IMG/VR virus record: IMGVR_UViG_3300036828_000508
Coordinates: 1-52,743 of that record
Origin: a virus
Reading direction: 5' to 3' (one strand)
DNA length: 52,743 nt
In this document: positions 1 to 52,743 of the stretch, piece after piece
Layout of the letters: every line of letters begins with the position of its first letter
Position numbering within the stretch: position 1 is the first letter of the stretch
The notes under the pieces: generated by a model
Told to the model about the DNA's origin: nothing
What the model saw: the letters and a program-made list of their open reading frames with translations, nothing else
Databases searched by the model: none
Made by a program: the position numbers and the translations under genes

Positions 1-127
1 GGCTTACCCCGCCGATTGGGGACCGCATGAAGACACCGACCGCGTCGCCGATATCAGCCCCGGCCTGATGGACGCTCTGGGCATTGAAACCGATGACGAG
101 GTGCAGGTGATTTTCCCGGCGCCGTTC
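1..127. repeat. Left copy of 127-bp terminal overlap
   Basis: Bases 1-127 are identical to 52617-52743. A direct terminal overlap of exactly 127 bases matches a common assembler k-mer length, and one reading frame continues across it without interruption. I take it as the signature of a circular assembly rather than a physical terminal repeat. The unique genome length is then 52,616 bp. Confidence 0.95.
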
Positions 128-136
128 AATGGCTAG
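1..136 (+). CDS. 3' end of the wrapped beta-barrel-like late protein
   Basis: This is the C-terminal part of the gene that starts at 52351. Reading from base 2, the frame gives AYPADWGPHEDTDRV and ends FPAPFNG with TAG at 134-136. Closing the circle gives a protein of 133 residues. The segment ADISPGLMDALGI followed by DDEVQVIFP resembles the end of double-psi beta-barrel (RlpA-like) domains, where a polar helix is followed by a last strand. That match is by eye only. It lies between the collagen-like fibre genes and the lysis genes, so it could be a fibre accessory or a cell-wall-active protein. No signal peptide or catalytic motif is visible. Confidence 0.8.
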   Translation, partial: AYPADWGPHEDTDRVADISPGLMDALGIETDDEVQVIFPAPFNG

Positions 137-138
137 CC

Positions 139-351
139 ATGGACATCTGTACGCTGATCATCATCGCGGTGACCAGGACAACGGCGCCGTGTCACACGGT
201 TCGATCTTGCGAAGAGTGGAACGGCAAAAAGTACTGCACCAGTTCGCCAGTGCCATGCGCCCAGCCGCAGCCCTACTGGTCATGCGAGCGGCCAGACGGC
301 ACCGAATACACTGAGCCCTGGACGGCCGGCCCGAATACGGAGCGCCGCTAA
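139..351 (+). CDS. Small Cys-rich protein preceding the endolysin
   Basis: A 70-residue protein of unknown function. It begins with a short hydrophobic stretch (MDICTLIIIAV) followed by a Cys-rich, Trp/Tyr-rich tail with five Cys in total (C4, then C18, C24, C33, C40, C49 region by eye). Its TAA overlaps the ATG of the amidase gene (TAATG at 349-353), so the two are probably translationally coupled. The position suggests a role in lysis or export, but no spanin or holin signature is clear. The hydrophobic segment is too short and lacks the flanking charges for a confident membrane call. A competing frame starting at 129 has shadow-like composition and was not chosen. Confidence 0.55.
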   Translation: MDICTLIIIAVTRTTAPCHTVRSCEEWNGKKYCTSSPVPCAQPQPYWSCERPDGTEYTEPWTAGPNTERR

Positions 352-902
352 TGCAAATTGTCATCTCGTCCGGGCACGGGAAATATGTGCGCGGCGCGTC
401 CTGCTATCTCGATGAAGTGGAGGAGTCTCGACGCGTGGTGGAAAAGGTCGCTGGATACCTGCGCTCGGTCGATGTCAACGTGACCACATTCCACGACGAC
501 GTCAGCGTTTCGCAGTCGGAAAATCTCAGCCGCATCGTCGATTTTCATAACAGCCAAACGCGCGATTTGGATATCGCTGTACATTTCAATGCTTACCAGA
601 CGACCGCGAAGCTGATGGGGACCGAATGCTTGTACGTAACGCAGCAGCAATTGGCCGAGGTTGTCGCCGATAAGATCAGCGAGGCCGGCAGATTGACCAA
701 TCGCGGCGCCAAGCTGCGCCAGGATCTCTATTTCCTGAACAACACCGAAGCGCCGGCGGTCCTGATCGAAGTCTGTTTCGTCGACAGCTCGGCCGACGTC
801 AATCTCTACACCGCAAACTTTGCCGCGATCTGTCGGGCGATTGCCGAGGCCATCAGCGGCGTCGAGATCCCGTCAGACCCGGAAGATCTGACGCTGTTAT
901 AA
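351..902 (+). CDS. N-acetylmuramoyl-L-alanine amidase (Amidase_3), endolysin
   Basis: A 183-residue Zn-dependent amidase that would cut the bond between muramic acid and the stem peptide. The family's Zn and catalytic residues are visible: H9 in SSGHG, an acidic cluster E22-E25 where the second Zn ligand lies, H78 in AVHFNAY, and E140 in VLIEVCFVDSSAD. The whole protein is one catalytic domain, without a cell-wall-binding repeat or signal peptide. It would therefore need a holin or other route to the periplasm. Its start is coupled to the small gene before it. It is the last recognisable gene of the late plus-strand operon before the convergent genes at 937. The role as endolysin is inferred from family and position. 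Confidence 0.9.
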   Translation: MQIVISSGHGKYVRGASCYLDEVEESRRVVEKVAGYLRSVDVNVTTFHDDVSVSQSENLSRIVDFHNSQTRDLDIAVHFNAYQTTAKLMGTECLYVTQQQLAEVVADKISEAGRLTNRGAKLRQDLYFLNNTEAPAVLIEVCFVDSSADVNLYTANFAAICRAIAEAISGVEIPSDPEDLTLL

Positions 903-936
903 CTGCGTCTGGTCCCGTGGCCGGCATGGCTTCGCC

Positions 937-1320
937 TTACTGGCGCGTCCATATATTGAGTTGACCTTGTTCGTTCTCTCTCATCCAAACTTCCCACAGC
1001 CCGTCCTCTCGGCCGCGCTTGTCTTCGCAAGCGAAATCCAACGCAAAAGCCTTCGGCCCCGCCTCGATGTTCGCAAGCAGGCAATGTTGATCCTTGGTAG
1101 TGATGCCGCCCGCTGATAGTTGGATGCCTTGGGGGCACTTGCCGCGTCGATACAATTCATCCTTCGCTCCGGCGATAGGACACCAGTCGCCATGAAACAC
1201 CTCCGGGATTTTGCCATGAAACTCCTTCGGGATCGCGGCGGAGATATCGGCGACGGCCGGGAGCGTCATCATTGCCAGTGCAAGGGCAGTTGCAATTCCG
1301 AGTGACACGTTAGTCTCCAT
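937..1320 (-). CDS. Secreted hypothetical protein with signal peptide
   Basis: A 127-residue protein with a classical Sec signal: Met-Glu-Thr-Asn start, hydrophobic core LGIATALALAMMTLP, and a likely cut after AVADISA. The mature part has Cys residues (DWCPIAG, GKCPQG, QHCLLAN, FACEDKR) that could form two disulphides, and several Trp. I do not recognise a family. It is the distal gene of the minus-strand immunity-side cluster and faces the amidase gene tail-to-tail. It could therefore be expressed from the prophage as a cell-envelope conversion factor. That role is inference from location and export signal only. Confidence 0.7.
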   Translation of the reverse strand: METNVSLGIATALALAMMTLPAVADISAAIPKEFHGKIPEVFHGDWCPIAGAKDELYRRGKCPQGIQLSAGGITTKDQHCLLANIEAGPKAFALDFACEDKRGREDGLWEVWMRENEQGQLNIWTRQ

Positions 1321-1417
1321 TTTGCTGTAACTGACGACGGGCAGCCGGTCAGGCGCTAGTGTCCGGCCTTAGAGGGGACCGCCCGCATCTTGCGGTGCCG
1401 ACTTGACCGCCTCAATC

Positions 1418-1606
1418 TCACTTTACGCCCGCGGCCTGGAACTGTCTGATTAGGTTTTGCATCTCAGCCGGATCGGCCCCTATAGCCTCCGCTGCATGCC
1501 TCGTGGCGTTGATCTCCGATATGGAGTTGACGACGCTCACCCCGAGGACCGCGACCGGCATTAGAATGATGACGAGGATGATTGCCAGAATTTTCCCTAG
1601 TGACAC
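1418..1606 (-). CDS. Small membrane protein sharing a tape-measure segment
   Basis: A 62-residue protein: a short basic N-terminus, one strong membrane segment (residues 5-27, IL/V-rich), then an amphipathic tail from about residue 29. Residues 25-62 align without gaps to residues 89-126 of the tape measure protein encoded at 37789-40521, with 22 of 38 identical, including RHAA.AIGADPA. The DNA matches too: 48 of 57 bases between 1516-1460 (minus) and 38071-38127. The gene sits in the minus-strand cluster next to the HTH gene. A membrane-anchored tape-measure look-alike would fit superinfection exclusion by blocking an incoming tape measure, but it may also be a simple duplication remnant. 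Confidence 0.7.
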   Translation of the reverse strand: MSLGKILAIILVIILMPVAVLGVSVVNSISEINATRHAAEAIGADPAEMQNLIRQFQAAGVK

Positions 1607-1800
1607 TTTAAATCTCCGTTTGGTTTGTGTGTCTGATATCTAGCGATCAATCTAAATCCAGCAAGATCGAGTATTTGGCATTGTCCGCCAAAGAGTTGCC
1701 ATTGGGCGCCATCTGCCAAAAACTTGTTATTTGAGGACACTGGCCACGAAGCGGATTACGCGGTAGCCTTCGTTGTTCGTCACCAGCCCTTCTTGATTTG

Positions 1801-1832
1801 GCCCGGCGGCTTGCTGACCGCCGGGCTTTTTT
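1801..1832 (+). terminator. Rho-independent terminator, plus strand
   Basis: A perfect 9-bp GC-rich stem (GCCCGGCGG / CCGCCGGGC at 1801-1809 and 1818-1826) with an 8-nt loop is followed by six T at 1827-1832. It points along the plus strand. No plus-strand gene lies just before it, so it most likely stops late-operon transcripts that run past the endolysin into the minus-strand immunity cluster. Confidence 0.85.
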
Positions 1833-2172
1833 ATTGCCGCCGCCGATGTTCGTAGACGCACCGCCACTTGCGGCTATCGAGCCAGATCTTGCGGCCGCCG
1901 GTGTGGGCGCAGATATCGCTCGGTTGCGGCTTTGATTGCGGCGCTGCCGGTGCTGGCGGCGGCGGTTCTGGTGGCTTTGCCGGCGGGGGTTCCATGGCAA
2001 CGATCGGCGGCGCGAGGATCGGCGGCCGGTTCATCGGCACGACGCTGATCGCTGGCGCCTCGTCGCGCGGCGCGCGATCGGCTTTGTCGGCGCCGCCGGA
2101 AAAGACCACCGTCAGCAGCGCGATTGCGACAATGGCGAGAGCTGCCGCCGCTGCGGCCTGAAGGCGGGTCAT
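1831..2172 (-). CDS. Membrane-anchored proline-rich protein
   Basis: A 113-residue protein. The N-terminal segment (about residues 5-25, AAAAALAIVAIALLTVVF) is a membrane anchor or uncleaved signal. A long Pro/Ala-rich stretch (about 45-80) follows, then a short C-terminal module with two Cys and two Trp (DICAHTGG, KWRCVYEH). The start is set by an ATGA overlap with the upstream gene (ATG at 2172, stop of that gene at 2171-2169). A longer frame upstream is only Arg-rich shadow. The Pro-rich spacer would place the C-terminal module in the periplasm. Function is unknown. It belongs to the tightly packed minus-strand cluster behind the HTH gene. Confidence 0.7.
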   Translation of the reverse strand: MTRLQAAAAAALAIVAIALLTVVFSGGADKADRAPRDEAPAISVVPMNRPPILAPPIVAMEPPPAKPPEPPPPAPAAPQSKPQPSDICAHTGGRKIWLDSRKWRCVYEHRRRQ

Positions 2173-2363
2173 GTCACAACCTCGATCGCCTCTGCGGCGC
2201 ATACGTCGCAAAACCACGCGCATGCGCCTTCGTCGTTGAACATCATGAGCGGATCGGCGTCGTTGGGAATGATGGTGTAACAGAGCGAGCACAGCGGCAG
2301 TTGCGAATCCGGACGCGACCAGACCATGCGGGCAGCAAATTTTGGTTTTATTCTTAGCTTCAT
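2169..2363 (-). CDS. Small zinc-ribbon-like protein
   Basis: A 64-residue protein with two CxxC pairs (CSLC at 25-28, CDVC at 52-55), separated by about 24 residues, as in treble-clef or zinc-ribbon folds. The start at 2363 is chosen because its ATG overlaps the stop of the upstream HTH gene (ATGA). Its own stop overlaps the next start in the same way. Upstream in-frame codons exist but would run deep inside the HTH gene. It may be a small DNA- or protein-binding regulator. A similar double-CxxC mini-protein is encoded at 12776-12970. Confidence 0.65.
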   Translation of the reverse strand: MKLRIKPKFAARMVWSRPDSQLPLCSLCYTIIPNDADPLMMFNDEGACAWFCDVCAAEAIEVVT

Positions 2364-2632
2364 TCTTCTTCCGGCGTGCTCGGCATCATTTTCCAGCGCG
2401 GTTGAAATTGCGCGCGCGGTAGCGGCGTGCCCTCCGGCGCCAAAAGCTGCCCGACGGGACAATGCAGCGCCAGTGCCAAATCAACCAGCCGCGCGATTGA
2501 CAGCGCGACTTGGCCGCTTTCCCATCGCGACACCGTTGCGTTGGTGACGCCGAGCGCCACGGCGAGCTCGGCTTGCGACATTCTCCGGTGCTTGCGTATT
2601 GCGGCAACGCGTTGCCCGACACCGTTCCCCAT
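2360..2632 (-). CDS. XRE-family HTH regulator (repressor or Cro candidate)
   Basis: A 90-residue protein with a single Cro/C1-type helix-turn-helix over residues 5-60. The helices SQAELAVALG and TNATVSRWESGQ are the classic positioning and recognition helices. The C-terminal tail is short and shows no LexA-type protease or dimerisation domain. It is divergently arranged from a second XRE protein at 2759-2974, with about 125 bp of shared control region. This is the usual layout of a lysis-lysogeny switch. It heads a cluster of ATGA-coupled small genes likely expressed in the prophage. Which of the two XRE proteins maintains lysogeny cannot be told from sequence. Confidence 0.85.
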   Translation of the reverse strand: MGNGVGQRVAAIRKHRRMSQAELAVALGVTNATVSRWESGQVALSIARLVDLALALHCPVGQLLAPEGTPLPRAQFQPRWKMMPSTPEEE

Positions 2633-2758
2633 TGTGTCGCCCCCCGATTGTGTCGCCCCACAACCGTCAAAGCTTTTAATAGCCGGCAGAACACCGGCTA
2701 GAGCTGGTTATTCTCATGAACTATGGGCTGTGGTACTATAGTTTTGCAAGGGGGGAAA
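2633..2758. promoter_or_regulatory. Divergent switch region with palindromic sites
   Basis: The only space between the two divergent XRE genes. It holds an inverted repeat AACTAT / ATAGTT at 2719-2724 and 2738-2743. The palindrome ACTATAGT (2735-2742) overlaps a TATA-like hexamer, so a repressor bound there would cover a promoter. A related motif, CTAC-TATAAT-GTAG, occurs at 2985-2998 just after the plus-strand XRE gene. Operator function is inferred. Confidence 0.5.
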
Positions 2759-2974
2759 ATGCGCCCCTCGATGTCGCTCGGAAAGACCATCAGGCAATTG
2801 CGGCTGGCGGCTAGGCTGTCGCAGGAGAAGCTTGGCGAGCGCGCCGATCTGCACCCGACCTATATCAGCCTGCTTGAGCGCGATCGTAAATCGCCGACCG
2901 TTACGACGCTGCGGCGGCTGGCCAAGGCGCTTGGCACCACGCCGAGCCAGATCCTGCGGTCGCTCGAATGCTGA
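2759..2974 (+). CDS. XRE-family HTH regulator, plus strand
   Basis: A 71-residue protein made almost wholly of one XRE helix-turn-helix domain (SQEKLGERADLHPTYISL, then RDRKSPTVTTLRRLAKALG). The start at 2759 is preferred to an upstream ATG at 2723 because a run of six G with flanking A (2750-2758) gives a strong ribosome site just before it. A later ATG at 2771 is also possible. It is divergent from the minus-strand XRE gene and followed by a promoter-like TATAAT flanked by an inverted repeat, then the integrase. It probably forms the other half of the lysis-lysogeny switch. Confidence 0.8.
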   Translation: MRPSMSLGKTIRQLRLAARLSQEKLGERADLHPTYISLLERDRKSPTVTTLRRLAKALGTTPSQILRSLEC

Positions 2975-3033
2975 TTTTTGCTGCCTACTATAATGTAGTG
3001 CCGTAAGACGCCTGTAATAGCGCGTAAGGCCTT

Positions 3034-3242
3034 CCAAACGCCTCCCAAATCCTTCCCAAACCCTAAAAACCCCAATAAATCGGCCTAAACTGGCGCTTTA
3101 TCTTCTTTCGCCGCAAGAGATAATCTCTAGCAGAACCGAGTAGGTTACAGCAGAAGCCCTTGCGCCATGCGGGTTTCTCCCTTACGTTCGGGCTAGCGAA
3201 ACCGGGCGTCGGGGCCTCCCAGCCTCCCAAACGCCTCCCAAA
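3034..3242 (+). repeat. Direct repeats upstream of integrase (possible arm sites / attP region)
   Basis: The 16-mer CCAAACGCCTCCCAAA occurs exactly at 3034-3049 and 3227-3242, and partial copies (CTTCCCAAA, CCTCCCA) lie beside each. The 177 bp between them, from 3050, are gene-free and contain no clear tRNA end. Repeats flanking a gap next to a tyrosine integrase gene are typical of integrase arm-binding sites around attP. The core site itself cannot be picked without the host attB. Confidence 0.45.
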
Positions 3243-3258
3243 AATGGAGCTGATCTCT

Positions 3259-4506
3259 ATGCGTGCCCCGCTGCCGCTCACCGTTAGATCAATCGAAGGG
3301 CTCGACCTGCTGCCCGAGGAACGCGACGCCTGGATATGGGACTCCGACAGCGGCCAGCGCTCGGGCCTCGGCCTGCGGCTGCGCCGGGGCAAAGCCGGCG
3401 TTTCCAAAACCTTCTATGCGGCCTATCGCTTTGGCGGCCAGGATCGCCGCGATCCGATCGGCGACGTCTCAGCCTATACGCTGGCCGACGCCCGTCACCG
3501 TGCCTACGAGCACCGCCGCGCCGCGGCCGACGGCAACGATCCGCGCGAGGCCAAGGCGGCCAAGGTTCGCAATGCGATCAAGGCCTCGGGCTGCCCGATC
3601 TTTGCCGACTACACGACACACTATTTGGCGCGGCGCAAAGGCGACCTGCGGCCGAATACCTTTCACTGCCGCACGCGCTATCTGACGCTCGAATACTGTG
3701 CGCCGCTCCACAAGCTGCGGCTCGACCAAATCGACAAGGCCATGATCGCCAGTCGATTGAACTTCCTCGAAGACACCGGCATTGCCAAGGCGAGCGTCAA
3801 TGTCGCCAAATGCGTTCGCATTGCCCTGATCGATTTGTTCAAACTCGCGACCTCCGAGGGCCTCATCGAAATCAATCCAGCGCAGGGTACTCCGCAGCGC
3901 CCCGCGCCCGAGCCTCGCAAGCGAACATTGAGTGACGTCGAACTCGCCGCGCTGTGGAACGCGACCGGCGACGACGGCGAGTTTTCCAAGATCGTGCGCT
4001 TGCTGATCTTGCTCGGTGCCCGTCGTAACGAGATCGGCGGTATGGCCTGGTCGGAATTCGACGGCCTTGGCAATTGGACGCTGCCCGAGCATCGCAGCAA
4101 AACCGGCAACGAGCTACGGCTGCCGCTGTCGCCCGCTGCGCGCGAGATTATCAATTCGATTGAACGACGCGACCGCCGCGATTGCCTGTTTGGCGGCAGC
4201 AACGGCTTTTCGCAGTGGAGTGGCGCCAAAAAGAAGCTCGATGCGCGGCTGCCGCTCGTCAAAAGTTGGACGCTGCACGATCTGCGCCGATCGATGATCA
4301 CGAGCATGCACGAACTCAACATCGAGCCGCATATCATCCGGGCGATCGTCAATCATTCGCGCGGCGATGACGTTCACGGCAAGCATTACAACCATGCGAC
4401 TTACATGCCGCAGAAGGCGACCGCGTTGCAGCGCTGGGCCGACCATGTTCAGGCCCTTGCCGATGGTAAGCCCTCCAACGTCGTGCCACTGAGGCCCGTG
4501 GCATGA
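3259..4506 (+). CDS. int: Tyrosine recombinase / phage integrase
   Basis: A 415-residue site-specific recombinase. The start at 3259 is chosen because GGAG at 3246-3249 lies nine bases ahead, although the frame is open to 3160. The N-terminal third is an arm-binding/DUF4102-like region (about residues 1-100), then a SAM-like core-binding domain, then the catalytic domain. The active-site set is complete: R255 (GARRNEIGG), K281 (RSKTG), H340 and R343 (LHDLRRS), H366 (VNHSRG) and Y377 (GKHYNHATY). It would integrate the phage into the host chromosome, which makes the phage temperate. The next small gene overlaps its stop (ATGA). Confidence 0.95.
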   Translation: MRAPLPLTVRSIEGLDLLPEERDAWIWDSDSGQRSGLGLRLRRGKAGVSKTFYAAYRFGGQDRRDPIGDVSAYTLADARHRAYEHRRAAADGNDPREAKAAKVRNAIKASGCPIFADYTTHYLARRKGDLRPNTFHCRTRYLTLEYCAPLHKLRLDQIDKAMIASRLNFLEDTGIAKASVNVAKCVRIALIDLFKLATSEGLIEINPAQGTPQRPAPEPRKRTLSDVELAALWNATGDDGEFSKIVRLLILLGARRNEIGGMAWSEFDGLGNWTLPEHRSKTGNELRLPLSPAAREIINSIERRDRRDCLFGGSNGFSQWSGAKKKLDARLPLVKSWTLHDLRRSMITSMHELNIEPHIIRAIVNHSRGDDVHGKHYNHATYMPQKATALQRWADHVQALADGKPSNVVPLRPVA

Positions 4507-4649
4507 CGCCGCGCAACCTCGCGGTCGTCGTCGCCGGCGTCGCTGCGCTATTCGCCGCCCTCGGCGGCTTGGCCGGATACAAGTTCGGACAATCATCGCC
4601 GACGCCCATCGTTATTCAGGTTCCGGCCCCGACAGCACAAGCCAAGTAA
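4503..4649 (+). CDS. Small single-span membrane protein
   Basis: A 48-residue product that starts at an ATG overlapping the integrase TGA. It has a two-residue basic start, one strong membrane segment (about residues 6-26, VVVAGVAALFAALGGLAGY) and a short Pro-rich tail ending APTAQAK. Its size and topology fit a small inner-membrane protein, possibly holin- or antiholin-like, but nothing more specific can be said. Coupling to the integrase and the clear membrane segment support it as a real gene. Confidence 0.5.
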   Translation: MTPRNLAVVVAGVAALFAALGGLAGYKFGQSSPTPIVIQVPAPTAQAK

Positions 4650-4653
4650 ACAC

Positions 4654-5319
4654 ATGGACATCGCTCGATTGATCTACGAAAAGGGCCTGCGGGTCGGACC
4701 AGACCCGGCCGGTCACTACGTCTACCTTTGGAGCCACGACGGCGTCGCCCGCTACGTTGGCCGAGGCAGGGAAAATGCTCGAGGCCGGCCGCGCTGGCTG
4801 GCTCACGCCACACCCAAGGTCAACGCTTCCAACCAACCGTGGCGGCTATATTCCGAGAAGCACGTTCGCGAAATGTCGTGCTCGATCGTGGCCGAAGGGC
4901 GCGACGACGAGAGCGCGGCTGCGGACATCGAGGCGGCCGAGATTGCCCGCCACGGCTTGCTCAAAGATGAGACCGGAACGCTTCTCAACGACAAACGCGG
5001 CTCGGCCTTCTATGGCCGGGTCGGGAAGGGCCAGCGCACCTCAACCTACCCTGGCCATCAGGAATGGGTGAAGATCCGGAACGCGGGCCGCTTCCCGCTG
5101 GACGCGGTGTTGCGGCGGGTCGTTCACGGCAATCCCAAGAAGCCGGGTTCGCCGGGCGCGGCTTACATCGAACTGTATCCGCAGCCGGGCGAGACCATCA
5201 TCGTGCGCGAGATATATGAGCGCGGCCGGGCGAAGGGCTTAACCGATGCCCAGCAGCACAATCATCTCTCCTGGGATTTGTTGCACGGCTTCATCGAAAT
5301 CGTGAAGCCCGCGCCATGA
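4654..5319 (+). CDS. GIY-YIG-like nuclease domain protein
   Basis: A 221-residue protein. The N-terminus has HYVYLWSH...ARYVGRG (about residues 21-38), the two-strand GIY-YIG pattern. Downstream basic residues (GRPRW) and an acidic helix AAEIARHGL (about 94-102) lie where the family's Arg and Glu act. The C-terminal half (about 110-221) has no recognisable fold. The match to GIY-YIG is by motif only, and catalysis is not assured. It lies in a plus-strand string of small genes after the integrase, all joined by ATGA overlaps. Accessory or defence-type nuclease are both possible. Confidence 0.55.
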   Translation: MDIARLIYEKGLRVGPDPAGHYVYLWSHDGVARYVGRGRENARGRPRWLAHATPKVNASNQPWRLYSEKHVREMSCSIVAEGRDDESAAADIEAAEIARHGLLKDETGTLLNDKRGSAFYGRVGKGQRTSTYPGHQEWVKIRNAGRFPLDAVLRRVVHGNPKKPGSPGAAYIELYPQPGETIIVREIYERGRAKGLTDAQQHNHLSWDLLHGFIEIVKPAP

Positions 5320-5393
5320 GCGTTCGCAAACTGCGCTACATCGACAAGCTGAAAGGCGCCGGCATTGGCAATGGGTTAGGAGAGCGAGCATGA
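5316..5393 (+). CDS. Possible 25-residue basic peptide
   Basis: The frame begins at an ATG overlapping the stop of the GIY-YIG-like gene and ends at a TGA overlapping the ATG of the next gene. It encodes MSVRKLRYIDKLKGAGIGNG plus a short tail. ATGA junctions at both ends suggest it is translated, perhaps only to couple its neighbours. It also carries the GGAGAG ribosome site of the next gene. Confidence 0.35.
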   Translation: MSVRKLRYIDKLKGAGIGNGLGERA

Positions 5394-5572
5394 AGCACAT
5401 TTGTTTGATCATGGTCGTGCTGGCGTTTGGCGTCGGCACGGCGGACGCCCAGCAGCAGCGGACATTCTATGATGCTAACGGCCGCGTCACCGGTCGCGCT
5501 GCAACCGATTCGCAGGGCACGACGACGTACTACGACTCGCGCGGCAACGTCGTCGGCCGATCCTCAAAATAA
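5390..5572 (+). CDS. Small secreted protein with two glycine-turn repeats
   Basis: A 60-residue protein with a signal peptide (MKHICLIMVVLAFGVGTADA, likely cut before QQQ). The mature 40 residues contain two similar beta-hairpin units, YDANGRVTGRA and YDSRGNVVGRS, spaced 20 residues apart. Such units occur in YD-type and other exported repeats. A GGAGAG ribosome site lies six bases before the ATG. It may be exported by the lysogen as an envelope-conversion gene. The function is unknown. Confidence 0.65.
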   Translation: MKHICLIMVVLAFGVGTADAQQQRTFYDANGRVTGRAATDSQGTTTYYDSRGNVVGRSSK

Positions 5573-5592
5573 CTGCTTATGAAACGGCCACC

Positions 5593-5775
5593 TTATAACA
5601 ACTCCGGCTTATCGAACGGCGCGGCCCACATATCAAACCATTTGCCTTCGATCCTGCGTCGATAGTCGTCGGCAATTTCTTGCATGATCGCAATCTCGCG
5701 GTCGTCATCGCTTATGCTGCGCCGCAACGCCAGCTCGCGCTCGACGCATTTTAGTTTGGTCGCCGCGTCAAACAT
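5593..5775 (-). CDS. Small helical hypothetical protein
   Basis: A 60-residue protein with no known family, predicted helical and charged (ERELALRR, EIADDYRRRIEG) and ending WAAPFDKPELL. I place the start at 5775, eight bases inside the end of the upstream gene and after an AAAGGG ribosome site. A start at 5796 has no such site. It is the last gene of the minus-strand recombination operon and converges on the small secreted protein gene at 5390-5572. Confidence 0.6.
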   Translation of the reverse strand: MFDAATKLKCVERELALRRSISDDDREIAIMQEIADDYRRRIEGKWFDMWAAPFDKPELL

Positions 5776-6346
5776 TAGAGTCGGCCCTTTCGTCATTGGG
5801 ATCTGCCGGTTGCTTCGGCGCGCGGCGGCGCGTTGCATCGGCCGCGAGCTGGTCGATCTCATCACGCATCGCGTCGATGGCACCGTTGAGATGCGGAAGC
5901 GACCGGCCGAGAGTCAGCACGGCCAAATATTTCGCGACGAAGCTTTCCAGTTCGTGTTTGGCCCGCTCAATGACCTGCACTCGCAAGTCCCGATCGCCCA
6001 TAATGCGGCGGCGCGTGACATAGCCGCGGTGATCGTCCGGAGTCCTGACCGAATAAAACGCGCGGTCAGATACTGTCGGATTGTTCCTCACCTCGACGTG
6101 AACAATCCGAAGGCGGTTGACGAAATGCCGCGCCTGGTCGAGCCGGTAAAGGTGCGCCGCATGCTTCTCGTTCCAGTCGAATAAATCATGACACGGATGC
6201 GAACGATTCCGCGCTTGCTCGACAATCTTCTCTGTCGCCACCGCGGAAGGATCGGCACCATCCGCAAGCTGCTCGATAAAGTCGCCAAAGATCTGCGCTT
6301 CGATCGCAGGCGCCGGGCCGCCTAATCTCCATTGATAGATCGTCAT
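5768..6346 (-). CDS. Conserved phage hypothetical protein
   Basis: A 192-residue protein that begins MTIYQWRLGG and has a recurring pattern of alphaproteobacterial phage proteins: a short N-terminal region, then HPCHDLFDWNEKHAAHLYRL, then a beta-rich middle and a helical C-terminus (about 130-175). The C-terminus is basic and Pro-rich. I know of no established function for this type of protein, which tends to sit near recombination genes. It has a plausible ribosome site (CGGAG) just after the end of the pentanucleotide array. It overlaps the next gene by eight bases. Confidence 0.7.
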   Translation of the reverse strand: MTIYQWRLGGPAPAIEAQIFGDFIEQLADGADPSAVATEKIVEQARNRSHPCHDLFDWNEKHAAHLYRLDQARHFVNRLRIVHVEVRNNPTVSDRAFYSVRTPDDHRGYVTRRRIMGDRDLRVQVIERAKHELESFVAKYLAVLTLGRSLPHLNGAIDAMRDEIDQLAADATRRRAPKQPADPNDERADSNV

Positions 6347-6378
6347 TTCCGCTGCTCCGTTGTTTGATCAAAAAAGGT

Positions 6379-8160
6379 CCTGCCGTTCCACTGCCCGCCG
6401 CTGCCAGCCGGTGCCAGCCTTGCCGATGCTGGCCATTCCGTTCCTGCCAATCCATTCCTGCCGTTCCGCTGCTGGCCTGTGCCCGCCGTTGCAGGCCACT
6501 GCACGCCTTGCCATTCCTGCCGCTCCATTCCGCTCCTGCCACTCCGATGCTTGCCGATGCCAGCCTCGCCAATGCCCGCCTCGCCGCTCCTGCCGTTCCA
6601 TTGCTGTGCCGTGCCTGCCATGCCGCGCCAGTGCGCGCCTCTCCTGCCATTCCGTTGCTTGTCGTGCCGATGCTTGCCCTTGCGGGCCATTGCTTGCCAC
6701 TGCACGCCTTGCCATTCCTGCCGTTCCAATGCCGGCCGGTGCGTGCCCATGCTTGCCAAGCCAATGCTCGCCGCTCCTGCCATTCCGATGCCAGCCATGC
6801 CATTGCTGTGCGTGCCGATGCTTGCCGATCCACTCCTGCCGTTCCATTGCCGGCCGGTGCTTGCCGTGCCTGTGCACGCCGCTGCCCGCCAAGCCACTCC
6901 TGCCATTCCTATGCCAGCCGCGCCGATGCGTGCCCGTGCACGCCGTTGCTAGCCACTGCTCGCCGAGCCCATCCTGCCGCTCCAATGCTCGCCAGTGCGT
7001 GCCGCGCCGGTGCTTGCCACTGCCCGCCAGACCATTCCTGCCATTCCATTGCTTGCCGATGCCTGCCGTTGCTTGCCGTTGCGAGCCTCTGCCTGCCACT
7101 GCGCGCCATGCCACTCCTGCCGTTCCACGCCGGTGCATGCCCGTGCGTGCCAGTGCCTGCCGAGCCGGTGCATGCCGCGCCGCTCCTGCCATTCCGATGC
7201 TCGCCGCGCCGTTGCTGTGCGATGCTTGCCATTGCAGGCCACTGCGCGCCTCGCCTTGCCACTCCTGCCGTTCCAATGCCTGCCGCTCCAATGCGCGCCT
7301 ATGCCCGCCGCTCCGTTGCTCGCCGATCCACTCCTGCCGATCCGATCCGGTGCTCGCCATTGCCCGCCGCTGCTTGCCATGCCGCTCCTGCCATTCCAAT
7401 GCGCGCCGATGCTGTGCGGGCCATTGCGGGCCATTGCCGGCCGTTGCCCGCCGCGCCCATGCGTGCCGCTGCATGCCATTCCTGCCGTTCCAATCCGTGG
7501 CGAGCCACGCCACGCCGCGCCGCGCCTATGCTTGCCCTGCCATTCCTGCCAATCCGATGCCCGCCACTGCTTGCCCTGCCATTCCGATGCGAGCCGGTGC
7601 GAGCCAGTGCTTGCCCTGCCGTTCCTGCCATTCCATTGCTGTGCGTTGCCTGCCGATACGTGCCGATCCGGTGCGAGCCGATCCGGTGCGAGCCTCGCCA
7701 TTCCTGCCGTTCCATTGCCCGCCAGGCCATTCCATTGCTCGCCGCGCCAATGCCAGCCCTTCCTTTGCCAGCCGGTCCACTCCTGCCATTCCACTGCCTG
7801 CCGGTGCCTGCCAATGCGATGCTTGCCTCGCCACGCCATGCCCAACCGCTCCTGCCATTCCGATGCGCCGTTCCATTCCTGCCGCGCCAGTGCTTGCCAC
7901 TGCCCGCCACTGCCTGCCGAGCCATTCCTGCCGCTCCAATGCCTGCCTATGCGGGCCCGGCCGATGCCTGCCGGTGCGTGCCATTGCCAGCCTTGCCATT
8001 CCTGCCACTCCGATGCGCGCCGCGCCGCTGCATGCCGGTGCGTGCCAGTGCGCGCCAATGCTTGCCTTGCCTCGCCACTCCTGCCATTCCAATGCCCGCC
8101 ATTGCATGCCGCTGCCAGCCAATGCTTTGCTCGCCACGCCAATGCCTTCCATTCCATTCC
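6379..8160. repeat. Punctuated pentanucleotide array (1.78 kb)
   Basis: On the plus strand almost every base parses into 5-mers of the form NN(T/G)(G/C)C, mostly NNTGC and NNGCC. The register is reset only by a 4-base TGCC in the phrase NNTCC-TGCC-NNTCC. Distances between successive CCTGCC phrases that I checked (64, 14, 59, 19, 54, 54, 74, 59, 59, 64, 74) all equal 4 plus a multiple of 5. There are about 28 units. The two leading bases of each 5-mer vary freely. Frames are open on both strands merely because the words avoid stops. The minus-strand operon runs through it, so it would be transcribed as GGCNN/GCANN repeats. No known repeat class fits. Confidence 0.9.
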
Positions 8161-8161
8161 G

Positions 8162-8199
8162 GCGCGGCCGTGAAGCAAACAAACACTTCACGGCCGCGC
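8162..8199. other. 14-bp perfect hairpin at array boundary
   Basis: GCGCGGCCGTGAAG (8162-8175) pairs perfectly with 8186-8199 around a 10-base loop of CAAACAAACA. It lies between the stop of the minus-strand gene at 8212 and the array. There is no T-run on the minus-strand side. It could be a weak terminator, a transcript-end stabiliser or a processing site that separates the array RNA from the coding RNA. Confidence 0.75.
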
Positions 8200-8211
8200 A
8201 AACCCTTCAAC

Positions 8212-8973
8212 CTATTCGGCCGCGATCAACTCCGCCGCATCAAACAATTTTCCATCTTCGAATTGCTCGATCTCTGCCGCCGTTGCGAGACGCCAAGTTC
8301 CAAAAGTTCCGGATTTGCTTTCTTTGCTACCAGGGCGCCATTCGCACAGCCCCTCGATGTGTCCCGCGATCGCGATGCCTTGCAAAAGTTGAGAGGGCGA
8401 GATCATGGATGGTAAAAATTGAATGCCGACCAACACCCCCCACGGCCAAAATTCGGGACGGTGGCGAATATCGACGACGCCGCTCGCATTGCGCACCACG
8501 TCTGTTCGCATGCGGGGATTGTCTTTGGTGGTGATAATGCGGACGAGATTTGTTGCTAAGTCGTCAGGATGAACACGTAGGCTCTTGGCGGTTCTCAGCG
8601 TCACCCCGCTCCCTTTAGGAAAACCGCAGGAGAATGCCGCCTTGATGCCGCCTGCCGGAATTCCATCGGAGCCGTCCGAGAGCCGGTAACGAGCCGCCTG
8701 GAAATTTGCTTCCGGGTCTTTCGGGTCGCGGCCTTCGCTCGCCTTCCCCATGTGTTTGTCCAAAATCGAATGGATCAACTTGCTGCTAAATTTGTGTGTG
8801 ATGACCGGCGATGTTCCGATCAGCAGCGTCGTCATGCTCAAAGTCTTGACGCCCGGGATCGTCATGATGCCGGTCTTGCTGGTGTTGATTGCCGTCTTCG
8901 GCGGTGCCTCGACCGCGGTTTCGATCTTCGCCTTTGCCTTGGCAACCGTCTTGGTCTTCGTTTTCTCAAGCAT
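8212..8973 (-). CDS. Conserved protein of the recombination operon
   Basis: A 253-residue protein. The first 35 residues are Lys/Ala-rich and probably disordered. The rest is a folded domain starting LLIGTSPVITHKF, with a Gly-rich turn (SDGSDGIPAGGIKAAF), a beta-rich core (DIRHRPEFWPWGV) and an acidic C-terminus. I recall similar phage proteins near RecT-type genes but know no assigned activity. A role with single-stranded DNA or recombination is only a guess. AAGGACC gives a good ribosome site before the start. Upstream lies the excisionase-like gene and downstream the hairpin and array. Confidence 0.7.
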   Translation of the reverse strand: MLEKTKTKTVAKAKAKIETAVEAPPKTAINTSKTGIMTIPGVKTLSMTTLLIGTSPVITHKFSSKLIHSILDKHMGKASEGRDPKDPEANFQAARYRLSDGSDGIPAGGIKAAFSCGFPKGSGVTLRTAKSLRVHPDDLATNLVRIITTKDNPRMRTDVVRNASGVVDIRHRPEFWPWGVLVGIQFLPSMISPSQLLQGIAIAGHIEGLCEWRPGSKESKSGTFGTWRLATAAEIEQFEDGKLFDAAELIAAE

Positions 8974-9035
8974 GGGCTTTGGTCCTTGTGGTTTTACGCC
9001 AGCGCCGGGATGGTGCTGGCGGCGCAGTTTGAAGG

Positions 9036-9263
9036 CTAAAAGGGGCGAGCCCCTGCAGCAGGAAGCGGCCGCACATTGGTGAGCGCTTCGCGCCTGGTCA
9101 TGCCACGTTTGCGCTCGCTGAGATTGACGGCGTGCAATCGGCCGTCGCGGACAAGATTGCGCAGGGTTTCAACTGAGACGCGGCGCAATGCGGCGGCTTC
9201 GGTCAAGCTGACAACTCCGTCGAGCCATTGTTCATGCTCGGGTGAATTTATCCTGGGCGGCAC
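9036..9263 (-). CDS. Excisionase/MerR-like small DNA-binding protein
   Basis: A 75-residue protein with a winged-helix DNA-binding pattern: VVSLTEAAALRRVSVETL (helix-turn-helix), then VRDGRLHAVNL (wing) and a basic RKRGMTRREAL segment. This fits the Xis/AlpA/MerR-like helix family. It starts with GTG, three bases after the stop of the upstream gene. In a phage with a tyrosine integrase such a protein may direct excision, though it is far from int, on the other strand, inside the recombination operon. A regulator of that operon is the alternative. Confidence 0.65.
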   Translation of the reverse strand: MPPRINSPEHEQWLDGVVSLTEAAALRRVSVETLRNLVRDGRLHAVNLSERKRGMTRREALTNVRPLPAAGARPF

Positions 9264-9266
9264 GGC

Positions 9267-9707
9267 TCATTCTCCGTTTGTGATGGGGCCTTTGGCGACG
9301 ATGCTTGGCAGCGGATCTTCTGCGGGCGGCGGCGGTATCGCCAGCGGCGGCAGTTTTGCGCGCACACCGCCGAGCTGATCGATCGCGGCGAAGCCATCGA
9401 GCAGCACCTTGCTGGCCGTGGTGTATTGCGCGGCAATGACCGCAATCGTCTGCCGAGTATGGTCGACCTCGGCGAGCAAGCCGAGTTCGCGCAACTTGAT
9501 TTGATCGACTTCGGTCTCGGCGAGCAGCGCCCGATTGCGCCAGTCGGCGAGTTCACGCTCGAGATCTGCGTTATGCGCAACCACGTCGAGATAGCGTTGC
9601 GCGGCGCGCTTGGCCTCGTCGGCATATTCGTTGTGCGTCGGCGCGCGCATCGGCCTACCTTGCGGCGTCTCCGTGACGGGCGGTGCTCCCTTAAATCGCT
9701 CGAGCAT
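9267..9707 (-). CDS. Coiled-coil hypothetical protein
   Basis: A 146-residue protein. The start at 9707 is chosen because GGAGGA lies six bases ahead; the ATG at 9722 includes that site in its own reading. Residues about 20-110 form a long helical, heptad-rich segment (NADLERELADWRNRALLAET). The C-terminus is Pro-rich (PPLAIPPPPAEDPLPS). No family is recognised. It sits between two small helical proteins in the minus-strand recombination operon and may be a scaffold or regulator there. Confidence 0.65.
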   Translation of the reverse strand: MLERFKGAPPVTETPQGRPMRAPTHNEYADEAKRAAQRYLDVVAHNADLERELADWRNRALLAETEVDQIKLRELGLLAEVDHTRQTIAVIAAQYTTASKVLLDGFAAIDQLGGVRAKLPPLAIPPPPAEDPLPSIVAKGPITNGE

Positions 9708-9723
9708 TGGCTGTCCTCCCATT

Positions 9724-9924
9724 TCAGATCGTATTGACGGCGTGGCGGATGTCGGACATTGCTGAATGTGCCTCGTCGATCGCGTCGTCGAGATGTTTGC
9801 GGTGAAGCGTGATCTTCTCGTCGACTGGCAATTGGTCTGCCATCAGCTCGGCGGCGCTCGATATCCTCATCAAAGCGAGATTGAGCCGATCGGTGGCGCG
9901 TAAATTTTGGGTTCGTCTTGCCAT
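9724..9924 (-). CDS. Small helical protein
   Basis: A 66-residue, all-helical, charged protein (MARRTQNLRATDRLNLALMR) with a His-containing helix (KITLHRKHLDDAIDEAH). AGGGAG lies about eight bases before the ATG. No family is recognised. It is preceded and followed at short distance by genes of the same operon, in keeping with co-transcription with recT. Confidence 0.6.
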   Translation of the reverse strand: MARRTQNLRATDRLNLALMRISSAAELMADQLPVDEKITLHRKHLDDAIDEAHSAMSDIRHAVNTI

Positions 9925-9936
9925 TAGATGTGCTCC

Positions 9937-10161
9937 CTAGATTTTTCCCATTTTACTGCACCCACTGCGTTCGATTTCGATCTTAAATACGCAGGCATCT
10001 GCATCGTTGGCGTTTGCTGATGGCGTGTTTGTTCTGATGTAGACCCGCTCACCGATGGATTCATTGGCATCAATACGTTGCCAATAATCTGGCCCCACTG
10101 TCGAAAACAGGTCGCCGGGATGCAGATCGCGGCCTGCTACGCTGGTGGCTTTTACTTTCAT
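9937..10161 (-). CDS. Small beta-rich hypothetical protein
   Basis: A 74-residue protein starting MKVKATSVAGRDLHPGDLFST, predicted mainly beta, with a YIRTNTP strand and a short Cys-containing tail. Family unknown. The pattern ADxLxPGDLFSxxG is seen in small proteins of phage recombination operons but has no assigned role that I know. It starts three bases after the recT stop, so it is almost certainly co-translated with recT. Confidence 0.6.
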   Translation of the reverse strand: MKVKATSVAGRDLHPGDLFSTVGPDYWQRIDANESIGERVYIRTNTPSANANDADACVFKIEIERSGCSKMGKI

Positions 10162-10164
10162 GGA

Positions 10165-11151
10165 TCACTCGCTAAAGCTCGGCAGCGGCGAGCCGTCGAA
10201 GCCGGCCTGCCAGCACAAATGCTCGCGGGTGCGATCTTTGTTACGGTATTCGGGCGGCGATCCTTTACGCTCGCCATTGCTGGCGCGCCATTTTTTGCCG
10301 CGCTCGTAGGCCTCTTCGAGTTCGGCCGCCGCCGCGGGAGCAGGTGTTTGCTCACTACCGCCCTCCGCTGGCGTTATGACTTCGGAGGCCGAGGCAAAAA
10401 AATCGAGCGCGCTGCCGGCGGCGCGCTGCTCGTCCCGCGATGGCGGCGTCTCGATGCCGAGCGATGCCTGCTCGTCGCGCTGCAGGAAGTGATCGACGTC
10501 GCTCGACTTCGGCAGCAGTTTCGCCAAGGCGCGTAATGCAGTCTTTTTTTGCATCTCGGATTCCCACATTTTCCAAGGTGCATCGTCGCGAGAGGCCCGG
10601 CTCATATTGCGGCGTTTATTTATTTCCTTGAGCGTCATCGGCTCGACAAAAAATCCGCCATCGACGGTTGTCGCCGCCGCGTAAACCAGCTTGACTTTGC
10701 GGTCGCCGGTCTGCTCGTAGTCTGGAACGTGCTTGAAATGCTCGCCGGCCTCGTCGGTCCAGTGCGCGAATTCTTCGCCTTCGTAAACAATGCTGGCGCC
10801 AATCCATTTGAAGGTTCCGGAATTGCGAAACTTTTTCAGCAAACCCTGATACATCGGCAAATAGTTTGCGGTGCTTTTGTAAGCGACGATGGCGGCCTCG
10901 CTGCCGTCCGGCATAAGCCCGTCCTGGGCGCAGCGCATGCAGGCAACAAACAGGCTGCGCTTGTCGCAGGCGAGCAAATCGGGATTGATCTGCACCGCGG
11001 TCATCACCGCCGCGACAAAGCGTTCGGGTTTGATATGCGGTGGCAGCGCGCTGCGCAGCGAGTCAATGCGCTCGTTGAGATAATTGCGCAGCACGATGAT
11101 CGGATGTGGCGGCTTGGTGGTTTCGGCGTTGGCGACGGCGGTCTCAGCCAT
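10165..11151 (-). CDS. recT: RecT-family single-strand annealing protein
   Basis: A 328-residue recombinase. Residues 1-220 hold the RecT domain, with LACDKRSLFVACMRCAQDGL, the conserved NYLPMYQGLLKKFRNSG, and the later AKLLPKS segment. The C-terminal 100 residues are Ala/Pro-rich and then basic. It anneals complementary single strands made by the partner exonuclease. The start at 11151 has AAGGAT about nine bases ahead and overlaps the upstream exonuclease gene by eight bases. The frame is open further upstream but those residues look like shadow sequence. Exonuclease followed at once by RecT is the usual order for this system. Confidence 0.93.
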   Translation of the reverse strand: MAETAVANAETTKPPHPIIVLRNYLNERIDSLRSALPPHIKPERFVAAVMTAVQINPDLLACDKRSLFVACMRCAQDGLMPDGSEAAIVAYKSTANYLPMYQGLLKKFRNSGTFKWIGASIVYEGEEFAHWTDEAGEHFKHVPDYEQTGDRKVKLVYAAATTVDGGFFVEPMTLKEINKRRNMSRASRDDAPWKMWESEMQKKTALRALAKLLPKSSDVDHFLQRDEQASLGIETPPSRDEQRAAGSALDFFASASEVITPAEGGSEQTPAPAAAAELEEAYERGKKWRASNGERKGSPPEYRNKDRTREHLCWQAGFDGSPLPSFSE

Positions 11152-12064
11152 TTGCTTGATCCTTGTGATGAATGCGCAGCGTGCGAATGTCCTTCGCTGG
11201 CACGGTGTATTGATCGCGATGATATGACTTCCAGGTGATAGACCAACCGGGCAAGCCGACGATACGATCTGCATCACGCATGAGATATTTTATTTGGGTT
11301 TCTATTTCCTGCTTGCGGTCGTCGAAGCGCGACAGCTGCGCCATAATTGCCTCGCGCTGATCGAGCAGCCCCAGCAGCTCGTTGTCGCCGCCGAGATCGA
11401 TCGACTTGCCGGGAACTTCGTGCGGCGCGATCAGCGCCAGGAGTTCGGCGTCTTTGCCGTAGTCGGGATCCGGCTCGCGCCCAGCCTCGACGTCATTCCA
11501 GAACTGTTTGACAGCGTCGCGGATTCTTTGCTGCACAACAGGCAGCAGCTCCACCTCGCGGATGACGCAGCTCAGATCATAGGCATCGACCTTCAGCGCG
11601 GCGACGACCGCGAAAGCGGCGCCGGTTAGCGCGGCTTCGGTGGTGACCTGCAACTCGATCCATAGCGGTGTCTTGCCGTCCTGCCATTCGCGCTCGAAGA
11701 CGCTTGGCGCGGCGGTTTTCAGCTGCAAAACGCCGAGGCCGCGCTCGTCGCCATGAATGAAATAGTCCGGCGTGGCGCCGAGACGGCAATCTGGGTCGCG
11801 AAAATAGAACTGGCTTTTCTCAAGCAGCCAGTCCGGCCGCTGTTCGCCGACCGCGAGCGCGGCTGCGGGTTCCATCAGCCGGCCGCGGCGTAGTACCGGA
11901 TTGTCGGCGTCGCTGAACTCGACGCCGCTGTGCTGCATATAAAGCTTAAGCGCAGTCAGATAAGGATGAACGCCGTACAATGCACCAATTGTGCTGGCAG
12001 TTACGTCACGCTTTCTCAAGTCGAGCCACTGCGAACGGCTTGTGATTAAATGCTTTTCTATCAT
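11144..12064 (-). CDS. YqaJ/RecE-type exonuclease, with altered active-site residue
   Basis: A 306-residue protein of the lambda-exonuclease/YqaJ fold. Recognisable are ASTIGALYGVHPY (about 23-35), RRGRLMEPAAA with E65, GATPDYFI with D100, GVLQLKT with K116, and ELQVTTEAALTGA (about 138-150). In the family the third motif is normally D...ExK. Here the Glu position is Gln114 (codon CAG). The enzyme may use another acid, be slowed, or be a structural partner of RecT. About the last 90 residues are a helical extension. It is the first gene of the minus-strand operon, read from the gap at 12065-12458. Confidence 0.85.
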   Translation of the reverse strand: MIEKHLITSRSQWLDLRKRDVTASTIGALYGVHPYLTALKLYMQHSGVEFSDADNPVLRRGRLMEPAAALAVGEQRPDWLLEKSQFYFRDPDCRLGATPDYFIHGDERGLGVLQLKTAAPSVFEREWQDGKTPLWIELQVTTEAALTGAAFAVVAALKVDAYDLSCVIREVELLPVVQQRIRDAVKQFWNDVEAGREPDPDYGKDAELLALIAPHEVPGKSIDLGGDNELLGLLDQREAIMAQLSRFDDRKQEIETQIKYLMRDADRIVGLPGWSITWKSYHRDQYTVPAKDIRTLRIHHKDQANG

Positions 12065-12458
12065 CTAAGCCACCACGATACGCGGTTGAGCAACTGTCTA
12101 ACAGTTACGCGGTATTGTCGGCTGATGTCGGTCTTTGACGTTAATGCGCAGTTTCGAAGTAGGCTTTCCTAAAAAGTATTTTGCCCACGAGATAAAATAA
12201 TTTCAAGCTGTGCACGCTGGTTTTTAGGTGGCGCAATAATGCGCACTTTTTTAAGGGTTGGAAATTCCTAACGAAAATGCGGCAAATATTACGTCGCGCG
12301 TAAGATATTTATTTTTCAGAGCGGTGATTAGTTCGCCCAAACACCAGCTAAACCTAGCACAATCGAGTAATGCGTCAAGGCGCGATGCTGGACGATTGCG
12401 AGGTCGCGACGCATTGTGTTCGCGCGAAACCTCCGTCGATTGTTCCTAGGGACGCGCC
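12065..12458. promoter_or_regulatory. AT-richer divergent control region
   Basis: A 394-bp gap between the divergent recombination and replication operons, clearly AT-richer than the coding DNA. It has an operator-like inverted repeat AACTGT-CTA-ACAGTT at 12092-12106 close to the exonuclease start, and a second, GCGCA-ATAA-TGCGC, at 12231-12244. No convincing gene lies within it: a 63-codon frame at 12258 starts with TTG and has shadow-like composition. Early promoters for both operons should lie here. Confidence 0.6.
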
Positions 12459-12779
12459 ATGACTGCCGCGACTTGCCCGCATTGCGGCCAGCGCATTCTG
12501 ACGCGGCATGGCGTTCGATTGTCACCGCTGCTCAGCGAGATTTTTGGCGTCATCGAAAAGGCCGGCGAGCACGGCGTGACGGCATGGGCTTTGATGGTGC
12601 GTCTGTATCCGGGCTTGCCGGATGCACAGGCGCGCGCGCGGATCAAATCCAATGTTTGGCGGATCAACAATTGCTTTTCCGGGACCAATATTCGCGTGCG
12701 GCTCGGCGGCAAGCTGGCGCCTTATCGCGTGGTCCGGATCAGACAAATGGCCAGTGCCGCATCTGGAGCACGAGAATGA
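12459..12779 (+). CDS. Zn-finger / winged-helix regulator
   Basis: A 106-residue protein. It begins with a CPHCG knuckle (residues 6-10), then a predicted winged helix: LLSEIFGVIEKAGEHGVTAW (helices), RIKSNVWRINNCF (recognition helix) and a basic wing (IRVRLGGKLAPYRVVRI). This domain order suits a DNA-binding regulator. It is the first gene of the replication operon, so it may control early genes. Its stop overlaps the next start (ATGA). Confidence 0.7.
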   Translation: MTAATCPHCGQRILTRHGVRLSPLLSEIFGVIEKAGEHGVTAWALMVRLYPGLPDAQARARIKSNVWRINNCFSGTNIRVRLGGKLAPYRVVRIRQMASAASGARE

Positions 12780-12970
12780 CCCCCGACAAATGCTGTGCTT
12801 GCGAAGCCGAAATTGTTTACGGCAAAACGCATGAGATGACGATCACCAAATCCGGCACAACGCGAGTCACGACGTGGTGCCAGGAGTGCGCCATAAATTA
12901 CGCATGGGCATCGTGGCCAGAGGATTATGGTCCATGCCCACATCAACAACATCGAGCTGGGCACTGTTAG
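12776..12970 (+). CDS. Small double-CxxC zinc-ribbon protein
   Basis: A 64-residue protein with CCACEAE near the start and a second pair, WCQEC, about 28 residues on, plus Cys and His in the tail (CPHQQH...HC). It probably binds one Zn in a ribbon. The ATG overlaps the stop of the winged-helix gene, which fixes the start; the frame is open upstream. It is comparable in size and Cys spacing to the protein at 2169-2363. Role unknown. Confidence 0.6.
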   Translation: MTPDKCCACEAEIVYGKTHEMTITKSGTTRVTTWCQECAINYAWASWPEDYGPCPHQQHRAGHC

Positions 12971-12974
12971 GAGC

Positions 12975-13013
12975 ATGCGCATGATGACCGAGCTTACCGA
13001 GGGTAATGCATGA
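12975..13013 (+). CDS. Possible 12-residue coupling peptide
   Basis: TTAGGAG precedes an ATG at 12975. The frame (MRMMTELTEGNA) ends at a TGA overlapping the ATG of the nuclease gene at 13010. Its likely purpose, if translated, is translational coupling. Evidence is limited to the ribosome site and the ATGA junction. Confidence 0.25.
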   Translation: MRMMTELTEGNA

Positions 13014-13606
13014 CCGCGAACCGCCCACATCTCATGCCGGTTGGGCTGACTGGAATTCCTCGGGCCGACGCGGAGATCAGGCGCACAATCGAAACGCTGC
13101 GCGTAGCGCAATTTGAGCAAGATCCCTTGTTTGATGTCGGCGATTCTTTCCGGCTATCGCTGTGCAATTCAGCCGTAAAGCGCGAGGGGGTAATCATCGA
13201 GGCCGCGATCAAGGATGCTGTAGAGCAAACACCGTATTTGCGCTTGTTTGAAGAAAGGGGAGGTCTGCACCGTCACGTGGACGTGCAGTTCGAATTGATT
13301 GAAAATGGCTGGCTCGTCGCGTTAGAGATCAAGCGCGGGGCATTGCACGATTCCACTAAGATACGTCAATTCCGCGCCGATTTGATTGGAATTCCGCCGT
13401 TGCTCTGCACTGCGTTGCCGTTGTTTCCCGCCGAAAATATTCGCTTTCACATCGTCTTTATCAGTGGCAACGCGCCGATCCGAGAAGGACTCAATCTGGA
13501 CGATCTCGCGCGTCTATATGGCTTGCACGCTCGCTCGCATGTCATGACCGCGCGGCAGCGTTATTCAACATCAATCAGATCAGTGTTGCGAGAGCGCGGA
13601 CTGTAA
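13010..13606 (+). CDS. PD-(D/E)XK-fold nuclease candidate
   Basis: A 198-residue protein. The core motif is RHVDVQFELIENGWLVALEI ending in K-R-G: D91 on one strand, then E106 and K108 (ExK) on the next. An upstream acidic helix (EGVIIEAAIKDA, E64) fits the first conserved Glu. This is the signature of restriction-endonuclease-like nucleases. The C-terminal half has two beta segments and a basic tail. It lies two genes ahead of an MT-A70 adenine methyltransferase, so a restriction-modification or exclusion pair is possible. A replication-linked nuclease is the alternative. Substrate unknown. Confidence 0.6.
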   Translation: MTANRPHLMPVGLTGIPRADAEIRRTIETLRVAQFEQDPLFDVGDSFRLSLCNSAVKREGVIIEAAIKDAVEQTPYLRLFEERGGLHRHVDVQFELIENGWLVALEIKRGALHDSTKIRQFRADLIGIPPLLCTALPLFPAENIRFHIVFISGNAPIREGLNLDDLARLYGLHARSHVMTARQRYSTSIRSVLRERGL

Positions 13607-13626
13607 CCATGAAGGTGAAACATAAA

Positions 13627-13926
13627 ATGACGACAAGGTGGGGCCTCAATTTATTTTCTCGTCTAAGGAACGGTGGGGTGTGGGGGATACCGCGCAGCGG
13701 GGTCGTTTTTCAAAAGCAGAAAGATGATCTGGTTTGGGTTGGCAGTGTCCCACCAAACGGCTCGCTCGCACTCCCCGTGGACGCCTATGTTGTTCAAGAA
13801 AGCGAATTTCTTACGGCGCGGGAGAAGTTTGCGGAGGTTGGTATTTTGGTTACGAAGGCCGCTGTGATCGAGAAATTTGAAAATATGGATGAGGCGACAG
13901 CGCGATGGGAGGATAGCAAGTCATGA
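13627..13926 (+). CDS. Hypothetical protein between nuclease and methyltransferase
   Basis: A 99-residue protein with no family that I recognise. The N-terminus is basic and Trp-rich (TTRWGLNLFSRLRNGGVWG), the middle beta-rich and the C-terminus helical and acidic. The start at 13627 is chosen over the ATG at 13609 because AAGGTG lies nine bases ahead of it. Its stop overlaps the methyltransferase start (ATGA). The gene could encode a specificity or inhibitor subunit for its neighbours, but nothing in the sequence shows this. Confidence 0.6.
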   Translation: MTTRWGLNLFSRLRNGGVWGIPRSGVVFQKQKDDLVWVGSVPPNGSLALPVDAYVVQESEFLTAREKFAEVGILVTKAAVIEKFENMDEATARWEDSKS

Positions 13927-14780
13927 GCGACGAATTTACCAAAATTGCTGGGAAGCTTCTCACCAATGTCCGCGATCTGGTCGATTGGGGCATCGAGGGC
14001 GGACACACGACCGCAGAGCAATTGCGGTTGACCGTCGAGGCGCGGCGGGCGACGGCCGCCAAGCTCGTCGAAGGCGGCCTGTCACAGCGGCAAGCCGCCA
14101 AAGCGTTGGGGGTCGATCAGGCAACGGTCAGTCGCGACGTGATGCGGAATGCATCGAAAAGTGATGCAAAGCGCATCACAACAACCAAGGCCGAGAAGCG
14201 GGCGCAGCGCGAAATTGATCTCGCAAGCCAGCAAGTCGCGCTGCCGGGCAAGCGCTACGGCGTCATTGTTGCTGACTCTGAATGGCGCTTCGAGCCATAT
14301 AGCCGCGAGACCGGCATGGATCGCGCCGCCGATAATCATTATCCGACGAGTGTGACAGAGATTATTGCAGCGCGCGACGTGCCGAGTATCGCGGCCGACG
14401 ATTGTGTTTTGTTCTCATGGGCGACGGTGCCGATGCTGCGTGACGCAATGCTTGTGATGGAGGCGTGGGGCTTCACGTACAAGTCGCACGCTATTTGGGA
14501 CAAGGTCTATATCGGTACCGGCTACTGGTTTCGCAATCGCCATGAACTTCTGCTGGTCGGCACCAAGGGCGCAATCCCAGCTCCCGCGATGGGAGATCAA
14601 TTCGCTTCGGTAATGACGATCGCGCGCAAGGAGCATTCAGCAAAGCCCGACCAGTTTCTCGAAATGATCGAGCAGTATTTTCCAACTCTGCCGAAGATCG
14701 AGCTGAACCGTCGCGGTCCGGCGCGGCCGGGATGGGATGCTTGGGGCAATGAGGCCGAAACTGCGGCGGCAGCCGAATGA
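13923..14780 (+). CDS. MT-A70-family adenine methyltransferase with N-terminal HTH
   Basis: A 285-residue protein. Residues about 45-75 form a helix-turn-helix (LSQRQAAKALGVDQATVSRD). From about 110 it is an MT-A70 N6-adenine methyltransferase: GVIVADSEWRFEPYSRETGM, then VLFSWATVPMLRDAM, FTYKSHAIWDK, NRHELLLVGTKG and KIELNRRGPARPGWDAWGNE. The catalytic DPPW motif reads D118-S119-E120-W121 here. Variants with Pro-Glu at these positions occur in phages, but loss of both Pro is unusual. It probably methylates phage DNA against host restriction. Alternatively it could guide gene control through its HTH. Confidence 0.85.
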   Translation: MSDEFTKIAGKLLTNVRDLVDWGIEGGHTTAEQLRLTVEARRATAAKLVEGGLSQRQAAKALGVDQATVSRDVMRNASKSDAKRITTTKAEKRAQREIDLASQQVALPGKRYGVIVADSEWRFEPYSRETGMDRAADNHYPTSVTEIIAARDVPSIAADDCVLFSWATVPMLRDAMLVMEAWGFTYKSHAIWDKVYIGTGYWFRNRHELLLVGTKGAIPAPAMGDQFASVMTIARKEHSAKPDQFLEMIEQYFPTLPKIELNRRGPARPGWDAWGNEAETAAAAE

Positions 14781-14809
14781 TAAACGCGAACCGTCGAGCA
14801 GTTTGAATA

Positions 14810-15460
14810 ATGACGACAATATTAGCCCTCGATCTCGCTACCGTTACCGGCTTCGCGCGCGGCGACGTTGCGCGGCCTATGCCGACGCCAATCGCTGGCT
14901 CGATCCGCTTCGGCAAGACAGGCGCGTCGGACAACGCGGTGTTTGCGCATTGCATGAGCTGGATCTCGGAGCTACTGGAGCCGCAGCCGCGTCCGGATTT
15001 TATTGCGATCGAAGCCATGTTGCCGCCCGGTGCCATGGTCGGCGCAACGACGCGCGAAGTGCGCGATCGCCTGGCGGGCCTACACGGCATCGTTCGCGCG
15101 GTGGCGCATCTGCGCGGCATCGATCGCATCGAGGCTTATCGCGTTGGCGACGTCAGGGCTCACTTCATCGGCGAACGCGGCCTCAAACGCGACGCAGCAA
15201 AGCGTGCCGTTATGTATCGCTGCGCGCAACTTGGCTGGCAGGCACCCGACGACAATGCCGGCGACGCGCTGGCTCTATGGTCACACGCGGCGGCACAGAT
15301 CGATCCCAATCATGCGTTGATGTTGTCGCCGTTATTCAACGCGAGCCTACGACGGAGTCCCGAGCATGTCGGAAGAAATCACCTTCATAGAACGACCAGT
15401 ATGGCCACGAGCGCGAAGCTATCGTTTGGTGCTGCCGTCCGAGTCCGCCGCATTGTTTGA
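14810..15460 (+). CDS. RuvC-like Holliday-junction resolvase
   Basis: A protein of up to 216 residues with the RNase H/RuvC fold. ILALDLATVTGFA carries D8, FIAIEAM carries E68 and APDDNAGDALALW carries D147/D148 and D152, the four acidic positions of RuvC enzymes. The domain is complete by about residue 175. The last 30 residues overlap the next gene in another frame and look like read-through. It would resolve junctions or trim branched replication products before packaging. It lies in the replication operon between the methyltransferase and a small RHH-like gene. Confidence 0.85.
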   Translation: MTTILALDLATVTGFARGDVARPMPTPIAGSIRFGKTGASDNAVFAHCMSWISELLEPQPRPDFIAIEAMLPPGAMVGATTREVRDRLAGLHGIVRAVAHLRGIDRIEAYRVGDVRAHFIGERGLKRDAAKRAVMYRCAQLGWQAPDDNAGDALALWSHAAAQIDPNHALMLSPLFNASLRRSPEHVGRNHLHRTTSMATSAKLSFGAAVRVRRIV

Positions 15461-15593
15461 GGCCGCCGCAGCCAAGCGCGGCTTAGCGCCCAAAACACTG
15501 CTGAAAAAAATCATGCTGATCCTGCTGGACGACAATTTGTTAGACGCGGTGATCGATGACGGAGCCGAGTCAAAAGTTTCAAGCGCGATGTGA
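15366..15593 (+). CDS. Small ribbon-helix-helix-like protein
   Basis: A 75-residue protein with a beta strand (RSYRLVLPSESAALF) followed by two helices (AAAAKRGLAPKTLLKKIML, then LLDDNLLDAVIDD). This pattern suits a ribbon-helix-helix DNA-binding fold, but no operator is known. GGAG lies eight bases before the ATG. The gene overlaps the 3' end of the resolvase frame by 95 bases. Confidence 0.55.
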   Translation: MSEEITFIERPVWPRARSYRLVLPSESAALFEAAAAKRGLAPKTLLKKIMLILLDDNLLDAVIDDGAESKVSSAM

Positions 15594-15638
15594 AGCGCGG
15601 GCGCAACTGTGGCAACTCGGGCGAGCTAACAGGTCCGT

Positions 15639-16100
15639 ATGATGGTTGTTGATTTCGACAAGTTGCGCGCGGACATCACGCGGGAGAACGCGATTGAATT
15701 GCTCGCGGGTGTGCGCTGCGGTGAATGCAACGCAGCGGGCGAATACATTTTGTTCAGCGAAATCAATAACAACGGCGTCGGCATCCGGTGCAAAACCTGC
15801 GGCAAATATCATCCGTTCGTCAAACAAAAAATTATGTGGCTGCGTGGCCACGGAAAGCGCCGGGCAAACGACATCGTTGCCGTCGCGACGGAGTGCGGAG
15901 CTTATTGCTACGGCTGCGGCAGCACTTTCGAGGAGCTTGAAAAGTTTGGCATCGGGCTTGCTGTTCACCACACGCGGGGGTTTGCCGAGAACGGTGAGAG
16001 CTACAAGAAAATTCCAGTTTGCAGCGAGTGTCACGAGCTGCTCAATTTTATGCAACGAGTGCGGCGACGACAACGTCAGCCAAGTCGGCAGAGTCCTTAA
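15639..16100 (+). CDS. Zinc-binding HNH-like protein
   Basis: A 153-residue protein with three Cys clusters: CGECNAAG (about 27-34), CKTCGKYHP (51-59) and CYGCGSTF (90-97). An HNH-like end follows: LAVHHTRGF and VCSECHELLNF. The order, paired Cys then HH then CxxCH, matches treble-clef HNH nucleases with extra zinc knuckles. The last residues are basic. ATG codons at 15639 and 15642 are both possible. As part of the replication operon it could process DNA, but a purely structural zinc protein cannot be ruled out. Confidence 0.6.
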   Translation: MMVVDFDKLRADITRENAIELLAGVRCGECNAAGEYILFSEINNNGVGIRCKTCGKYHPFVKQKIMWLRGHGKRRANDIVAVATECGAYCYGCGSTFEELEKFGIGLAVHHTRGFAENGESYKKIPVCSECHELLNFMQRVRRRQRQPSRQSP

Positions 16101-16121
16101 AAATAATGAGGCGCAAACAGA

Positions 16122-18164
16122 ATGACCGCCGAACTCGACAATCCGACAAAAAGGCGCCGGCGGCTCGTGTCGGCTGGATTTCAGCCGATCCCTTTGACTG
16201 GCAAACGTCCAGCAATGGATCAATGGTCAAAAAAGACCGAAACTAATTTCACCGAAATTGGCCTGTGGGAAAAAGTTTACCCGTGGTCGACCAACACCGG
16301 GATTTTGACCCAGCGCACGCCGACGCTCGATATTGACATCCTCGACGACGAGCCGGCGGCTGCGGTTGAGGCGCTCGCTCGCGAAATGTTCGAAGAACGC
16401 GGATATTTTCTGGTCCGCTTTGGCAAACGCCCAAAGCGCGCAATTATCTGCCGCACCGATCAGCCGTTTAAAAAGGTCGCCACTTCGCTACTCGCGCCAG
16501 ACGGCAAGACCGATCAAAAAGTTGAAGTCCTCGCCGATGGACAGCAGGTCGTGGTCTTCGGCACGCATCCAGAAACATTGAAGCCCTATAGCTGGTTCGG
16601 TGGCGAACCCGGAGACATTCGCTGGGAAGACCTGCCTTACATTTCCGCCGACGACGCCAAGGAGTTTGTTGGGCGTGCCAGCGAACTGCTGGTCAAGGAT
16701 TTTGGCTATCAGCAGCCGGTCGAGATCAAGGAACGTGCGCGACCCGGCGACGAGCCCGGCGAATTTCATCACGCTAATTGGGCGCAGCTTGTTGCCAATG
16801 TCGTCGGCGGCGTCGAGCTGCACGACAGCCTGCGCGATCTGTCAGCTTCGCTGATCGCCAGCAACATTGAAGCCGATAACGTCATTCGCATGCTGCAAGC
16901 GATCATGCTCGCCAGCACCATGCCACACGACGAGCGCTGGAAAAGCCGCTTTGACGAGATCACGCGCTCGGTCGTTTCCGCAACCAGCAAATTCGAGCCG
17001 GAAAAGCCGGCGCCGGCTGTCGAGCAGGCAACGCCTTATGTTGCGCCTGATGAGGAAACGATTCCGCCTCGCGCATGGCTCTATGGTGGCCACTATATCC
17101 GGCAAGCCGCAACCGCCACCGTCGCTCCGGGCGGCTTCGGCAAGACGACGCTCATTCTCTATGAGGCGATCAATATGGTCGCCCAAGGTTTGCGCGTCTG
17201 GTATCTCTCCGGTGAAGATCCTCGCATCGAACTCGACCGCCGCATTGCAGCGCATTGCGCCAAGTATCACATCACGCTCGCCGCGCTGCCCGGCCGCCTG
17301 TTTGTCGACGACCGCGCCAGCTTTCCATTTTTTGTCGGCTTGAGCCTGCGTCCCGGCACAGTGCGCTTCGACGACGCCAGCTTGACGCGCTTCGAAAACG
17401 CGATTTTAGCCGGCAAAATAGATGTGACGATGTTGGACCCCTTCATTTCGTTTCATGCCGTTCCGGAAAACGATAACGGCTGCATCGACGCCGTCGTCAA
17501 GCGTGTCGCAGGCATCAGCCAGCGCACCAACTGCGGAATCGAAATCAGTCATCACGTTCGCAAACCGTTTGCCGGTCAAGCCACGCTCACCGTCGACGAC
17601 GCTCGCGGTGGTTCGGCCATCATCAATGCCGTGCGCTCGGGCCGCGTTATCAATCGCATGACCGCAGCGGAAGCCGAGCAGGCCAAAATCAGTGACGAGC
17701 AGCGCACCGCGTACATTCGGCTCGACCGGGGAAAGCGCAACATGGCACCCCCCGATAAGGCAACGTGGTTTTGCCTCGTCAATCAACCGCTTCGAAACGG
17801 CGATCAGGTACAGGCGCTCAGCACTTGGCAATTTCCCTCATTGTTTCAAGGCCTTTCGGTCGAGGACACTGAGCACATTCGCAAGCTCGTCCAGGCTACT
17901 CCCTATCGGGCCGACCCACGCTCGGAACACTGGCTCGGCATCGAGGTCGCGGCGCGCGCTGGCCTCAATATCCACCACGCGCCGGATGTTAAGAAAATTC
18001 AAAAGCTTATCGCGACCTGGCTCAGTAACGGCGTGTTCGTTAAGCGGGAAATGTACGACAAGGCGACGCGCAAGCCGCGCACGTTCTACGTCGCCAAAGA
18101 CACCCAACCCAGCCCCGACGAAGGTGGTAAATTGTTCCGTGAGGAGGATGATGCAGATGATTAA
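16122..18164 (+). CDS. Primase-polymerase / RepA-like helicase fusion
   Basis: A 680-residue replication protein. Residues 1-190 form a prim-pol domain of the bifunctional primase type: PTLDIDILDD carries the metal-binding D70 and D72, and VEVLADGQQVVVFGTHP is the later conserved strand. From about 315 there is a RecA-like ATPase (AAA_25/RepA helicase family): Walker A PGGFGKTT at 336-343, a YLSGED strand, Walker-B-like DVTMLDPF, and an ISHHVRKP sensor region. The C-terminal 100 residues form a winged-helix-like end. It would both prime and unwind DNA at the origin. Iteron-like repeats start six bases past its stop. Confidence 0.9.
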   Translation: MTAELDNPTKRRRRLVSAGFQPIPLTGKRPAMDQWSKKTETNFTEIGLWEKVYPWSTNTGILTQRTPTLDIDILDDEPAAAVEALAREMFEERGYFLVRFGKRPKRAIICRTDQPFKKVATSLLAPDGKTDQKVEVLADGQQVVVFGTHPETLKPYSWFGGEPGDIRWEDLPYISADDAKEFVGRASELLVKDFGYQQPVEIKERARPGDEPGEFHHANWAQLVANVVGGVELHDSLRDLSASLIASNIEADNVIRMLQAIMLASTMPHDERWKSRFDEITRSVVSATSKFEPEKPAPAVEQATPYVAPDEETIPPRAWLYGGHYIRQAATATVAPGGFGKTTLILYEAINMVAQGLRVWYLSGEDPRIELDRRIAAHCAKYHITLAALPGRLFVDDRASFPFFVGLSLRPGTVRFDDASLTRFENAILAGKIDVTMLDPFISFHAVPENDNGCIDAVVKRVAGISQRTNCGIEISHHVRKPFAGQATLTVDDARGGSAIINAVRSGRVINRMTAAEAEQAKISDEQRTAYIRLDRGKRNMAPPDKATWFCLVNQPLRNGDQVQALSTWQFPSLFQGLSVEDTEHIRKLVQATPYRADPRSEHWLGIEVAARAGLNIHHAPDVKKIQKLIATWLSNGVFVKREMYDKATRKPRTFYVAKDTQPSPDEGGKLFREEDDADD

Positions 18165-18169
18165 ACTTC

Positions 18170-18341
18170 GGCGCAGTTTTTGGCGCAAGACTGGCGCAAA
18201 GGGGGGCGACGTGCGCCAACGGAATTTCCTGCGCCAACCAGTGACCAGTCCCTAAAAGGATTCGGGACTGGCGCACTGGCCGCTAAGTGCTTTGACGCAG
18301 GAGAATTCCAGCTGGCGCAAAGTCGGCGCAGCCACGGCGCA
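18170..18341. other. Candidate replication origin: phased GGCGCA iterons
   Basis: GGCGCA starts at 18170, 18182, 18193, 18270, 18314, 18325 and 18336, and its inverse TGCGCC at 18212 and 18230. The steps within the outer clusters are 12, 11 and 11, 11 bases, close to one DNA turn, so all sites face one side. Between them lies an 8-bp perfect inverted repeat, CCAGTCCC / GGGACTGG (18245-18252, 18264-18271), with an A-rich loop. Clustered, phased repeats next to the primase-helicase gene suggest an origin. The gap carries no gene. Confidence 0.6.
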
Positions 18342-18392
18342 GTGCCATGAGTTTTTGGGTCATCGAAAGGGTTGGCAGTCTCAACGCTAAAT

Positions 18393-18857
18393 TCACACCG
18401 CTCGCGTATCTTGAGAAGCTATCTCTACCCGCACCTTGCGACCCAAAAGCTCAAGCAGGACGAACTGCCGATCCCGCGTCGACATGCCGTCATAGAGCCC
18501 AATGTGGTCAACGAAGCTGCCGCGAACGATCCGCAGCTTGTCGCCAAGCTGCAAGCCTCGCGGTGCCGGCAGCCGGACCACGCCATTGCGCTCTAGCTTG
18601 CGAATACTGGAAACGACACCCTCACGCAGCTCAGCCGGCCGCTCGCCTGCTCTGAGCAATCGGATAACCCCAATCGTATTATCAATCGCCGACCAGCGGA
18701 ATTCACCAACTCGCACGAATAGATACGCCGGAAATAGCGCAACCGTTCGCGCCTCAAGCCGCAACATCGGCAGATAAGTTTCGAAGCCGTTGTGCTCTAA
18801 AAACCGCTGCGCCGTCTTCTCGCGCTGGCTTTCGGTTTGTGCCACTGCCCAAAACAT
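18393..18857 (-). CDS. NusG/RfaH-like transcription elongation factor
   Basis: A 154-residue protein. The N-terminal domain has the NGN pattern: FWAVAQTESQREKTAQRFLE, then FETYLPMLRLEAR, FPAYLFVRVG and GVIRLLRAGERPAELREG. The C-terminal half has a KOW motif (LQLGDKLRIVRGSFVDHIGL) and LLGRKVRVEI, the usual end of NusG KOW domains. It would bind RNA polymerase and act as an antiterminator, as RfaH and phage-borne NusG paralogues do. It is alone on the minus strand between the replication and late operons. It may thus help late transcription of a 35-kb operon, but the target is not visible. Confidence 0.88.
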   Translation of the reverse strand: MFWAVAQTESQREKTAQRFLEHNGFETYLPMLRLEARTVALFPAYLFVRVGEFRWSAIDNTIGVIRLLRAGERPAELREGVVSSIRKLERNGVVRLPAPRGLQLGDKLRIVRGSFVDHIGLYDGMSTRDRQFVLLELLGRKVRVEIASQDTRAV

Positions 18858-19149
18858 GCGTGCCTATAACGCTATATCTTGCGGGTGCGTCAATACTGCG
18901 CTACAAGCGCAACCCTGCTGCTCAATTGTATTGAACGAAAACGGGAGTCGGGAAAATCCGACTCTGCCGCAGTGCAGCGCGTTTTCCGCAATGGAGTCCC
19001 CAAACGTCGTTGCGGAAATCCCGGCGAGCGTCGTTAGGTCAACCGTTTGAGCCGAGGTGCGCAGCCTCGCTCATTGCCGAGCAGCAGCGGATAAAACCTC
19101 GACGTTCGCCGGCTCCTATCAGTCACTAACCAAGGGAAGAAAAATCTAA
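18858..19149. promoter_or_regulatory. Intergenic control region with two hairpins
   Basis: A 292-bp gap upstream of both the NusG-like gene (minus) and the first late gene (plus). It has a hairpin GAGTCGG-GAAAAT-CCGACTC at 18945-18964. It also has a longer inverted repeat, TTTCCGCAA / TTGCGGAAA, at 18983-18991 and 19010-19018. These could be operators or transcript structures where an antiterminator loads. A ribosome site (AAGGGAAG) lies before the gene at 19150. No gene is seen inside. Confidence 0.5.
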
Positions 19150-19794
19150 ATGCGCAAGCTTCTACTCGGACTTACGGCACTCGCGGCGTTCGCCACACCT
19201 GCAAAAGCAGACGTCGTTCTTGATCCCATGCTCAGCGGCACCGGCGATAATGTTGTTTTCGATAGCTTTAACGGTAACGCCGCCATCGGTAGCTTCAATG
19301 GCCAACACACAGGGTTGGTGGATTTTACCGACCTCTCCGGCAATCCCCTGTTCACCGGCGCCGCCAATGGCAACGATATCAAGATATCCAACACCAACGA
19401 TCTCCAGGTCGAGGTATTTGACTCGACCAATACCAACGTGCTGACCACCTCAACCCAAGTGTTTTCGCTCAAAGGTACCGGCGATGTGACTGCCTTCGTG
19501 CAGGCCACCGACGGCCTGTTCCACTTCGACCTGGGTACGATCGATCCCAACGCGCAGTCCGGCTTCACGCTTAGCGCCATCAACGGCGAGACCATGAACC
19601 TGCTGACGTTGGTCGATATCGGCGGCACGATCTCTGATTACGAGCACTACCGCATCGACGTAGCGGGACCGTTGGTGGCCACCACGCCGCTGCCGGCTGC
19701 TTTCCCGCTGTTCGCAGGTGGCCTTGGCCTGATGGCTTGGGTGACGCGCGGACGCAAGAAGCAAGCAACATCAATCCTCAGTACTCAACCTTAA
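19150..19794 (+). CDS. Exported protein with VPLPA/PEP-CTERM-like sorting signal (1)
   Basis: A 214-residue protein. It has a Sec signal (MRKLLLGLTALAAFATPAKA, cut before DVV), a beta-rich, Asn/Thr/Gly-rich middle (residues 21-175) and a C-terminal sorting signal. The signal is TPLPAAFPLFAGGLGLMAW, a short hydrophobic span, followed by the basic RGRKK. This order (small Pro motif, membrane span, basic cluster) is that of VPLPA/PEP-CTERM proteins cut by exosortases in Gram-negative hosts. The phage has no exosortase, so it would use the host's. It is the first gene of the late region and is not a known virion type. Confidence 0.75.
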   Translation: MRKLLLGLTALAAFATPAKADVVLDPMLSGTGDNVVFDSFNGNAAIGSFNGQHTGLVDFTDLSGNPLFTGAANGNDIKISNTNDLQVEVFDSTNTNVLTTSTQVFSLKGTGDVTAFVQATDGLFHFDLGTIDPNAQSGFTLSAINGETMNLLTLVDIGGTISDYEHYRIDVAGPLVATTPLPAAFPLFAGGLGLMAWVTRGRKKQATSILSTQP

Positions 19795-19877
19795 ACGCCG
19801 CGCTGAATGTTATTGCGGATTGTTATGCATTGTTGCAGCGATCCGATTCGAGCAACCACGTTCTGATTTTGTACTCA

Positions 19878-20192
19878 ATGCGCACTAAAGCCATCGATCG
19901 CGGGTGGCGTGACTGGTATCAGCTGCAACGCTGGCGTAATCGCGCCAAGTACCAACTGCAGCAAGAACCGTTCTGCGTCATGTGTGCGCAGCAAGATCGC
20001 GCTGTGATGGCAACAATCGCCGATCACATCGAACCACATCGCGGCGATTGGAATGAATTCCGTCTCGGCAAATTGCAGTCGCTGTGCGCGCGTTGCCATA
20101 GCAGCTCAAAGCAGCGCATCGAACACGGCAAGCCACCGCTCATCGCCATTGGTGCCGATGGTTGGCCAGTCTGCGAAACGGATCTTGCATGA
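19878..20192 (+). CDS. HNH endonuclease
   Basis: A 104-residue HNH nuclease. Two zinc-binding pairs, FCVMCAQQ and LCARCHSSS, flank the catalytic core ADHIEPHRGDW, followed by LQSLCARCH. It is compact, as are the HNH proteins that assist terminases at cos sites, and it lies about 800 bp before the terminase genes. Start at 19878 is the first ATG that leaves only the domain; no strong ribosome site precedes it. The cargo gene's stop is 83 bases upstream. Confidence 0.88.
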   Translation: MRTKAIDRGWRDWYQLQRWRNRAKYQLQQEPFCVMCAQQDRAVMATIADHIEPHRGDWNEFRLGKLQSLCARCHSSSKQRIEHGKPPLIAIGADGWPVCETDLA

Positions 20193-20204
20193 AATAAATT
20201 GAGC

Positions 20205-20238
20205 GGCCCAAAGCAACGCGTTAACGTCGCTTCGGGCC
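20205..20238 (+). other. Hairpin after the HNH gene
   Basis: GGCCCAAAGC (20205-20214) pairs with GCTTCGGGCC (20229-20238) over 10 bp with a single non-Watson-Crick position, loop AACGCGTTAACGTC. No T-run follows, so it is a weak terminator at best. It may instead stabilise the end of the HNH transcript. Confidence 0.4.
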
Positions 20239-20274
20239 TAACCAAGACGACAAGCCTGTGTAGAGGCGTGTGTG

Positions 20275-20766
20275 ATGGCTAAGTGTGATGTGGGTACGTT
20301 TGATTTATTCGGTCAAGTAGCCCTCAAACAAACTGAACAATTAAATGGTTTTGACCAAAGGCCTCTCAATGGCTTTACGAAAGACGGTCGCTATGCAGAA
20401 TTCATCGTGTGCGCTTACCTCACGCGAATGGGGTACCACGCAACGCATGTCGACACACAAGGCTTTGACATCCTGCTACGGCATGAAACACGAAGCTATC
20501 GCATTGATGTAAAGAGCACATCCCACGTCCGTCGCGGTACGTTTAAGGAACGTGCGGTGTGGAATATCGTCAACCATACTAGACCAGAACCAGGCCGCCA
20601 ACGTGTTCACGTTAGAAAAGGTCCGTTAGACGCTGATTTGCTGGCGTTGTTTTTCCGACCGCTGGAAACCGTAGTGTTCCGAGCAGTTGATGAGGAAATG
20701 AAGCTTCGATTGTTGCTGCCGCTGGCTCTCGTCCGAAATAGTCACGATGGCAGACAGGTCTCTTGA
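20275..20766 (+). CDS. PD-(D/E)XK-like nuclease upstream of terminase
   Basis: A 163-residue protein. The motif is TQGFDILLRHETRSYRIDVK followed by S-T-S, giving D65 on one strand and D78-x-K80 on the next, with E42 in an upstream helix (RYAEFIVCAYLTRMGY). This suits the restriction-endonuclease-like fold of host-type nucleases such as VSR/HTH-linked enzymes. No DNA-binding add-on is seen. Alternative starts are GTG at 20272 and ATG at 20275. The late-region location suggests a role in packaging, nicking or host takeover, but the target is unknown. Confidence 0.6.
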   Translation: MAKCDVGTFDLFGQVALKQTEQLNGFDQRPLNGFTKDGRYAEFIVCAYLTRMGYHATHVDTQGFDILLRHETRSYRIDVKSTSHVRRGTFKERAVWNIVNHTRPEPGRQRVHVRKGPLDADLLALFFRPLETVVFRAVDEEMKLRLLLPLALVRNSHDGRQVS

Positions 20767-20827
20767 AGCCGCGATCAAGCATTTGGAATGTGGGGCTTAA
20801 AAGGGGGGATCCAAACCCGCCTGGCCG

Positions 20828-20907
20828 AACAAGCCATACCTGGCTCGAACAAGCCCACCCTAGTTCAAACAAGCCGGGGGCGGGGAGGGTCAAAAACTTT
20901 TGGGGGG
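20828..20907 (+). other. Candidate terminase recognition (cos/pac) site
   Basis: Three direct repeats AACAAGCC begin at 20828, 20848 and 20868, exactly 20 bp apart, each preceded by a related CGA/CAA context. They are followed by G-runs (GGGGGCGGGGAGGG, then six G at about 20900). The gap 20767-21022 has no convincing gene. Terminase small subunits bind direct repeats just before the terminase genes, and HK97-type enzymes cut nearby GC-rich cos sites. This gap is thus the best site for packaging start. Confidence 0.55.
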
Positions 20908-21022
20908 CACCCCATTCGCGGCGCGTGTCGGACAAACCTCTATAAATGCTAGCAAAATTAATGACTGAATTTACAAAATCCGAAAACCGGCAAAAACCGC
21001 TCGATTTGGCGGAGTTTCCGTT

Positions 21023-21457
21023 ATGATCAAGCGCGGGCGGGTTTCGGCGGCCGAGAAGAACATCACGGTTATTGCGGGGGCGTTTGGCGAGCGGCCAGCG
21101 CCGCCGGCTGATTTCAACGAGCGCCAGGCCGAGATCTGGCGCCAAATTGTGGCGTCTGAGCCGGGCGAGTTTTTCAATACCGCGACGGTGCGCGACATGC
21201 TGGCCAATCTTTGCCGCCATCGCGAAGCGGCGGACAGGTTGGCGGTGGTAATTGATGGGTTTGAGCTTGAGTGGCTTAAATCGGACGAGGGCTCGAGGCG
21301 TTATGCGCTGCTTTTGAGAATGCGGGTTCAAGAGACCCGCGCTGCCGCCAGTTTTGCCACCAAGCTGCGGCTTACCAATCAATCGCGCTATGTGCCGGAC
21401 ACTGCCGCGCGGATGGCGCGTGATGGGCTCAAGGGCACCAAGCCTTGGGAGTTGTGA
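21023..21457 (+). CDS. terS: Terminase small subunit, P27 family
   Basis: A 144-residue protein with the P27/Terminase_4 pattern: a basic N-terminus, APPADFNERQAEIWRQIV, a helical core FNTATVRDMLANLCRHREA, and an end that supports TerS oligomers. It would recognise the packaging site on the phage DNA and recruit TerL. It lies directly ahead of terL with a 13-bp overlap, and the three 20-bp-spaced repeats lie just upstream of it. Confidence 0.88.
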   Translation: MIKRGRVSAAEKNITVIAGAFGERPAPPADFNERQAEIWRQIVASEPGEFFNTATVRDMLANLCRHREAADRLAVVIDGFELEWLKSDEGSRRYALLLRMRVQETRAAASFATKLRLTNQSRYVPDTAARMARDGLKGTKPWEL

Positions 21458-22983
21458 AGCAAAAGCGCCGCCCTCGCGAGACCAGAGGCGAGCGCAACGT
21501 CCGCTGGATCGAATCGTATTGCCGTATTCCCGAAGGGCCAAAGCTTGGCAAGGCGGTTAAGCTTCGTGACTGGCAAAAGGCTGAGATCGTCAAGATCTAC
21601 GACAATCCGACTGGGACGCGCCGCGCCATCATTTCGTGGGGCCGGAAGAACGCCAAGACGACGTTTGCCGCGTTCCTGCTGCTGCTACACCTATGCGGGC
21701 CGGAGAAGCGCTACAATTCGCAATTGTACTCGGCGGCGCAAAGCCGCGACCAGGCGGCGCTGATCTTCAATCTCGCGGCGAAGATTGTGCGGATGTCGGC
21801 CGATCTGCGCACGGTCGTGGTTATTCGCGATACCGCCAAGCAACTGTTTTGCCCGGAGCTGGGCACGCTGTATCGCGCATTGTCGGCCGAGGCGGCGACG
21901 GCGTACGGATTGTCGCCGGTGCTTATTGTGCACGACGAGCTCGGCGTGGTGCGCGGCCCGCGTTCGGCGCTCTACGAGGCGCTCGAGACCGCGACCGGCG
22001 CGCAGGAAGCGCCGCTGTCGGTGATCATCTCGACGCAGGCGGCGACCGACAACGATCTGCTTTCGATTCTGATTGACGACGCCGTCGCCGGCAACGATCC
22101 GCGGGTGACGTGTTCGCTGCATACGGCACCGGTGGGCGCCGATCCGTTTGCTGAGGAGACCATCAAGCTCGCCAATCCGGCATACGGCGACTTTCTAAAC
22201 CCGGTCGAAGTCATGGCTATGGCGCAGGACGCCAAGCGCATGCCGGCGCGCGAGGCCGAGTTCCGTAATCTGGTGCTCAATCAGCGCGTCGAGACCGACA
22301 AGCCGTTCGTGTCGCGGCTGGCCTGGAAGGAATGCGGCGCCCCGGTTGAAGATCTGCATGGCGTTGCGCTGTTTGCCGGGCTTGATCTGTCCAGTGTTGC
22401 CGATCTCACCGCGCTGGTGCTGATCGGCGAGATCGACAGGGTATGGCATGTCCAGCCTACGTTCTGGCTGCCGGAGGAGGGCCTGGTCGAGAAATCGGAT
22501 CGCGATCGCGTTCCCTACGATCTGTGGCGGGGCCAGGGATTTCTGAAAACAACGCCGGGCAATTCGGTGTCCTACGAGTTTGTTGCGCAATATCTACGCG
22601 AAGTGTTTGCCGAATACGACATCCGCAAGCTAGCGTTTGACGACTGGAACATGATGCATTTCAAGCCGTGGCTGCTGCAGGCTGGGTTTTCCGAATCGTT
22701 GCTGGCGGACCGTTTCGTTAATTTCCGCCAGGGTACCAAGTCGATGTCGCCGGCGCTGCGGGTGCTCGAGCAGGCGGTGCGCGAGCGCCGGCTGGCGCAT
22801 GGCAACCACCCGGTGTTGGCGATGTGCGCAGGGTGCGCCGTCGTCGAGGGCAAGGACGACGCCAATCGCAAACTGTCGAAGAATAAATCCACCGGTCGCA
22901 TCGATGGCATGATCGGGTTGACGATGGCGATCGGCGTCGCACCGCTGCAGGTCAAGATCGATATTGAAAGTTTAATAGGCTGA
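21445..22983 (+). CDS. terL: Terminase large subunit, HK97-like (Terminase_1)
   Basis: A 512-residue packaging motor. Walker A is WGRKNAKTT (65-73), Walker B VLIVHDELG with D164/E165, and the nuclease domain starts AGLDLSSVADLTAL with D314 and D320. The size and motifs suit the HK97-like Terminase_1 family, which usually makes cos ends with 3' overhangs. The start is TTG at 21445 with AAGGG nine bases ahead; GTG at 21454, overlapping the terS stop, is the alternative. Headful versus cos packaging cannot be fixed from sequence alone. Confidence 0.95.
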   Translation: MGVVKQKRRPRETRGERNVRWIESYCRIPEGPKLGKAVKLRDWQKAEIVKIYDNPTGTRRAIISWGRKNAKTTFAAFLLLLHLCGPEKRYNSQLYSAAQSRDQAALIFNLAAKIVRMSADLRTVVVIRDTAKQLFCPELGTLYRALSAEAATAYGLSPVLIVHDELGVVRGPRSALYEALETATGAQEAPLSVIISTQAATDNDLLSILIDDAVAGNDPRVTCSLHTAPVGADPFAEETIKLANPAYGDFLNPVEVMAMAQDAKRMPAREAEFRNLVLNQRVETDKPFVSRLAWKECGAPVEDLHGVALFAGLDLSSVADLTALVLIGEIDRVWHVQPTFWLPEEGLVEKSDRDRVPYDLWRGQGFLKTTPGNSVSYEFVAQYLREVFAEYDIRKLAFDDWNMMHFKPWLLQAGFSESLLADRFVNFRQGTKSMSPALRVLEQAVRERRLAHGNHPVLAMCAGCAVVEGKDDANRKLSKNKSTGRIDGMIGLTMAIGVAPLQVKIDIESLIG

Positions 22984-23012
22984 TCGGTTGAGACGTCAAA
23001 GCCTTGGCAAAT

Positions 23013-23028
23013 TGTTTCACGTGAAACC
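23013..23028. promoter_or_regulatory. parS: Near-perfect bacterial parS (ParB-binding) site
   Basis: The 16-mer TGTTTCACGTGAAACC differs at only one end base from the chromosomal parS consensus TGTTTCACGTGAAACA. Its core 14-mer (23014-23027) is a perfect palindrome. It stands in the gap between terL and the small basic gene. No ParA or ParB gene is seen in the genome, so host ParB would be the reader. Such a 14-mer is not expected by chance in 52 kb (about 2 in 10,000 under equal base use). Confidence 0.8.
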
Positions 23029-23049
23029 TGACTCGAACAACAACAAACC

Positions 23050-23223
23050 ATGAGCGAGCCGCGGCGTCATAGTCGGTCGCGGCGCAGCCGACGCAAGGCA
23101 TTGCGGCAGGCGCAGCGTGTCCAGGCGGAGCTGGAGTATCTCGCCGCCCGGTTGCGCCGGCTTCTTGGCCATGTCGGCTACGCGGCGAGGAAGGCGGACA
23201 AGCTGCGCAATCGGCTCACCTGA
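23050..23223 (+). CDS. Small Arg-rich helical protein
   Basis: A 57-residue basic protein, MSEPRRHSRSRRSRRKALRQ at the N-terminus followed by a helix (QAELEYLAARLRRLLGHVGY). Rich in Arg, it is probably a nucleic-acid binder. It begins just after the parS-like site and ends before the membrane protein gene. The start ATG follows a CAACAAACC leader without a strong ribosome site. It is a plausible real gene by composition and open frame, not by homology. Confidence 0.5.
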   Translation: MSEPRRHSRSRRSRRKALRQAQRVQAELEYLAARLRRLLGHVGYAARKADKLRNRLT

Positions 23224-23298
23224 AATCAGATCGAATAACAACAAACAGTCCGCAACCTGCTGCAAGTTACAGCAGAACACTAGCAAAGGGGACCGCAA

Positions 23299-23574
23299 AT
23301 GGCGCTCGGCGGAATTATCCTCGGCCTGATCAACATCGTGATTGTAATAGTGATTTTGTTGCTGATCGGCGCTTGTATTGCGTGGGTTATGAGCACGATC
23401 GGTTGGCCGGTGCCGCAGATGGTGCAGCAGCTTTTTCTTGCGCTCGTGATGCTAGTCGCGGTTTATCTGCTGGTGGCGTTGCTGCTCGGCCTTCCGGGCG
23501 TTCGCCTCATAGGGTCGTTAGAAGGCCAGCCGCAAACGCTGGTGCGTTATTCGCTCGCGTCGCTGTCCAGCTAG
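23299..23574 (+). CDS. Two-span membrane protein (holin-like size)
   Basis: A 91-residue protein with two strong membrane segments, about residues 5-32 (IILGLINIVIVIVILLLIGA) and 42-68 (QLFLALVMLVAVYLLVALLL), and a short polar C-terminal tail. AGGGGA lies seven bases before the ATG. The size and two spans fit a class II holin, but its place between terminase and head genes is unusual for one. It is the first of a short run of envelope- or surface-type genes inserted here (23050-24975), so an envelope role unlinked to lysis is also possible. Confidence 0.65.
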   Translation: MALGGIILGLINIVIVIVILLLIGACIAWVMSTIGWPVPQMVQQLFLALVMLVAVYLLVALLLGLPGVRLIGSLEGQPQTLVRYSLASLSS

Positions 23575-23678
23575 GGTCTGGAGACAAAATCAACCAGCGG
23601 CCATTTGTGTGGCTTGGCCGCAAAACCGGAATTACTGGAAATTACAGTAAGACTTGCTCAACAACTGGATGGTGGTCA

Positions 23679-24350
23679 ATGAGGAATCTTCTTTTCGCCG
23701 GTGCGGCGCTGCTCTTCGGTAGCCTTTCGGCGCAGGCCGGGACGTTCGATGCGACGAGCTTCTCGGTAATTGGCGGCGAGAACGTCTCGATGACGTCGCC
23801 GAAGGTGCAAACCGTCAGCGCCGGCGAAGTGACGCTGAGCGGGCCGAGCGGCAACATCGACGTCTGGTGCGTCGATCTTCTCGACGTGATCAGTCTGCCT
23901 TATCTTTATAGCACCGGTGTCTACGTGCCGGGCTCTTCAGTGCCGGGCATGCCGACATTGGACGCGACGCAGACCCACGATGTTGCCGATCTGATCGAGA
24001 ACGGCCAGGGCACTGGCGCCACCAATGCCGAGATCCAGGTCGCGATCTGGGAAATCCTTTACGGCAGCAACTTCGTGCCGGTCGGCCTCACCGCGCCGTT
24101 CAGCGCCGAAGTCGCAACGCTAATCGGCGAGTCCGGCACGTTGCTCAATTGCCCGGACTGCTCCCTGCAAGTCTTCACCGACGCGCCGACGGTCGTCAGC
24201 CAGTCATTTGCCGATGTTGTTGTGGCACCGACGCCAATCCCTGGCGCGCTGTTGCTGTTTGGGAGCGGCCTCATCGGCCTTGTTGGCGCTGGCTACGGTG
24301 CCAAAAGAAAGCTGCCGCGATCAGCGTTCAATACCGCAATCCAAACATAG
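23679..24350 (+). CDS. Exported protein with PEP-CTERM-like sorting signal (2)
   Basis: A 223-residue protein. It has a Sec signal (MRNLLFAGAALLFGSLSAQA, cut before GTF) and a beta-rich middle with CVDLLDVIS and a Cys pair LNCPDCSLQ. The C-terminal sorting signal is TPIPGALLLFGSGLIGLVGA, followed by the basic AKRK. Its architecture is that of the protein at 19150, although the middle is unrelated by eye. Both would need host exosortase. No known virion protein has such an end, so it is likely a cargo gene that changes the cell surface of the host. The start at 23679 is the first with a full signal peptide. Confidence 0.75.
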   Translation: MRNLLFAGAALLFGSLSAQAGTFDATSFSVIGGENVSMTSPKVQTVSAGEVTLSGPSGNIDVWCVDLLDVISLPYLYSTGVYVPGSSVPGMPTLDATQTHDVADLIENGQGTGATNAEIQVAIWEILYGSNFVPVGLTAPFSAEVATLIGESGTLLNCPDCSLQVFTDAPTVVSQSFADVVVAPTPIPGALLLFGSGLIGLVGAGYGAKRKLPRSAFNTAIQT

Positions 24351-24360
24351 GAGATGTCCG

Positions 24361-24975
24361 ATGCGTGGTTTTCTCGCTTACGTCCTGCCGGTCGATAGTG
24401 GACCTGTTGATCCCGGTTTCGGCGTGCCGGGCTGGCCCGCCCACCCGATTGCGCCTGGCGGTCCGCCGCCTGGTCCGTCGCAAGGGCCCGGCTTCCCGAC
24501 GCATCCGATTGCACCCGGTGGCCCGCCTCCGGGCATTTGGGGCGGTCGTCCGCCGAATTGGGTAGATACTACGCCGCCTGGTCCGCAGCCGAGTCCGGGC
24601 TGGCCTCCGGTCGTGATGCCGCCGATTTACTATCCGGGCGGAACGCCTCCGGGCATTTGGGGCGGTCGTCCGCCGGACTACGTCGACATCGGTCCGCCGC
24701 CTCCGCAGCCGGTGCCTGGTTGGCCTCCTGTTGCGATGCCGCCGATTTACTATCCGCCTAGCGGCAGCGGCAGGCCGCCTGGCATTTGGGGCGGTGGCAA
24801 CGAGCCGTTCCCGACGCCGCCGATCCATCTGCCGCCCGAATACCCGATACCGGAAGGCAAGGTTGCGATCCTGGTCTGGACGCCGGACGACGGTTTTCAG
24901 GTCAAAGTCATCGAGAAGCCGCCGGGCTACAATCCGCCGCCCGGTGCCGCGGTGCCGACACCGCAGGAAGCCTAA
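24361..24975 (+). CDS. Proline-rich repeat protein
   Basis: A 204-residue protein, about a third Pro and Gly. It has repeated blocks: HPIAPGGPPPG twice (about 28-58), PPGIWGGRPP with WVD or YVD (three variants, about 56-145) and GWPPV.MPPIYYP twice. The last 40 residues form a small non-repetitive domain ending TPDDGFQVKVIEKPPGY. The N-terminus is short and not a clear signal. GGAG lies eight bases before the ATG. The role is unknown. It is the last gene of the island between terL and the protease-capsid gene. Confidence 0.65.
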   Translation: MRGFLAYVLPVDSGPVDPGFGVPGWPAHPIAPGGPPPGPSQGPGFPTHPIAPGGPPPGIWGGRPPNWVDTTPPGPQPSPGWPPVVMPPIYYPGGTPPGIWGGRPPDYVDIGPPPPQPVPGWPPVAMPPIYYPPSGSGRPPGIWGGGNEPFPTPPIHLPPEYPIPEGKVAILVWTPDDGFQVKVIEKPPGYNPPPGAAVPTPQEA

Positions 24976-25044
24976 CGCTAGGAATTGACCTGATCGCGAG
25001 ATGATCGCGAAAGACGGTTGCTGTTAACGATGGCAGCCGTCCCA

Positions 25045-25086
25045 GAGAGAGTCCGCGACTCCCTCCCGCAGGCTGCGGACTCTCTC
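25045..25086 (+). other. 12-bp perfect hairpin upstream of the capsid gene
   Basis: GAGAGAGTCCGC (25045-25056) pairs perfectly with GCGGACTCTCTC (25075-25086) around an 18-base loop. No T-run follows (GCTTCTCCTAAAAAAG), so it is not a classical terminator. It lies 147 bp before the protease-capsid start and may set the transcript end of the island or the stability of the capsid mRNA. Besides the single array unit and another partial stem near 25104, the rest of this gap shows nothing. Confidence 0.6.
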
Positions 25087-25137
25087 GCTTCTCCTAAAAA
25101 AGTGGGGCCGCCGGACGAGGGCGACCCCGTAGATCCC

Positions 25138-25191
25138 TGCCATTCCATTGCCAGGCTTTGCATTGCTTGCCTCGCCGAGCCGCGCCACTCC
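25138..25191 (+). repeat. Single unit of the pentanucleotide array
   Basis: TGCC followed by ten 5-mers (attcc attgc caggc tttgc, then attgc ttgcc tcgcc gagcc, then gcgcc actcc). It follows exactly the grammar of the large array at 6379-8160 and ends at the same type of boundary word. It is thus one complete 54-base unit, in the same plus-strand orientation, placed upstream of the protease-capsid gene. Confidence 0.8.
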
Positions 25192-25232
25192 TTCAACAAC
25201 CCGAAGCCTATCGGACCGACGAAGGTAAAGCC

Positions 25233-27698
25233 ATGCTAAAATTAAAAGAATACGCAGACCCAGGCTATCAAAGTGACGGCAAAAAGCGGTTTCCGCTCGA
25301 TGATGCAAATTGGGTTCGGCGCTCTTGGGCGCGGCTGGTTCAAATCGGTGACAAATATACCGATGAGCAAAAGCGGCGCATTGCCATCCGGATCACTGCG
25401 GCTTGGAAGGACAAGATCGAATCGGCCGGGCCGCCGGCGCTCGACGACAAGGCCGCGATGGAGATTGTTCAGCGCGAGTCGTTGTTAATCATCAAAGCCG
25501 AGGCGCCGGACCCGGACGATGACGAGTCCCACGATGACTACATCGAACGCTGCATCGACGAGATGACGTCGGACGACGACGACCTCGCCGACGACCAGGC
25601 CGAGGAAGCGTGCCAACTCAATTGGGAAGAATACGACGATCGCGGCGCCGGCTTGATAATGCACAAGACGCGTACGACGCCCGCCGGTGGCATGGTATTT
25701 GTTTTGTCCGATGCAACGCCCGATCGCTTCGGCGACATCATCGAGGTGTCATCCTGGGACACCGAGAACTTTCAAAAAAATCCCATCGCGTTATTCAACC
25801 ATGACAAAAGTTTTGTGATCGGGAAATGGGCCAATCTGAAAAACGACGACAAGGATCTGCGCGGCGAGCTGGTGCTGGCGCCGAAAGGCACGTCGCCGCG
25901 CATCGATGAAATTCGCCGGCTGATCGAAGCCGACATCCTGCGCGCCGTCTCGGTCGGCTTTCGCCCGGTCGAGACCGAGCCGATCAACGCCAAGGATCAG
26001 TGGGCTGGCACCCGCTATCTCAAAAGCGAGCTGGTGGAGACCAGCGTGGTCGCGGTGCCGGCAAATCCGAATTGTTTGGCAATCGCTCGGAGCTTGAACA
26101 TTTCACCTGCAACTGTCCGCTTGGTTTTTGGCGAGCATGCCAACGAGAAAGTCATGCGGCGGAATTACGACGCGAACCGAGGCGAGGATGCCAATACGCG
26201 GCGCGCGGCGAAGACTGGCGAGGATGCCGACGACAACAGGAAAGCTACCAACGGCGAGCATGCCGAAACACATCGTAGTACGACGAGGGGAAACCCCATG
26301 TTGCTTTCGCAACGCATTCAGGAAGCCCAAAAGCGCGTCATCGCGCTGCAGGACAATCTCGACAAACATCTCGAAGGTATCGACGACGAAAGCCCGAGCG
26401 AAGAGCAGATGGTGCTGACCGAGGATCTGACCAGCAAGATCCAGACGGCAACGCGCCATCATGACAGCCTGGTCGCCATCGAAACCAAGAACGGTGCTCG
26501 CGCCGTCGACGCCGGCGATGCCGGTAAGACCGGCAGGAGCCTGATCAAAGCCCCGGCTGATCTGATCATCCGCAGCAAGAAAAAGGCCGACGTTCTCGAC
26601 CTTTTTGTGCGGGCAATAATCGTCGGCACCAAGGCGCGTATCGATGGCACCCCCATTGACGACATGCGCCGCAAAATTTACGGCGACGACGAGGCGCAGC
26701 GCGTGGTTTGCGATTACGTTCTCAAGGCAGCCTCGGCGCCCGCCATGACCACGGTGGCCGGATGGGCCGCCGAGCTCGTGCAAACGATCTGGCCGCAGTT
26801 CATGGAAGCGTTGCTGCCCTCGAGCGTATATCCCAAGCTCGAGGCAATGGGTCTCGCGCTGACGTTCGGCGCCGCCGGCCGCATCATCATCCCGACTCGT
26901 AATCTGACGCCCGCGGTGTCCGGCAGCTTCGTCGGTGAAGGTTTGCCGATCCCGGTGCGCCAGACTGCATTCGCCAGTCAAGCGCTTACGCCAAAAAAAA
27001 TGGCAGTAATCACGGTTTGGACAAAGGAAATGGCAGACCACAGCATCCCAGCGATCGAAGGCCTGTTGCGGCAAGCGGTGCTCGAGGATACCGCGATAGC
27101 ACTCGACACCGTTTTGCTCGACAACAATCCGGCGACTGCGATCCGGCCGCCCGGCCTGCGGTCCTATCAAGCGGGTCTCACCGCCTCGACGGCGACGCCG
27201 GGTTACACCGCCTTTGTCGCCGATTACCGGGCACTCTATGGCGCGTTGCTTGGCCTCACCAACGGCAACGTGCGCAAACCGGCAATTCTGCTCAATCCGA
27301 CGCAGACCATGGATCTGAGCACCCTACAACCGCCTGCTGCGGCAGCACCGCTATGGCCGTTGTCGGAGATGGTCAACGCTGGCCGTATCGGCAAAGCCGC
27401 GCTGATTGAATCGGCAACAGTACCGGCGGGCATGGCGATCATGGTCGATGCCGCCGACTTTACCTCGGTCGGTTCTGAAGGAATGCGCATGGACATCAGC
27501 GACCAGGCGACAATTCACCTGGAAGATACCAGTCCGCAGGACATCGTGTCCGGCCCGAGCGGCACGCCGGTCCCTGCGACGCCAGTCAAATCCATGTGGC
27601 AAACAGACTCGCTCGCTTTACGGATGATAGCGCCAATCAATTGGATCATGCGTCGCCCAGTGGTCGCATGGATGACCGGCACGGCGTGGGGCACGTAG
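25233..27698 (+). CDS. Prohead protease - major capsid protein fusion (HK97-like)
   Basis: An 821-residue polyprotein. Residues 1-65 are a small DUF6582-like helical domain. Residues about 150-285 are a U35/S78 prohead protease (FNHDKS with H190, RAVSVGF with S240, LVETSVVAVP with E269). A linker with a 12-residue repeat (GEDA/GEHA) follows, then from about 356 a capsid protein with a helical delta-like region and the HK97 fold. An internal ATG at 26298 (M356) has GAGGGG seven bases ahead, so free capsid protein could also be made. The start at 25233 has AAGG eight bases ahead. In most phages these are two genes, so the fusion is notable. Confidence 0.9.
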   Translation: MLKLKEYADPGYQSDGKKRFPLDDANWVRRSWARLVQIGDKYTDEQKRRIAIRITAAWKDKIESAGPPALDDKAAMEIVQRESLLIIKAEAPDPDDDESHDDYIERCIDEMTSDDDDLADDQAEEACQLNWEEYDDRGAGLIMHKTRTTPAGGMVFVLSDATPDRFGDIIEVSSWDTENFQKNPIALFNHDKSFVIGKWANLKNDDKDLRGELVLAPKGTSPRIDEIRRLIEADILRAVSVGFRPVETEPINAKDQWAGTRYLKSELVETSVVAVPANPNCLAIARSLNISPATVRLVFGEHANEKVMRRNYDANRGEDANTRRAAKTGEDADDNRKATNGEHAETHRSTTRGNPMLLSQRIQEAQKRVIALQDNLDKHLEGIDDESPSEEQMVLTEDLTSKIQTATRHHDSLVAIETKNGARAVDAGDAGKTGRSLIKAPADLIIRSKKKADVLDLFVRAIIVGTKARIDGTPIDDMRRKIYGDDEAQRVVCDYVLKAASAPAMTTVAGWAAELVQTIWPQFMEALLPSSVYPKLEAMGLALTFGAAGRIIIPTRNLTPAVSGSFVGEGLPIPVRQTAFASQALTPKKMAVITVWTKEMADHSIPAIEGLLRQAVLEDTAIALDTVLLDNNPATAIRPPGLRSYQAGLTASTATPGYTAFVADYRALYGALLGLTNGNVRKPAILLNPTQTMDLSTLQPPAAAAPLWPLSEMVNAGRIGKAALIESATVPAGMAIMVDAADFTSVGSEGMRMDISDQATIHLEDTSPQDIVSGPSGTPVPATPVKSMWQTDSLALRMIAPINWIMRRPVVAWMTGTAWGT

Positions 27699-27728
27699 CA
27701 ACACTGATTCACAAACGGAGTGATACCG

Positions 27729-28073
27729 ATGGCAGACACAGAGACCAAAAACCAGCACCCTCAGCATGCTCAGCATGCCCAGCATGCGACGCCCAAGACG
27801 GCCGGCGATCGCATGGCCGAAGATAAAAAGCAGCTCGCGGCCGAGCGCGAGCAGCGTGCCAAAGACATGGCCGAACGCGACAAGCACCGCGGTACGCCAA
27901 CGCCGACGCAGGAGGAATGCGACCTCGCCAAGCTCGGTCATCATCCTCAGCTCGCCGACGATGGCTCGGGGCCGGATCCGAACGAAAAGCTAAATACGGT
28001 CCGGCATATCGGTGCCAAGCCGCCAGCTTCTAATGCGGAGTATCAAACCCGCGCGGCAGCGCCGAAGGTCTGA
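27729..28073 (+). CDS. Hydrophilic His/Lys-rich protein after capsid
   Basis: A 114-residue, highly charged protein with little predicted fold. The N-terminus has a His-rich repeat (QHPQHAQHAQHA), the middle is helical (EDKKQLAAEREQRAKDMAER) and the C-terminus Pro/Ala-rich. GGAG lies nine bases before the ATG. It stands between the capsid and portal genes. A scaffold, decoration or internal head protein is possible. No family is recognised. Confidence 0.65.
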   Translation: MADTETKNQHPQHAQHAQHATPKTAGDRMAEDKKQLAAEREQRAKDMAERDKHRGTPTPTQEECDLAKLGHHPQLADDGSGPDPNEKLNTVRHIGAKPPASNAEYQTRAAAPKV

Positions 28074-28080
28074 AACTTCC

Positions 28081-29541
28081 ATGGGCCTGGTCTCGCGGAT
28101 CGGTCAGACGTTCTCGGCCGTTGTTAAAGCGGCCGAGGGCGCCTGGCGCCCAGGTCCTTACTATCTCCCGGTGACGCACGGTTTTTTGCCGGACGGTGCC
28201 GCTGTTAACTGGTGGCAATGCGGCGAGACTCCTTATCTCGCCGGCACGCGGCTCGCCATCATCGAAGCTTGCATCGGCGCCTACAGCCAGACCATGGCGA
28301 TGTGTCCTGGATCGCACTGGCGCGCCAACGGCAAAGGCGGCCGCGATCGCGTCACCAATTCCGCGCTGTGCAGAATCCTGCGCTACCCAAACGATTATCA
28401 GAGCATCAGCGATCTGATTCTTAACACGGTGCGGCAGCTCTATCTCGAGGGCAACGCCTATCTGCTGTGCATGCGCAATGCGCGCTATGAGATCGAAGAG
28501 CTGCACCTCATGGACAATAGGTACAGCCGCGCCATGATCGACGGCGAAGGCGAGGTGCATTATGTCGTCGGTGGCAATTGGATAGTGCAGAACCGCTACG
28601 GCCCCTTAACGACGGTGCCGGCGCGCGACGTTCTGCATATCAAGCTGCACGTCGATCAGCTGCGCAATCCACTGCGCGGCGAAAGCCCGCTGGTGTCGGC
28701 TTATCTCGATGCCCTGACCGGGCAGTCGATCCGCGCCCAGCAATACGTGTTTTATCAGAACCAGGCCAAGCCCGGCTTTGTACTCTCGACCGATCTGGTG
28801 CTCGACAAGGATCAGGTCTCGGCATTGCGCGATCGTTGGAGCGAGCAATCAACCGGCGCCAATGCTGGCGGCACTCCGATCCTCACCAATGGCCTCAAGC
28901 CATTGCAGATCCCGGTCACCAATTTTCGCGACGCCCAGCTCGCCGAAGTGCTGCGGCTGACCGATCAGGATATTGCCATGGCGTTTCGCGTGCCGGCGCA
29001 GCTGGTCGGTCTGCAGGCCGCGCACACCACGCCGCACAGTTCGACCGAAGCGCTGATGCAATCCTGGGTCGCGTCCGGCCTTGGCTTCTGTCTCAACCAT
29101 ATCGAGGAAGCAATTGGCCAAACCTTTGAGCTCGACGGTCAGCCGGACGAGTATGTCGAATTTGATACCGGTGCGCTGCTGCGCTCGGATTTCAAGGATC
29201 GCATCGACAGCCTGGCCCGCGCAGTACAAGGCGGCATCATGAGTCCCAACGAGGCGAGAAATTCCGAAGATCTGGATTCGGTACCGTTCGGTGATGAGCC
29301 TCGTGTCCAGCAGCAGGTGGTGCCCTTGAGTCAGGTCGGCAAGATTCCGCCAGCGCCAGCTGCGCCATCGCAGCCGAGCGCGCCGCCGTCAGATAAAAAA
29401 CCAACGCAGCAGCCGCCGGGATCGTCGCAGAAGGCAGATGCCAATGTCGCAGCCAATGGAATCGCCCGAGTCATGTTCACCCGCGCCAAACGGATCCAAC
29501 GGCAGCAGCAGCGCGAACAACAACGACTCCTCAGCAGCTGA
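28081..29541 (+). CDS. Portal protein, HK97-like
   Basis: A 486-residue portal protein forming the head vertex ring through which DNA passes. The conserved features are LAGTRLAIIEACIGAYSQT, then LYLEGNAYLLCMRN, DVLHIKLHVDQL..PLRGESPL, and FRVPAQLVGLQ with the following HSSTEALMQSW segment. The last 90 residues are Pro/Gln-rich and basic. It begins seven bases after the previous stop. Unlike most HK97-type clusters the portal follows the capsid gene rather than preceding the protease. Confidence 0.93.
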   Translation: MGLVSRIGQTFSAVVKAAEGAWRPGPYYLPVTHGFLPDGAAVNWWQCGETPYLAGTRLAIIEACIGAYSQTMAMCPGSHWRANGKGGRDRVTNSALCRILRYPNDYQSISDLILNTVRQLYLEGNAYLLCMRNARYEIEELHLMDNRYSRAMIDGEGEVHYVVGGNWIVQNRYGPLTTVPARDVLHIKLHVDQLRNPLRGESPLVSAYLDALTGQSIRAQQYVFYQNQAKPGFVLSTDLVLDKDQVSALRDRWSEQSTGANAGGTPILTNGLKPLQIPVTNFRDAQLAEVLRLTDQDIAMAFRVPAQLVGLQAAHTTPHSSTEALMQSWVASGLGFCLNHIEEAIGQTFELDGQPDEYVEFDTGALLRSDFKDRIDSLARAVQGGIMSPNEARNSEDLDSVPFGDEPRVQQQVVPLSQVGKIPPAPAAPSQPSAPPSDKKPTQQPPGSSQKADANVAANGIARVMFTRAKRIQRQQQREQQRLLSS

Positions 29542-29554
29542 ATACCAGGAGAAT

Positions 29555-30628
29555 ATGCTCGATGCCGGCGCCGCCGTCATCGTCGAGCTGGAGGCCAAAT
29601 GGGGTCGCGATCTCGATCTCATGCGCGCGGAGGCGCGCGCGATCATCGCCGACCTGCGCGCCGCGAATGTCGAGCTGGTCGCGCAGCAGCGCGAGAAGAT
29701 CGATTATCGCCTAGCCTCGCTCAAAGACGGTGACGTCGGCGAGCCGGGCAGGAACGGCAGCGTCGGCGATCCAGGGCCAGCTGGCCCAGCCGGTGCGCCT
29801 GGCTTGCCGGGCGACAAAGGCGATACCGGTGAGCCCGGCGAGCCCGGAAAGAACGGCGCCGATGGCGCGCCTGGAGTCGAAGGACCGCCCGGCGCTGTCG
29901 GGCCGGTCGGGCCGCCCGGCGCTAACGGCGAGCCCGGCGAGCCTGGTCGCAATGGCGACGCCGGCGCGTCCGGCGCCAAGGGCGATCGCGGCGAGCCTGG
30001 CCGCAATGGTGAACCCGGCGTGGTCGGCGCCAAGGGCGAGCCCGGTGAGCCTGGCCGCAACGGCGAGCCCGGCATGGTCGGCGCCAAGGGCGATCGCGGC
30101 GACAAGGGCGAAGCCGGTCCGCGCGGCGGCGTCGACAAGATTGTCGCCTGGTCGGATCGGATCTTCTACGAGGGCCGTCTGGTCACGCACAAAGGCTCGT
30201 GCTGGCAGGCCGCTTGCGATACCGCCAGGCAGCCCGGCACTTCCGCCGATTGGCTCGAGATCGCCGCCGGCGGCGCACCCGGTGGCACCTTCAAAATTCG
30301 CGGCACCTGGCGCGCCGAGGAAAAATACCGCGCGCTCGATGTCGTCACCCTCGATTACGGCTGGTTCGTCGCCAGGCAGGACGATCCCGGCCCGATTCCC
30401 GGTCCTGGCTGGCAGGCCGGCCCGGTCGGCCGCCGCGGCGAAAAAGGCATCGCTGGCGAGCGCGGCGGCAAAGGCGATCCCGGCAAGTCGGCGCCGCATT
30501 GGATCGGCCTCAAGGCCGACGGCTATAGCCTCACCGCGGTGATGAGCGATGGCGCTATCGGGCCGCGCATTTCGCTCTTCTCGATGTTTGAGCAATTCGA
30601 GGCCGAGCTGAGACTGCGGAGCAAATAG
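29555..30628 (+). CDS. Collagen-like protein within the head module
   Basis: A 357-residue protein. Residues 1-60 form a helical, coiled-coil start (MLDAGAAVIVELEAKWGRDL). About 60-190 are Gly-x-y triplets (GEPGRNG, GDKGDTGEPG, GAKGDRGEPG), then a beta-rich domain (IVAWSDRIFYEGRLVTHKG), a second short collagen stretch and a C-terminal domain. AGGAGA lies four bases before the ATG; a longer frame would overlap portal by 104 bases. A trimeric fibre is likely. Its place between portal and connector genes suggests a head fibre or decoration rather than a tail fibre. Confidence 0.85.
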   Translation: MLDAGAAVIVELEAKWGRDLDLMRAEARAIIADLRAANVELVAQQREKIDYRLASLKDGDVGEPGRNGSVGDPGPAGPAGAPGLPGDKGDTGEPGEPGKNGADGAPGVEGPPGAVGPVGPPGANGEPGEPGRNGDAGASGAKGDRGEPGRNGEPGVVGAKGEPGEPGRNGEPGMVGAKGDRGDKGEAGPRGGVDKIVAWSDRIFYEGRLVTHKGSCWQAACDTARQPGTSADWLEIAAGGAPGGTFKIRGTWRAEEKYRALDVVTLDYGWFVARQDDPGPIPGPGWQAGPVGRRGEKGIAGERGGKGDPGKSAPHWIGLKADGYSLTAVMSDGAIGPRISLFSMFEQFEAELRLRSK

Positions 30629-30630
30629 CA

Positions 30631-31269
30631 GTGCAGCAGATCCTCAACGTCATCACGCCATCGCCGACGCAGGATCTGGTGTCGCTCGATGACATGAAGC
30701 AGAAACTCTTCATCGCGTCGTCGGATACGACCAAGGATTTTCTGCTGCAGGAGATCATCACCAACACCTCGGAGACGATCGCCAAATTATGCAATCGGGT
30801 CTTTGGCTATGAGGAAGTCGACGAAACTTTCTATCAGCTCGAGGATGGCAGTAGCCAACGGCTCTATCTGTCGCGCTGGCCGGTGCTGCTCACCGATATC
30901 AAAACCTTCACCCAGGACGGCAACGATCTGTTGGCGGCGCCCAATTGGGTGCTCGAGCAGGCCACCGGGACCATCTATCTGCAATCCAGCCTCGGTTCCT
31001 GGTACGGCGTTATCGATGTTGACTACAGCGGCGGCTATCAATTGCCCGACGGCGCGCCAGGCTCGTTGAAGTTCGCCACCGAGGCGCTGATCCGCGAAGG
31101 CTACATGTCTTGGATCCGCTCGCCGGCGTCGTTCGGGGTGCGCCAAATTTCGCATAAGGAGGCCCGCATAGGTTACTTCGGGCCAAATCTTTTCCCCACC
31201 ACCGGGCTGCCGGCGACCTGGCAAACCGTGCAGAGCATCTTGAACAGATACATCAGGCACTGGGTGTGA
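30631..31269 (+). CDS. Head-tail connector, gp6-like
   Basis: A 212-residue protein with the pattern of HK97 gp6-type adaptor proteins: LVSLDDMKQKLFIASSDTTK followed by DFLLQEIITN, then SETIAKLCNRVFGYEEVDETF, and a beta region with YLSRWPVLLTDIK and IYLQS. It would sit under the portal. The start is GTG. Its TGA overlaps the GTG of the next gene. The C-terminal 70 residues, with SWIRSPASFGVRQISHKE, extend past the short HK97 gp6. Confidence 0.75.
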   Translation: MQQILNVITPSPTQDLVSLDDMKQKLFIASSDTTKDFLLQEIITNTSETIAKLCNRVFGYEEVDETFYQLEDGSSQRLYLSRWPVLLTDIKTFTQDGNDLLAAPNWVLEQATGTIYLQSSLGSWYGVIDVDYSGGYQLPDGAPGSLKFATEALIREGYMSWIRSPASFGVRQISHKEARIGYFGPNLFPTTGLPATWQTVQSILNRYIRHWV

Positions 31270-32327
31270 TCATGAAGCAGGAGCAGATCAGGCTGCGGGC
31301 CGCCGCTTATCAATGGCGCGCTGCCGCCGCGACAGTCCGGGGCTTCGTCGAAGGCACATCGCCCGAGACCATGGCGCGTGCGATGTATCCGGACGATCAG
31401 GTCACGCCGCTGGTGTTGCGCGCGGCGACGACACAGGCAACGACAACGGATCCGTTGTGGGCCGGTCCGCTGGCGATGCAAAGCCGCGCCGACGCGATCG
31501 AGGATGTGGTCGCGCTTTCCGCGCTCGGCCGGCTGCTGGCGGCCGGTGCGCTCAATGTCGATCTCGGCCGCCTGGCGACGCTCATCGTTCCTGGCCGCGT
31601 CACCAATGTACTCGATGCCGGCCAGTTCGTGCAGGAAGGCAAACCGGTGCAGGTGCGCCAACTGAATGTCACCGGCGCGCCATTGCGCCCGCGCAAGCTC
31701 GAAGTGATCGTCACGGTGACGCGCGAGCTTACCGAGGCGTCAAACATCGAAGACGTGGTTCGCGTGATTTTGACCGAGGCGGCCGGTATCGCGCTCGACG
31801 CCGCGATCTTCTCGGCAACCGCGGCAACGCCGGCGCGCTCGGCCGGCATTCTCAACGGACTGGTCGCGCTGGCACCGTCGGCGGCTGGCGGCTTCGAGGG
31901 CGCCGGCGAAGATCTCGGCGCCTTGACCCTCGATCTTGCCACGCGCGCCGGCGGCCAATTTCCGTTCTTCATCGCCGCGCCCAGCCAGGCGACGACATTG
32001 CGCTATTGGGCCGGCGGTCAATTCGGCACCGGACCCGGCAGCGATATTCTCCCCGTCGCCGCCAGCGCCGGTCTGCCAGACAAGACTGTCGTCTGCCTCG
32101 AACCGCGCAGCTTCGTCTGCACCATCGGGCAGCCCAGCTTCTCGGCAAGCCGCGTCGCGACGCTGCACCAGGAGGACACTACGCCGGCCGATATCGTCGC
32201 CGGCGCAGCGGCGACGCCGGTCAAGAGCATGTTCCAGATCGATGCCATCGCGCTGAAAATGACGCTATGGGCCGACTGGGCGATGCGCGCGCCGCACGTT
32301 TCTTTCATGGATGCGGTGACCTGGTAA
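31266..32327 (+). CDS. Second HK97-fold major-capsid-like protein
   Basis: A 353-residue capsid paralogue without protease or delta region. It aligns along the capsid part of the fusion at 25233-27698: VQEGKPVQVRQ against VGEGLPIPVRQ, LRPRKLEVIVTVTRELTEAS against LTPKKMAVITVWTKEMADHS, and IALDAAIF against IALDTVLL. The end LHQEDTTPADIV..ATPVKSMFQ matches LEDTSPQDIV..ATPVKSMWQ. It lies between the gp6-like connector and the next neck gene, not next to a protease. It could form a minor capsid component, a different shell or cap. Start GTG at 31266 (GTGA overlap); ATG at 31272 is the alternative. Confidence 0.85.
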   Translation: MIMKQEQIRLRAAAYQWRAAAATVRGFVEGTSPETMARAMYPDDQVTPLVLRAATTQATTTDPLWAGPLAMQSRADAIEDVVALSALGRLLAAGALNVDLGRLATLIVPGRVTNVLDAGQFVQEGKPVQVRQLNVTGAPLRPRKLEVIVTVTRELTEASNIEDVVRVILTEAAGIALDAAIFSATAATPARSAGILNGLVALAPSAAGGFEGAGEDLGALTLDLATRAGGQFPFFIAAPSQATTLRYWAGGQFGTGPGSDILPVAASAGLPDKTVVCLEPRSFVCTIGQPSFSASRVATLHQEDTTPADIVAGAAATPVKSMFQIDAIALKMTLWADWAMRAPHVSFMDAVTW

Positions 32328-32725
32328 TGCCGATCGAATTTGATCCCGGCCCGCTGGCGAAGCTCGATCGCCGGCTCGACGACATGGTCAAACAGCTCGA
32401 GGCCTTCGGCAATCATTTCGGCGATATCCTGTCGGACTGGCAAACCGAGGACATCCACCGCAAAAGGGCGTTCACGCTGAAGTGGGGCAAGCGGGTGCAT
32501 AAGGCGCAGACCACAGTGCGGCCGCACTCATTGCACGAAATGCTCGGCGAGCACGCCTATCAACGTATCGTCTTGCACACGCCAAATGTTAAGCGCGGCC
32601 ACATCCGCCGTCGCTATCGCGGTCGCGTCTATCGGCGCACCTCGACCCGGCCGATATTGCGCTCCGGGTTGCTTGAACTGCTGCAGGCCCGATTGAACGA
32701 GGCGCTGGCGCGTCTCAAATGGTGA
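32327..32725 (+). CDS. Neck / tail-completion protein candidate
   Basis: A 132-residue basic protein. It has a helical start (PLAKLDRRLDDMVKQLEAFG), a DILSDWQTEDIHRKRAFT segment and a basic end with RRRYRGRVYRRTSTRP then a helix (LLELLQARLNEALARL). This pattern resembles HK97 gp10-type tail-completion proteins, but only weakly. It overlaps the stop of the capsid paralogue (TAATG). Its role in the head-tail joint is inferred mainly from position. Confidence 0.55.
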   Translation: MPIEFDPGPLAKLDRRLDDMVKQLEAFGNHFGDILSDWQTEDIHRKRAFTLKWGKRVHKAQTTVRPHSLHEMLGEHAYQRIVLHTPNVKRGHIRRRYRGRVYRRTSTRPILRSGLLELLQARLNEALARLKW

Positions 32726-32731
32726 TGAGCT

Positions 32732-33085
32732 ATGGGTCAGGATTGGGCCAACACAGTCTATGCGCCATGCCAGGATACTTTCGGCCGCGAGATCTGGATC
32801 AATCCGGTGGTCTCGCAGCCCGGCACTCCGGCCTATCAGGCGCGCGGCATCTATAATCGCAACCGTCTCAATGAAATCCTCGAAGATGGCTCGATGTTCG
32901 TCGAGCAGGAAACCATCCTCGACGTCCTCGAGCAGGAATTCCCGGTGCTGCCGCAGCAGGACGACGAGGTAACGATCCCGGTCGACAGCCTCGGCATGCA
33001 AACTGCGCCCGGCGATTTCACCATTACCAGCGTTTGGGACAATGGCGGCGGCGAATGGTCGCTGCATCTGCGTAAAAAAGTTTGA
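32732..33085 (+). CDS. Head-tail joining protein, gpFII-like
   Basis: A 117-residue small beta protein: WANTVYAPCQDTFGREIWIN, then PAYQARGIYNRNRLNEIL and a loop with EQETILDVLEQEFPVLPQQD. Proteins of this order are head-tail attachment (gpFII/phage_attach) parts. It ends RKKV and overlaps the next gene by four bases (TTGA). It probably forms the lowest head ring or the tail joint. Confidence 0.65.
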   Translation: MGQDWANTVYAPCQDTFGREIWINPVVSQPGTPAYQARGIYNRNRLNEILEDGSMFVEQETILDVLEQEFPVLPQQDDEVTIPVDSLGMQTAPGDFTITSVWDNGGGEWSLHLRKKV

Positions 33086-33753
33086 TCACAGAAATCCAAA
33101 CTTATGCGTTCGACATCCGCGACGCCTTCTTTAACGTCGTCACCGCGGACCCGTTCTTTGCTGGCTACACCAAACGCAAAAACAAAATGCGGCCGGTGCA
33201 GCAAAACCTGATCCCTTATCTCGGCGTTTATCTGTTGCCGGAAACGACGACACCGGATGGCGATGCTAACGCCGGCTGTATCCGCTTTACACATACCGTG
33301 CCGATCGGATTTTCCGCCATCGTTGCCAACAGTGATCCGGACGTCGCCGAGGCCACCGCCGATCAGGCCATGCAAAGGATCATGGTCAGTGCCTATACCG
33401 ATCTGCATCTTTTCAATGTTCTCAACAACAGCAATCCAGACGGCGTCGGCATCGAGGGGCTTTCTCGCGGCACCCGGCGTACGAATTTCGGCGTTGTGTC
33501 GACCGATAACGAAATGCCGTTCTGCGAGGCGCAATACGAGGTGGGCTGTACCTTCCGTACCGAATGGTATCCCGACATCACCGACACGCTCGACGAAATC
33601 GATGTCACCACCGGCGTCAAACCGGGCGACACCCAGACGGAAATGGATCAGCGGCAACAGGTCGCCGTGGTCTACGACTTCACGGCATTACGGCAGCAAC
33701 GCAAGCCGCTGCGAAAGCCATGGTTACTAGCGCGCGATCAAAGGAGAAAATGA
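33082..33753 (+). CDS. Tail terminator-like protein
   Basis: A 223-residue protein with TTG start at 33082 and no RBS of strength. It has a helical start (ITEIQTYAFDIRDAFFNVVT), a beta segment (QQNLIPYLGVYLLPET) and a FCEAQYEVGCTFRTEWYPDI strand near residue 160. This beta-sandwich pattern suits tail terminators of myoviruses but is not decisive. The gene position, after the FII-like gene and ahead of the sheath, supports the call. Confidence 0.55.
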   Translation: MITEIQTYAFDIRDAFFNVVTADPFFAGYTKRKNKMRPVQQNLIPYLGVYLLPETTTPDGDANAGCIRFTHTVPIGFSAIVANSDPDVAEATADQAMQRIMVSAYTDLHLFNVLNNSNPDGVGIEGLSRGTRRTNFGVVSTDNEMPFCEAQYEVGCTFRTEWYPDITDTLDEIDVTTGVKPGDTQTEMDQRQQVAVVYDFTALRQQRKPLRKPWLLARDQRRK

Positions 33754-34061
33754 AAATGGTTAACGTCAACATCCGAACCATCACGCCAGGCCAGCGCCAG
33801 CGCGAAAAAGTTCAGCGCATGCAGAAACTGCACCAGCGGCCAGGCATCCGCGTCACGCCAAAAAATGACGACATGCGGCGCTTGCTCAAGCATCCGCGCG
33901 CCGGCGCCTTCCGCAGCGAAGGCTCGATGGAATGGCCCGACGACAGCTTCACCCACCGCCGGCTGCGCGACGGCGACATCAAGCGCGAGGAAAAGAAAAC
34001 CGAAGAGAAGTCGGACCAGGCTCACCATCGAAGCCCAGCCAGCCACCAAACCAAGGAATAG
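33750..34061 (+). CDS. Small basic hypothetical protein
   Basis: A 103-residue protein rich in Lys, Arg and Gln: MKMVNVNIRTITPGQRQREK, then MRRLLKHPRAGAFRSEGSME with a hydrophilic, disordered C-terminus. AAAGGAG lies seven bases before its ATG, which overlaps the stop of the previous gene. No family is known to me. It is in the neck/tail junction of the late operon. Confidence 0.6.
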   Translation: MKMVNVNIRTITPGQRQREKVQRMQKLHQRPGIRVTPKNDDMRRLLKHPRAGAFRSEGSMEWPDDSFTHRRLRDGDIKREEKKTEEKSDQAHHRSPASHQTKE

Positions 34062-34146
34062 CTGGAAAAATAATTCTCTCTTACTAAAGGCAAGCCATGG
34101 TCGGCCGCGCGGCGGCTTACGTGGCTTCAAACAAAGGAGAAGACCC

Positions 34147-34202
34147 ATGCCGATATCTTTTGCGGCGATTCCCTCTTCAATTAAAGTTCCGCTGTATTGG
34201 GT
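34147..34202 (+). CDS. Tail sheath protein, exon 1
   Basis: The first 56 bases of the sheath gene. AGGAG lies eight bases before the ATG, and the frame encodes MPISFAAIPSSIKVPLYW followed by the first two bases of a Val codon. Mu-type tail sheaths start in this way (MPI.F..IP...R.P). Without splicing the frame ends at TGA 34207-34210 region after 20 codons. With the intron removed (34203-34462) it continues V-E-V-D-P-S-M into exon 2. The junction GGGT|TTTT gives the U at the exon end that group I introns need. Confidence 0.8.
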
Positions 34203-34462
34203 TTTTTGAGGCCCCTTTGCCGAGCAATCGGCATCGAATAAATCCGGGTGAATTCAGGGAACAGCCAGACCGGCCAATCCTGAGCCAAGCCGCGCAAGCG
34301 GACAGGTGCAACGACTAGAGCGAAAGCTCGTAGGGCCAAGCGGCCCGAAGCGCCCGGCCCCTCACAAACGAGGGTGATGATATAGTCTGCTCTGCATAGG
34401 AATATGCAGCTGTCCCGCAAAGGGACGACGACGAGCCTCGCGACCTCGTTGTGAACATAAGG
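34203..34462 (+). ncRNA. Group I self-splicing intron in the tail sheath gene
   Basis: About 260 bases with all core elements: P AATTCAGGGAA (34251-34261), Q AATCCTGAGCC (34276-34286), R GTGCAACGACTAGAG (34306-34320) and S GATATAGTC (34379-34387). P pairs with Q (TCAGG/CCTGA) as P4. R pairs with S (GACTA/TAGTC) as P7. Hairpins CCGC-GCAA-GCGG (34290-34301) and GAGC-GAAA-GCTC (34318-34329) suit P6 and P8-type stems. The 5' exon GGGU pairs with GCCC at about 34211-34214 (P1). The last base is G (34462). It has no endonuclease gene inside. Ends are inferred from reading frame and P1. Confidence 0.9.
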
Positions 34463-35999
34463 TGAGGTCGACCCCTCGATGGCTGGTTTGCCGTCGATCA
34501 ATCTGCGCGCACTTCTCGTTGGTGTGATGAGCACTACCGAGGGCAGCGCGACGGTTGATGTGCCGGTGCCGATCGGCTCGCAAGCGCAGGCCGATTCCAA
34601 TTTTGGCGTCGGCTCGGAATTGAGCCGGATGTTCACTCGATTCTATTCCAATAATTTCGCGAATGAAGTGTGGGGCCTCGGCGTTTCGCCCGGCGGCACT
34701 GCATCGGCGGCGACCGGCACCATCACCGTCACGGCGGCGCCGACGGCTCCCGGCACGTTATGGCTTTACGTTGCCGGCCAGCTGGTCAGCGGCATCAATA
34801 TCTTTACCACCGACACGGTACCCGACATCGCGACCTCGATCGCCGATGCGATCAATGGCGCCTATGCCAGTGGCGATCCGGCGTTGCCGGTCAGTGCCGT
34901 TGCTGCGGCCGGCGTCGTGACGCTGACGGCGTTGTTTGATGGCGTCAACGGCAACGAGATCACGGTGTCGCTGAATTACCAGGGCGCACTTGGCGGTCAG
35001 ATCACGCCTCCCGGCCTCGGCATTACGTTGCCGACCGGTGGCTTGCTCAGCGGCGGCGTCGGCACGCCGGATTTCACCAACGCCATCGCCAACATCCAAA
35101 AGGAAGCGTTCGAATACGTCGCGATGCCGTACGCTGACGCCAATTCGCTGTTCGCTTGGGATCAGGAATTTGGCTTCACCGACACCGGCCGCTGGGGCTG
35201 GCAGCGCCAGCAGTTCGGCCATGTCTTTAGTGCCAAGCGCGGCATCTACTCCGACTTGATCCTGTTTGGCGATACACTTAACAGCGGGGTCGAGTCGATC
35301 ATGGCAATGGAGCAGACTTGTCCGTCGCCGATGTTCGAGGTCGCGGCCGCCTATACCGCCAAGGCGCAGCGCGCTTTGATCAACGATCCGGCGCGGCCGT
35401 TGCAGACCTTGTCGCTCAATGAAGTCAAGGCAGCGCCACTGCAGGACCGTTTCAACTTCGTCGAGATCAACAGCCTGGCATCGAACGGGCTGGCGATTCA
35501 GGAAGTCGGCAGCGATGGTCAGCCGATGATCATGCGGGAGCAAACGACTTATCAGCTCAATCTCTACGGCCAAACCGACGACGCCTATGAGCTGGTAACG
35601 ACGCTTGCGACCTTGGCCAAGCTGCTGCGCAATCAGCGCCAGGCCATCACCTCGAAATTCCCGCGCAGCAAGCTCGCCGACGACGGCACCAAGTTCGGGC
35701 CGGGGCAGGCGATCGTCACGCCCGGCATCATCAAGGCCGAGCTTGTCAACGAGTACCAGCTCGATATGTGGAACGGTCTTGTAGAGAACCTTAAAGAGTT
35801 CAAGGCTAATCTAATGGTCGAGCGCGACCCCAATGACCCCAATCGGGTCAACGTGCTCTATCCGCCCGACCTGATCAATCAGCTGCGGATCTTTGCCGTG
35901 CTGGCACAGTTCCGCTTGCAATACGATCGTGGCCTCGACACCGCGATCATCGGTGCAGCACCGCCTCCGTTCCAGGCGGCTGGTGGTACGCCGCAGTAA
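34463..35999 (+). CDS. Tail sheath protein, exon 2 (Mu gpL-like)
   Basis: The main part of the contractile sheath. After splicing, exon 1 and exon 2 give 530 residues, the usual sheath length. Exon 2 starts with the Val third base, then E-V-D-P-S-MAGLPSINLRALLVGVM. Sheath features include FRALLIG-like LRALLVG, a middle beta domain with repeated TLTA strands, and a C-terminal domain YQLDMWNGLVENLKEFKANL and NPNRVNVLYPPDLINQLRI. A start at the ATG 34479 alone would miss the conserved N-terminus. The sheath marks the phage as a myovirus. Confidence 0.92.
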
Positions 36000-36012
36000 G
36001 TCACCTAGCGGC

Positions 36013-36675
36013 CTAATCAACGCCGCGTCGTAACCGTTCGCGATAGCGTCGTTTGCGATCACGCATGCATTGTGGGCACGGCTTACCAAATGGTTTGACG
36101 TGCCCATGTGTGCAAACAGCCCGACTTGATGCGAGGCGAAGTTTTTGTTTGTGTGCTTCTGACTTCGGCTTGGAGTTAATACCAGAATGATCGTTAAGCG
36201 CTCGGGCTGCGCGCATTTTTGCAAACTTGTCGGCATACGTTTCAGGCGCTTCAGCAATCAGTCGCAATTGTGCTTGGCGTATTGCTTCACGGTGTTGCGG
36301 AGATTTTGGGCCTTTCCCTACGCCACTTTGTTTGACGGCTCGCGATATCTTGCGCTTCGTCTGTTCAGTGTGTCGTCGCCCGGCGCGGACGCCCACACCG
36401 CCCGCCATGCGATTCCAGCCGAGATTGGCTGTCGGGCGTAGCGACCGTTCGATTTCCAAGCATCGCACTATCGGTCCTTCGTAAAGAACTCGCACCGAAA
36501 AGGTCTTGGGCAGCTCACGCGCGGCACTGTTTCGTCTCTCTCGGTGTTGCTGAAGCCGCGCCTTCAGGTTCGTCGTGACGCCGATATAGCCGCTGTCTGT
36601 CGGATCGATACAGCGCGCGTCGAACAACCAATAGACCCAGCCTAATTCATCTGCCTGTGGTTGCATTGTGGGCAT
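36013..36675 (-). CDS. GIY-YIG homing endonuclease with NUMOD3 and zinc finger
   Basis: A 220-residue free-standing nuclease on the opposite strand, 13 bases after the sheath stop. Residues about 11-90 are the GIY-YIG domain: WVYWLFD, GYIGVTTNLKARLQQH and the catalytic Glu in CLEIERSLRP. Then come NUMOD3-like DNA-binding helices (HTEQTKRKISRAVKQSG, SPQHREAIRQAQLRL) and a C-terminal CTHGHVK..CPQCMRDRKRR finger. It would cut intronless or endonuclease-free alleles and start copying into them. The group I intron 1.5 kb upstream lacks its own endonuclease, so this gene may drive both. Start at 36675 follows AGGACAGGGC. Confidence 0.92.
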   Translation of the reverse strand: MPTMQPQADELGWVYWLFDARCIDPTDSGYIGVTTNLKARLQQHRERRNSAARELPKTFSVRVLYEGPIVRCLEIERSLRPTANLGWNRMAGGVGVRAGRRHTEQTKRKISRAVKQSGVGKGPKSPQHREAIRQAQLRLIAEAPETYADKFAKMRAARALNDHSGINSKPKSEAHKQKLRLASSRAVCTHGHVKPFGKPCPQCMRDRKRRYRERLRRGVD

Positions 36676-36755
36676 GCCCTGTCCTCGTGTTAACCATACA
36701 AAACAGCCAGATAATACGGGCACTTTCGCTATCTGTCAAAAATAGGAGATGGTAC

Positions 36756-37124
36756 ATGGCTCAGAGATTTGCCGGAATTGCTTTCTTGACGGTCGATGGA
36801 ACGCAATTGGCATTGCGTGGGAATTTCACCGTCTCACCATCAGTGGTTGAGCGTACGATGATAGCTGGACAGGATGGTGTCCATGGGTACCAGGAGCTGC
36901 CCAGGGTGCCGTTCATTGAAGGCGATCTGTCGGCGGTGCCTGGTTTGTTGCTCGACGATCTCGAGACGCAGACCGATGTCACCGTGGTGGCACAGCTCGC
37001 CAACGGTCTTCAGTACACATTGACTGGGGGCACCTGTAAGTGCGGCTTTGAAGAGAACACCCGCGACGGTCAATTGCGGGTGCGCTGGGAAGGCCTTGCC
37101 TGCCAGGAAATCTCGATTGGGTAA
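36756..37124 (+). CDS. Tail tube protein, Mu gpM-like
   Basis: A 122-residue protein with the conserved core of Mu-type tubes: GIAFLTVDGTQLALRGNFTV, then ERTMIAGQDGVHGYQE, VPFIEGDLS and the end LRVRWEGLACQEISIG. It would form the inner tube within the sheath. The ATG follows AGGAG by eight bases. The homing nuclease gene ends up between sheath and tube, otherwise adjacent in Mu-like tails. Confidence 0.92.
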   Translation: MAQRFAGIAFLTVDGTQLALRGNFTVSPSVVERTMIAGQDGVHGYQELPRVPFIEGDLSAVPGLLLDDLETQTDVTVVAQLANGLQYTLTGGTCKCGFEENTRDGQLRVRWEGLACQEISIG

Positions 37125-37133
37125 GGCCGCGTC

Positions 37134-37622
37134 ATGAACCAGCCAGCAGTTAAGCCCGTGCGGGAAGGCTTTGTGCGCGAGGCAGAGCCGGCGCCACCGC
37201 TCGAGCCGCCGCGTGATGCGCCGCCGCAGCCGGTGTTGCCGACGCAGATGAAGCTCGAGCAGCCGCCGCTCGAGCCGGCGCTGTCGGAAACCGACAAGCT
37301 TCGTAAGGACATCGCCGCTGCGTCCGATAGCTGGCCGATTACGGTGCAGCTGCTCTACAAGCCGATCATGAACGACAAAGGCGAAACCATAAACGCCCTG
37401 TCGTTTCGCGAGCCGCGCGCCAGCGAGATCAACCGCATCGGCAATCCGACGCGCATGTTATGGGATGGCGAGATCATTCTCGAAGAACGCAAGATGACTT
37501 ACATCATGGCGGCGCTGTGCGGCGTGCTGCCGCCGCTGCTCGAGGCCATGGACCCGCGCGATTGGAATTCTTGCGCATATAGACTGCGCAAATTTTTTTT
37601 ACCCGATCTGCGGGGATGGTGA
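37134..37622 (+). CDS. Tail assembly chaperone, first product
   Basis: A 162-residue protein with a Pro/Glu-rich N-terminus (residues 1-50) and a tail-chaperone domain: WPITVQLLYKPIMNDKGETI, then LSFREPRASEINRIGNP and MAALCGVLPPLLEAMDPRDW. This matches the Mu gp41/Phage_TAC type that helps build the tube on the tape measure. Near its end is a U-UUU-UUA slippery heptamer at 37595-37601, so a share of ribosomes would shift by -1 and extend into the next frame. It overlaps that downstream ORF's start by seven bases. Confidence 0.88.
   Translation: MNQPAVKPVREGFVREAEPAPPLEPPRDAPPQPVLPTQMKLEQPPLEPALSETDKLRKDIAAASDSWPITVQLLYKPIMNDKGETINALSFREPRASEINRIGNPTRMLWDGEIILEERKMTYIMAALCGVLPPLLEAMDPRDWNSCAYRLRKFFLPDLRGW
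37595..37601 (+). promoter_or_regulatory. -1 ribosomal frameshift slippery site
   Basis: In zero frame AAA-TTT-TTT-TTA, the heptamer T-TTT-TTA is the classical U UUU UUA slippery sequence. A -1 shift moves reading to ACC CGA TCT GCG GGG ATG GTG, in frame with the following ORF to 37786. Frameshifting between the two chaperone genes is conserved in tailed phages. Confidence 0.85.
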
Positions 37623-37786
37623 TCACGCTGATCGACGACAGCATGATCCTCGACTGCTATCGCCTGGCCGCGCACTACCATCTTGACCCGCGAATTTTTC
37701 TCGACATGCCGGTGAGCGAAGTGCGGTTGCATCTGAGCCGCACCGCGCAGCTTGAGAACAGTCGTCGCGCTGAAAGCGATCAATAA
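37601..37786 (+). CDS. Tail assembly chaperone, frameshift extension
   Basis: The -1 frame after the slippery site adds 61 residues (TRSAG then MVITLIDDSMILDCYRLAAH), for a fusion of about 217 residues. The segment DCYRLAAHYHLDPRIFLDMP is like the second chaperone domain of Mu gp42 and lambda gpGT. An internal ATG at 37616 could allow free translation of 56 residues, but conserved practice in tailed phages is frameshift only. Its stop lies two bases before the tape measure start. Confidence 0.8.
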   Translation, partial: TRSAGMVITLIDDSMILDCYRLAAHYHLDPRIFLDMPVSEVRLHLSRTAQLENSRRAESDQ

Positions 37787-37788
37787 CG

Positions 37789-40521
37789 ATGGCTGAAGCT
37801 GAAGAACTAAAAGTCAGGATTGTCGCCGACGATCAGGCGTCGGGCGCTTTCGCGTCGCTGCGTCAAAATATTGAGTCGCTCAACACCGGCAGCACCAAGT
37901 CGCATTTGGAGGGCTTCAAGCGCTCGCAGCAGGAATTCGCCACGCAAATGAAAGGGCTGGCCGAAAGCGCCCTCCACGGCCAAGGTGCAATGTTCGGGAT
38001 GCTGCGCGTGCTCGGCCCGGTTGGCGTCGCTGTTGGGGTTCTCGGCGCGGCCGTGGTCGAAGCCGTATCGAAGATCAACACCTTGAGGCATGCAGCGGAC
38101 GCTATCGGGGCTGATCCAGCTAAGATGCGAAACGTGATCAAACAATTTGAGGACGTGGGCATCGCGGCGGAAGAGGCGAAAAAGAATGCCTTGGGGCTTG
38201 CCGAAGCCGGCGTGCAATTGAGCAACAGAATGTCCGCGAGCTACCAGAGCCTGATGGAAATAGCGGGCCCCCATGGCGCTCAAATGGAAGCTCTTATCAA
38301 TCGCTTTCTTAAAGCATCGAGCGGCGAAAGGCCGGGCATCGTTGCGCAGGCCGCTAAGAATACTTACGAAAACGAATTAAAAATCCAGGAGATAAGAGTC
38401 AAGAATGGACAGATATCGGAGGACCAGGCGCGAGAGAATGCGCAAAATTTGGCCAATCGAGTTGCGGGAGGTTTCGGCGAGACGCCGGAAGCATTGCGCC
38501 TAAAGCAAAGCAAGGAGCTGACGGACGAGTTGCTTGAGCAGCAACATTTAACGGACGAAGCGGCCAAGCGAATGGAAGACAACGCTGACAGACTCATCGC
38601 GAAGTTTCGGCAGCTTAACGCCGAAATATTTGGTGGCGTTATTCGGTTCCTTGGCACTCCGCCGGCTCCGCCGGACACCGCTACGCCGCCGCCGCATCGG
38701 GCACTGGGCGGTCCGGTCACCGGGGGGCAGCGGTATCTGGTCGGCGAGCGCGGCCCGGAGATGTTCACGCCGCATTCCGGCGGCAACATCGATGTCGGGG
38801 CCGATCCGTTTGGCGGCAGAACCACTGAAGAAAATACCAAAGTTACCGAGGAGAATACCAAAGAGCTGAAAATGCTCAACGATCACTTCGCCAAGCTCGA
38901 GCAGGGCGATATCAACGGCCCACTCGGCGGCGGCGGACGCGGCGGCGGCGGCGGCGGCGGAGGTGGCGGCGGCGGTGACAGCCCTAATGGCCCACAGTCG
39001 CCACAGTCGCCGGGGCCACAGTCGCCACAGTCACCGAGCCCACCGTCGCCACCAGAAGCGAATCAATCGTTCTTTGATCCGTTTACGGCGGCGGCCAAGA
39101 GCCAAGGCACGCTCGGCGGCGGCGGCCTCGATCCGTTCACGGCCGGGGTTAAGGGCCTTGGCGTGCTAAGCCCGGGATCGCGCGGTGGTGCGCCGAAGCC
39201 CGGCAGTGTGCCCGGCCCCGGTCCAGAATCAATCAGCGAGGCTACGGGCGCTACGGGCGCTGCGGGTGCTGCGGGCGGCGGTGCCAATGTCTACAATAAA
39301 TTGCTCGCGGCGTACAAAGCATCAGGATTAGTCGGCGTTGTTCCTCCTGACGGCGCGAAGTATGGGATCAAAACAGGCTCCGCCGAAGAATGGGCGCGGT
39401 TCGGCACGTCCGTCGCCCACGCCGAGTCAGGCTTCAATCCGAAGGCTACCAATCCCAAAGACACAGGCGGTTCATTTGGTGTTTTCCAATACAATCCTTC
39501 TCAAGTGCCGGGCGGAAATCCTTTTGACGTAGATGCTTCGGTCAAGGCATTTGTGAGAGATTCAGCTACCTCGATAAAGCAGGGTCGCGGCCTGCAAGGC
39601 GGATTACTCGGGGCACGATTTTCTACCATCGGAGCCCATCCGGGAAGCGTAGCCGAGCATATGGGCATTGCGAACCGTATCGCCGCTCAGGCGGCCGGCG
39701 GCGGCGCCCTGCCGCATTTAACTACAGCTGACATTGGCGCGCGGCTTGCGGGATCTGCTGGCGCTGCTAGCGCTGCTAGCGCTGCTGGCGCTGCTGGCAA
39801 TACCAGTGGCGATACCGGTTACGCAGGCGTTGGCCGCTATAACTTCATGGGCAGTCAGCTCGCAAAGCAAATGGGTTTCGGCGATGTGACACCCGGCAGT
39901 GCGGCGGCGCATCTGACTTTTCCGACTGGCATTCCTAAAGGGGAAGGCCCGCCGACAATTCAGGCAAACAAATATGCCGGTGCTGATATAGCGGGCTTTC
40001 TGAAAGATTTGCATGACGCTGGTGCTCCGCTCAAGAATTTCAGTGGCGTGTATAATGACAGGAGTAAGCGGGGCGGCGGCGGAGCGTCACAGCACGCCTA
40101 TGGCAATGCGCTCGATATCGAAACAGGATTTGGTCGGGGGCCGGACAACAGTCCTGCGTTGTATGCCTGGGCGCAGGCTCATCCTGAGGAATTTGCAGCA
40201 ATCCAGGCAAAGCATCACATGCGTAATCTGGATACGTCATCCGGCGCAAGCATGCACGATTGGGGACATTTTGAATGGACGCCTACTGGCGCCTCGGATA
40301 CAGCGACCGCTCATCGTGACGCGATCGACCGCAAATCGGTGCAGACCGTCAAGGTCGAGGGCAACGGCACGCTCACCGCAAACATCAGTGCGCCGCACGG
40401 CACCGACGTCTCGCTCGGCGGCACCGGCTTGTTTAAGAAAACTCAAATGAATCGCCAAGTGCAGATGGCGCCTGCAGCGACGGGGCCGGCGTTGGCGGCT
40501 GCGGATGGGCTTGGTCTTTGA
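37789..40521 (+). CDS. Tape measure protein with two peptidoglycan-acting domains
   Basis: A 910-residue tape measure. Residues 1-300 are helical with one membrane-like span (about 70-92) and the segment VSKINTLRHAADAIGADPAK shared with the small protein at 1418-1606. A Gly/Pro/Ser-rich linker covers about 380-430. An SLT lysozyme-like domain has AHAESGFNPKATNP (E546) and GSFGVFQYNPSQ. A second, M15-like peptidase domain has SQHAYGNALDIE (H769, D776) and MHDWGHFEW (H823, D824, H827). The two enzymes would cut glycan and peptide as the tail penetrates the wall. The tail length is set by the helical part. Confidence 0.9.
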   Translation: MAEAEELKVRIVADDQASGAFASLRQNIESLNTGSTKSHLEGFKRSQQEFATQMKGLAESALHGQGAMFGMLRVLGPVGVAVGVLGAAVVEAVSKINTLRHAADAIGADPAKMRNVIKQFEDVGIAAEEAKKNALGLAEAGVQLSNRMSASYQSLMEIAGPHGAQMEALINRFLKASSGERPGIVAQAAKNTYENELKIQEIRVKNGQISEDQARENAQNLANRVAGGFGETPEALRLKQSKELTDELLEQQHLTDEAAKRMEDNADRLIAKFRQLNAEIFGGVIRFLGTPPAPPDTATPPPHRALGGPVTGGQRYLVGERGPEMFTPHSGGNIDVGADPFGGRTTEENTKVTEENTKELKMLNDHFAKLEQGDINGPLGGGGRGGGGGGGGGGGGDSPNGPQSPQSPGPQSPQSPSPPSPPEANQSFFDPFTAAAKSQGTLGGGGLDPFTAGVKGLGVLSPGSRGGAPKPGSVPGPGPESISEATGATGAAGAAGGGANVYNKLLAAYKASGLVGVVPPDGAKYGIKTGSAEEWARFGTSVAHAESGFNPKATNPKDTGGSFGVFQYNPSQVPGGNPFDVDASVKAFVRDSATSIKQGRGLQGGLLGARFSTIGAHPGSVAEHMGIANRIAAQAAGGGALPHLTTADIGARLAGSAGAASAASAAGAAGNTSGDTGYAGVGRYNFMGSQLAKQMGFGDVTPGSAAAHLTFPTGIPKGEGPPTIQANKYAGADIAGFLKDLHDAGAPLKNFSGVYNDRSKRGGGGASQHAYGNALDIETGFGRGPDNSPALYAWAQAHPEEFAAIQAKHHMRNLDTSSGASMHDWGHFEWTPTGASDTATAHRDAIDRKSVQTVKVEGNGTLTANISAPHGTDVSLGGTGLFKKTQMNRQVQMAPAATGPALAAADGLGL

Positions 40522-41750
40522 TGGTCGACCTTCCCGAAATCGAGATTACGGCGCCGAAATCGAGCGAGGTTGTTAAGCCGGACCCGAGTACTCAGAGCGG
40601 CACGTCCAACGTTCCCGGCACGCAGTTTGCGGTGCCAACACGACCAGCGGATGCGCAAGGCCCGCTCGACGAGGCAACCATTATTGCCGGCGGAATAGAT
40701 TTCAAGGATTGGGAAAGCGTATGGGTGCAGATTGCATATACCGAGCCCTTTCCGTTGTTTCGCTTTACCTCGGTCGAGCGCTTGACGCAGATCGGATATT
40801 ATCCGCAATTCATGCCCGGCGAGCAGGTGATCATCAAGCTTGGCGGCGCCACGGTCGTAAACGGATTTATCCTCACCCGCCAAGTCGCTTACGACGCCAA
40901 CCGGCACGGCATCGAACTTTTCGGCGCCGGCTACACCGAGCCGTGGAGCAGATCGAGCATCTATAACGAGACCGGCAACTATGACGGCATGAGTTTTGAG
41001 CAGGCCGCACGCAAGGCCATGAAGGGCTTCCCGGTCGATCTCAAGGTTATCGGCACGCTTGACGCCACGCCATTTGACAAGCTGCAGCATCAGCCTGGCG
41101 AAAGGCTTTGGGATTTCATGGAACGCATTGCGCGACCGTGCGGCGTCATTATGGGATCCGACCCGTTCGGTAGTTTTCTGGCGATCGGCGACCACGGTTT
41201 TCCGGTCGTCAACACCAATCTGATCGAGGGCCAGAACATTAAAAAATGTCAGTATTCGCTGACGATGAAGCACCTCTATCAAGTGGCCCAGGTCAACGCT
41301 CAGGCCCCGGCATCCGATGACAATTCCGGCACAGCGGCCAGCCAGCTTACTGGCAAATGGGGTGGCACTGGAATTCCCGGCACCATCAATATCACGCCGG
41401 CCGATCAGCCGGTAAAAACCCTGGCGGAAGTTATTCAGCGCGCAAAGAACGAAAGTAAATGGCTCGAAGGCACTTATTTGGACATATCAATTACGGTGCA
41501 GGGTTGGTATCGCGATCCGGTCTCGCTGTGGTGGCCGCTGACCAATGTTCTGATCGATAGCCCGATGCTGCCGTTCAAGGACGTCCTGAAAATCCATACC
41601 GTGACTTTCACGCAGGACAGTCAAAACGGCACGCAAACGCAGATCGATTTCAAGCTGCCTTGGGCGCTCAATGATCAACATGCCGATGTCAGCACTCCGA
41701 TGCCGACGGCGCCAACGCCCAGTCAAGCGATGCAGCCGGTACCTGATTAA
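40521..41750 (+). CDS. Baseplate hub protein, Mu gp44-like
   Basis: A 409-residue protein with the shape of gp44/gpP hubs: FKDWESVWVQIAYTEPFPLF, then MPGEQVIIKLGGATVVNGFI, ELFGAGYTEPW, GERLWDFMERIARPCGV and the end LIDSPMLPFKDVLKIHTVTF. The N-terminus (about 1-55) is Pro/Thr-rich. The ATG overlaps the tape measure stop (TGATG). In Mu the DNA-circularisation-type gene precedes the hub; here it follows it. Confidence 0.88.
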   Translation: MVDLPEIEITAPKSSEVVKPDPSTQSGTSNVPGTQFAVPTRPADAQGPLDEATIIAGGIDFKDWESVWVQIAYTEPFPLFRFTSVERLTQIGYYPQFMPGEQVIIKLGGATVVNGFILTRQVAYDANRHGIELFGAGYTEPWSRSSIYNETGNYDGMSFEQAARKAMKGFPVDLKVIGTLDATPFDKLQHQPGERLWDFMERIARPCGVIMGSDPFGSFLAIGDHGFPVVNTNLIEGQNIKKCQYSLTMKHLYQVAQVNAQAPASDDNSGTAASQLTGKWGGTGIPGTINITPADQPVKTLAEVIQRAKNESKWLEGTYLDISITVQGWYRDPVSLWWPLTNVLIDSPMLPFKDVLKIHTVTFTQDSQNGTQTQIDFKLPWALNDQHADVSTPMPTAPTPSQAMQPVPD

Positions 41751-41755
41751 ACTCG

Positions 41756-42316
41756 ATGGACATTCGCGATCTTCATAATCCCTGGCGCGATGCGTTGCGG
41801 CCGGCGTCGTTTCGTAATGCGCATTTTCACTGCGAAGTTGGCCGCCGCGAAAATGGCCGCCGCGTCGTGGTTCACGAGTTTCCAAAAAAGAGTGCGCCCT
41901 ACGCTGAAGACATGGGGCGCCGTGCCAAGACCTTTACGGTGCGGGCTTATTGTATTCAGTACCCGACTAATCTCGGGCAAATCCAAATTGCCGGCGTCGG
42001 CACTATCGGGCTGCCGGGCTTCGAGCTGTTCCTGAAAGATTACCGCATTGCGCGCGATTTGCTGATCGCTGCACTGGAAAGCTACGGGGCCGGCAATCTG
42101 CAGCTGCCTAGCCTGCCTGCCGAGTCGGTTCTGGTCACACGCTACAGCTTGACCGAGGAGCAAAAGTTTGGCGGCTACTGCACATTCGATATTGAATTTG
42201 CCGAGGCTGGGTTCCCACCGCAGTATTTTTCGACCAATACGCCGCAGACTGTAAACAGTGCCGCCAGCACCGTGCAACAAAATGCTGCCAACAGCATCGA
42301 TCAAATTCCGCTATGA
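41756..42316 (+). CDS. DNA_circ_N / Mu gp43-like N-terminal part
   Basis: A 186-residue protein with the DNA-circularisation N-terminal pattern: NPWRDALRPASFRNAHFHCE, then HEFPKKSAPYAEDMGRRAKTF, TVRAYCI and the later GYCTFDIEFAEAG. In Mu, gp43 is about twice as long, with a helical C-terminal half. Here the stop at 42314-42316 overlaps the ATG of the next ORF, which looks like that half. It is a baseplate or tape-measure-linked protein, not shown to circularise DNA in myoviruses. Confidence 0.8.
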   Translation: MDIRDLHNPWRDALRPASFRNAHFHCEVGRRENGRRVVVHEFPKKSAPYAEDMGRRAKTFTVRAYCIQYPTNLGQIQIAGVGTIGLPGFELFLKDYRIARDLLIAALESYGAGNLQLPSLPAESVLVTRYSLTEEQKFGGYCTFDIEFAEAGFPPQYFSTNTPQTVNSAASTVQQNAANSIDQIPL

Positions 42317-42993
42317 ACAAAGCCGACATCAACGAGGCGGTGCCAATCATCGAGCGGCTGTGTCAGCACTTGAGCAGCATCATTGTTGACAAAGCCGACG
42401 CCGGCGTGGCGGCGCGGACCGCGCTCGGTCAAGTCACCGCTTACGCCTCAACATTATGCTGGAACAATACCATTGGCGCATCGCTCAATAACTGTTTCGA
42501 TTTGGTGCGGCGGGCCAGCTGCACTTGGAGTCAGATGGACCAGGTGCGTGTTGCCTTGACGGTCGAGAAGGCGGTGACCATCGGCGGCATCGCGGTGCGC
42601 GACTACAGCATTCAATTGGCACTGGCGCAGATCAGCCGGATTGCCGTGGCGATGACCTTTGTAAGCCGCCAGGACGTTGATGTTTTGATTACGGCATTGC
42701 AGCCGTCATTTATTGCCGCCGAAGAGACTGCAGCCGACACCATGGATTCAATGATCTATCGCGGGATGATTGAGCTGCACGGCGCCTTGATCAACTTCCT
42801 AGTGCAATCGGCGCGGCCGTTGCCGCAAATGCTGAATTATCGGTTTGCCGAAGTGTTGCCGAGCCTCGTCATATCGCAGCGGCTCTATGGCGATGCCAGC
42901 CGCTACGACGAGATCAGAAACGAAAACAAGATCGTGCACCCGGCATTCTGCCCAACCGACGGCGCCGCATTGGCGCCGCTGCCACCATCGTAA
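42313..42993 (+). CDS. Mu gp43-like C-terminal half (split gene)
   Basis: A 226-residue, mainly helical protein: ADINEAVPIIERLCQHLSSI, then LRRASCTWSQMDQVRVAL-like helices, FIAAEETAADTMDSMIYRGM and LPQMLNYRFAEVLPSLVISQ. The last motif (RF.E.LPSLVISQ) is like the end of gp43 family proteins, which supports it as the second half of a split gp43. An ATGA junction links it to the first half, so the two would be made in equal amounts and may assemble. Confidence 0.7.
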   Translation: MNKADINEAVPIIERLCQHLSSIIVDKADAGVAARTALGQVTAYASTLCWNNTIGASLNNCFDLVRRASCTWSQMDQVRVALTVEKAVTIGGIAVRDYSIQLALAQISRIAVAMTFVSRQDVDVLITALQPSFIAAEETAADTMDSMIYRGMIELHGALINFLVQSARPLPQMLNYRFAEVLPSLVISQRLYGDASRYDEIRNENKIVHPAFCPTDGAALAPLPPS

Positions 42994-43003
42994 AGGAAAG
43001 CTC

Positions 43004-43777
43004 ATGCACCGCGCGACGCCAGCGAATTCGTCGTTCCGCGCCTATGTCTCCGGTGGCGCTCGAGCTACCGTCAACAGCGTTGACGACAGCAAGTTGATGC
43101 AGGAACACGCCAGCGACTTCATGATCAATGAGTCGCGCAGCGCGATTGAGAGTCCGCAGAATTACGGCTTCACCAGCGTAGTCACCGACGCGACCAAGGA
43201 TGCCATGGGCAACGTCACCGGTTGCGCCGAAACCTTTATCAGTTTCATGGGCGGCAATCGCAGCTTCCCGGTCGCCGGCAATATGGATGACCGGCGCCAC
43301 CGGCTGATCAATTTGATCAAGGGCGATGTGGCGATGTTCCGCCAGGTCGCGGACAAGCTGCAATTCCATCTGTCCGGCGACGGCGGCTTTCTGACCGGAC
43401 CGCGCGACAAGGTGGTGCGCATGCAGTTGCTCGACGAGGACAGCGGGCAACAGCAGCAGCAGCAGCCGCAATCGCCGCAGCAGCGCGACGCCTCGTCGGG
43501 CCAGAGTTCGAGCAGCTCGTCGAGCGGCGGGCAGCAGCAGAAAGGCCAGCAAGCGCGATATAAGGATGCGCAAAAATCCTATCGCTTTGTTCACGTTACC
43601 CAGGACGCGACCGAGGCCGGCGGCACCAATGTCAAGCTCAAGCTGCAGGACGGCAACGGTTACGTCCATGTTGCCAGCGACCAAAACGTCTACCTCGGCG
43701 CTGAGAGCAGCAAAGCCAAATTTGCCCTGGTGGTCACGCTCGCGGGGCCGGCCAAAAATACCAAAGCCAAGATTTAA
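43004..43777 (+). CDS. Baseplate spike protein, Mu gp45-like
   Basis: A 257-residue protein with the gp45 pattern: ATVNSVDDSKLMQEHASDFM, then SPQNYGFTSVV, AFISFMGGNRSFPVAGNMDD-like AETFISFMGGNRSFPV and LRQVADKLQFHL-like helices. The middle (about 150-185) is a low-complexity Gln/Ser stretch (QQQQQPQSPQQ, SSSSSSSGG). The C-terminal KLKLQDGNGYVHVASDQNVY is the beta tip. It would form the membrane-piercing spike under the hub. AAGGAAAG precedes the ATG. Confidence 0.88.
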   Translation: MHRATPANSSFRAYVSGGARATVNSVDDSKLMQEHASDFMINESRSAIESPQNYGFTSVVTDATKDAMGNVTGCAETFISFMGGNRSFPVAGNMDDRRHRLINLIKGDVAMFRQVADKLQFHLSGDGGFLTGPRDKVVRMQLLDEDSGQQQQQQPQSPQQRDASSGQSSSSSSSGGQQQKGQQARYKDAQKSYRFVHVTQDATEAGGTNVKLKLQDGNGYVHVASDQNVYLGAESSKAKFALVVTLAGPAKNTKAKI

Positions 43778-43789
43778 TGGGCGTCGAGC

Positions 43790-44335
43790 ATGTCGTATTT
43801 TTTGCCGTATCCGTCGCCGCCAACACTGCCAGCGCCGCCGGATATTCGCATCGTTCAAAACAATCAGTTTCCGGCGTATTCGGTTCAGCTCGATTGGCAG
43901 CTGCTGGGCGACGGCTCGCTCGACGACAGCCGGGCCTTGGCGACTGCGGTCGCGGTGGCGCTCGGCACCGATGCCTTGGCGTCCGTTGACGACCTGTTGC
44001 CCGATCCGGATTCCGATGATCGGCTGGGCTGGTGGGGCGACATGGATGCCGACACGATCTGGAATGGCTGGCCGATTGGCACCAAGCTCTGGCTGTTGCG
44101 CCGCAGCGCGATCTTGCCGCCCGATGCCAAGCGCGGTGCGACCCAGGTGTGGGCCAATGATTATATCTACAACGCCATTCAGCCGTTCATTGATCAAAAA
44201 ATCGCTTCAAGTTTCGAGATCGTTTCAGTCCGCGTCGACAAACAGCGCATCGATGCGATGATCCGCCTTTATCGCGGGCCGATGACAGCAGTGCAATTGA
44301 TGTATCAGGTGCTCTGGCAAGGGATGAGGCCCTGA
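43790..44335 (+). CDS. Baseplate protein, Mu gp46-like
   Basis: A 181-residue protein of the GP46/gpW-gp25 type. The features DIRIVQNN at the start, then ALATAVAVALGTDAL, RLGWWGDMD, GTKLWLLRRSAILPP and VWANDYIYNAIQPFIDQKI are those of this sheath-initiator class. It overlaps the next start (TGATG). It would link the hub to the baseplate wedge. Confidence 0.9.
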   Translation: MSYFLPYPSPPTLPAPPDIRIVQNNQFPAYSVQLDWQLLGDGSLDDSRALATAVAVALGTDALASVDDLLPDPDSDDRLGWWGDMDADTIWNGWPIGTKLWLLRRSAILPPDAKRGATQVWANDYIYNAIQPFIDQKIASSFEIVSVRVDKQRIDAMIRLYRGPMTAVQLMYQVLWQGMRP

Positions 44336-45411
44336 TGCCTTGGAGCACTCCTAGTCTGACTGACGTTCGCAGTCTGGTGCGCGACTCGATCCATGCGTCG
44401 CTGCCTGGCTCGGACGCAACGATCCCGAATAGCGTTCTCCGGGTGCTCAGCGACAGTCAGGGCGCGCTATGTTTTCTCACACTGGAATATATTGACTGGC
44501 TGTCGCTGCAACTTTTGCCGGACACCGCTGAGACGGTTTGGCTCGACCGCCATGGCCAGATCTGGCTGGTTAATTCGGACGGCACCACCGGGCGCAAGCA
44601 AGCCACCATGGCCGCCGGGACGGTGCTGGTGACCGGAACCATTGGCAGCATCGTGCCGGTCGCCAGCTTGCTCAGCGGCGGCACCGGTATTGATTATCAA
44701 ACGACACAGCAAGCCGTGGTCGGCAACGGCCCGACTCCGGCGTCAGTCATTGCGCTGGATGCTGGCACGCAAGGCAATCAGCTCGGCGGCACGCCATTGA
44801 GTTTTGCCGTGCCGCCGATCGGCGTCGACACCCTGGCGACGGTCGAGGAGATGACCGGCGGCGTTGATACGGAAACCGATGACGAGCTGCGGGCGCGGAT
44901 CCTGCAGCGCATTCAACAGCCGCCGATGGGCGGCGATGCCGACGACTATGTGCAATGGGCGCTGGCGGTGCCGGGAGTAACACGCGCCTGGTGCTTCCCG
45001 CAGGAAATGGGCATGGGCACCTGTTCGGTGAGATTTATGATGGACGATCTGCGCGCCGAAAACGGCGGCTTTCCGTTGCCCGACGATGTCGCCGCCGTCG
45101 CCGCCTATATCAACAGCGTGCGGCCGGTGACAGTCAAAGACATGTTTGTCGAGGCGCCAATTCCTTATCCGATCAATGTGCAGATCAGTTATCTCGATAT
45201 CGACACACAGTCGACACACGGCGCCATCGAACAAAGCTTACTCAATGAATTCCTGTTGCGGTCGATGCCGGGGCAGACCTGGTATCGCGCCTGGACCGAT
45301 CAGGGCATCATGAACGCCGCCGGCGTCAACGCCTACGCGATGATTGGCGGCGACGTGCCGATGCCGAGCAACGGCTTCATGGGCGTTCTCGGGGATATAG
45401 TTTATGTCTAA
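44335..45411 (+). CDS. Baseplate J-like protein, Mu gp47-like
   Basis: A 358-residue wedge protein. The J family marks are LTDVRSLVRDSIHASLPGSD, then LDRHGQIWLVN, TGTIGSIVPVASLLSGGTGI, EEMTGGVDTETDDELRARIL and the later RAWCFPQEMGMGTCSVRFMM. It pairs with gp46 and gp48-type proteins to complete the baseplate. The end overlaps the next gene by eight bases. Confidence 0.93.
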   Translation: MPWSTPSLTDVRSLVRDSIHASLPGSDATIPNSVLRVLSDSQGALCFLTLEYIDWLSLQLLPDTAETVWLDRHGQIWLVNSDGTTGRKQATMAAGTVLVTGTIGSIVPVASLLSGGTGIDYQTTQQAVVGNGPTPASVIALDAGTQGNQLGGTPLSFAVPPIGVDTLATVEEMTGGVDTETDDELRARILQRIQQPPMGGDADDYVQWALAVPGVTRAWCFPQEMGMGTCSVRFMMDDLRAENGGFPLPDDVAAVAAYINSVRPVTVKDMFVEAPIPYPINVQISYLDIDTQSTHGAIEQSLLNEFLLRSMPGQTWYRAWTDQGIMNAAGVNAYAMIGGDVPMPSNGFMGVLGDIVYV

Positions 45412-46141
45412 CCAGCCGCCGGATCGCCATGTGCGGCGATTGGGGGGTGACTACGCACAAGCCTTTCTCGCGCTGTTGCCGTGGGGCCAGGCGTGGCCGC
45501 GCTATCCCGGCAGCACGCTGGTGCTCACCTGCGAAGGTCTGGCTAACTACTGGGGCTTCGTCGATGGCCGCGCCGCCGATCTGCTCGAAGTCGAATCCGA
45601 CCCGCGTCTGACTATCGAGCTGCTGCCGGATTGGGAACGTAATTGGGGATTGCCCGATCCGTGCCTAAAGGATCCGCCAACCGCATACGACGAACGGCGC
45701 CGCGCGTTGGTCGCCAAGATGACGCTGCTCGGTGCGCAATCGCGGGCGTTCTTTCTCGCGGCAGCGGCAGCGCTCGGTTACGGCAACATCACGATCACCG
45801 AGCTGGCGCCGTATATGTGCGGCGTATCGCGCTGCGGCGATACCAGGGGTGCTTTCAATCCAGATGATCCGACGCATTTTTATTGGACGCTGGGACCGCC
45901 GCAAAATCGCTATTACTGGACCGTTCATGTCAGCTCGCTGGCGCTGCGCTATTTCCACTGCAACAGCAGCCAATGCGGCATTGATCGATTGCTGGCGATC
46001 GCCTTGGCCACCGATCTTGAGTGCGTTCTTAATCGCTGGAAGCCGGCTCATACCAAGATCGTCTATGACTACAGCGCGTATATGGCGCTAGATTTTACCC
46101 AATTGTTCAACACGCAATATCTCGCTTTAGGGATCATGTGA
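45404..46141 (+). CDS. Tail protein, Mu gp48-like (DUF2313)
   Basis: A 245-residue protein of the YmfQ/gp48 family: DYAQAFLALLPWGQAWPRYP, then LLEVESDPRLTIELLPDWER and NWGLPDPCLKDPPTAYDERR, with a Cys-rich C-terminal half (MCGVSRCGDTRG, CNSSQCGIDRLL). It would close the baseplate and connect to fibres. It starts inside the gp47-like stop and ends at the next start. Confidence 0.9.
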   Translation: MSNQPPDRHVRRLGGDYAQAFLALLPWGQAWPRYPGSTLVLTCEGLANYWGFVDGRAADLLEVESDPRLTIELLPDWERNWGLPDPCLKDPPTAYDERRRALVAKMTLLGAQSRAFFLAAAAALGYGNITITELAPYMCGVSRCGDTRGAFNPDDPTHFYWTLGPPQNRYYWTVHVSSLALRYFHCNSSQCGIDRLLAIALATDLECVLNRWKPAHTKIVYDYSAYMALDFTQLFNTQYLALGIM

Positions 46142-46824
46142 TGGCTGACAACAAGCAAATCAAAGACGGCCTTGGCAACGTCTTTACAATCAGGATGCGC
46201 GACATCTCCGCGGCCGGTGACGGCAGTGTGCAGCGCTCGATGATCCTGACGTCGCCCTATCCGCTCGATTACGGGCCGGGCGGTGAGTATCAGCACTATG
46301 CCGCGAGCGGCGTCATGGCGGCGGCGATGCCGGACAATTCGCCGATCTATGCTTTCCGTTGGCCAGTCTCGACGATGTATGCGCTGATCTGGCGGGTCAA
46401 AGTTACCGCATGGAGCGTGACGGCTTTTGCCGGTGGCTTTGTCGCTTTCAACATCTATGCCGCGCGCAGCTTCACCGCGATTGGCTCTGGTGGATTGGCC
46501 GCCGATCTGAGCGGCAATAACAACAAGCTGCGCACCTCGATGGCCTCGTCGGCGTCCAGCATTGCTTATTCCAATACTGGCGGCATGACGCCTGGCACTC
46601 GCACGCTCGACGCCGCGCCGATGGACTCCTGGGTCGCACCCGCAACCGCCGCAGGCGTGCCGTTCCTCGATAGTCCGATGGTTATTTTTGACAAACAACT
46701 CGGCGAGCAGCACCCGTTGTTGCTGGCACAAAACGAGGGTTTTGTCGTCACCGCCAAGGTGCCGAACGACGGCACTTGGAGTTTCGGCGTGACTACGCGG
46801 TGGGACGAACTTTCAAACTATTGA
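46141..46824 (+). CDS. Baseplate/fibre-associated conserved protein
   Basis: A 227-residue beta-rich protein: SVQRSMILTSPYPLDYGPGG, then SPIYAFRWPVSTMYALIWRV and FAGGFVAFNIYAARSF. I have seen this kind of protein in tail-fibre regions of soil phages without assigned function. It follows the gp48-like gene, where the fibre connector is expected. AGGG lies eight bases before the ATG at 46141; GTG at 46138 is the alternative. Confidence 0.65.
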   Translation: MADNKQIKDGLGNVFTIRMRDISAAGDGSVQRSMILTSPYPLDYGPGGEYQHYAASGVMAAAMPDNSPIYAFRWPVSTMYALIWRVKVTAWSVTAFAGGFVAFNIYAARSFTAIGSGGLAADLSGNNNKLRTSMASSASSIAYSNTGGMTPGTRTLDAAPMDSWVAPATAAGVPFLDSPMVIFDKQLGEQHPLLLAQNEGFVVTAKVPNDGTWSFGVTTRWDELSNY

Positions 46825-46833
46825 GGACATGCC

Positions 46834-48168
46834 ATGCTATACAATGGGCCATTAGATCAGCCGTCAAATCCCAACGCGCCCTATATCGACGGCAATCCGG
46901 CAGCCGGCATCGAAGGCTCGATTGTGCCGGCAGCGCAATGCGAATTCCCGCAGCGTGAGATCATCGAAGTCATCAACCAAGCCAATCTGCGCGGCTATAG
47001 TGATTTTGCTGGCGTGCCATGCCCGTCGCCGTCCAATGCCGATCTGGTGCAATTGCGCAAGGCGATCGAGGGCTACATCACCGACTGGCAATTTTTAATC
47101 ACGACTTATGTCACCTTCAAGGTGCACGGTCCTGGCGCTGATTTTTCTGATCTGAACGCGGCGATGGTCTATCTGAGCAAATATAAGATTACGTCGACGG
47201 GCCACGTGACGCTGCAGATGGCCGGCGCAACGAGCGGCCTCGCTCAGGTCTTTACTTACAGTCAGCCCATCCTTTTCGATCATCCAAACAACGATCGCAT
47301 CTCGCTGCTGGGCGCGCCGATGCTCGGCGCCTTGACCCCGGACGACAGCGGCTATGCCTGGAGTGGTCCGAGCGCTGCGCAGCGCCAAGCTGACACGGCC
47401 ACTAACTTGCAAACATTGCGGGGTAAGTTTGCCACCGAATTGCACTTCCCGGGCCTAACAGCTCCCGTCGGCATAACAATCAATGGTCAGATGCTGGCCG
47501 ATTTTGATGGCCTGCTGCTGACCAGCGACGGGGCGAATGCCGGGTCAGCAGGCGTCAGTTTCCGCTGCTTGGGATATTTCAACTCGTCCGTGACGCGGCC
47601 AATGATGGGAATGGCCGCTGTTAGTTTTGCATATGGTTTTAATTTTGACACGGGCGCGGCCATATCGAATTATGCAACTGGCAGCAATTCGTCGCCGGTT
47701 GCCAACGCAACGTGGCTGGCGATCGGCTGCAGCCAGATGGGCATCATCATCGGCAACGGCTCTTTTTTCTGCACAGTGCATAATCTCATCTGCCTGAGTA
47801 ATGTGAATGGCGGCTTCTGGGTCTATCCCCGCGGCGGTTGTCAGATCGATGCCCCGGTCTTCTGCAACGCCAATGCTCAATGGGGAATAACAGCCGATTT
47901 CGCGTCGAACGTCTTTCTCGGCTCAGGAACTTTTGGACTGCCGGGATATTTTTCGCACTGTTACCGCAATGGTAATTGGGGAATTTTTGCCAATCAGAGC
48001 AACGTGACATTTGCGGGCGACTTTGGCGGCGCCGGATATCAAAATGCTTCTGGTAGCTGCTACGCTCAGGATAATTCATCTATCGCACTCTACAACTCAA
48101 TCAACGTCGGGACGTGCTCCCCGGCCTTCGGCGTCCTCGGCAACAACGCCGCTATGATAAGTGGCTAA
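46834..48168 (+). CDS. Tail fibre, beta-helix-like
   Basis: A 444-residue fibre. Residues 1-90 attach to the baseplate (MLYNGPLDQPSNPNAPYIDG). The rest is rich in Gly, Asn and Ser with short repeating strands (NGNWGIFANQSNVTFAGDF, GSCYAQDNSSIALYNSINV), as in right-handed beta-helix fibres. It has a GPGADFSDLNAAMVYLSKYK segment typical before such helices. It most likely binds the host surface. No enzymatic motif is visible. Confidence 0.8.
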   Translation: MLYNGPLDQPSNPNAPYIDGNPAAGIEGSIVPAAQCEFPQREIIEVINQANLRGYSDFAGVPCPSPSNADLVQLRKAIEGYITDWQFLITTYVTFKVHGPGADFSDLNAAMVYLSKYKITSTGHVTLQMAGATSGLAQVFTYSQPILFDHPNNDRISLLGAPMLGALTPDDSGYAWSGPSAAQRQADTATNLQTLRGKFATELHFPGLTAPVGITINGQMLADFDGLLLTSDGANAGSAGVSFRCLGYFNSSVTRPMMGMAAVSFAYGFNFDTGAAISNYATGSNSSPVANATWLAIGCSQMGIIIGNGSFFCTVHNLICLSNVNGGFWVYPRGGCQIDAPVFCNANAQWGITADFASNVFLGSGTFGLPGYFSHCYRNGNWGIFANQSNVTFAGDFGGAGYQNASGSCYAQDNSSIALYNSINVGTCSPAFGVLGNNAAMISG

Positions 48169-48180
48169 GGGGGATATGGG

Positions 48181-48729
48181 ATGAACCTGCTTTATTGCGC
48201 CAATGGTCTGGTTCTGGGCTGGCATGACGACGCGGCTCCTCCGGTACCTCTCGCCTCGTACGGCAGCGGTGTTCGAATCATCCCCTATGATCAGCCGATC
48301 GGATCGTTGAGTCGCGTCGGACCGCCGCCGCCCGATAAATATCCACTCGCCGACCCCCGGCCCTATGGCCAGCCGACCGAAACACCGGTGCTGCTGAAAG
48401 CTTATGCCTCGCAGGTGCGCTACAATGTAACGACGGCAGGCGTCGTCGAGCCGATCTCCGCACAGACAATTTACACTGATCGCATGAGCCAGATGTTGAT
48501 CGGTAACCTGGCTATCTATGCCAAGACGTTGGCACCAACCGCTGCGATAGATTTCACGCAGGCCAATCAGCACATCGCAATGACAGCGCAGCAGGTGATC
48601 AATCTGGATACTCAGATCAGTCAGCTGGTGCAGCAGTGCCGCAGCATCGAGGCACAGTGCTTCACCGACATCGATGCCGCCACGCTGGCGACTTACGACG
48701 ACGTTGATGCTCGCTTTGCAGGCGTGTGA
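48181..48729 (+). CDS. Tail fibre assembly-type protein (DUF4376-like)
   Basis: A 182-residue protein. The N-terminus has LLYCANGLVLGWHDD, then Pro-rich PPPPDKYPLADPRP, and a helical C-terminus with AYASQVRYNVTTAGV and TDRMSQMLIGNLAIYAKTLA, PTAAIDFTQAN. This second half is DUF4376-like, found next to many phage tail fibre genes and often taken as fibre chaperone. AGGGGGA precedes the ATG. Confidence 0.75.
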   Translation: MNLLYCANGLVLGWHDDAAPPVPLASYGSGVRIIPYDQPIGSLSRVGPPPPDKYPLADPRPYGQPTETPVLLKAYASQVRYNVTTAGVVEPISAQTIYTDRMSQMLIGNLAIYAKTLAPTAAIDFTQANQHIAMTAQQVINLDTQISQLVQQCRSIEAQCFTDIDAATLATYDDVDARFAGV

Positions 48730-49112
48730 TGGCCGGTCCTTGTTACTATGAAGCGCTGATGAACGTCGCGCTCAACGAGGACTGGATCGTTCCGATTCAA
48801 TATGGCTATTTCGATACTGATGGCGTTACCGTGCTGCCGATCGATCTGACCGGATCGATGTTGAAGCTGGAAATCCGGGTGCAGGAAACCGATCACGAGG
48901 CGATTGTCTATGTGGCGTCGCCCGATCAGGGTATCAGTTTTTTCGAGGACGACCCGACTAATGGGCAATTTATTATCACAATTGATCGCGGCAAGCTGCT
49001 GCGGTTATGGGCCGGCACATTCTTCACCGATCTCGTGCGCCTGCAAACCAATGGCTATCAGGAACGAATTTTCGAAGGCACCGCAATCGTAGTCACCGGA
49101 ACAACGCGATGA
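48729..49112 (+). CDS. Small beta-rich protein of fibre locus
   Basis: A 127-residue protein, [19 protein letters not shown] near the start, then [20 protein letters not shown] and a segment [20 protein letters not shown]. It lacks any known family mark but has the make-up of small beta-sandwich proteins placed ahead of collagen-like fibres. The ATG overlaps the preceding stop; its own stop overlaps the next ATG (ATGA). Confidence 0.65.
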
Positions 49113-49876
49113 CGCAGCTTGCAGAATTCGGCAACGGCACCAATCGGCTGCAGCTGGTGCCTAACGCTGTGCCCATTGCCGGCGGTCCGTCGCTGATCGT
49201 GCCGCAAGTCGGGCCAGCGGGGCCGCCAGGGCCACCGGGGCCAATCGGTCCGCAGGGACCGCAAGGCCCGGCAGGCCCTGCTGGTGCGCAAGGCTCGGCT
49301 GGCGGCGACGGTGCCCAAGGGCCGCAAGGAGAGACTGGGCCTGCTGGGCCTGCCTATGGCGGCACCAGCACGACGGCACTGACGATTGCCACTGGCTCGC
49401 AGGTGTTCTCGACGCAGGCCGCAATGGCCTATGTGCCGGGGCAGCGTCTGCGCGCCATGTCGGCGGCAAGCCCGACTACCAATTTCATGGAAGGCTTCAT
49501 TACCGCCTACACCGGCAACAATCTTACCATCAACGTTGACGCGATCGGCGGCAGCGGCAGCCATGGCGATTGGTCGTTCGGGCCGGCCGGGCAGCAGGGT
49601 GCAGTCGGTCCAATAGGACCAACTGGCTCGACCGGCTCTGTCGGACCAGCCGGCCCGATCGGATTGACTGGCCCTGGCTACATGGCGACCTCAACATCGT
49701 CGCTGCCGATCGCGGTCGGCACGATCTCACTCTCGACACAGTCCGGCTTGGCTTATACCCCTGGCGCGCGCATTCGATTGGCGTCGCGCAGTCAGCCGGC
49801 AAAGTGGATGGAGGGTGTCGTCGCGACTTACTCCGGAACATCGATGACCGTCAGCATCGACCTCATTTCACCATAA
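49109..49876 (+). CDS. Collagen-like tail fibre with two tip modules
   Basis: A 255-residue protein. Residues about 35-85 are Gly-x-y triplets ([20 protein letters not shown]), then a module of about 68 residues beginning [20 protein letters not shown] and holding [21 protein letters not shown] second collagen stretch and another module ([33 protein letters not shown]) follow. The same module ends the protein at 51185-52345. Such triple-helical fibres bear host-binding tips. Confidence 0.85.
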
Positions 49877-49885
49877 GGATCAACC

Positions 49886-50935
49886 GTGACTTACACCGAT
49901 TGGGATATCAACGTCGCCGGTGCGCAAGGCCCTACTGGCGGCATTCCCGAAGCTCCGGTCGACAGCAATACTTACGGACGGCAAAACGCAGCATGGGCTC
50001 AAGTCGCGGCAAAGTCTTACGTCGACAATACGCCAGCCCTCAACAACGTCGGCCGCAACCTGCTGCACAACTCGCTGTTCAACATCCAGCAGCGGGGCGC
50101 CGGGCCGTGGACGGCCTCCGCATACACTGCCGACCGCTGGAGCATGAACATCGCTGCCCCCGACACGGCCACGTTTGCCATTTATGGCGTAACCGATGGG
50201 ATACGTTCGCAGGCCGGCGACGAAGCAATGCGGTTCTTTCTGGAATGCAATTTTACCGGGACCGCCACCGGACAGACCCAACTCAATCAGGAGATCGAGG
50301 GGGTACGGCGTCTGGCGAATAAGACGGTTACACTATCATTTTATGCTCAGGCTGGCGTCGCTGGGACTAAGCTGGAATTCGTGTTTACGCAAAGCTTTGG
50401 CACCGGCGGCAGTGCTTCGGCGGCGGTATACATTAGTGCGCCGTCAGTAACTCTCACCACCGCAATGGCCCGGTACAGCCTGACATTGGCTCTGCCATCG
50501 ATCGCCGGAAAAACCTTGGGCACCAATGGCGACGATTTCACTCAAGTGATTTTTCTGTTCAACCAAGGCGCGGGAGGTTTTATACAATCCGGCATAGTCA
50601 ATCTCTGGGGCATTCAACTCGAAGTCGGCTCCGTCGCGACGCTGCTGGAAAAGCCCGACCCGCAGCAGGACTTGGCGAAGTGTCAGCGATTTTATCAGAC
50701 TGGCAATTTCCGTTTAATCCTTTATCAATTGACCGGCACCTCCGTCGGGGTGGCTCATCCTTTTCCAGTAATAATGCGGGCAAGCCCGACAGTGGTGCCG
50801 AATTATACGGTCAACTCCAATGTGACTGGTCCTAGCGTGGCTTGGGATAACACCATGCTCTTTGTAAGCGCGACAGTCATCACGACGGGGGCTGTGGTGA
50901 TAGGCGGTGGCTTCACCGCCTCAGCGGACCTCTGA
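49886..50935 (+). CDS. Tail fibre / receptor-binding protein candidate
   Basis: A 349-residue protein that starts at GTG 49886 after AAGGATC. Residues 1-60 are an attachment part. The middle has NLLHNSLFNIQQRGAGPWTA, a jelly-roll-type start, then TADRWSMNIA, KTVTLSFYAQAGVAGTKLEF and IVNLWGIQLEVGSVATLLEK. These are features of carbohydrate-binding fibre modules. The C-terminal 70 residues are a small beta tip. It is probably a receptor-binding fibre. Confidence 0.75.
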   Translation: MTYTDWDINVAGAQGPTGGIPEAPVDSNTYGRQNAAWAQVAAKSYVDNTPALNNVGRNLLHNSLFNIQQRGAGPWTASAYTADRWSMNIAAPDTATFAIYGVTDGIRSQAGDEAMRFFLECNFTGTATGQTQLNQEIEGVRRLANKTVTLSFYAQAGVAGTKLEFVFTQSFGTGGSASAAVYISAPSVTLTTAMARYSLTLALPSIAGKTLGTNGDDFTQVIFLFNQGAGGFIQSGIVNLWGIQLEVGSVATLLEKPDPQQDLAKCQRFYQTGNFRLILYQLTGTSVGVAHPFPVIMRASPTVVPNYTVNSNVTGPSVAWDNTMLFVSATVITTGAVVIGGGFTASADL

Positions 50936-50936
50936 C

Positions 50937-51116
50937 ATGACACAGCCATATCAGCTGCTCCCGAAGCCCCTCGGCGCGCCGACGCAGATGATCCTGCGGG
51001 TAGCCGACAACGCCACCATCCCTAGCGATCCGGCAAATCGGGACTTTCAAGAATTTCTCGCGTGGATCGAGCAGGGCAATGAGCCCGATCCCGCGCCAGT
51101 GCCTAATGCCAAATAA
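50937..51116 (+). CDS. Small fibre-associated protein
   Basis: A 59-residue acidic protein, [20 protein letters not shown] then [20 protein letters not shown]. The segment IP.DP.N.D..EFLAW is common in short proteins that follow phage fibre genes and lie in or near fibre-assembly proteins. It starts one base after the previous stop. Confidence 0.7.
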
Positions 51117-51184
51117 TTGCCAAGGCTGCGAGCGCCGCCGAGTGCAACTCGCTGCCCTTTGGACGCAGCTATGGAAATCAACTC

Positions 51185-52345
51185 ATGGCCATCGTGCCTT
51201 GGCAGTGCGCCAGCGGCGACGCGCCCTCGGTCACGCTGCCGTGCGCGACGACCGTAGCGCTCGCGCCGCCCGACGATAGCGTCGACACCAATCAAGTCGT
51301 CATCACTGGCAACGGTGCCATCGAATCATTTGGGCCGCCGCCAGGACCGCAGATAATCGATCCAGCCGATCCGCCGGTCCCGGTCGGCATCACTAAAAAA
51401 GTCACGTTCGAGCCGACGTCGCCGACAGCGCCGATTTCGCTTATTCATAATGGCACGACGCTAAGTTTGCTCGGCGGCGTCTCCAGGACGATCAGCAACA
51501 AATCGATCGGCGTTTATGCCTGCGATCCTGCCGGCAATTGGTCCGAGCAGTCATTCACCGATACGACAGTTGGCGATGGCGGCGGCGGCGGTAGCACGCC
51601 TGGCCCTCCGGGGCCGACCGGCCCAGAAGGCCCAGCAGGTCCACCCGGTGCAACCGGCCCGGCAGGTCCTACCGGCCCACAAGGCGCAACAGGCCCGCAA
51701 GGCTCAACTGGCGCGACCGGATCGGCTGGACCGCAAGGTCCGGCGGGGCCGCAGGGCCTGCAGGGAATTCCGGGTGTTGCGGGCTCGACCGGCGCGACTG
51801 GCCCGCAGGGCAATCCAGGGCCGGCTGGCGCAACCGGCCCAGCGGGCGCGACAGGTCCTGCTGGCCCAGCCGGTGCTGACAGCACGGTGCCGGGGCCCGC
51901 TGGCGCAACCGGCCCAGCGGGCGCGACAGGTCCCGTTGGCCCAGCCGGTGCTGACAGCACGGTGCCGGGGCCCGCTGGCGCAACCGGCCCGACAGGTGCG
52001 GCCGGTCCCGTTGGCCCAGCTGGCGCTGATAGCACAGTGCCGGGGCCGCCCGGGGCAACAGGCTCAACAGGCGCAACAGGCCCAGCTGGCCCGACAGGTG
52101 CGACCGGCGCTGCCAGTACGGTGCCGGGCCCGGCCGGTCCCAGCTATTTGGCGACCTCGGCGACGGCGATGCCGATCGCAAAAGGCAGCGTGACATTCAC
52201 GACGCAGGCCGGCTCCGCCTATAGCGTCGGCGCTCGCATCCGGCTGGCGTCGCGCGGCGCGCCAACTACAACCTGGATGGAGGGCGTCATCACTGCGTAT
52301 TCGGGCACGTCGATGACCGTCAATGTCGATCTCACAGGACCATAA
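51185..52345 (+). CDS. Long collagen-like tail fibre
   Basis: A 386-residue protein. Residues 1-135 are beta-rich ([40 protein letters not shown]). About 140-320 are Gly-x-y triplets ([20 protein letters not shown]), including a 25-residue unit with [20 protein letters not shown] repeated three times; at DNA level the unit is 75 bp (51875, 51950, 52025). The last 68 residues are the tip module with MATSA-like [16 protein letters not shown] and [20 protein letters not shown], shared with the protein at 49109. Confidence 0.85.
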
Positions 52346-52350
52346 AAACC

Positions 52351-52743
52351 ATGGAGCTCATCGGCAAAGTCTCAAGCTTCGGGGGGCCCGGCGACATGGG
52401 TGTCGCGCCTGATGAGCCCTTGGCTTTCATCTATGACGTCGACGACGCGCCGCATCTGTTCCTCGATGAACAACCCGAGGGTACGACCGGGCTGGCGCGC
52501 CGATTAAATCCGGAGGTTTTTTACATCGCTTGCCGCTGGGACTACGACGAGACACCGCGCGATATACTGCTGTCGTTTAAGGCGCTGGTGCGCTCGGCAG
52601 ACGGTCTCGCTTTCGAGGCTTACCCCGCCGATTGGGGACCGCATGAAGACACCGACCGCGTCGCCGATATCAGCCCCGGCCTGATGGACGCTCTGGGCAT
52701 TGAAACCGATGACGAGGTGCAGGTGATTTTCCCGGCGCCGTTC
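52351..52743 (+). CDS. Beta-barrel-like late protein, 5' part
   Basis: The first 131 codons, continuing across the circle join to the stop at 134-136 for 133 residues. It starts MELIGKVSSFGGPGDMGVAP, then DEPLAFIYDVDDAPHLFLDE, TTGLARRLNPEVFYIACRWD and ends as described for 1-136. The order GKVS.FGG....GV...E.LAF recurs in proteins beside phage fibre and lysis genes. A double-psi beta-barrel fold is my inference. ATG at 52351 is five bases after the fibre stop. Confidence 0.8.
   Translation, partial: MELIGKVSSFGGPGDMGVAPDEPLAFIYDVDDAPHLFLDEQPEGTTGLARRLNPEVFYIACRWDYDETPRDILLSFKALVRSADGLAFEAYPADWGPHEDTDRVADISPGLMDALGIETDDEVQVIFPAPF
52617..52743. repeat. Right copy of 127-bp terminal overlap
   Basis: Identical to bases 1-127, as described for the left copy. 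Together they show that the contig closes on itself; this copy should be removed when the circle is written out. Confidence 0.95.

Follow-up and report, generated by a model that had tools for sequence, protein, structure and literature searches.

A minus-strand gene of a temperate soil phage joins a copied tape measure segment to a predicted membrane anchor and may encode a factor that excludes related phages

Several described systems that protect cells from phages, or phages from one another, involve the tail tape measure protein (TMP) or the passage of DNA into the cell. According to the cited articles, Ltp of phage TP-J34 acts on the TMP (PMC3952083), the superinfection exclusion protein gp15 of phage HK97 has a genetic link to the tail tube and TMP genes (PMC10883804), and the tail-assembly blocker Tab of phage JBD26 is a small, minus-strand, prophage-expressed protein that has the TMP as its target (PMC10884400). 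Further articles describe SNIPE as an inner-membrane protein associated with the TMP during injection (PMC13190303), P22 SieA as a prophage-encoded inner-membrane protein that blocks DNA injection (PMC10883804), and interference with tail assembly as recurrent in prophages and satellites (PMC11364771). Here, we describe a 62-amino-acid protein encoded at positions 1418-1606 (−) of the window, which is the whole of IMG/VR record IMGVR_UViG_3300036828_000508 (52,743 nucleotides). The protein begins with a hydrophobic, anchor-like segment, and a piece derived from the TMP follows it.

HK97 gp15 is strikingly like this protein in build, as it also has 62 amino acids, one N-terminal hydrophobic segment (KD19 hydropathy 2.43), and a tail of about 35 residues. 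Unlike the 62-amino-acid protein, gp15 is not significantly similar to the TMP of its own phage (in a two-sequence comparison, best E 0.068), and its gene is a plus-strand moron beside the TMP gene, whereas the 62-amino-acid gene lies in a lysogeny-like cluster on the minus strand. The two proteins do not align with each other at E 10. TP-J34 Ltp shares membrane anchoring (predicted in the 62-amino-acid protein) and a minus-strand gene, which in TP-J34 sits between the integrase gene and a repressor homolog. Ltp differs in being a lipoprotein and in having no similarity to its own TMP (E 1.7). A further likeness is that Ltp has short repeats of helix-turn-helix-like look; an hhalign profile comparison of these repeats with the TMP motif gave a probability of 2.3%. 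In JBD26, the minus-strand gene at 13582-13833, labeled a hypothetical protein in the record, is taken to be Tab because it lies on the minus strand ahead of the large terminase-like genes, in keeping with the description in PMC10884400. Its product differs in lacking both a strong hydrophobic segment and similarity to the TMP (E 0.61). Sie2009 likewise bears no resemblance to its own TMP (E 0.36), and none of gp15, Ltp, Sie2009, and the JBD26 protein taken as Tab resembles the 62-amino-acid protein. SNIPE differs in being a nuclease, and the 62-amino-acid protein is too small for such a domain; SieA, likened here without sequence comparison, differs in targeting the ejection proteins of short-tailed phages.

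The original prediction drew on gp15 and Ltp as precedents for a membrane-tethered piece of tape measure. The match with gp15 in size and architecture stands, yet gp15 and Ltp show no detectable origin from the TMP of their own phage, so these precedents back the TMP as a target and not a TMP fragment as the weapon. The 62-amino-acid protein may work like gp15, Ltp, Sie2009, and Tab, but it belongs to none of their families. A search of the open-licence literature found no report of a TMP-derived exclusion protein. TMP-directed exclusion is known, but none of the exclusion proteins compared here is a TMP copy.

The window carries a perfect 127-bp terminal direct repeat (1-127 and 52617-52743), and the record is therefore probably a complete circular genome of ~52.6 kb with an assembly overlap. 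It encodes functions of a temperate soil phage, including an integrase, HTH regulators, a terminase, a prohead protease/major head fusion, and a portal, together with the contractile-tail genes for sheath, tube, TMP, and hub. Capsid relatives occur at 74 loci in viral contigs and also in three Bradyrhizobium genomes. The TMP is assigned to the 910-amino-acid ORF at 37789-40521 (+) because it lies downstream of the genes for the sheath (34479) and the tube (36657) and upstream of the baseplate hub gene (40518), and because it gives weak tail/TMP profile matches.

The 62-amino-acid gene holds a genuine and precise copy of a piece of this TMP gene. Its product is identical to TMP residues 82-125 at 26 of 44 positions (59%, E ~1e-14), and among all stop-to-stop ORFs of at least 40 amino acids in the window, the TMP ORF is its sole strong match besides itself. 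The BLOSUM62 local score between the two proteins is 143, compared with a maximum of 56 in 2000 shuffles, and the part behind the membrane segment scores 116 by itself, compared with a maximum of 47 in 1000 shuffles. At the DNA level, codons 18-61 of the gene (1424-1555, −) match the source segment at 38032-38163 (+) over 132 nt, with 100/132 nt identical (99/129 for a shorter span), without gaps and in the same reading frame. The match is the only inverted repeat of at least 40 nt in the 52,743 bases. It is also sharply bounded, with flanking identities of 19/100 and 23/100 bases that equal chance. The counts first reported for this likeness, 22 of 38 residues and 48 of 57 bases, proved slightly low, as we measured 24/38 and 49/57. 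Homology to the TMP N-terminal domain is further seen in the retention of G22, G43, Q55, and G60, which correspond to invariant or nearly invariant columns of a 12-sequence alignment.

The TMP of this phage was aligned with 13 N-terminal TMP segments taken from related records, and 12 of them are 20-27% identical to its N-terminus. In profile scans of 13 N-terminal segments, six matched PhageMin_Tail and two TMP_2, which also speaks for the TMP assignment, though the window's own segment matched neither. In the motif region, seven residues that are present in 13/13 related TMPs are absent from both the copy and the window's own TMP. This shared gap indicates that the source of the copy is this TMP or a close sister. 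An exact-peptide search of viral contigs for the TMP N-terminus returned no match. A second large TMP-like ORF was found in 6 of the 12 self-scanned related records with a TMP ORF of more than 300 amino acids, indicating that duplication of the TMP gene is frequent among these phages, although there it involves the entire gene. In records L098, L114, L116, L119, L128, and L134, two large TMP-like ORFs lie next to each other and are alike in their N-terminal parts.

The bounds of the 62-amino-acid ORF are exactly 1418-1606 (−). Translation would begin at a GTG codon, and a Shine-Dalgarno-like GGAG lies seven bases 5' of it (1614-1617, −). Judged by the codon usage of the phage, the minus frame of the gene tops all six frames (4.7 versus −4.0 for the next). 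Residues 3-29 (1520-1600, −) form a hydrophobic segment with a KD19 of 3.02, which ranks second among 1000 ORFs of at least 30 amino acids and is stronger than that of the TMP (2.03). A membrane anchor had been proposed for the protein, and an anchor-like segment is indeed predicted: on hydropathy and a low-confidence model (mean pLDDT 61; helices 3-29, 38-41, and 46-58), residues 3-29 are a probable membrane helix. A low-confidence model of TMP residues 1-215 (mean pLDDT 57) has helices at 65-94, 99-106, 110-122, and 127-145, and would place the end of the copied piece in a loop between helices, which is no more than suggestive. Foldseek comparison with the PDB produced no match reaching E 0.001, and the PDB sequence matches, which are to designed or coiled-coil-like proteins, were taken as chance. 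Profile searches including Pfam, PHROG, and PADLOC gave no family assignment above thresholds. The only Pfam match at E 1 was PF13400 (E 0.1, under its cut-off), the PHROG matches to phrog_8307 and phrog_2013 were weak (E 0.003 each), and the PADLOC anti-phage defence models yielded 0 families at E 0.1. The phrog_8307 lead was dropped, with one weak match in 257 Bradyrhizobium genomes.

The gene was placed by the original prediction in a prophage-side cluster next to an HTH regulator, and its position agrees with this, as it lies on the minus strand downstream of an HTH repressor operon. The operon begins with a 90-amino-acid HTH repressor-like regulator (2360-2632, −; HTH_3 E 5e-14, PHROG transcriptional regulators), continues through an ATGA overlap into a 64-amino-acid Cys-rich ORF (2169-2363, −), and ends, after a second ATGA overlap, with a 113-amino-acid Pro-rich ORF that has a hydrophobic start (1831-2172, −; frame hydropathy 2.7). 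The 62-amino-acid gene follows on the same strand after ~225 bases and precedes a secreted-looking ORF of 127 amino acids (937-1320, −). Taken together, these genes look like a lysogeny gene cluster. A promoter scan near the 62-amino-acid gene, with sigma-70 as its only consensus, found none. Palindrome-like elements in the gap 5' of the gene (1663-1731) are possibly operators. The 127- and 62-amino-acid genes (937-1320 and 1418-1606, −) have similar start regions (AAAyGGAGA..TAAmGTGTCACTmGG; 1/1000 shuffles as good), a likeness in sequence that suggests shared origin or shared control.

Transcription from the other side may also reach the gene. The late amidase gene (351-902) points towards the minus-strand cluster, and the sole terminator-like site for plus-strand transcripts found in 800-3200, a hairpin of 10 pairs with a T run at 1800-1827 (+), lies past the 62-amino-acid gene. 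The gene may therefore be crossed in antisense by a late transcript. Statistics for such hairpins are weak, with four found versus 2.7 expected in shuffles. Such a late transcript, if it crosses the copy, is the only one that would be complementary to the TMP mRNA (77% complementarity). An antisense RNA reading of the copy was dropped because the mRNAs of the copy and the TMP have the same sense.

Searches for further copies covered both viral and bacterial sequences. No relatives of the 62-amino-acid protein were found in viral contigs, genome contigs, or annotated phages, its 23-base core pattern was absent from viral contigs, and plasmids gave matches no better than E 0.06. When 50 of the 74 capsid loci were searched as related records, the protein matched three of the 50, always inside frames of 816-947 amino acids. 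Fifteen related records were fetched in pieces, 13 of which had a TMP match; 12 were self-scanned with their own TMP, leaving out G040 (TMP cut at a piece end) and G024 and G001 (no TMP), and no small TMP-like ORF was found among the 12, which are often fragments, the largest ones covered short of their last bases, and which include two nearly identical TMPs (G044 and G045). The motif profile (A2) was found at 17 places in 12/265 Bradyrhizobium genomes, all in frames of at least 426 amino acids, in 1/397 genomes at the order level (the centre genome itself), and in 6/385 genomes at the class level including the centre genome, in frames of at least 431 amino acids; the first-look search with this profile scored only part of each genome's candidates. 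At 13 of the 17 places, the surrounding Bradyrhizobium prophage region (at most 80 kb) contained no stand-alone small copy, and the small matches within these regions occurred only at the ends of fetched pieces and are read as cut TMP ORFs.

The original prediction called for a search of other phages for paired copies, and none turned up in the related phages and Bradyrhizobium prophages examined. On the sequences compared, a stand-alone TMP-derived piece preceded by a membrane-type segment is so far unique to this phage. Among amidase neighbours, a scan of 18/20 loci for a minus-strand cluster showed nothing above chance, and a search of 17 of the 20 amidase-locus records, run without a positive control, gave no TMP match. 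For the ORF at 937-1320, viral contigs, plasmids, and 195 Bradyrhizobium genomes yielded no relatives, also in a search without a positive control.

Interference directed at the TMP of related phages is the most probable function of the gene, followed closely by a non-functional chimera; that the gene serves to exclude such phages is plausible. We assign a rough probability of 0.38 to the reading that its product is a lysogen-expressed, self-derived, TMP-directed factor that excludes related phages at entry. In this reading, a fragment of the TMP gene, comprising the end of its hydrophobic helix and the next helix-turn-helix, was copied in inverted orientation beside the repressor, with a start region and a strongly hydrophobic stretch in front of it. 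The product would be made in the lysogen and seated in the inner membrane, where the TMP-like piece offered at the membrane could bind the TMP or its partner. The TMP of an incoming related phage would then be hindered as it enters the membrane to pass DNA.

This exclusion reading is favoured because the copy is far beyond chance, in the same frame, gapless, and sharply bounded, because its source is this TMP lineage and its minus frame is the best of six, and because the hydrophobic segment (3.02) ranks second of 1000 ORFs and above the TMP (2.03). The conserved core of the copy, RHAAEAIGADPA, differs from the TMP at third codon positions only, and the gene follows the repressor operon, with the rightward terminator-like site beyond it. 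In addition, TMPs are established targets of membrane or prophage proteins, as the reports on Ltp (PMC3952083), SNIPE (PMC13190303), and Tab (PMC10884400) describe. The reading is weakened by the single case, by unrejected neutrality (p = 0.17), and by the even changes outside the core. The lack of a consensus sigma-70 promoter, the fact that the compared proteins are not TMP copies, and a helix predicted from hydropathy and a model with pLDDT 61 weaken it further.

If the exclusion reading is true, exclusion factors can arise in one step from a phage's own TMP, their specificity would be predictable from sequence (exclusion would be limited to phages whose TMP carries a matching segment), and TMP residues 82-125 would stand out as an interface of importance at the membrane. 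A more elaborate version, which we consider doubtful, is a homotypic exclusion factor. The membrane-adjacent helix-turn-helix of the TMP would here be carried on a stronger anchor under lysogenic control and serve as a decoy for the most similar phages, while antisense transcription late in infection would keep the phage's own offspring from harm.

Divergence between the copy and its source bears on whether the gene is under constraint or drifting. Nei-Gojobori estimates are dS 0.45 and dN 0.25 (ratio 0.56), from 11 synonymous substitutions of ~33 sites and 21 nonsynonymous of ~99, and neutrality is not rejected (p = 0.17). In the core RHAAEAIGADPA (residues 36-47; 1466-1501, −), all four nucleotide differences from the TMP are at third positions (0, 0, and 4 by codon position). 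One of its 12 residues has changed, versus 17/32 outside it, with p = 0.014 for a core picked after seeing the alignment. Outside the core, changes are even over the codon positions (11, 8, and 9). In simulations of neutral drift with 8-20 substitutions, the stretch stays open in 68-86% of runs, and the open frame alone is therefore little evidence.

These data leave a serious, if tentative, place for a non-functional chimera, in which illegitimate recombination put 132 bp of the TMP gene onto an existing start and hydrophobic stretch and the result is a drifting ORF. Such an origin would account for the singleton, for a dN/dS indistinguishable from 1, for the even codon-position spread outside the core in a frame that drift leaves open in 68-86% of runs, and for a start region that looks patched together in its likeness to the start of the neighbouring gene. 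It is harder to reconcile with a core in which changes are confined to third positions and residues are conserved, with the absence of any frameshift in 132 nt, and with the retention of both a ribosome site and a hydrophobic segment of unusual strength. Useless DNA also tends to be shed from phage genomes, which counts against a chimera of this kind.

Alternatively, the TMP piece could act inside the cell on the newly made TMP of a superinfecting phage, late and in a Tab-like manner, stopping the assembly of tails and not DNA entry, although a strong membrane anchor would be unneeded for interference with tail assembly and the phage would have to protect its own tails. Tab offers a model as a small, minus-strand, prophage-expressed, TMP-targeting protein (PMC10884400), but the JBD26 gene taken as Tab has neither TMP similarity nor a strong hydrophobic segment. 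A TMP fragment could poison TMP oligomers, and prophages and satellites repeatedly interfere with the assembly of tails (PMC11364771); overall, we regard this explanation as unlikely. Least likely is a lysogeny-cluster membrane protein with a TMP-unrelated job, perhaps one in the envelope, and with a C-terminal tail that was by chance replaced by a TMP piece: the neighbouring 113- and 127-amino-acid ORFs also look membrane-bound or secreted and the weak family matches track the hydrophobic part (PF13400, E 0.1; phrog_8307, E 0.003), but the TMP core is the best-conserved part and no family is assigned above thresholds.

Several other features of the window are of separate interest. A full-length group I catalytic intron (RF00028, 86.3 bits) lies at 34194-34409 (+), just 5' of the sheath gene at 34479, and a stretch of 41 bases within it is 97.6% identical to HNH/DNA polymerase regions from phages of enterobacteria. 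A region of ~1.8 kb at 6370-8170 shows a strong 5-base period, with TGCC/TTCC-like units, and is open in several frames; a short piece similar to it lies at 25136-25192. Finally, at 49670-49876 and 52136-52345, two collagen-repeat, tail-fibre-like genes have duplicated near-end stretches in common, with identities of 71% across 120 nt and 74% across 77 nt.

What the first reader, a model, noticed from the sequence alone, without database searches (positions are those of the whole stretch)
6379..8160. 1.78-kb punctuated pentanucleotide array of unknown class
Almost every base parses into 5-mers NN(T/G)(G/C)C, with the register reset only by a 4-base TGCC inside NNTCC-TGCC-NNTCC. All eleven unit spacings I measured are 4 + 5n. 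Two bases per word vary freely, so the array keeps a grammar while its content is near-random, over about 28 units. Each TGCC shifts the translation frame, so coding is unlikely; yet the array lies inside a transcribed minus-strand operon with recT. As RNA it is a string of GGCNN/GCANN words with paired GGA motifs at each junction. It could be a protein- or RNA-binding sponge, a recombination seeding region beside the RecT/exonuclease genes, or a record of repeated slippage.
Basis: seen in the sequence. Interest (0 to 1): 0.88.

Follow-up and report, generated by a model that had tools for sequence, protein, structure and literature searches.

The report
Phage VIPR guide-RNA array
The odd five-letter repeat is a bank of about 25 RNA guides of a recently described phage weapon called VIPR; three of the guides could be read, and they point at genes of rival phages.

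Summary
In detail: 6379-8160 parses into 330 five-base words and 27 TGCC punctuations, far beyond shuffled controls. It is not of unknown class. The flanking gene 8212-8973(-) is a homologue of Vipr, the RAMP protein of VIPR (Viral Interference Programmable Repeat) systems. The profile hits the solved SUSP1 Vipr at E=1.6e-11, and its AlphaFold model matches Cas7/Csm3-type RAMP subunits. On the RNA (minus) strand the array is GGC/GCA/GGA separators alternating with near-random NN. It is cut by a 4-base GGCA into units, 25 of which carry 9-18 words. The same grammar, found by DNA pattern alone, sits beside vipr in 35 of 36 vipr contigs.
Reading NN with the published 1-nt-skip rule gives targets. 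One guide matches the vipr gene of a sister phage at 22 of 24 core bases, at skip 1 only, with 0 of 400 shuffles reaching its score. Two other guides both fall in a Sak4-like annealing gene of another phage. All three skip the codon wobble base. So this is a new member of a known kind, a large VIPR array of a different architecture from type II. Expression, processing and silencing are inferred. The sponge, RecT-seeding and slippage readings are not supported.

The parts
6379..8160 (-). VIPR guide (vrRNA) array: words GGCNN/GCANN/GGANN, cut by GGCA (TGCC on +) into 28 units; 25 have 9-18 words, three have 2-4
8212..8973 (-). vipr gene, 253 aa RAMP-superfamily protein (phrog_4652)
   Evidence: PDB 36pp 'SUSP1 Vipr protein' E=1.6e-11; hhalign to SUSP1 gene 97.9%; AlphaFold pLDDT 82; Foldseek best hits Csm3/type VII Cas7 subunits, E 3e-5
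5768..6346 (-). candidate vap (VIPR accessory) gene, 192 aa, phrog_15946, no known fold
   Evidence: homologue next to vipr in nearly all vipr loci; no fold match; not like SUSP1 vap1
8162..8199 (-). strong hairpin (16-bp main stem) between vipr and the array; possible 5' boundary
   Evidence: fold -43.4 kcal/mol for 8130-8225, z -3.3; a hairpin of different sequence at the same place in L081 (z -1.6)
6370..6375 (-). T6 tract at the 3' end of the array, also present in L081; possible transcript end before vap
7709..7783 (-). guide 6: target is the vipr gene of sister phages (L081/G001 and G002)
7043..7117 (-). guide 15: target is a Sak4-like gene (L263 3663-3707)
6841..6900 (-). guide 18: target is the same Sak4-like gene (L259, L263, L264, L265)

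Best explanation
The array is the guide store of a phage VIPR system. It is transcribed with vipr and vap from the minus strand (inferred). Each stretch between GGCA punctuations is one guide of about 9-18 words. Each word's three-base separator (GGC, GCA or GGA) would be held by one Vipr protomer, and its NN is presented for pairing (inferred from the VIPR preprint and the RAMP fold). The NNs read a DNA target with one skipped base per word, the codon wobble position, so synonymous change does not help the target (shown here for three guides as sequence matches). The 4-base GGCA breaks the 5-base register and so separates guides (inferred). The complex then represses genes of rival phages: a sister phage's vipr gene and another phage's Sak4-like recombination gene (matches shown, repression inferred).
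For: Homology and fold. Linkage: arrays in 40 of 41 Vipr+ loci (36 distinct contigs, 35 with array) against 5 of 214 Vipr- loci, three of them cut short; of seven vipr contigs found without using the array, six have it. Same strand relation to vipr in the loci read by eye. NN entropy 3.85 of 4 bits inside guides. Guide 6: score 18 at skip 1, with every other guide and skip length at most 15 in the same search; 0 of 400 shuffled guides reach 17; 24/30 bases, core 22/24; decoded peptide PSMISANQLLQG equals that of L081 Vipr; own vipr only 19/24 in the core. Guide 18: nine consecutive words, 18/18 bases, in four contigs, decoding to RGFVCTAPN. Guide 15: independently in the same gene of L263, score 16; its top protein-level hit among 21,186 ORFs is that gene in L265. 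The gene is phrog_124, Sak4-like. All three have skip base = wobble.
Against: No RNA data: transcription, processing and binding are untested. Only 3 of 25 guides have targets. Guide 18 was found by scanning the whole viral collection with 16 bases, where chance hits occur (L260-L262; for guide 6 also L257/L258), and the decoded guides have mismatches. All three targets are complementary to the coding strand, so mRNA targeting is not excluded. The window's separators (GGC/GCA/GGA) are not pure GGY. The candidate vap is unlike SUSP1 vap1. VIPR itself rests on one preprint (PMC13142463).
Confidence: 0.93

Rival explanations
1. A DNA site that seeds RecT/exonuclease recombination, with the 5-base period matching the nucleotide footprint of one annealing-protein protomer.
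For: recT (10165-11154) and a YqaJ exonuclease (11144-12064) lie in the same operon. From memory, a RecT-family annealing protein has been reported with about 5 nt per protomer.
Against: Five RecT-relative contigs without vipr have no array; the one with vipr has it. The array follows vipr and vap in diverse phages. It does not predict gapped matches to other phages' genes.
Confidence: 0.02
2. An RNA sponge for a GGA-binding host regulator (CsrA-like) or another protein titrator.
For: The RNA strand has many GGA words, and in some relatives nearly every word is GGANN.
Against: In this window most separators are GGC or GCA. A sponge has no need of near-maximal NN variety, of a 4+5n register, or of a linked RAMP protein, and does not explain the decoded targets.
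Confidence: 0.02
3. A low-complexity coding repeat or a record of polymerase slippage.
For: Frames are long and open on both strands; 5-mer tandem structure.
Against: The 4-base punctuation shifts the frame 27 times; open frames follow from the word grammar. NN content is near-random, not copied from neighbours, and the same punctuation is conserved in unrelated phages.
Confidence: 0.01

Closest known systems
VIPR systems (Viral Interference Programmable Repeat; PMC13142463, doi 10.64898/2026.04.26.720920)
   Same: Vipr RAMP protein, adjacent small conserved gene, pentanucleotide guide repeats of 9 or more words, variable NN, 1-nt skip, skip at codon wobble, targets in rival phages, phage-borne. 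The preprint mentions staggered arrays with overlapping vrRNAs and separators of 'a related consensus', which may cover this array; its supplement could not be read.
   Different: Separators are GGC, GCA and GGA rather than GGY only; guides lie head to tail with a 4-base GGCA between them and no per-guide tail; about 25 guides in one block; vap unlike SUSP1 vap1.
Type II VIPR of Escherichia phage SUSP1 (KT454805; PDB 36pp)
   Same: Homologous Vipr, guides in the intergenic spaces around vipr.
   Different: SUSP1 guides are separate transcripts with a structured 3' tail and GGT/GGY separators; the window has neither, and its accessory protein does not align.
Class 1 CRISPR RAMPs (Csm3, type VII Cas7)
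   Same: Fold of the protein that would line up along the guide RNA.
   Different: No CRISPR repeats or spacers at the locus; no cas genes among the genes examined; 5-base rather than 6-base repeat unit.

Membership tests
VIPR system | vipr gene encoding a minimal RAMP protein | tested here: met
VIPR system | guide RNA of 9-16 tandem GGY/NN pentanucleotides or a related consensus | tested here: met
   25 units with 9-18 words; separators GGC, GCA, GGA, i.e. a related consensus; relative L158 has mostly GGC/GGT separators
VIPR system | hypervariable NN | tested here: met
   3.85 of 4 bits inside guides; junction words only 2.1-2.3 bits
VIPR system | target match with 1-nt skip | tested here: met
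   three guides, at skip 1 only
VIPR system | targets in competing phages | tested here: met
   vipr of a sister phage; Sak4-like gene of another phage; 3 of 25 guides
VIPR system | accessory (vap) gene | tested here: inconclusive
   conserved neighbour but not alignable to SUSP1 vap1; the other vap families were not at hand
VIPR system | guide RNA expressed and bound by Vipr | not testable with these tools
   needs RNA sequencing and pull-down
Type II VIPR (SUSP1-like) | each guide followed by an invariable structured 3' tail | tested here: not met
   guides abut with only GGCA between them; one hairpin before the whole array
CRISPR-Cas | direct repeats of about 20-50 bases separated by unique spacers, with cas genes | tested here: not met
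   no such repeats in the array; none of the ten early-region genes scanned matches a cas family in Pfam

The most novel reading that the evidence does not exclude
Guides are delimited by a register shift alone: the 4-base GGCA puts the next guide out of phase so that a Vipr filament, stepping 5 bases, cannot run across, and neither tail nor ribozyme is needed. In addition, the choice of separator is not free but follows the preceding NN (GGC after a pyrimidine, GCA after a purine), a second layer of code not described in the main text of the preprint.
Probability: 0.35. Interest if true: 0.75.

Novelty: new member of a known kind. Interest (0 to 1): 0.62.

Why it matters
It gives a large VIPR array with about 25 readable guides from an uncultivated phage, an independent sequence-only check of the 1-nt-skip rule with non-GGY separators, and a DNA pattern that finds such loci without the protein. 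It shows guides aimed at a rival's own vipr and twice at one recombination gene. The question of how gap-tolerant RNA guidance arose, proposed to precede CRISPR, becomes testable on many more loci.

Tried and rejected
Two-motif pattern scan of viral contigs: mostly chance coding hits, kept only where the array grammar scored. Host identification: two genome-contig scans found nothing, relatives cannot be drawn for a virus record, and a plasmid record cannot serve as a centre. Rfam: no match. Promoter/terminator scan: not above shuffles. Fold of the accessory protein: no match. Target search by 10-word windows over all arrays: hits near control level apart from guide 6. Guides of the other array phages: no convincing targets in held sequence. 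Guide 6 nine-word exact hits L257/L258 rejected as chance, because they do not extend. Fetching more contigs of TerL relatives added no further targets.

Full report
What was seen. The array at 6379-8160 is as described: 330 five-base words and 27 TGCC, 24 bases left over, against shuffles that cannot be parsed. Twenty-six of 27 spacings between TCCTGCC are 4 + 5n. Read on the minus strand, the words are GGCNN (about 145 inside guides), GCANN (about 110) and GGANN, and the punctuation is GGCA. Each unit begins and nearly always ends with a GGA word.

Relatives. A DNA pattern for the grammar alone, without any protein, found similar arrays in many IMG/VR phage contigs. Their separators differ (mostly GGA in L057, L103, L139; mostly GGC/GGT in L158), but the punctuation core GGCAGG and the 4 + 5n spacing recur: 69 of 86 pooled spacings in nine other arrays are 4 modulo 5, and a further 10 are 3 modulo 5, as expected when one punctuation is hidden. 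In these loci homologues of two window genes recur, 8212-8973 and 5768-6346. In all loci held, 40 of 41 with the first gene have an array, against 5 of 214 without it, and three of those five are truncated. Duplicates removed, this is 35 of 36 contigs. Seven of these contigs were found without the array, through RecT, TerL or the protein itself, and six have one, including Mycobacterium phage Quico, Gordonia phage UmaThurman and Cyanophage Cy-LDV1.

Identity of the protein. The profile of the first gene hits one solved structure, 36pp 'SUSP1 Vipr protein', E = 1.6e-11. Its AlphaFold model (pLDDT 82) matches Csm3 and type VII Cas7 subunits at E about 3e-5, probability 1.0. The TM-scores are modest (0.3-0.4 on the query), so the fold match alone is not decisive. 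The preprint on that protein (PMC13142463) describes VIPR: Vipr plus guide RNAs of alternating GGY/NN, read with a 1-nt skip, aimed at rival phages. SUSP1's own locus was fetched: vipr aligns at 97.9% probability, its guides lie around vipr with GGT-type separators, and its accessory gene does not align to the window's.

Decoding. The 25 units with at least nine words were read as NN series and compared with held phage DNA at skip 0, 1, 2 and 3. Guide 6 gave the only outlier in that search: score 18 at skip 1 in the vipr gene of L081; no other guide or skip length exceeded 15, and 400 shuffled guides reached at most 16. It matches 24 of 30 bases, 22 of 24 in the core. Its antisense reading decodes to PSMISANQLLQG, the residues at that place in L081 Vipr. 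The window's own vipr matches only 19 of 24 there, so the guide spares its owner in part. The same site is in G002. L081's phage shares late genes with the window's phage at about 47-62% identity.

A whole-collection scan with eight words of guide 18 gave seven contigs. Four are the same gene, where the match extends to nine words, 18 of 18 bases, decoding to RGFVCTAPN. The other three hits do not extend, and a scan with guide 6 gave two such non-extending hits as well, so a match of this length alone could be chance. The support comes from guide 15, which was not used in any scan: it matches the same gene in one of these contigs, L263, at the Walker B stretch (score 16), and at protein level its best hit among 21,186 ORFs is that gene in L265 (the bit score itself is within the control range). 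The gene is phrog_124, Sak4-like ssDNA annealing protein. All three targets skip the wobble base and all three are complementary to the coding strand.

Mechanism. Shown: the array, the RAMP-type protein, their linkage, and gapped matches to rival phage genes. Inferred: transcription from the minus strand with vipr, one protomer per word, repression of the target. The hairpin between vipr and the array (also in L081) and the T6 tract at its far end may bound the transcript. The 4-base GGCA most likely separates guides by breaking the 5-base register.

Unexplained. Separator choice depends on the preceding base: GGC after pyrimidines (113 of 144), GCA after purines (72 of 110... with 68 by strict count of A and G is not needed here: the table gives G 37, A 35, C 27, T 11), mutual information 0.16 bits against a shuffle maximum of 0.05. 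GCA is followed by a word ending in a pyrimidine in 90 of 110 cases. The rule is weaker in L081. Three units have only 2-4 words.

Verdict. A VIPR guide array, new member of a known kind; not type II; type not assigned because the supplement was out of reach.

Noticed in passing
L053 1-5232: Pentamer arrays occur in several separate gaps, between and at the ends of different genes, not only beside vipr.
   Followed up: partly
L126 4100-4480: A short array of mostly NNTCC words with TCCTGCC punctuation and no vipr or vap within the 8.7 kb held; possibly an orphan guide cluster.
   Followed up: no
L253 3570-3850 (Mycobacterium phage Quico): A GGCNN array upstream of a 'hypothetical protein' that is a Vipr homologue; about 27 mycobacteriophage records carry the protein.
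   Followed up: partly
window 6379-8160: Separator choice (GGC or GCA) depends on the preceding base, and the words show a tendency to alternate with a period of ten bases.
   Followed up: partly
window 13923-14780: MT-A70-type methyltransferase with an N-terminal helix-turn-helix region.
   Followed up: no
window 18393-18857: Small protein that looks like a NusG/RfaH-type elongation factor (from sequence, not tested).
   Followed up: no
window 29916-30102 and 51617-52098: Collagen-like Gly-X-Y coding repeats in late genes.
   Followed up: no

Follow-up and report, generated by a model that had tools for sequence, protein, structure and literature searches.

The stretch of viral DNA considered here (52,743 nucleotides, the IMG/VR record IMGVR_UViG_3300036828_000508; henceforth the window) poses the question of what a phage that already encodes a main capsid protein (MCP) might gain from a second capsid gene, whose product we call P2, placed downstream of the first. 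A preliminary description of the sequence had suggested three possible roles for P2: a special vertex, a second type of shell, or a decoy. The head region of the window contains the following features.

25233..27698, plus strand: main capsid gene, with an S78 prohead protease, a delta-like linker of ~100 residues and an HK97 capsid domain in one frame (Pfam, PHROGs)
28012..29541, plus strand: portal protein (Phage_portal, E 7e-63, Pfam; phrog_12)
30631..31269, plus strand: head-tail adaptor (phrog_442, E 2.7e-16)
31266..32327, plus strand: P2, the second capsid gene, HK97-fold, without protease or delta domain (BLASTP, PHROGs, predicted fold)
32327..32725, plus strand: 132-residue protein without a credible family, between P2 and head closure (PHROGs, Pfam)
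32732..33085, plus strand: head closure / head-tail attachment (Phage_attach, PF05354, E 2.9e-6; phrog_82)
34479..35999, plus strand: tail sheath of a contractile tail (phrog_165, E 1e-138)

Kinship and predicted fold of the two capsid proteins

Pfam and PHROGs matches for P2 and its neighbours agree with the earlier statement that the gene lacks a protease and lies among connector genes, in the order adaptor, P2, 132-residue gene, head closure, terminator-like gene and tail sheath; the phage that holds P2 also encodes TerL, portal, MCP and tail genes. Read from the GTG at 31266, the P2 frame comprises 353 residues, but the ATG at 31272, which gives 351 residues, is the more likely start because most of the aligned relatives begin with M-K/N at that point. 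The TGA stop codon of the adaptor (31267-31269) lies 2 nucleotides ahead of this ATG and overlaps the alternative GTG start, and adaptor and P2 are therefore probably co-translated. In the alignment of relatives only 14 residues stand ahead of the first conserved W-R of P2; of the N-terminal propeptide that the prohead protease removes from vertex proteins of the T4 gp24 type, P2 may thus have at most a very short one. For the fusion, the start is probably the ATG at 25233 rather than the listed TTG at 25158.

The preliminary description had reported that the two capsid proteins share sequence, and this is borne out. In a BLASTP comparison with the fusion (ORF 25158-27698), P2 is 30% identical over ~355 columns (E 4e-28), and the alignment, which begins at residue 492 of the ORF as listed, takes in nothing of the fusion but its capsid domain; P2 contains neither the protease nor the segment of ~100 residues that separates protease from capsid domain. 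Both proteins fall into phrog_617 (major head protein), P2 with E 8e-14 and the fusion with E 4e-74. The Pfam search recognized Peptidase_S78 and Phage_capsid in the fusion and matched no family in P2. Both of the motifs quoted earlier are present in the pair: EG.P..VRQ as QEGKPVQVRQ in P2 and GEGLPIPVRQ in the fusion, and EDT.P.DIV...ATPVKSM as EDTTPADIVAGAAATPVKSM in P2 and EDTSPQDIVSGPSGTPVPATPVKSM in the fusion, which has a short insertion there.

Identity between P2 and the MCPs of the window's capsid clade (defined below) is distributed unevenly over the protein, with domain borders assigned by hand on the basis of the secondary structure of the model and of the known layout of the HK97 subunit. 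It is highest (0.68) in the EDTxP-TPVKSM stretch, followed by the C-terminus (0.51) and by the E-loop, spine and P-domain strands (0.38-0.44), and lowest in the A-domain (0.20-0.22). When the MCPs are compared with each other, the corresponding values are 0.46-0.53 for the A-domain and 0.77-0.85 for the spine and P-domain strand, so the A-domain changes faster among the MCPs as well and the surface pattern of P2 is only partly specific. These regional identities lean towards P2 being a subunit that might have kept its contacts with neighbouring capsomers while its part of the capsomer centre diverged.

Structure prediction, which the preliminary description had named as a check, gives P2 an HK97 fold. 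An AlphaFold2 model built from 15 P2-family rows alone reached pLDDT 73 and pTM 0.72, and when the PDB was searched with this model in Foldseek (best E 2.5e-8), the rows listed were all shells of the HK97 fold, among them encapsulins and the capsids of phages or satellites; 7rwz, the procapsid of SaPIbov5 with Ccm, ranked fifth. A deeper model from 82 rows, the MCPs included, reached pLDDT 83 and superimposed on HK97 prohead I with Z 15.6 (rmsd 4.2, 250 aligned); the T4 head chain 7vrt_he (gp23 or gp24) matched the P2 model with Z 12.4 in the VIA list. A sequence profile of the P2 rows matched one capsid in the PDB, that of phage Muddy (E 9.5e-4), and the PDB matches of the P2 profiles included no entry named T4 gp24 and no SaPIbov5 chain; the resemblance of P2 to Ccm is one of predicted fold and not of PDB sequence matches.

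Distribution and constraint of P2 in phages

IMG/VR was searched with P2, the fusion, an alignment of P2 relatives and one satellite copy. The contigs whose fusions are ~59-71% identical to that of the window make up its capsid clade. The presence of P2 was counted at loci with an MCP match and both the adaptor and the sheath (48 rows, several per contig), the sheath gene forming the right-hand limit. By this count P2 lies between MCP and sheath in 13 of the 13 distinct contigs of the clade, which include two near-identical pairs and thus represent ~11 independent lineages, and at none of the 26 loci outside the clade, counted without dereplication. Two further contigs (L076 and L098) have P2 but no full MCP and stand outside the 13. 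The presence of two capsid genes in one phage, as described earlier, is thus confirmed, although not as a peculiarity of a single phage, since P2 occurs throughout the clade. Relatives outside the clade mostly have no second capsid, and the main protein alone would therefore make the vertices there. The exceptions among the 26 loci are two (L141 and L143) in which a second capsid gene lies upstream, between TerL and MCP; an upstream second capsid also occurs in L050, L140, L202 and L203, and follows TerL wherever TerL is in view.

Within the clade the place of P2 varies. It mostly adjoins the adaptor gene, but it lies ahead of the sheath gene in L003, L020, L082 and L083 and ahead of the adaptor in L005. 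The relatives of P2 are 49-64% identical to the window copy in amino-acid sequence, with intact frames in the members that were read. Estimates of dN/dS by the method of Nei and Gojobori, which are rough because several dS values are high, were 0.104, 0.170, 0.105, 0.083, 0.045 and 0.049 for six phage pairs of P2 (a seventh was saturated), comparable to the 0.116 and 0.117 obtained for MCPs; for satellite capsids they were 0.185 (L095/L100), 0.242 and 0.256. Judged from these comparisons, P2 of the phages is conserved clade-wide and under purifying selection.

Its identification as a chance ORF or a pseudogene was rejected on the grounds of its kinship with the fusion (E 4e-28), its aligned relatives and these dN/dS values. 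That P2 might be a functionless duplicate in decay has nothing in its favour beyond the divergence of P2 from the MCP, is contradicted by the intact frames, by dN/dS of 0.045-0.17 and by retention across 49-64% identity, and has in our opinion a negligible chance of being correct.

Among deposited phages, only Rhizobium phage RHph_X2_26 and Salmonella phage FSL SP-016 were matched, in each case through the phage's single capsid/protease fusion, and none by a second capsid.

Satellite-like islands and the second-capsid lineage

Capsid genes of the P2 lineage also occur by themselves. Two IMG/VR contigs (L095 and L100) carry such a stand-alone gene, and in them the only other head gene recognized is a small terminase. 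L100 contains, besides the P2 relative, a short overlapping gene, a baseplate-hub-like gene, a prim-pol gene, DUF5906 replication genes and an integrase, and the island adjoins a cyclase/ATPase gene of chromosomal appearance; L095 contains an integrase, the P2 relative, a short gene like that of L100 and, as phrog_12559, the small subunit of a terminase. When 391 genomes from the Nitrobacteraceae, the family of Bradyrhizobium erythrophlei, were searched, 21 of them gave matches, at 25 places in all. Fourteen regions were taken, 13 of them from this search; those 13 cover 15 of the 25 places, and two more places were already in L143. Twelve of the 14 regions (L190-L201) have a stand-alone capsid gene, and the other two (L202 and L203) are prophages whose second capsid gene lies upstream.

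A search of the 14 island loci (L095, L100 and L190-L201) for homologs of the TerL, portal and sheath encoded in the window found none. In the 11 genomes behind L190-L201, Pfam recognized portal in 6, TerL_ATPase in 2 and S78 in 4, but none of these inside the fetched island regions; the matches lie on other contigs or, for S78 in genome G381, 34 kb from the capsid gene. An integrase was recognized in 13 of the 14 islands (L095, L100, L190-L194 and L196-L201) and none in L195, the calls being made through the protein clusters F1 and F19 (F19 was checked in L200) and through PHROGs or Pfam for L095, L196 and L201. Seven of the 14 have a small terminase, by PHROGs in L095, L190, L191 and L200 and by membership in the L200 cluster in L195, L197 and L199, with tests elsewhere among the islands restricted to selected genes. 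Replication initiators are present in L194 and L200, a primase or helicase in L100, L190, L192, L193 and L198, and a hub-like gene in L192.

Credible direct repeats, 9.8-12.0 kb apart, bracket capsid gene and integrase in five of the 14 islands: 52 bp at tRNA-Asp in L196, 15 bp at tRNA-Glu in L201, and 16-19 bp in L197, L198 and L200, all three of which lie in the same host intergenic repeat. A 15-bp repeat pair in L192 is without comparable support, and no flanking repeats were found in the remaining eight island loci. By their gene content these elements are satellite-like islands in which the P2-lineage gene is the sole capsid gene found.

The satellite capsid proteins, as called, do not extend far at the N-terminus, although the start is unsure for L190, L192 and L195. 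In 10 of the 14 islands a gene for a charged, probably helical protein of 130-190 residues starts between -7 and +10 nucleotides from the stop codon of the capsid gene (examples are L200:7299-7775, L194:10327-10803, L095:3101-3499 and L100:2727-3158). It is a candidate for a separate scaffold that might stand in for the missing delta domain.

A gene of the window itself, at 3244-4506, clusters with the island integrases (family F1), which suggests that the window phage is temperate.

For phylogenetic analysis, 173 capsid-domain rows were cut to 99 at 93% identity, and further MCP rows were removed by hand, 23 for a tree of 77 rows and 35 for a tree of 81 rows; all of the trees were built quickly and contain long branches. 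In the 77-row tree all second capsids (23 P2 sequences, including L095 and L100, and four upstream copies) group against the MCPs (support 99). When the satellites were added in the 81-row tree, the second capsids of phages and satellites formed one group (SH-aLRT 89) in which the two are interleaved, with L196 and L201 unplaced; in a 78-row tree without L195, L196 and L201 the second-capsid split had SH-aLRT 95. These three (L195 because it was called too short, the others because they were unplaced) were also left out of the AU tests, whose p values should be taken less strictly than their size suggests, given several long satellite branches and groups that were named after the first tree. 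With that qualification, a single clade of satellite copies was rejected (131 log-likelihood units, AU p 8.7e-17), as was a recent duplication within the window's clade, since the tree that places P2 with the MCPs of that clade is worse by 75.7 log-likelihood units (AU p 0.0023). In these trees, then, P2 belongs to an old lineage of second capsids that is common to phages and satellite-like islands. Because the satellite copies are not monophyletic, the gene has, on this evidence, moved between phages and satellites.

A possible place for P2 in the shell

Two known systems offer a precedent for a capsid paralog with a dedicated place. According to published accounts, gp24 of T4 is a paralog of the MCP gp23 and is present in 55 copies at the vertices (PMC5694885), and Ccm of the staphylococcal satellite SaPIbov5 is 24% identical to its CP, fills all of the pentamers, has a delta domain of 87 residues that is cleaved, is the sole satellite protein required for redirecting phi12 heads in size, and forms no capsids by itself (PMC8569155). 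Like gp24, P2 is an MCP paralog encoded by the phage within the head gene set of the same genome; unlike the T4 system, the P2 phages carry a protease-delta-capsid fusion and are not T4-like, and their second-capsid lineage is common to phages and satellites. Like Ccm, P2 has a low identity to the MCP (30%, as compared to 24%) and kin in satellites. It differs from Ccm in that the window copy is encoded by a phage, although its relatives in L095, L100 and L190-L201 are satellite-encoded, and in having no delta domain, with merely the 14 residues mentioned above before the capsid domain. To our knowledge, dedicated vertex paralogs of HK97-fold capsids have been known only from the T4-like phages and this staphylococcal satellite group.

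The islands themselves also have counterparts. An earlier report notes a capsid homolog in the Gram-negative PICIs PmCI172, for which small capsids were seen, and EcCICFT073, and states that the role of the PmCI172 capsid gene could not be tested in that study (PMC6092414). The islands described here resemble these two in being integrative elements with a single capsid homolog, but the hosts of PmCI172 and EcCICFT073 are Pasteurella and E. coli. The cf-PICI EcCI2 likewise has a satellite HK97-fold capsid (9gyi), to which the P2 model aligns with Z 13.9. The cf-PICIs build whole heads with a portal and protease of their own, neither of which was found in the islands considered here.

Of the three roles put forward in the preliminary description, a place at the vertices appears to be the best. 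P2 might co-assemble with the main capsid protein, most likely as the pentamers of the fivefold vertices, and the hexamers would consist of the capsid domain that processing releases from the fusion; we regard the chances for and against this arrangement as evenly balanced. Because it is without protease and delta domain, P2 would probably need the fusion protein in order to assemble and mature, and it might join the shell via the conserved intercapsomer surfaces, namely the E-loop, the P-domain and the EDTxP/TPVKSM loop. The pentamer as its place is suggested by analogy with T4 gp24 and SaPIbov5 Ccm. The satellite kin could enter helper capsids in the same manner, as vertices, and so help to reduce the head to a size suited to a genome of 10-12 kb. 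The variable place of P2 in the operon weighs against the vertex role, since the gene for a vertex protein under strict co-regulation has no need to shift. The general lack of a second capsid in relatives outside the clade, the only partial specificity of the surface pattern and the absence from P2 of a delta domain such as the one cleaved from Ccm count against it as well. A second type of shell, composed of P2 only, is unlikely in view of the missing protease and delta domain and of the behaviour of Ccm, which by itself forms none.

A rather unlikely alternative, in our estimate, is that P2 is a minor subunit which sets the shape or size of the shell from places beyond the pentamers, in hexamers or end caps, where it would alter curvature to fit the genome. 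Satellite kin and Ccm connect proteins of this kind to head size, P2 retains the intercapsomer motifs, and the records that bear it extend to 81 and 87 kb, these two long records having exactly two capsid genes each. Nevertheless, the two analogues for which structures have been solved, gp24 and Ccm, are found in pentamers only, and there is exactly one capsid gene in each of five related phage records measuring 64-82 kb, so that genome length alone would be an insufficient reason for a second.

The notion of a decoy gains interest because relatives of P2 occur in satellite-like islands. P2 might be an interference device, that is, a capsid-remodelling protein of satellites which the phage has kept for use against satellites or other phages that seize its heads. 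The single lineage of phage and satellite copies (SH-aLRT 89 and 95), their interleaving, the rejection of a single satellite clade and the variable place of the gene, as of an accessory gene, would all be in keeping with such a device. Genes for interference are usually patchy in distribution and located outside the virion operon, however, and P2 is present in every one of the 13 clade contigs, within that operon and in most cases beside the adaptor; we think this explanation improbable. More improbable still is that P2 resides outside the shell lattice, in the neck or the interior of the virion, as a protein based on the capsid fold. The location of P2 between adaptor and head closure in most members might point to it, but in the five contigs named above P2 precedes the sheath or the adaptor instead, and in the satellites its kin occur by themselves, with no neck genes beside them; we know of no neck protein with an HK97 fold.

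A wider scenario can be outlined, which we consider possible but doubtful. A delta-less HK97 family might circulate between myophages and satellites of soil Alphaproteobacteria; the satellites would impose small heads by way of the vertices, and the window's clade might have made P2, whether acquired from them or drawn from a common source, a lasting component of its own head. Vertices filled with P2 would then perhaps keep satellites from resizing the phage head, and the fivefold position of the shell would be a contested site in an arms race between phage and satellite.

Among the papers listed in searches of the open-licence literature in PubMed Central, none appeared to report the P2 family, and nothing relevant on a second or duplicated capsid gene was among them. 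As far as that literature was searched, two things are new: a clade of fusion-bearing phages has a second capsid that lacks the delta domain, and satellite-like islands carry capsid genes of the same lineage. One lineage of second capsids thus spans phage and satellite settings, in Bradyrhizobium-related bacteria and in metagenomes, and the same building block apparently serves a lineage of soil phages and its parasites. Since phages and satellites both carry this gene family, capsid genes can be compared directly within one host group, and the origin of satellite capsid-remodelling proteins, as well as whether phages answer in kind, become testable now.

A few other genes of the window deserve mention. 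Two collagen-like proteins are encoded at 29438-30628 and 51185-52345, the first of them within the head operon, between portal and adaptor, where it is retained in most relatives. A GIY-YIG / NUMOD3 homing-endonuclease-like gene (36013-36723) lies on the opposite strand between the sheath and tube genes. Between TerL and the main capsid gene, an ORF at 23523-24350, which matches no Pfam family, specifies a protein whose N-terminus looks like a signal peptide and whose C-terminus we take to resemble a PEP-CTERM sorting signal.

Follow-up and report, generated by a model that had tools for sequence, protein, structure and literature searches.

A predicted group I intron interrupts the tail sheath gene of a soil phage at an insertion hot spot for related introns

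The stretch of DNA analysed here (the window) comprises 52,743 bases and makes up one virus record, an IMG/VR phage contig from a soil phage. The genes found around its tail sheath gene, encoding terminase, portal, tail tube and baseplate proteins, identify a contractile-tailed phage. The sheath gene lies on the plus strand in two pieces. Exon 1 (34147-34202, 56 nt) contains codons 1-18 and two bases of codon 19, and it matched the N-terminus (MPISF..IP..IKVPLYWVE) of about 100 uninterrupted sheath homologues. Exon 2 (34463-35999, 1537 nt) supplies the last base of codon 19 and all that follows, up to residue 530 and the stop codon, and its product matched PHROG 165 tail sheath (E=1e-138) and the Pfam families Phage_sheath_1 and Phage_sheath_1C. 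The tail tube gene (36657-37124, plus strand; Pfam PF10618 Tail_tube, E=5e-28) was listed as a mechanical ORF from GTG 36657; its conserved part starts near residue 34 (about 36756), the point from which most relatives matched. Between the sheath and tube genes, on the minus strand, we found a free-standing homing endonuclease gene (36013-36723, 236 aa from a GTG) with GIY-YIG and NUMOD3 domains (PF01541, E=7.8e-5; PF07460, E=3.6e-4; both above the gathering cut-offs), and at its 5′ end this gene overlaps the first part of the tube ORF as listed. A PDB search with this endonuclease gave no match. Elsewhere in the window, an 846-aa ORF (25158-27698) matched head maturation protease families as well as those of major head proteins and is likely a protease-capsid fusion.

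When the two exons were joined, they formed 1593 nt, that is, 531 codons encoding 530 aa with no internal stops. The first-pass annotation had proposed precisely this arrangement, with a 56-base first exon, a total exon length divisible by three and a 530-residue sheath whose conserved N-terminus is recovered once 34203-34462 is removed, and it agrees with the joined sequence IKVPLYWVEVDPS, which was unbroken in about 100 intron-free homologues. Its warning that a gene start at 34479 would miss both the intron and the true N-terminus was also well founded, as a simple ORF caller reported exactly 34479-35999 (506 aa) instead of the full sheath. A protein scan retrieved 80 viral loci and 7 Bradyrhizobium genome loci with sheath homologues, and the N-terminus (MPISFANIPANIKVPLYWVEVDPSMAG) was contiguous in all but one of the readable loci. 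A second scan with a more distant sheath query added further intron-free loci and three intron-bearing sheaths, L207 (the same as L100), L216 and L231 (the same as L111). Compared with close relatives, the joined ORF was under strong purifying selection (pS about 0.6-0.71, pN 0.14-0.17) and its first 24 codons showed the same pattern as the rest, which is good evidence that the joined product is used. In contrast, the unspliced mRNA meets an in-frame TGA at 34207-34209, inside the intron, and its translation would end after 20 codons (MPISFAAIPSSIKVPLYWVF, then stop); production of full-length sheath would therefore require splicing.

The 260-nt segment between the exons (34203-34462, plus strand) carries no ORF and is very probably a group I intron whose splicing restores the sheath. 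The covariance search that had been suggested as a check returned RF00028 as the only Rfam match across the window (34194-34409, plus strand; E=1.1e-20, 86.3 bits where the gathering score is 50), covering the full model (1-253/253). This match, the intron-free homologues and an intron at the same nucleotide in a relative (L045/L104, see below) agree with the group I identity first proposed from the letters alone. From the model match, covariation and a single-sequence fold we assigned helices P1, P2, P3-P9, P7.1, P7.2, P9.1 and P9.2, among them the P4 (UCAGG/CCUGA) and P7 (GACUA/UAGUC) pairings, which were as previously described. The minimum-free-energy fold of 34185-34480 recovered P1-P6, P6a, P7.1, P7.2, P8, P9, P9.1 and P9.2 (z=-2.9); P7 is a pseudoknot, outside the reach of this type of prediction. 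In the predicted P1 (34199-34214), exon bases GGGU (34199-34202) pair with the guide GCCC (34211-34214), placing a U34202.G34211 wobble at the 5′ splice site, and the helix is extended by U34203.G34210 and U34204-A34209. The splice sites thus obey the group I rules, with a last exon base U in a U.G wobble and a last intron base G (G34462), a terminal G being present in all nine introns compared at sites A and B of the sheath gene (see below). The window P1 consists of a 4-bp core and this weak extension, its guide leaving two exon bases further upstream unpaired, as compared with 7 bp in the same-site intron of L111.

The structure was also examined across relatives. In 19 aligned introns, our hand-written structure had 93.5% of cells paired, compared with 84.4% in column shuffles and 29-43% when the structure was slid. 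Changes on both sides occurred in 36 of 61 pairs, against 19.9 expected from shuffles, and in 118 cells against 36.9. All six core helices showed such two-sided changes and were paired in most cells (P3, 97.7%; P4, P5 and P6, 100% each; P7, 98.9%; P8, 87.8%), while P6a was paired in only 33% owing to a fault of the alignment, which placed it badly. A covariance model that we built from these 19 phage introns (R1) scored phage introns at 76-247 bits and the window intron at 219.8 bits (34239-34462); training-set introns, including the window's own row, match by construction. No match was obtained in the intron-free sheath genes scanned with R1.

Phage group IA introns such as those of T4 td, nrdB and nrdD have a catalytic core with P7.1/P7.2 and P9.1/P9.2 extensions. 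The hairpins P7.1 and P7.2, located between P7 and P3 in our introns, had compensatory changes in 3/4 and 3/5 pairs, and from their presence we provisionally place the window intron in subgroup IA (IA2-like). It shares with the T4 and Twort group IA introns the core plus extensions, the location in a protein-coding phage gene and a stop codon soon after the 5′ splice site, and the Twort orf142 intron likewise interrupts a tail gene, that of the tail tube (PMC11878797). Unlike them, it lies in a tail sheath gene, is only 260 nt long, contains no ORF and follows a very short first exon (56 nt). Among isolated phages, the introns of Salmonella phage Vi06 and Escherichia phage PhAPEC7 are among its nearest sequence relatives (70-84% identity over 58-68% of the window intron, including the core). 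These T7-like and N4-like introns lie in or beside DNA polymerase genes and are often split by an HNH endonuclease ORF, whereas the window intron occupies a structural gene and is ORF-less. Our literature search, whose partial coverage makes it weak evidence, found no report of a group I intron in a tail-sheath gene, though other late genes are known to carry introns, as Twort orf142 does.

Related introns were found at the same nucleotide and close to it. The contig of L045 (also retrieved as L104) carries a 238-nt group I intron (72.1 bits) at the identical nucleotide. At this position, after nt 56 of the coding sequence (site A), intron lengths were 260 nt in the window, 238 in L104, 251 in L111, 232 in L137 and 704 in L100, and these four relatives all presented a 56-nt exon 1, an intron ending in G and an in-frame stop at an early position. 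Six further introns (L099, L139, L145, L146, L150 and L216) were inserted nine nucleotides upstream, after nt 47 (site B), two after nt 49 (L144 and L130) and one after nt 42 (L128), the nt 49 and nt 42 junctions being placed by hand from the reading frame and the terminal G. In every site-A and site-B intron the unspliced frame is closed by a stop no more than a few codons past the splice site, and early stops of this kind have been seen as a means to keep ribosomes off the folding ribozyme (PMC3984707). With related introns at four sites within 15 nt, the IKVPLYWVE segment is, on the sequence evidence, an insertion hot spot, and this is what the present analysis newly adds. The target is conserved: 12-residue windows starting at residues 13-16 ranked 28-46 of 519, and intron site E falls in one of the most conserved sheath windows. 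Exact duplicates at the site had been removed, close relatives remaining and several loci coming from the same sampling projects; the intron-bearing loci came partly from core-sequence scans directed at the intron, so that their frequency is inflated.

The family extends beyond the start of the sheath gene. Within the sheath, introns were found at residue 264 in L150 and near residue 390 in L114, and the tail-tube genes of L150 and L099 were also interrupted, while L128 had a second intron upstream of its tail-tube match. Taken over the adjacent sheath and tube genes, three members were present in or around these genes in L150 and two each in L099 and L128. In another soil phage group (L096-L098, L101, L103, L105-L107, L110 and L112), a single major head protein gene (PHROG 267) has two intron sites, and the group I introns there are related and separated by about 800 bp. 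One more group I intron, a more distant one (75.9 bits), was present in L107 and L110. In several relatives, gaps near residues 209 and 41 were considered as introns and rejected, as those examined were open in frame with no group I signal; the sheaths of L034, L064, L045 and L145 have in-frame protein insertions near residue 41 or 209, without stops. Five contigs matched GTNCCNCTNTAYTGGGTTT, the pattern of the exon-intron boundary, and no sheath gene was present in any of them.

In addition to introns, endonuclease genes were found around this segment. GIY-YIG genes related to that of the window lie upstream or downstream of the sheath gene in intron-bearing L145, L137, L139 and L130 and in intron-free L024, L074, L220, L227, L032, L057/L083, L235, L006 and L062. 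Such a flanking gene accompanied 5 of 14 distinct sheaths with an intron and 9 of 91 without one (Fisher p=0.02, post hoc), a modest association that is no more than suggestive because flank lengths differ and the relatives are not independent. L001 is a shorter copy of the window locus, whose span does not reach the endonuclease gene. Among viral contigs, a near-identical endonuclease locus was found only in the contig of L024, where an endonuclease gene 88% identical to that of the window occupies the same place beside an intron-free sheath. L024 was also the only sheath of the set in which codon 19 is not GTN (TGG ATC). In L145, where the endonuclease is 71% identical to that of the window, the segment is split by the site-B intron. 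Although single cases, both fit an endonuclease target at or near codons 16-19. Against such a target, an ordinary site is retained in other intron-free relatives whose flanking endonuclease genes are more diverged. The intron-free sheath of L220 is flanked on both sides by GIY-YIG/NUMOD3 genes (958-1770 and 3518-4228), and the sequence WVVYWLYDETC before the sheath start of L128 (immediately upstream of 2155) resembles the N-terminus of the flanking GIY-YIG proteins and is a possible remnant.

In contrast to the window intron, some relatives' introns carry an endonuclease ORF of their own. The site-A intron of L100 encodes a 147-aa ORF (3198-3641) with a LAGLIDADG-like motif (Pfam below the cut-off), matching PHROG 5046, named HNH endonuclease (E=2e-10); the motif, LAGIVDGKSS, is without the usual acidic residue and the protein may be inactive. 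The site-B intron of L216 (1816-2472) contains an HNH/EndoVII-like ORF, identified by eye. Two different kinds of intron-borne endonuclease ORF are therefore present at neighbouring sheath sites.

As regards the origin of the window copy, its identity was 84-85% to the head-gene introns at one site and 81% at the other head site; a site-B intron was 82% identical to it, and the remaining site-A introns reached only 72-78%. By eye, its P2 hairpin (TTTGCCGAGCAATCGGCATCGAA) resembles those of the head-gene introns, and the other site-A introns are without P2. Both the identity pattern and the P2 difference suggest that this nucleotide was reached by two or more sublineages. In a tree of 19 intron cores most deep branches were weakly supported, too weakly to settle direction; a head-gene-type origin is hence suggested by the 84-85% identity and the shared P2, not by the tree. 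A tentative and rather doubtful extension of these data is that, in this lineage of soil phages, introns land repeatedly at the start of the sheath gene: separate intron sublineages would have reached four positions in a 15-nt stretch through the action of several families of endonuclease (free-standing GIY-YIG/NUMOD3 enzymes together with intron-borne LAGLIDADG-like and HNH ones), and the window copy would derive from a major-head-gene-type intron with its guide changed to fit the sheath. Bradyrhizobium introns were also considered as a source. RF00028 introns were present in 35 of 265 Bradyrhizobium genomes (loci L156-L185, mostly about 180-200 nt), possibly in tRNA genes; their scores with the phage model did not exceed 23-49 bits, and no sheath gene was present in the Bradyrhizobium loci fetched with RF00028. 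They were rejected as the source and belong to a different family.

Altogether, every observation is accounted for by a mobile group I intron lodged in conserved coding sequence, and the window intron is a real but ordinary example of such presumably mobile elements. We infer that in vivo the transcript would fold into the ribozyme, which would use guanosine to cut after U34202 and would then join the exons at U34463, yielding normal sheath; the stop two codons into the intron would halt ribosomes ahead of the ribozyme core. The intron would persist as a mobile parasite, lodged where the sequence of an essential late gene is strongly conserved. In collaborative homing, a free-standing endonuclease and an ORF-less intron share the same target (PMC3984707). 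The window resembles such systems in having an ORF-less intron and a nearby free-standing endonuclease gene in the same late region, but its enzyme is of the GIY-YIG/NUMOD3 type and is encoded antisense to the structural genes. This antisense enzyme may cut intron-free sheath alleles at or near the segment, driving both genes in, a step whose likelihood we place a little short of even.

A regulatory role for the intron was also contemplated, in which splicing efficiency, through GTP level, growth state or translation, would time sheath production and late assembly. In T4, intron splicing reportedly depends on both translation and growth state, and a phage-intron 'molecular switch' has been proposed (PMC11878797). 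The first-pass annotation had suggested such control of late assembly on the grounds that the sheath depends on splicing; the dependence stands, given that the early stop makes full-length sheath impossible from unspliced mRNA, while the control does not follow, given that most relatives are intron-free with an uninterrupted gene. An assembly-control role is possible but unsupported because related phages do without the intron. Moreover, introns at several nucleotides and in other genes, together with the internal endonucleases of two relatives, point to selfish mobility, and the sequence gives no sign of regulation. Introns that are sporadic, occupy several nucleotides and other genes and in some cases carry endonuclease ORFs are expected of mobile parasites, not of a conserved regulatory device, and we consider timing by splicing improbable.

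Even less probable is a degenerate, non-splicing group I intron, with production of only a 506-residue sheath from ATG 34479 or a defective phage. This start is preceded by GAGG and opens a long ORF, and the P1 of the window is weak beside those of its same-site relatives. However, every core helix is intact, the intron ends in G, purifying selection acts on the joined exons, the first 24 codons among them, and the N-terminal residues that such a product would lose are among the conserved parts of the sheath. The internal Met itself is replaced by K, Q, R or H in relatives, which also ruled out the 34479 start as a deliberate short isoform. Finally, a genetic disruption or assembly artefact, conceivable for a single contig, is next to impossible in view of the Rfam E value of 1e-20, the covariation and the same-site introns of L045/L104, L111, L137 and L100, independent contigs from other samples that refute it in practice.

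The intron in the sheath gene also bears on where phage introns reside. A recent survey asks why they sit almost only in genes of nucleotide and DNA metabolism (PMC11878797). The phage lineage described here repeatedly has introns in late structural genes, those of the sheath, the tube and the major head protein, which argues against a purely metabolic 'switch' explanation. Gene callers will shorten such sheaths, as they would by starting that of the window at 34479. Across this lineage, the sites with and without endonucleases form a natural set for comparing insertion, loss and the capture of endonucleases.
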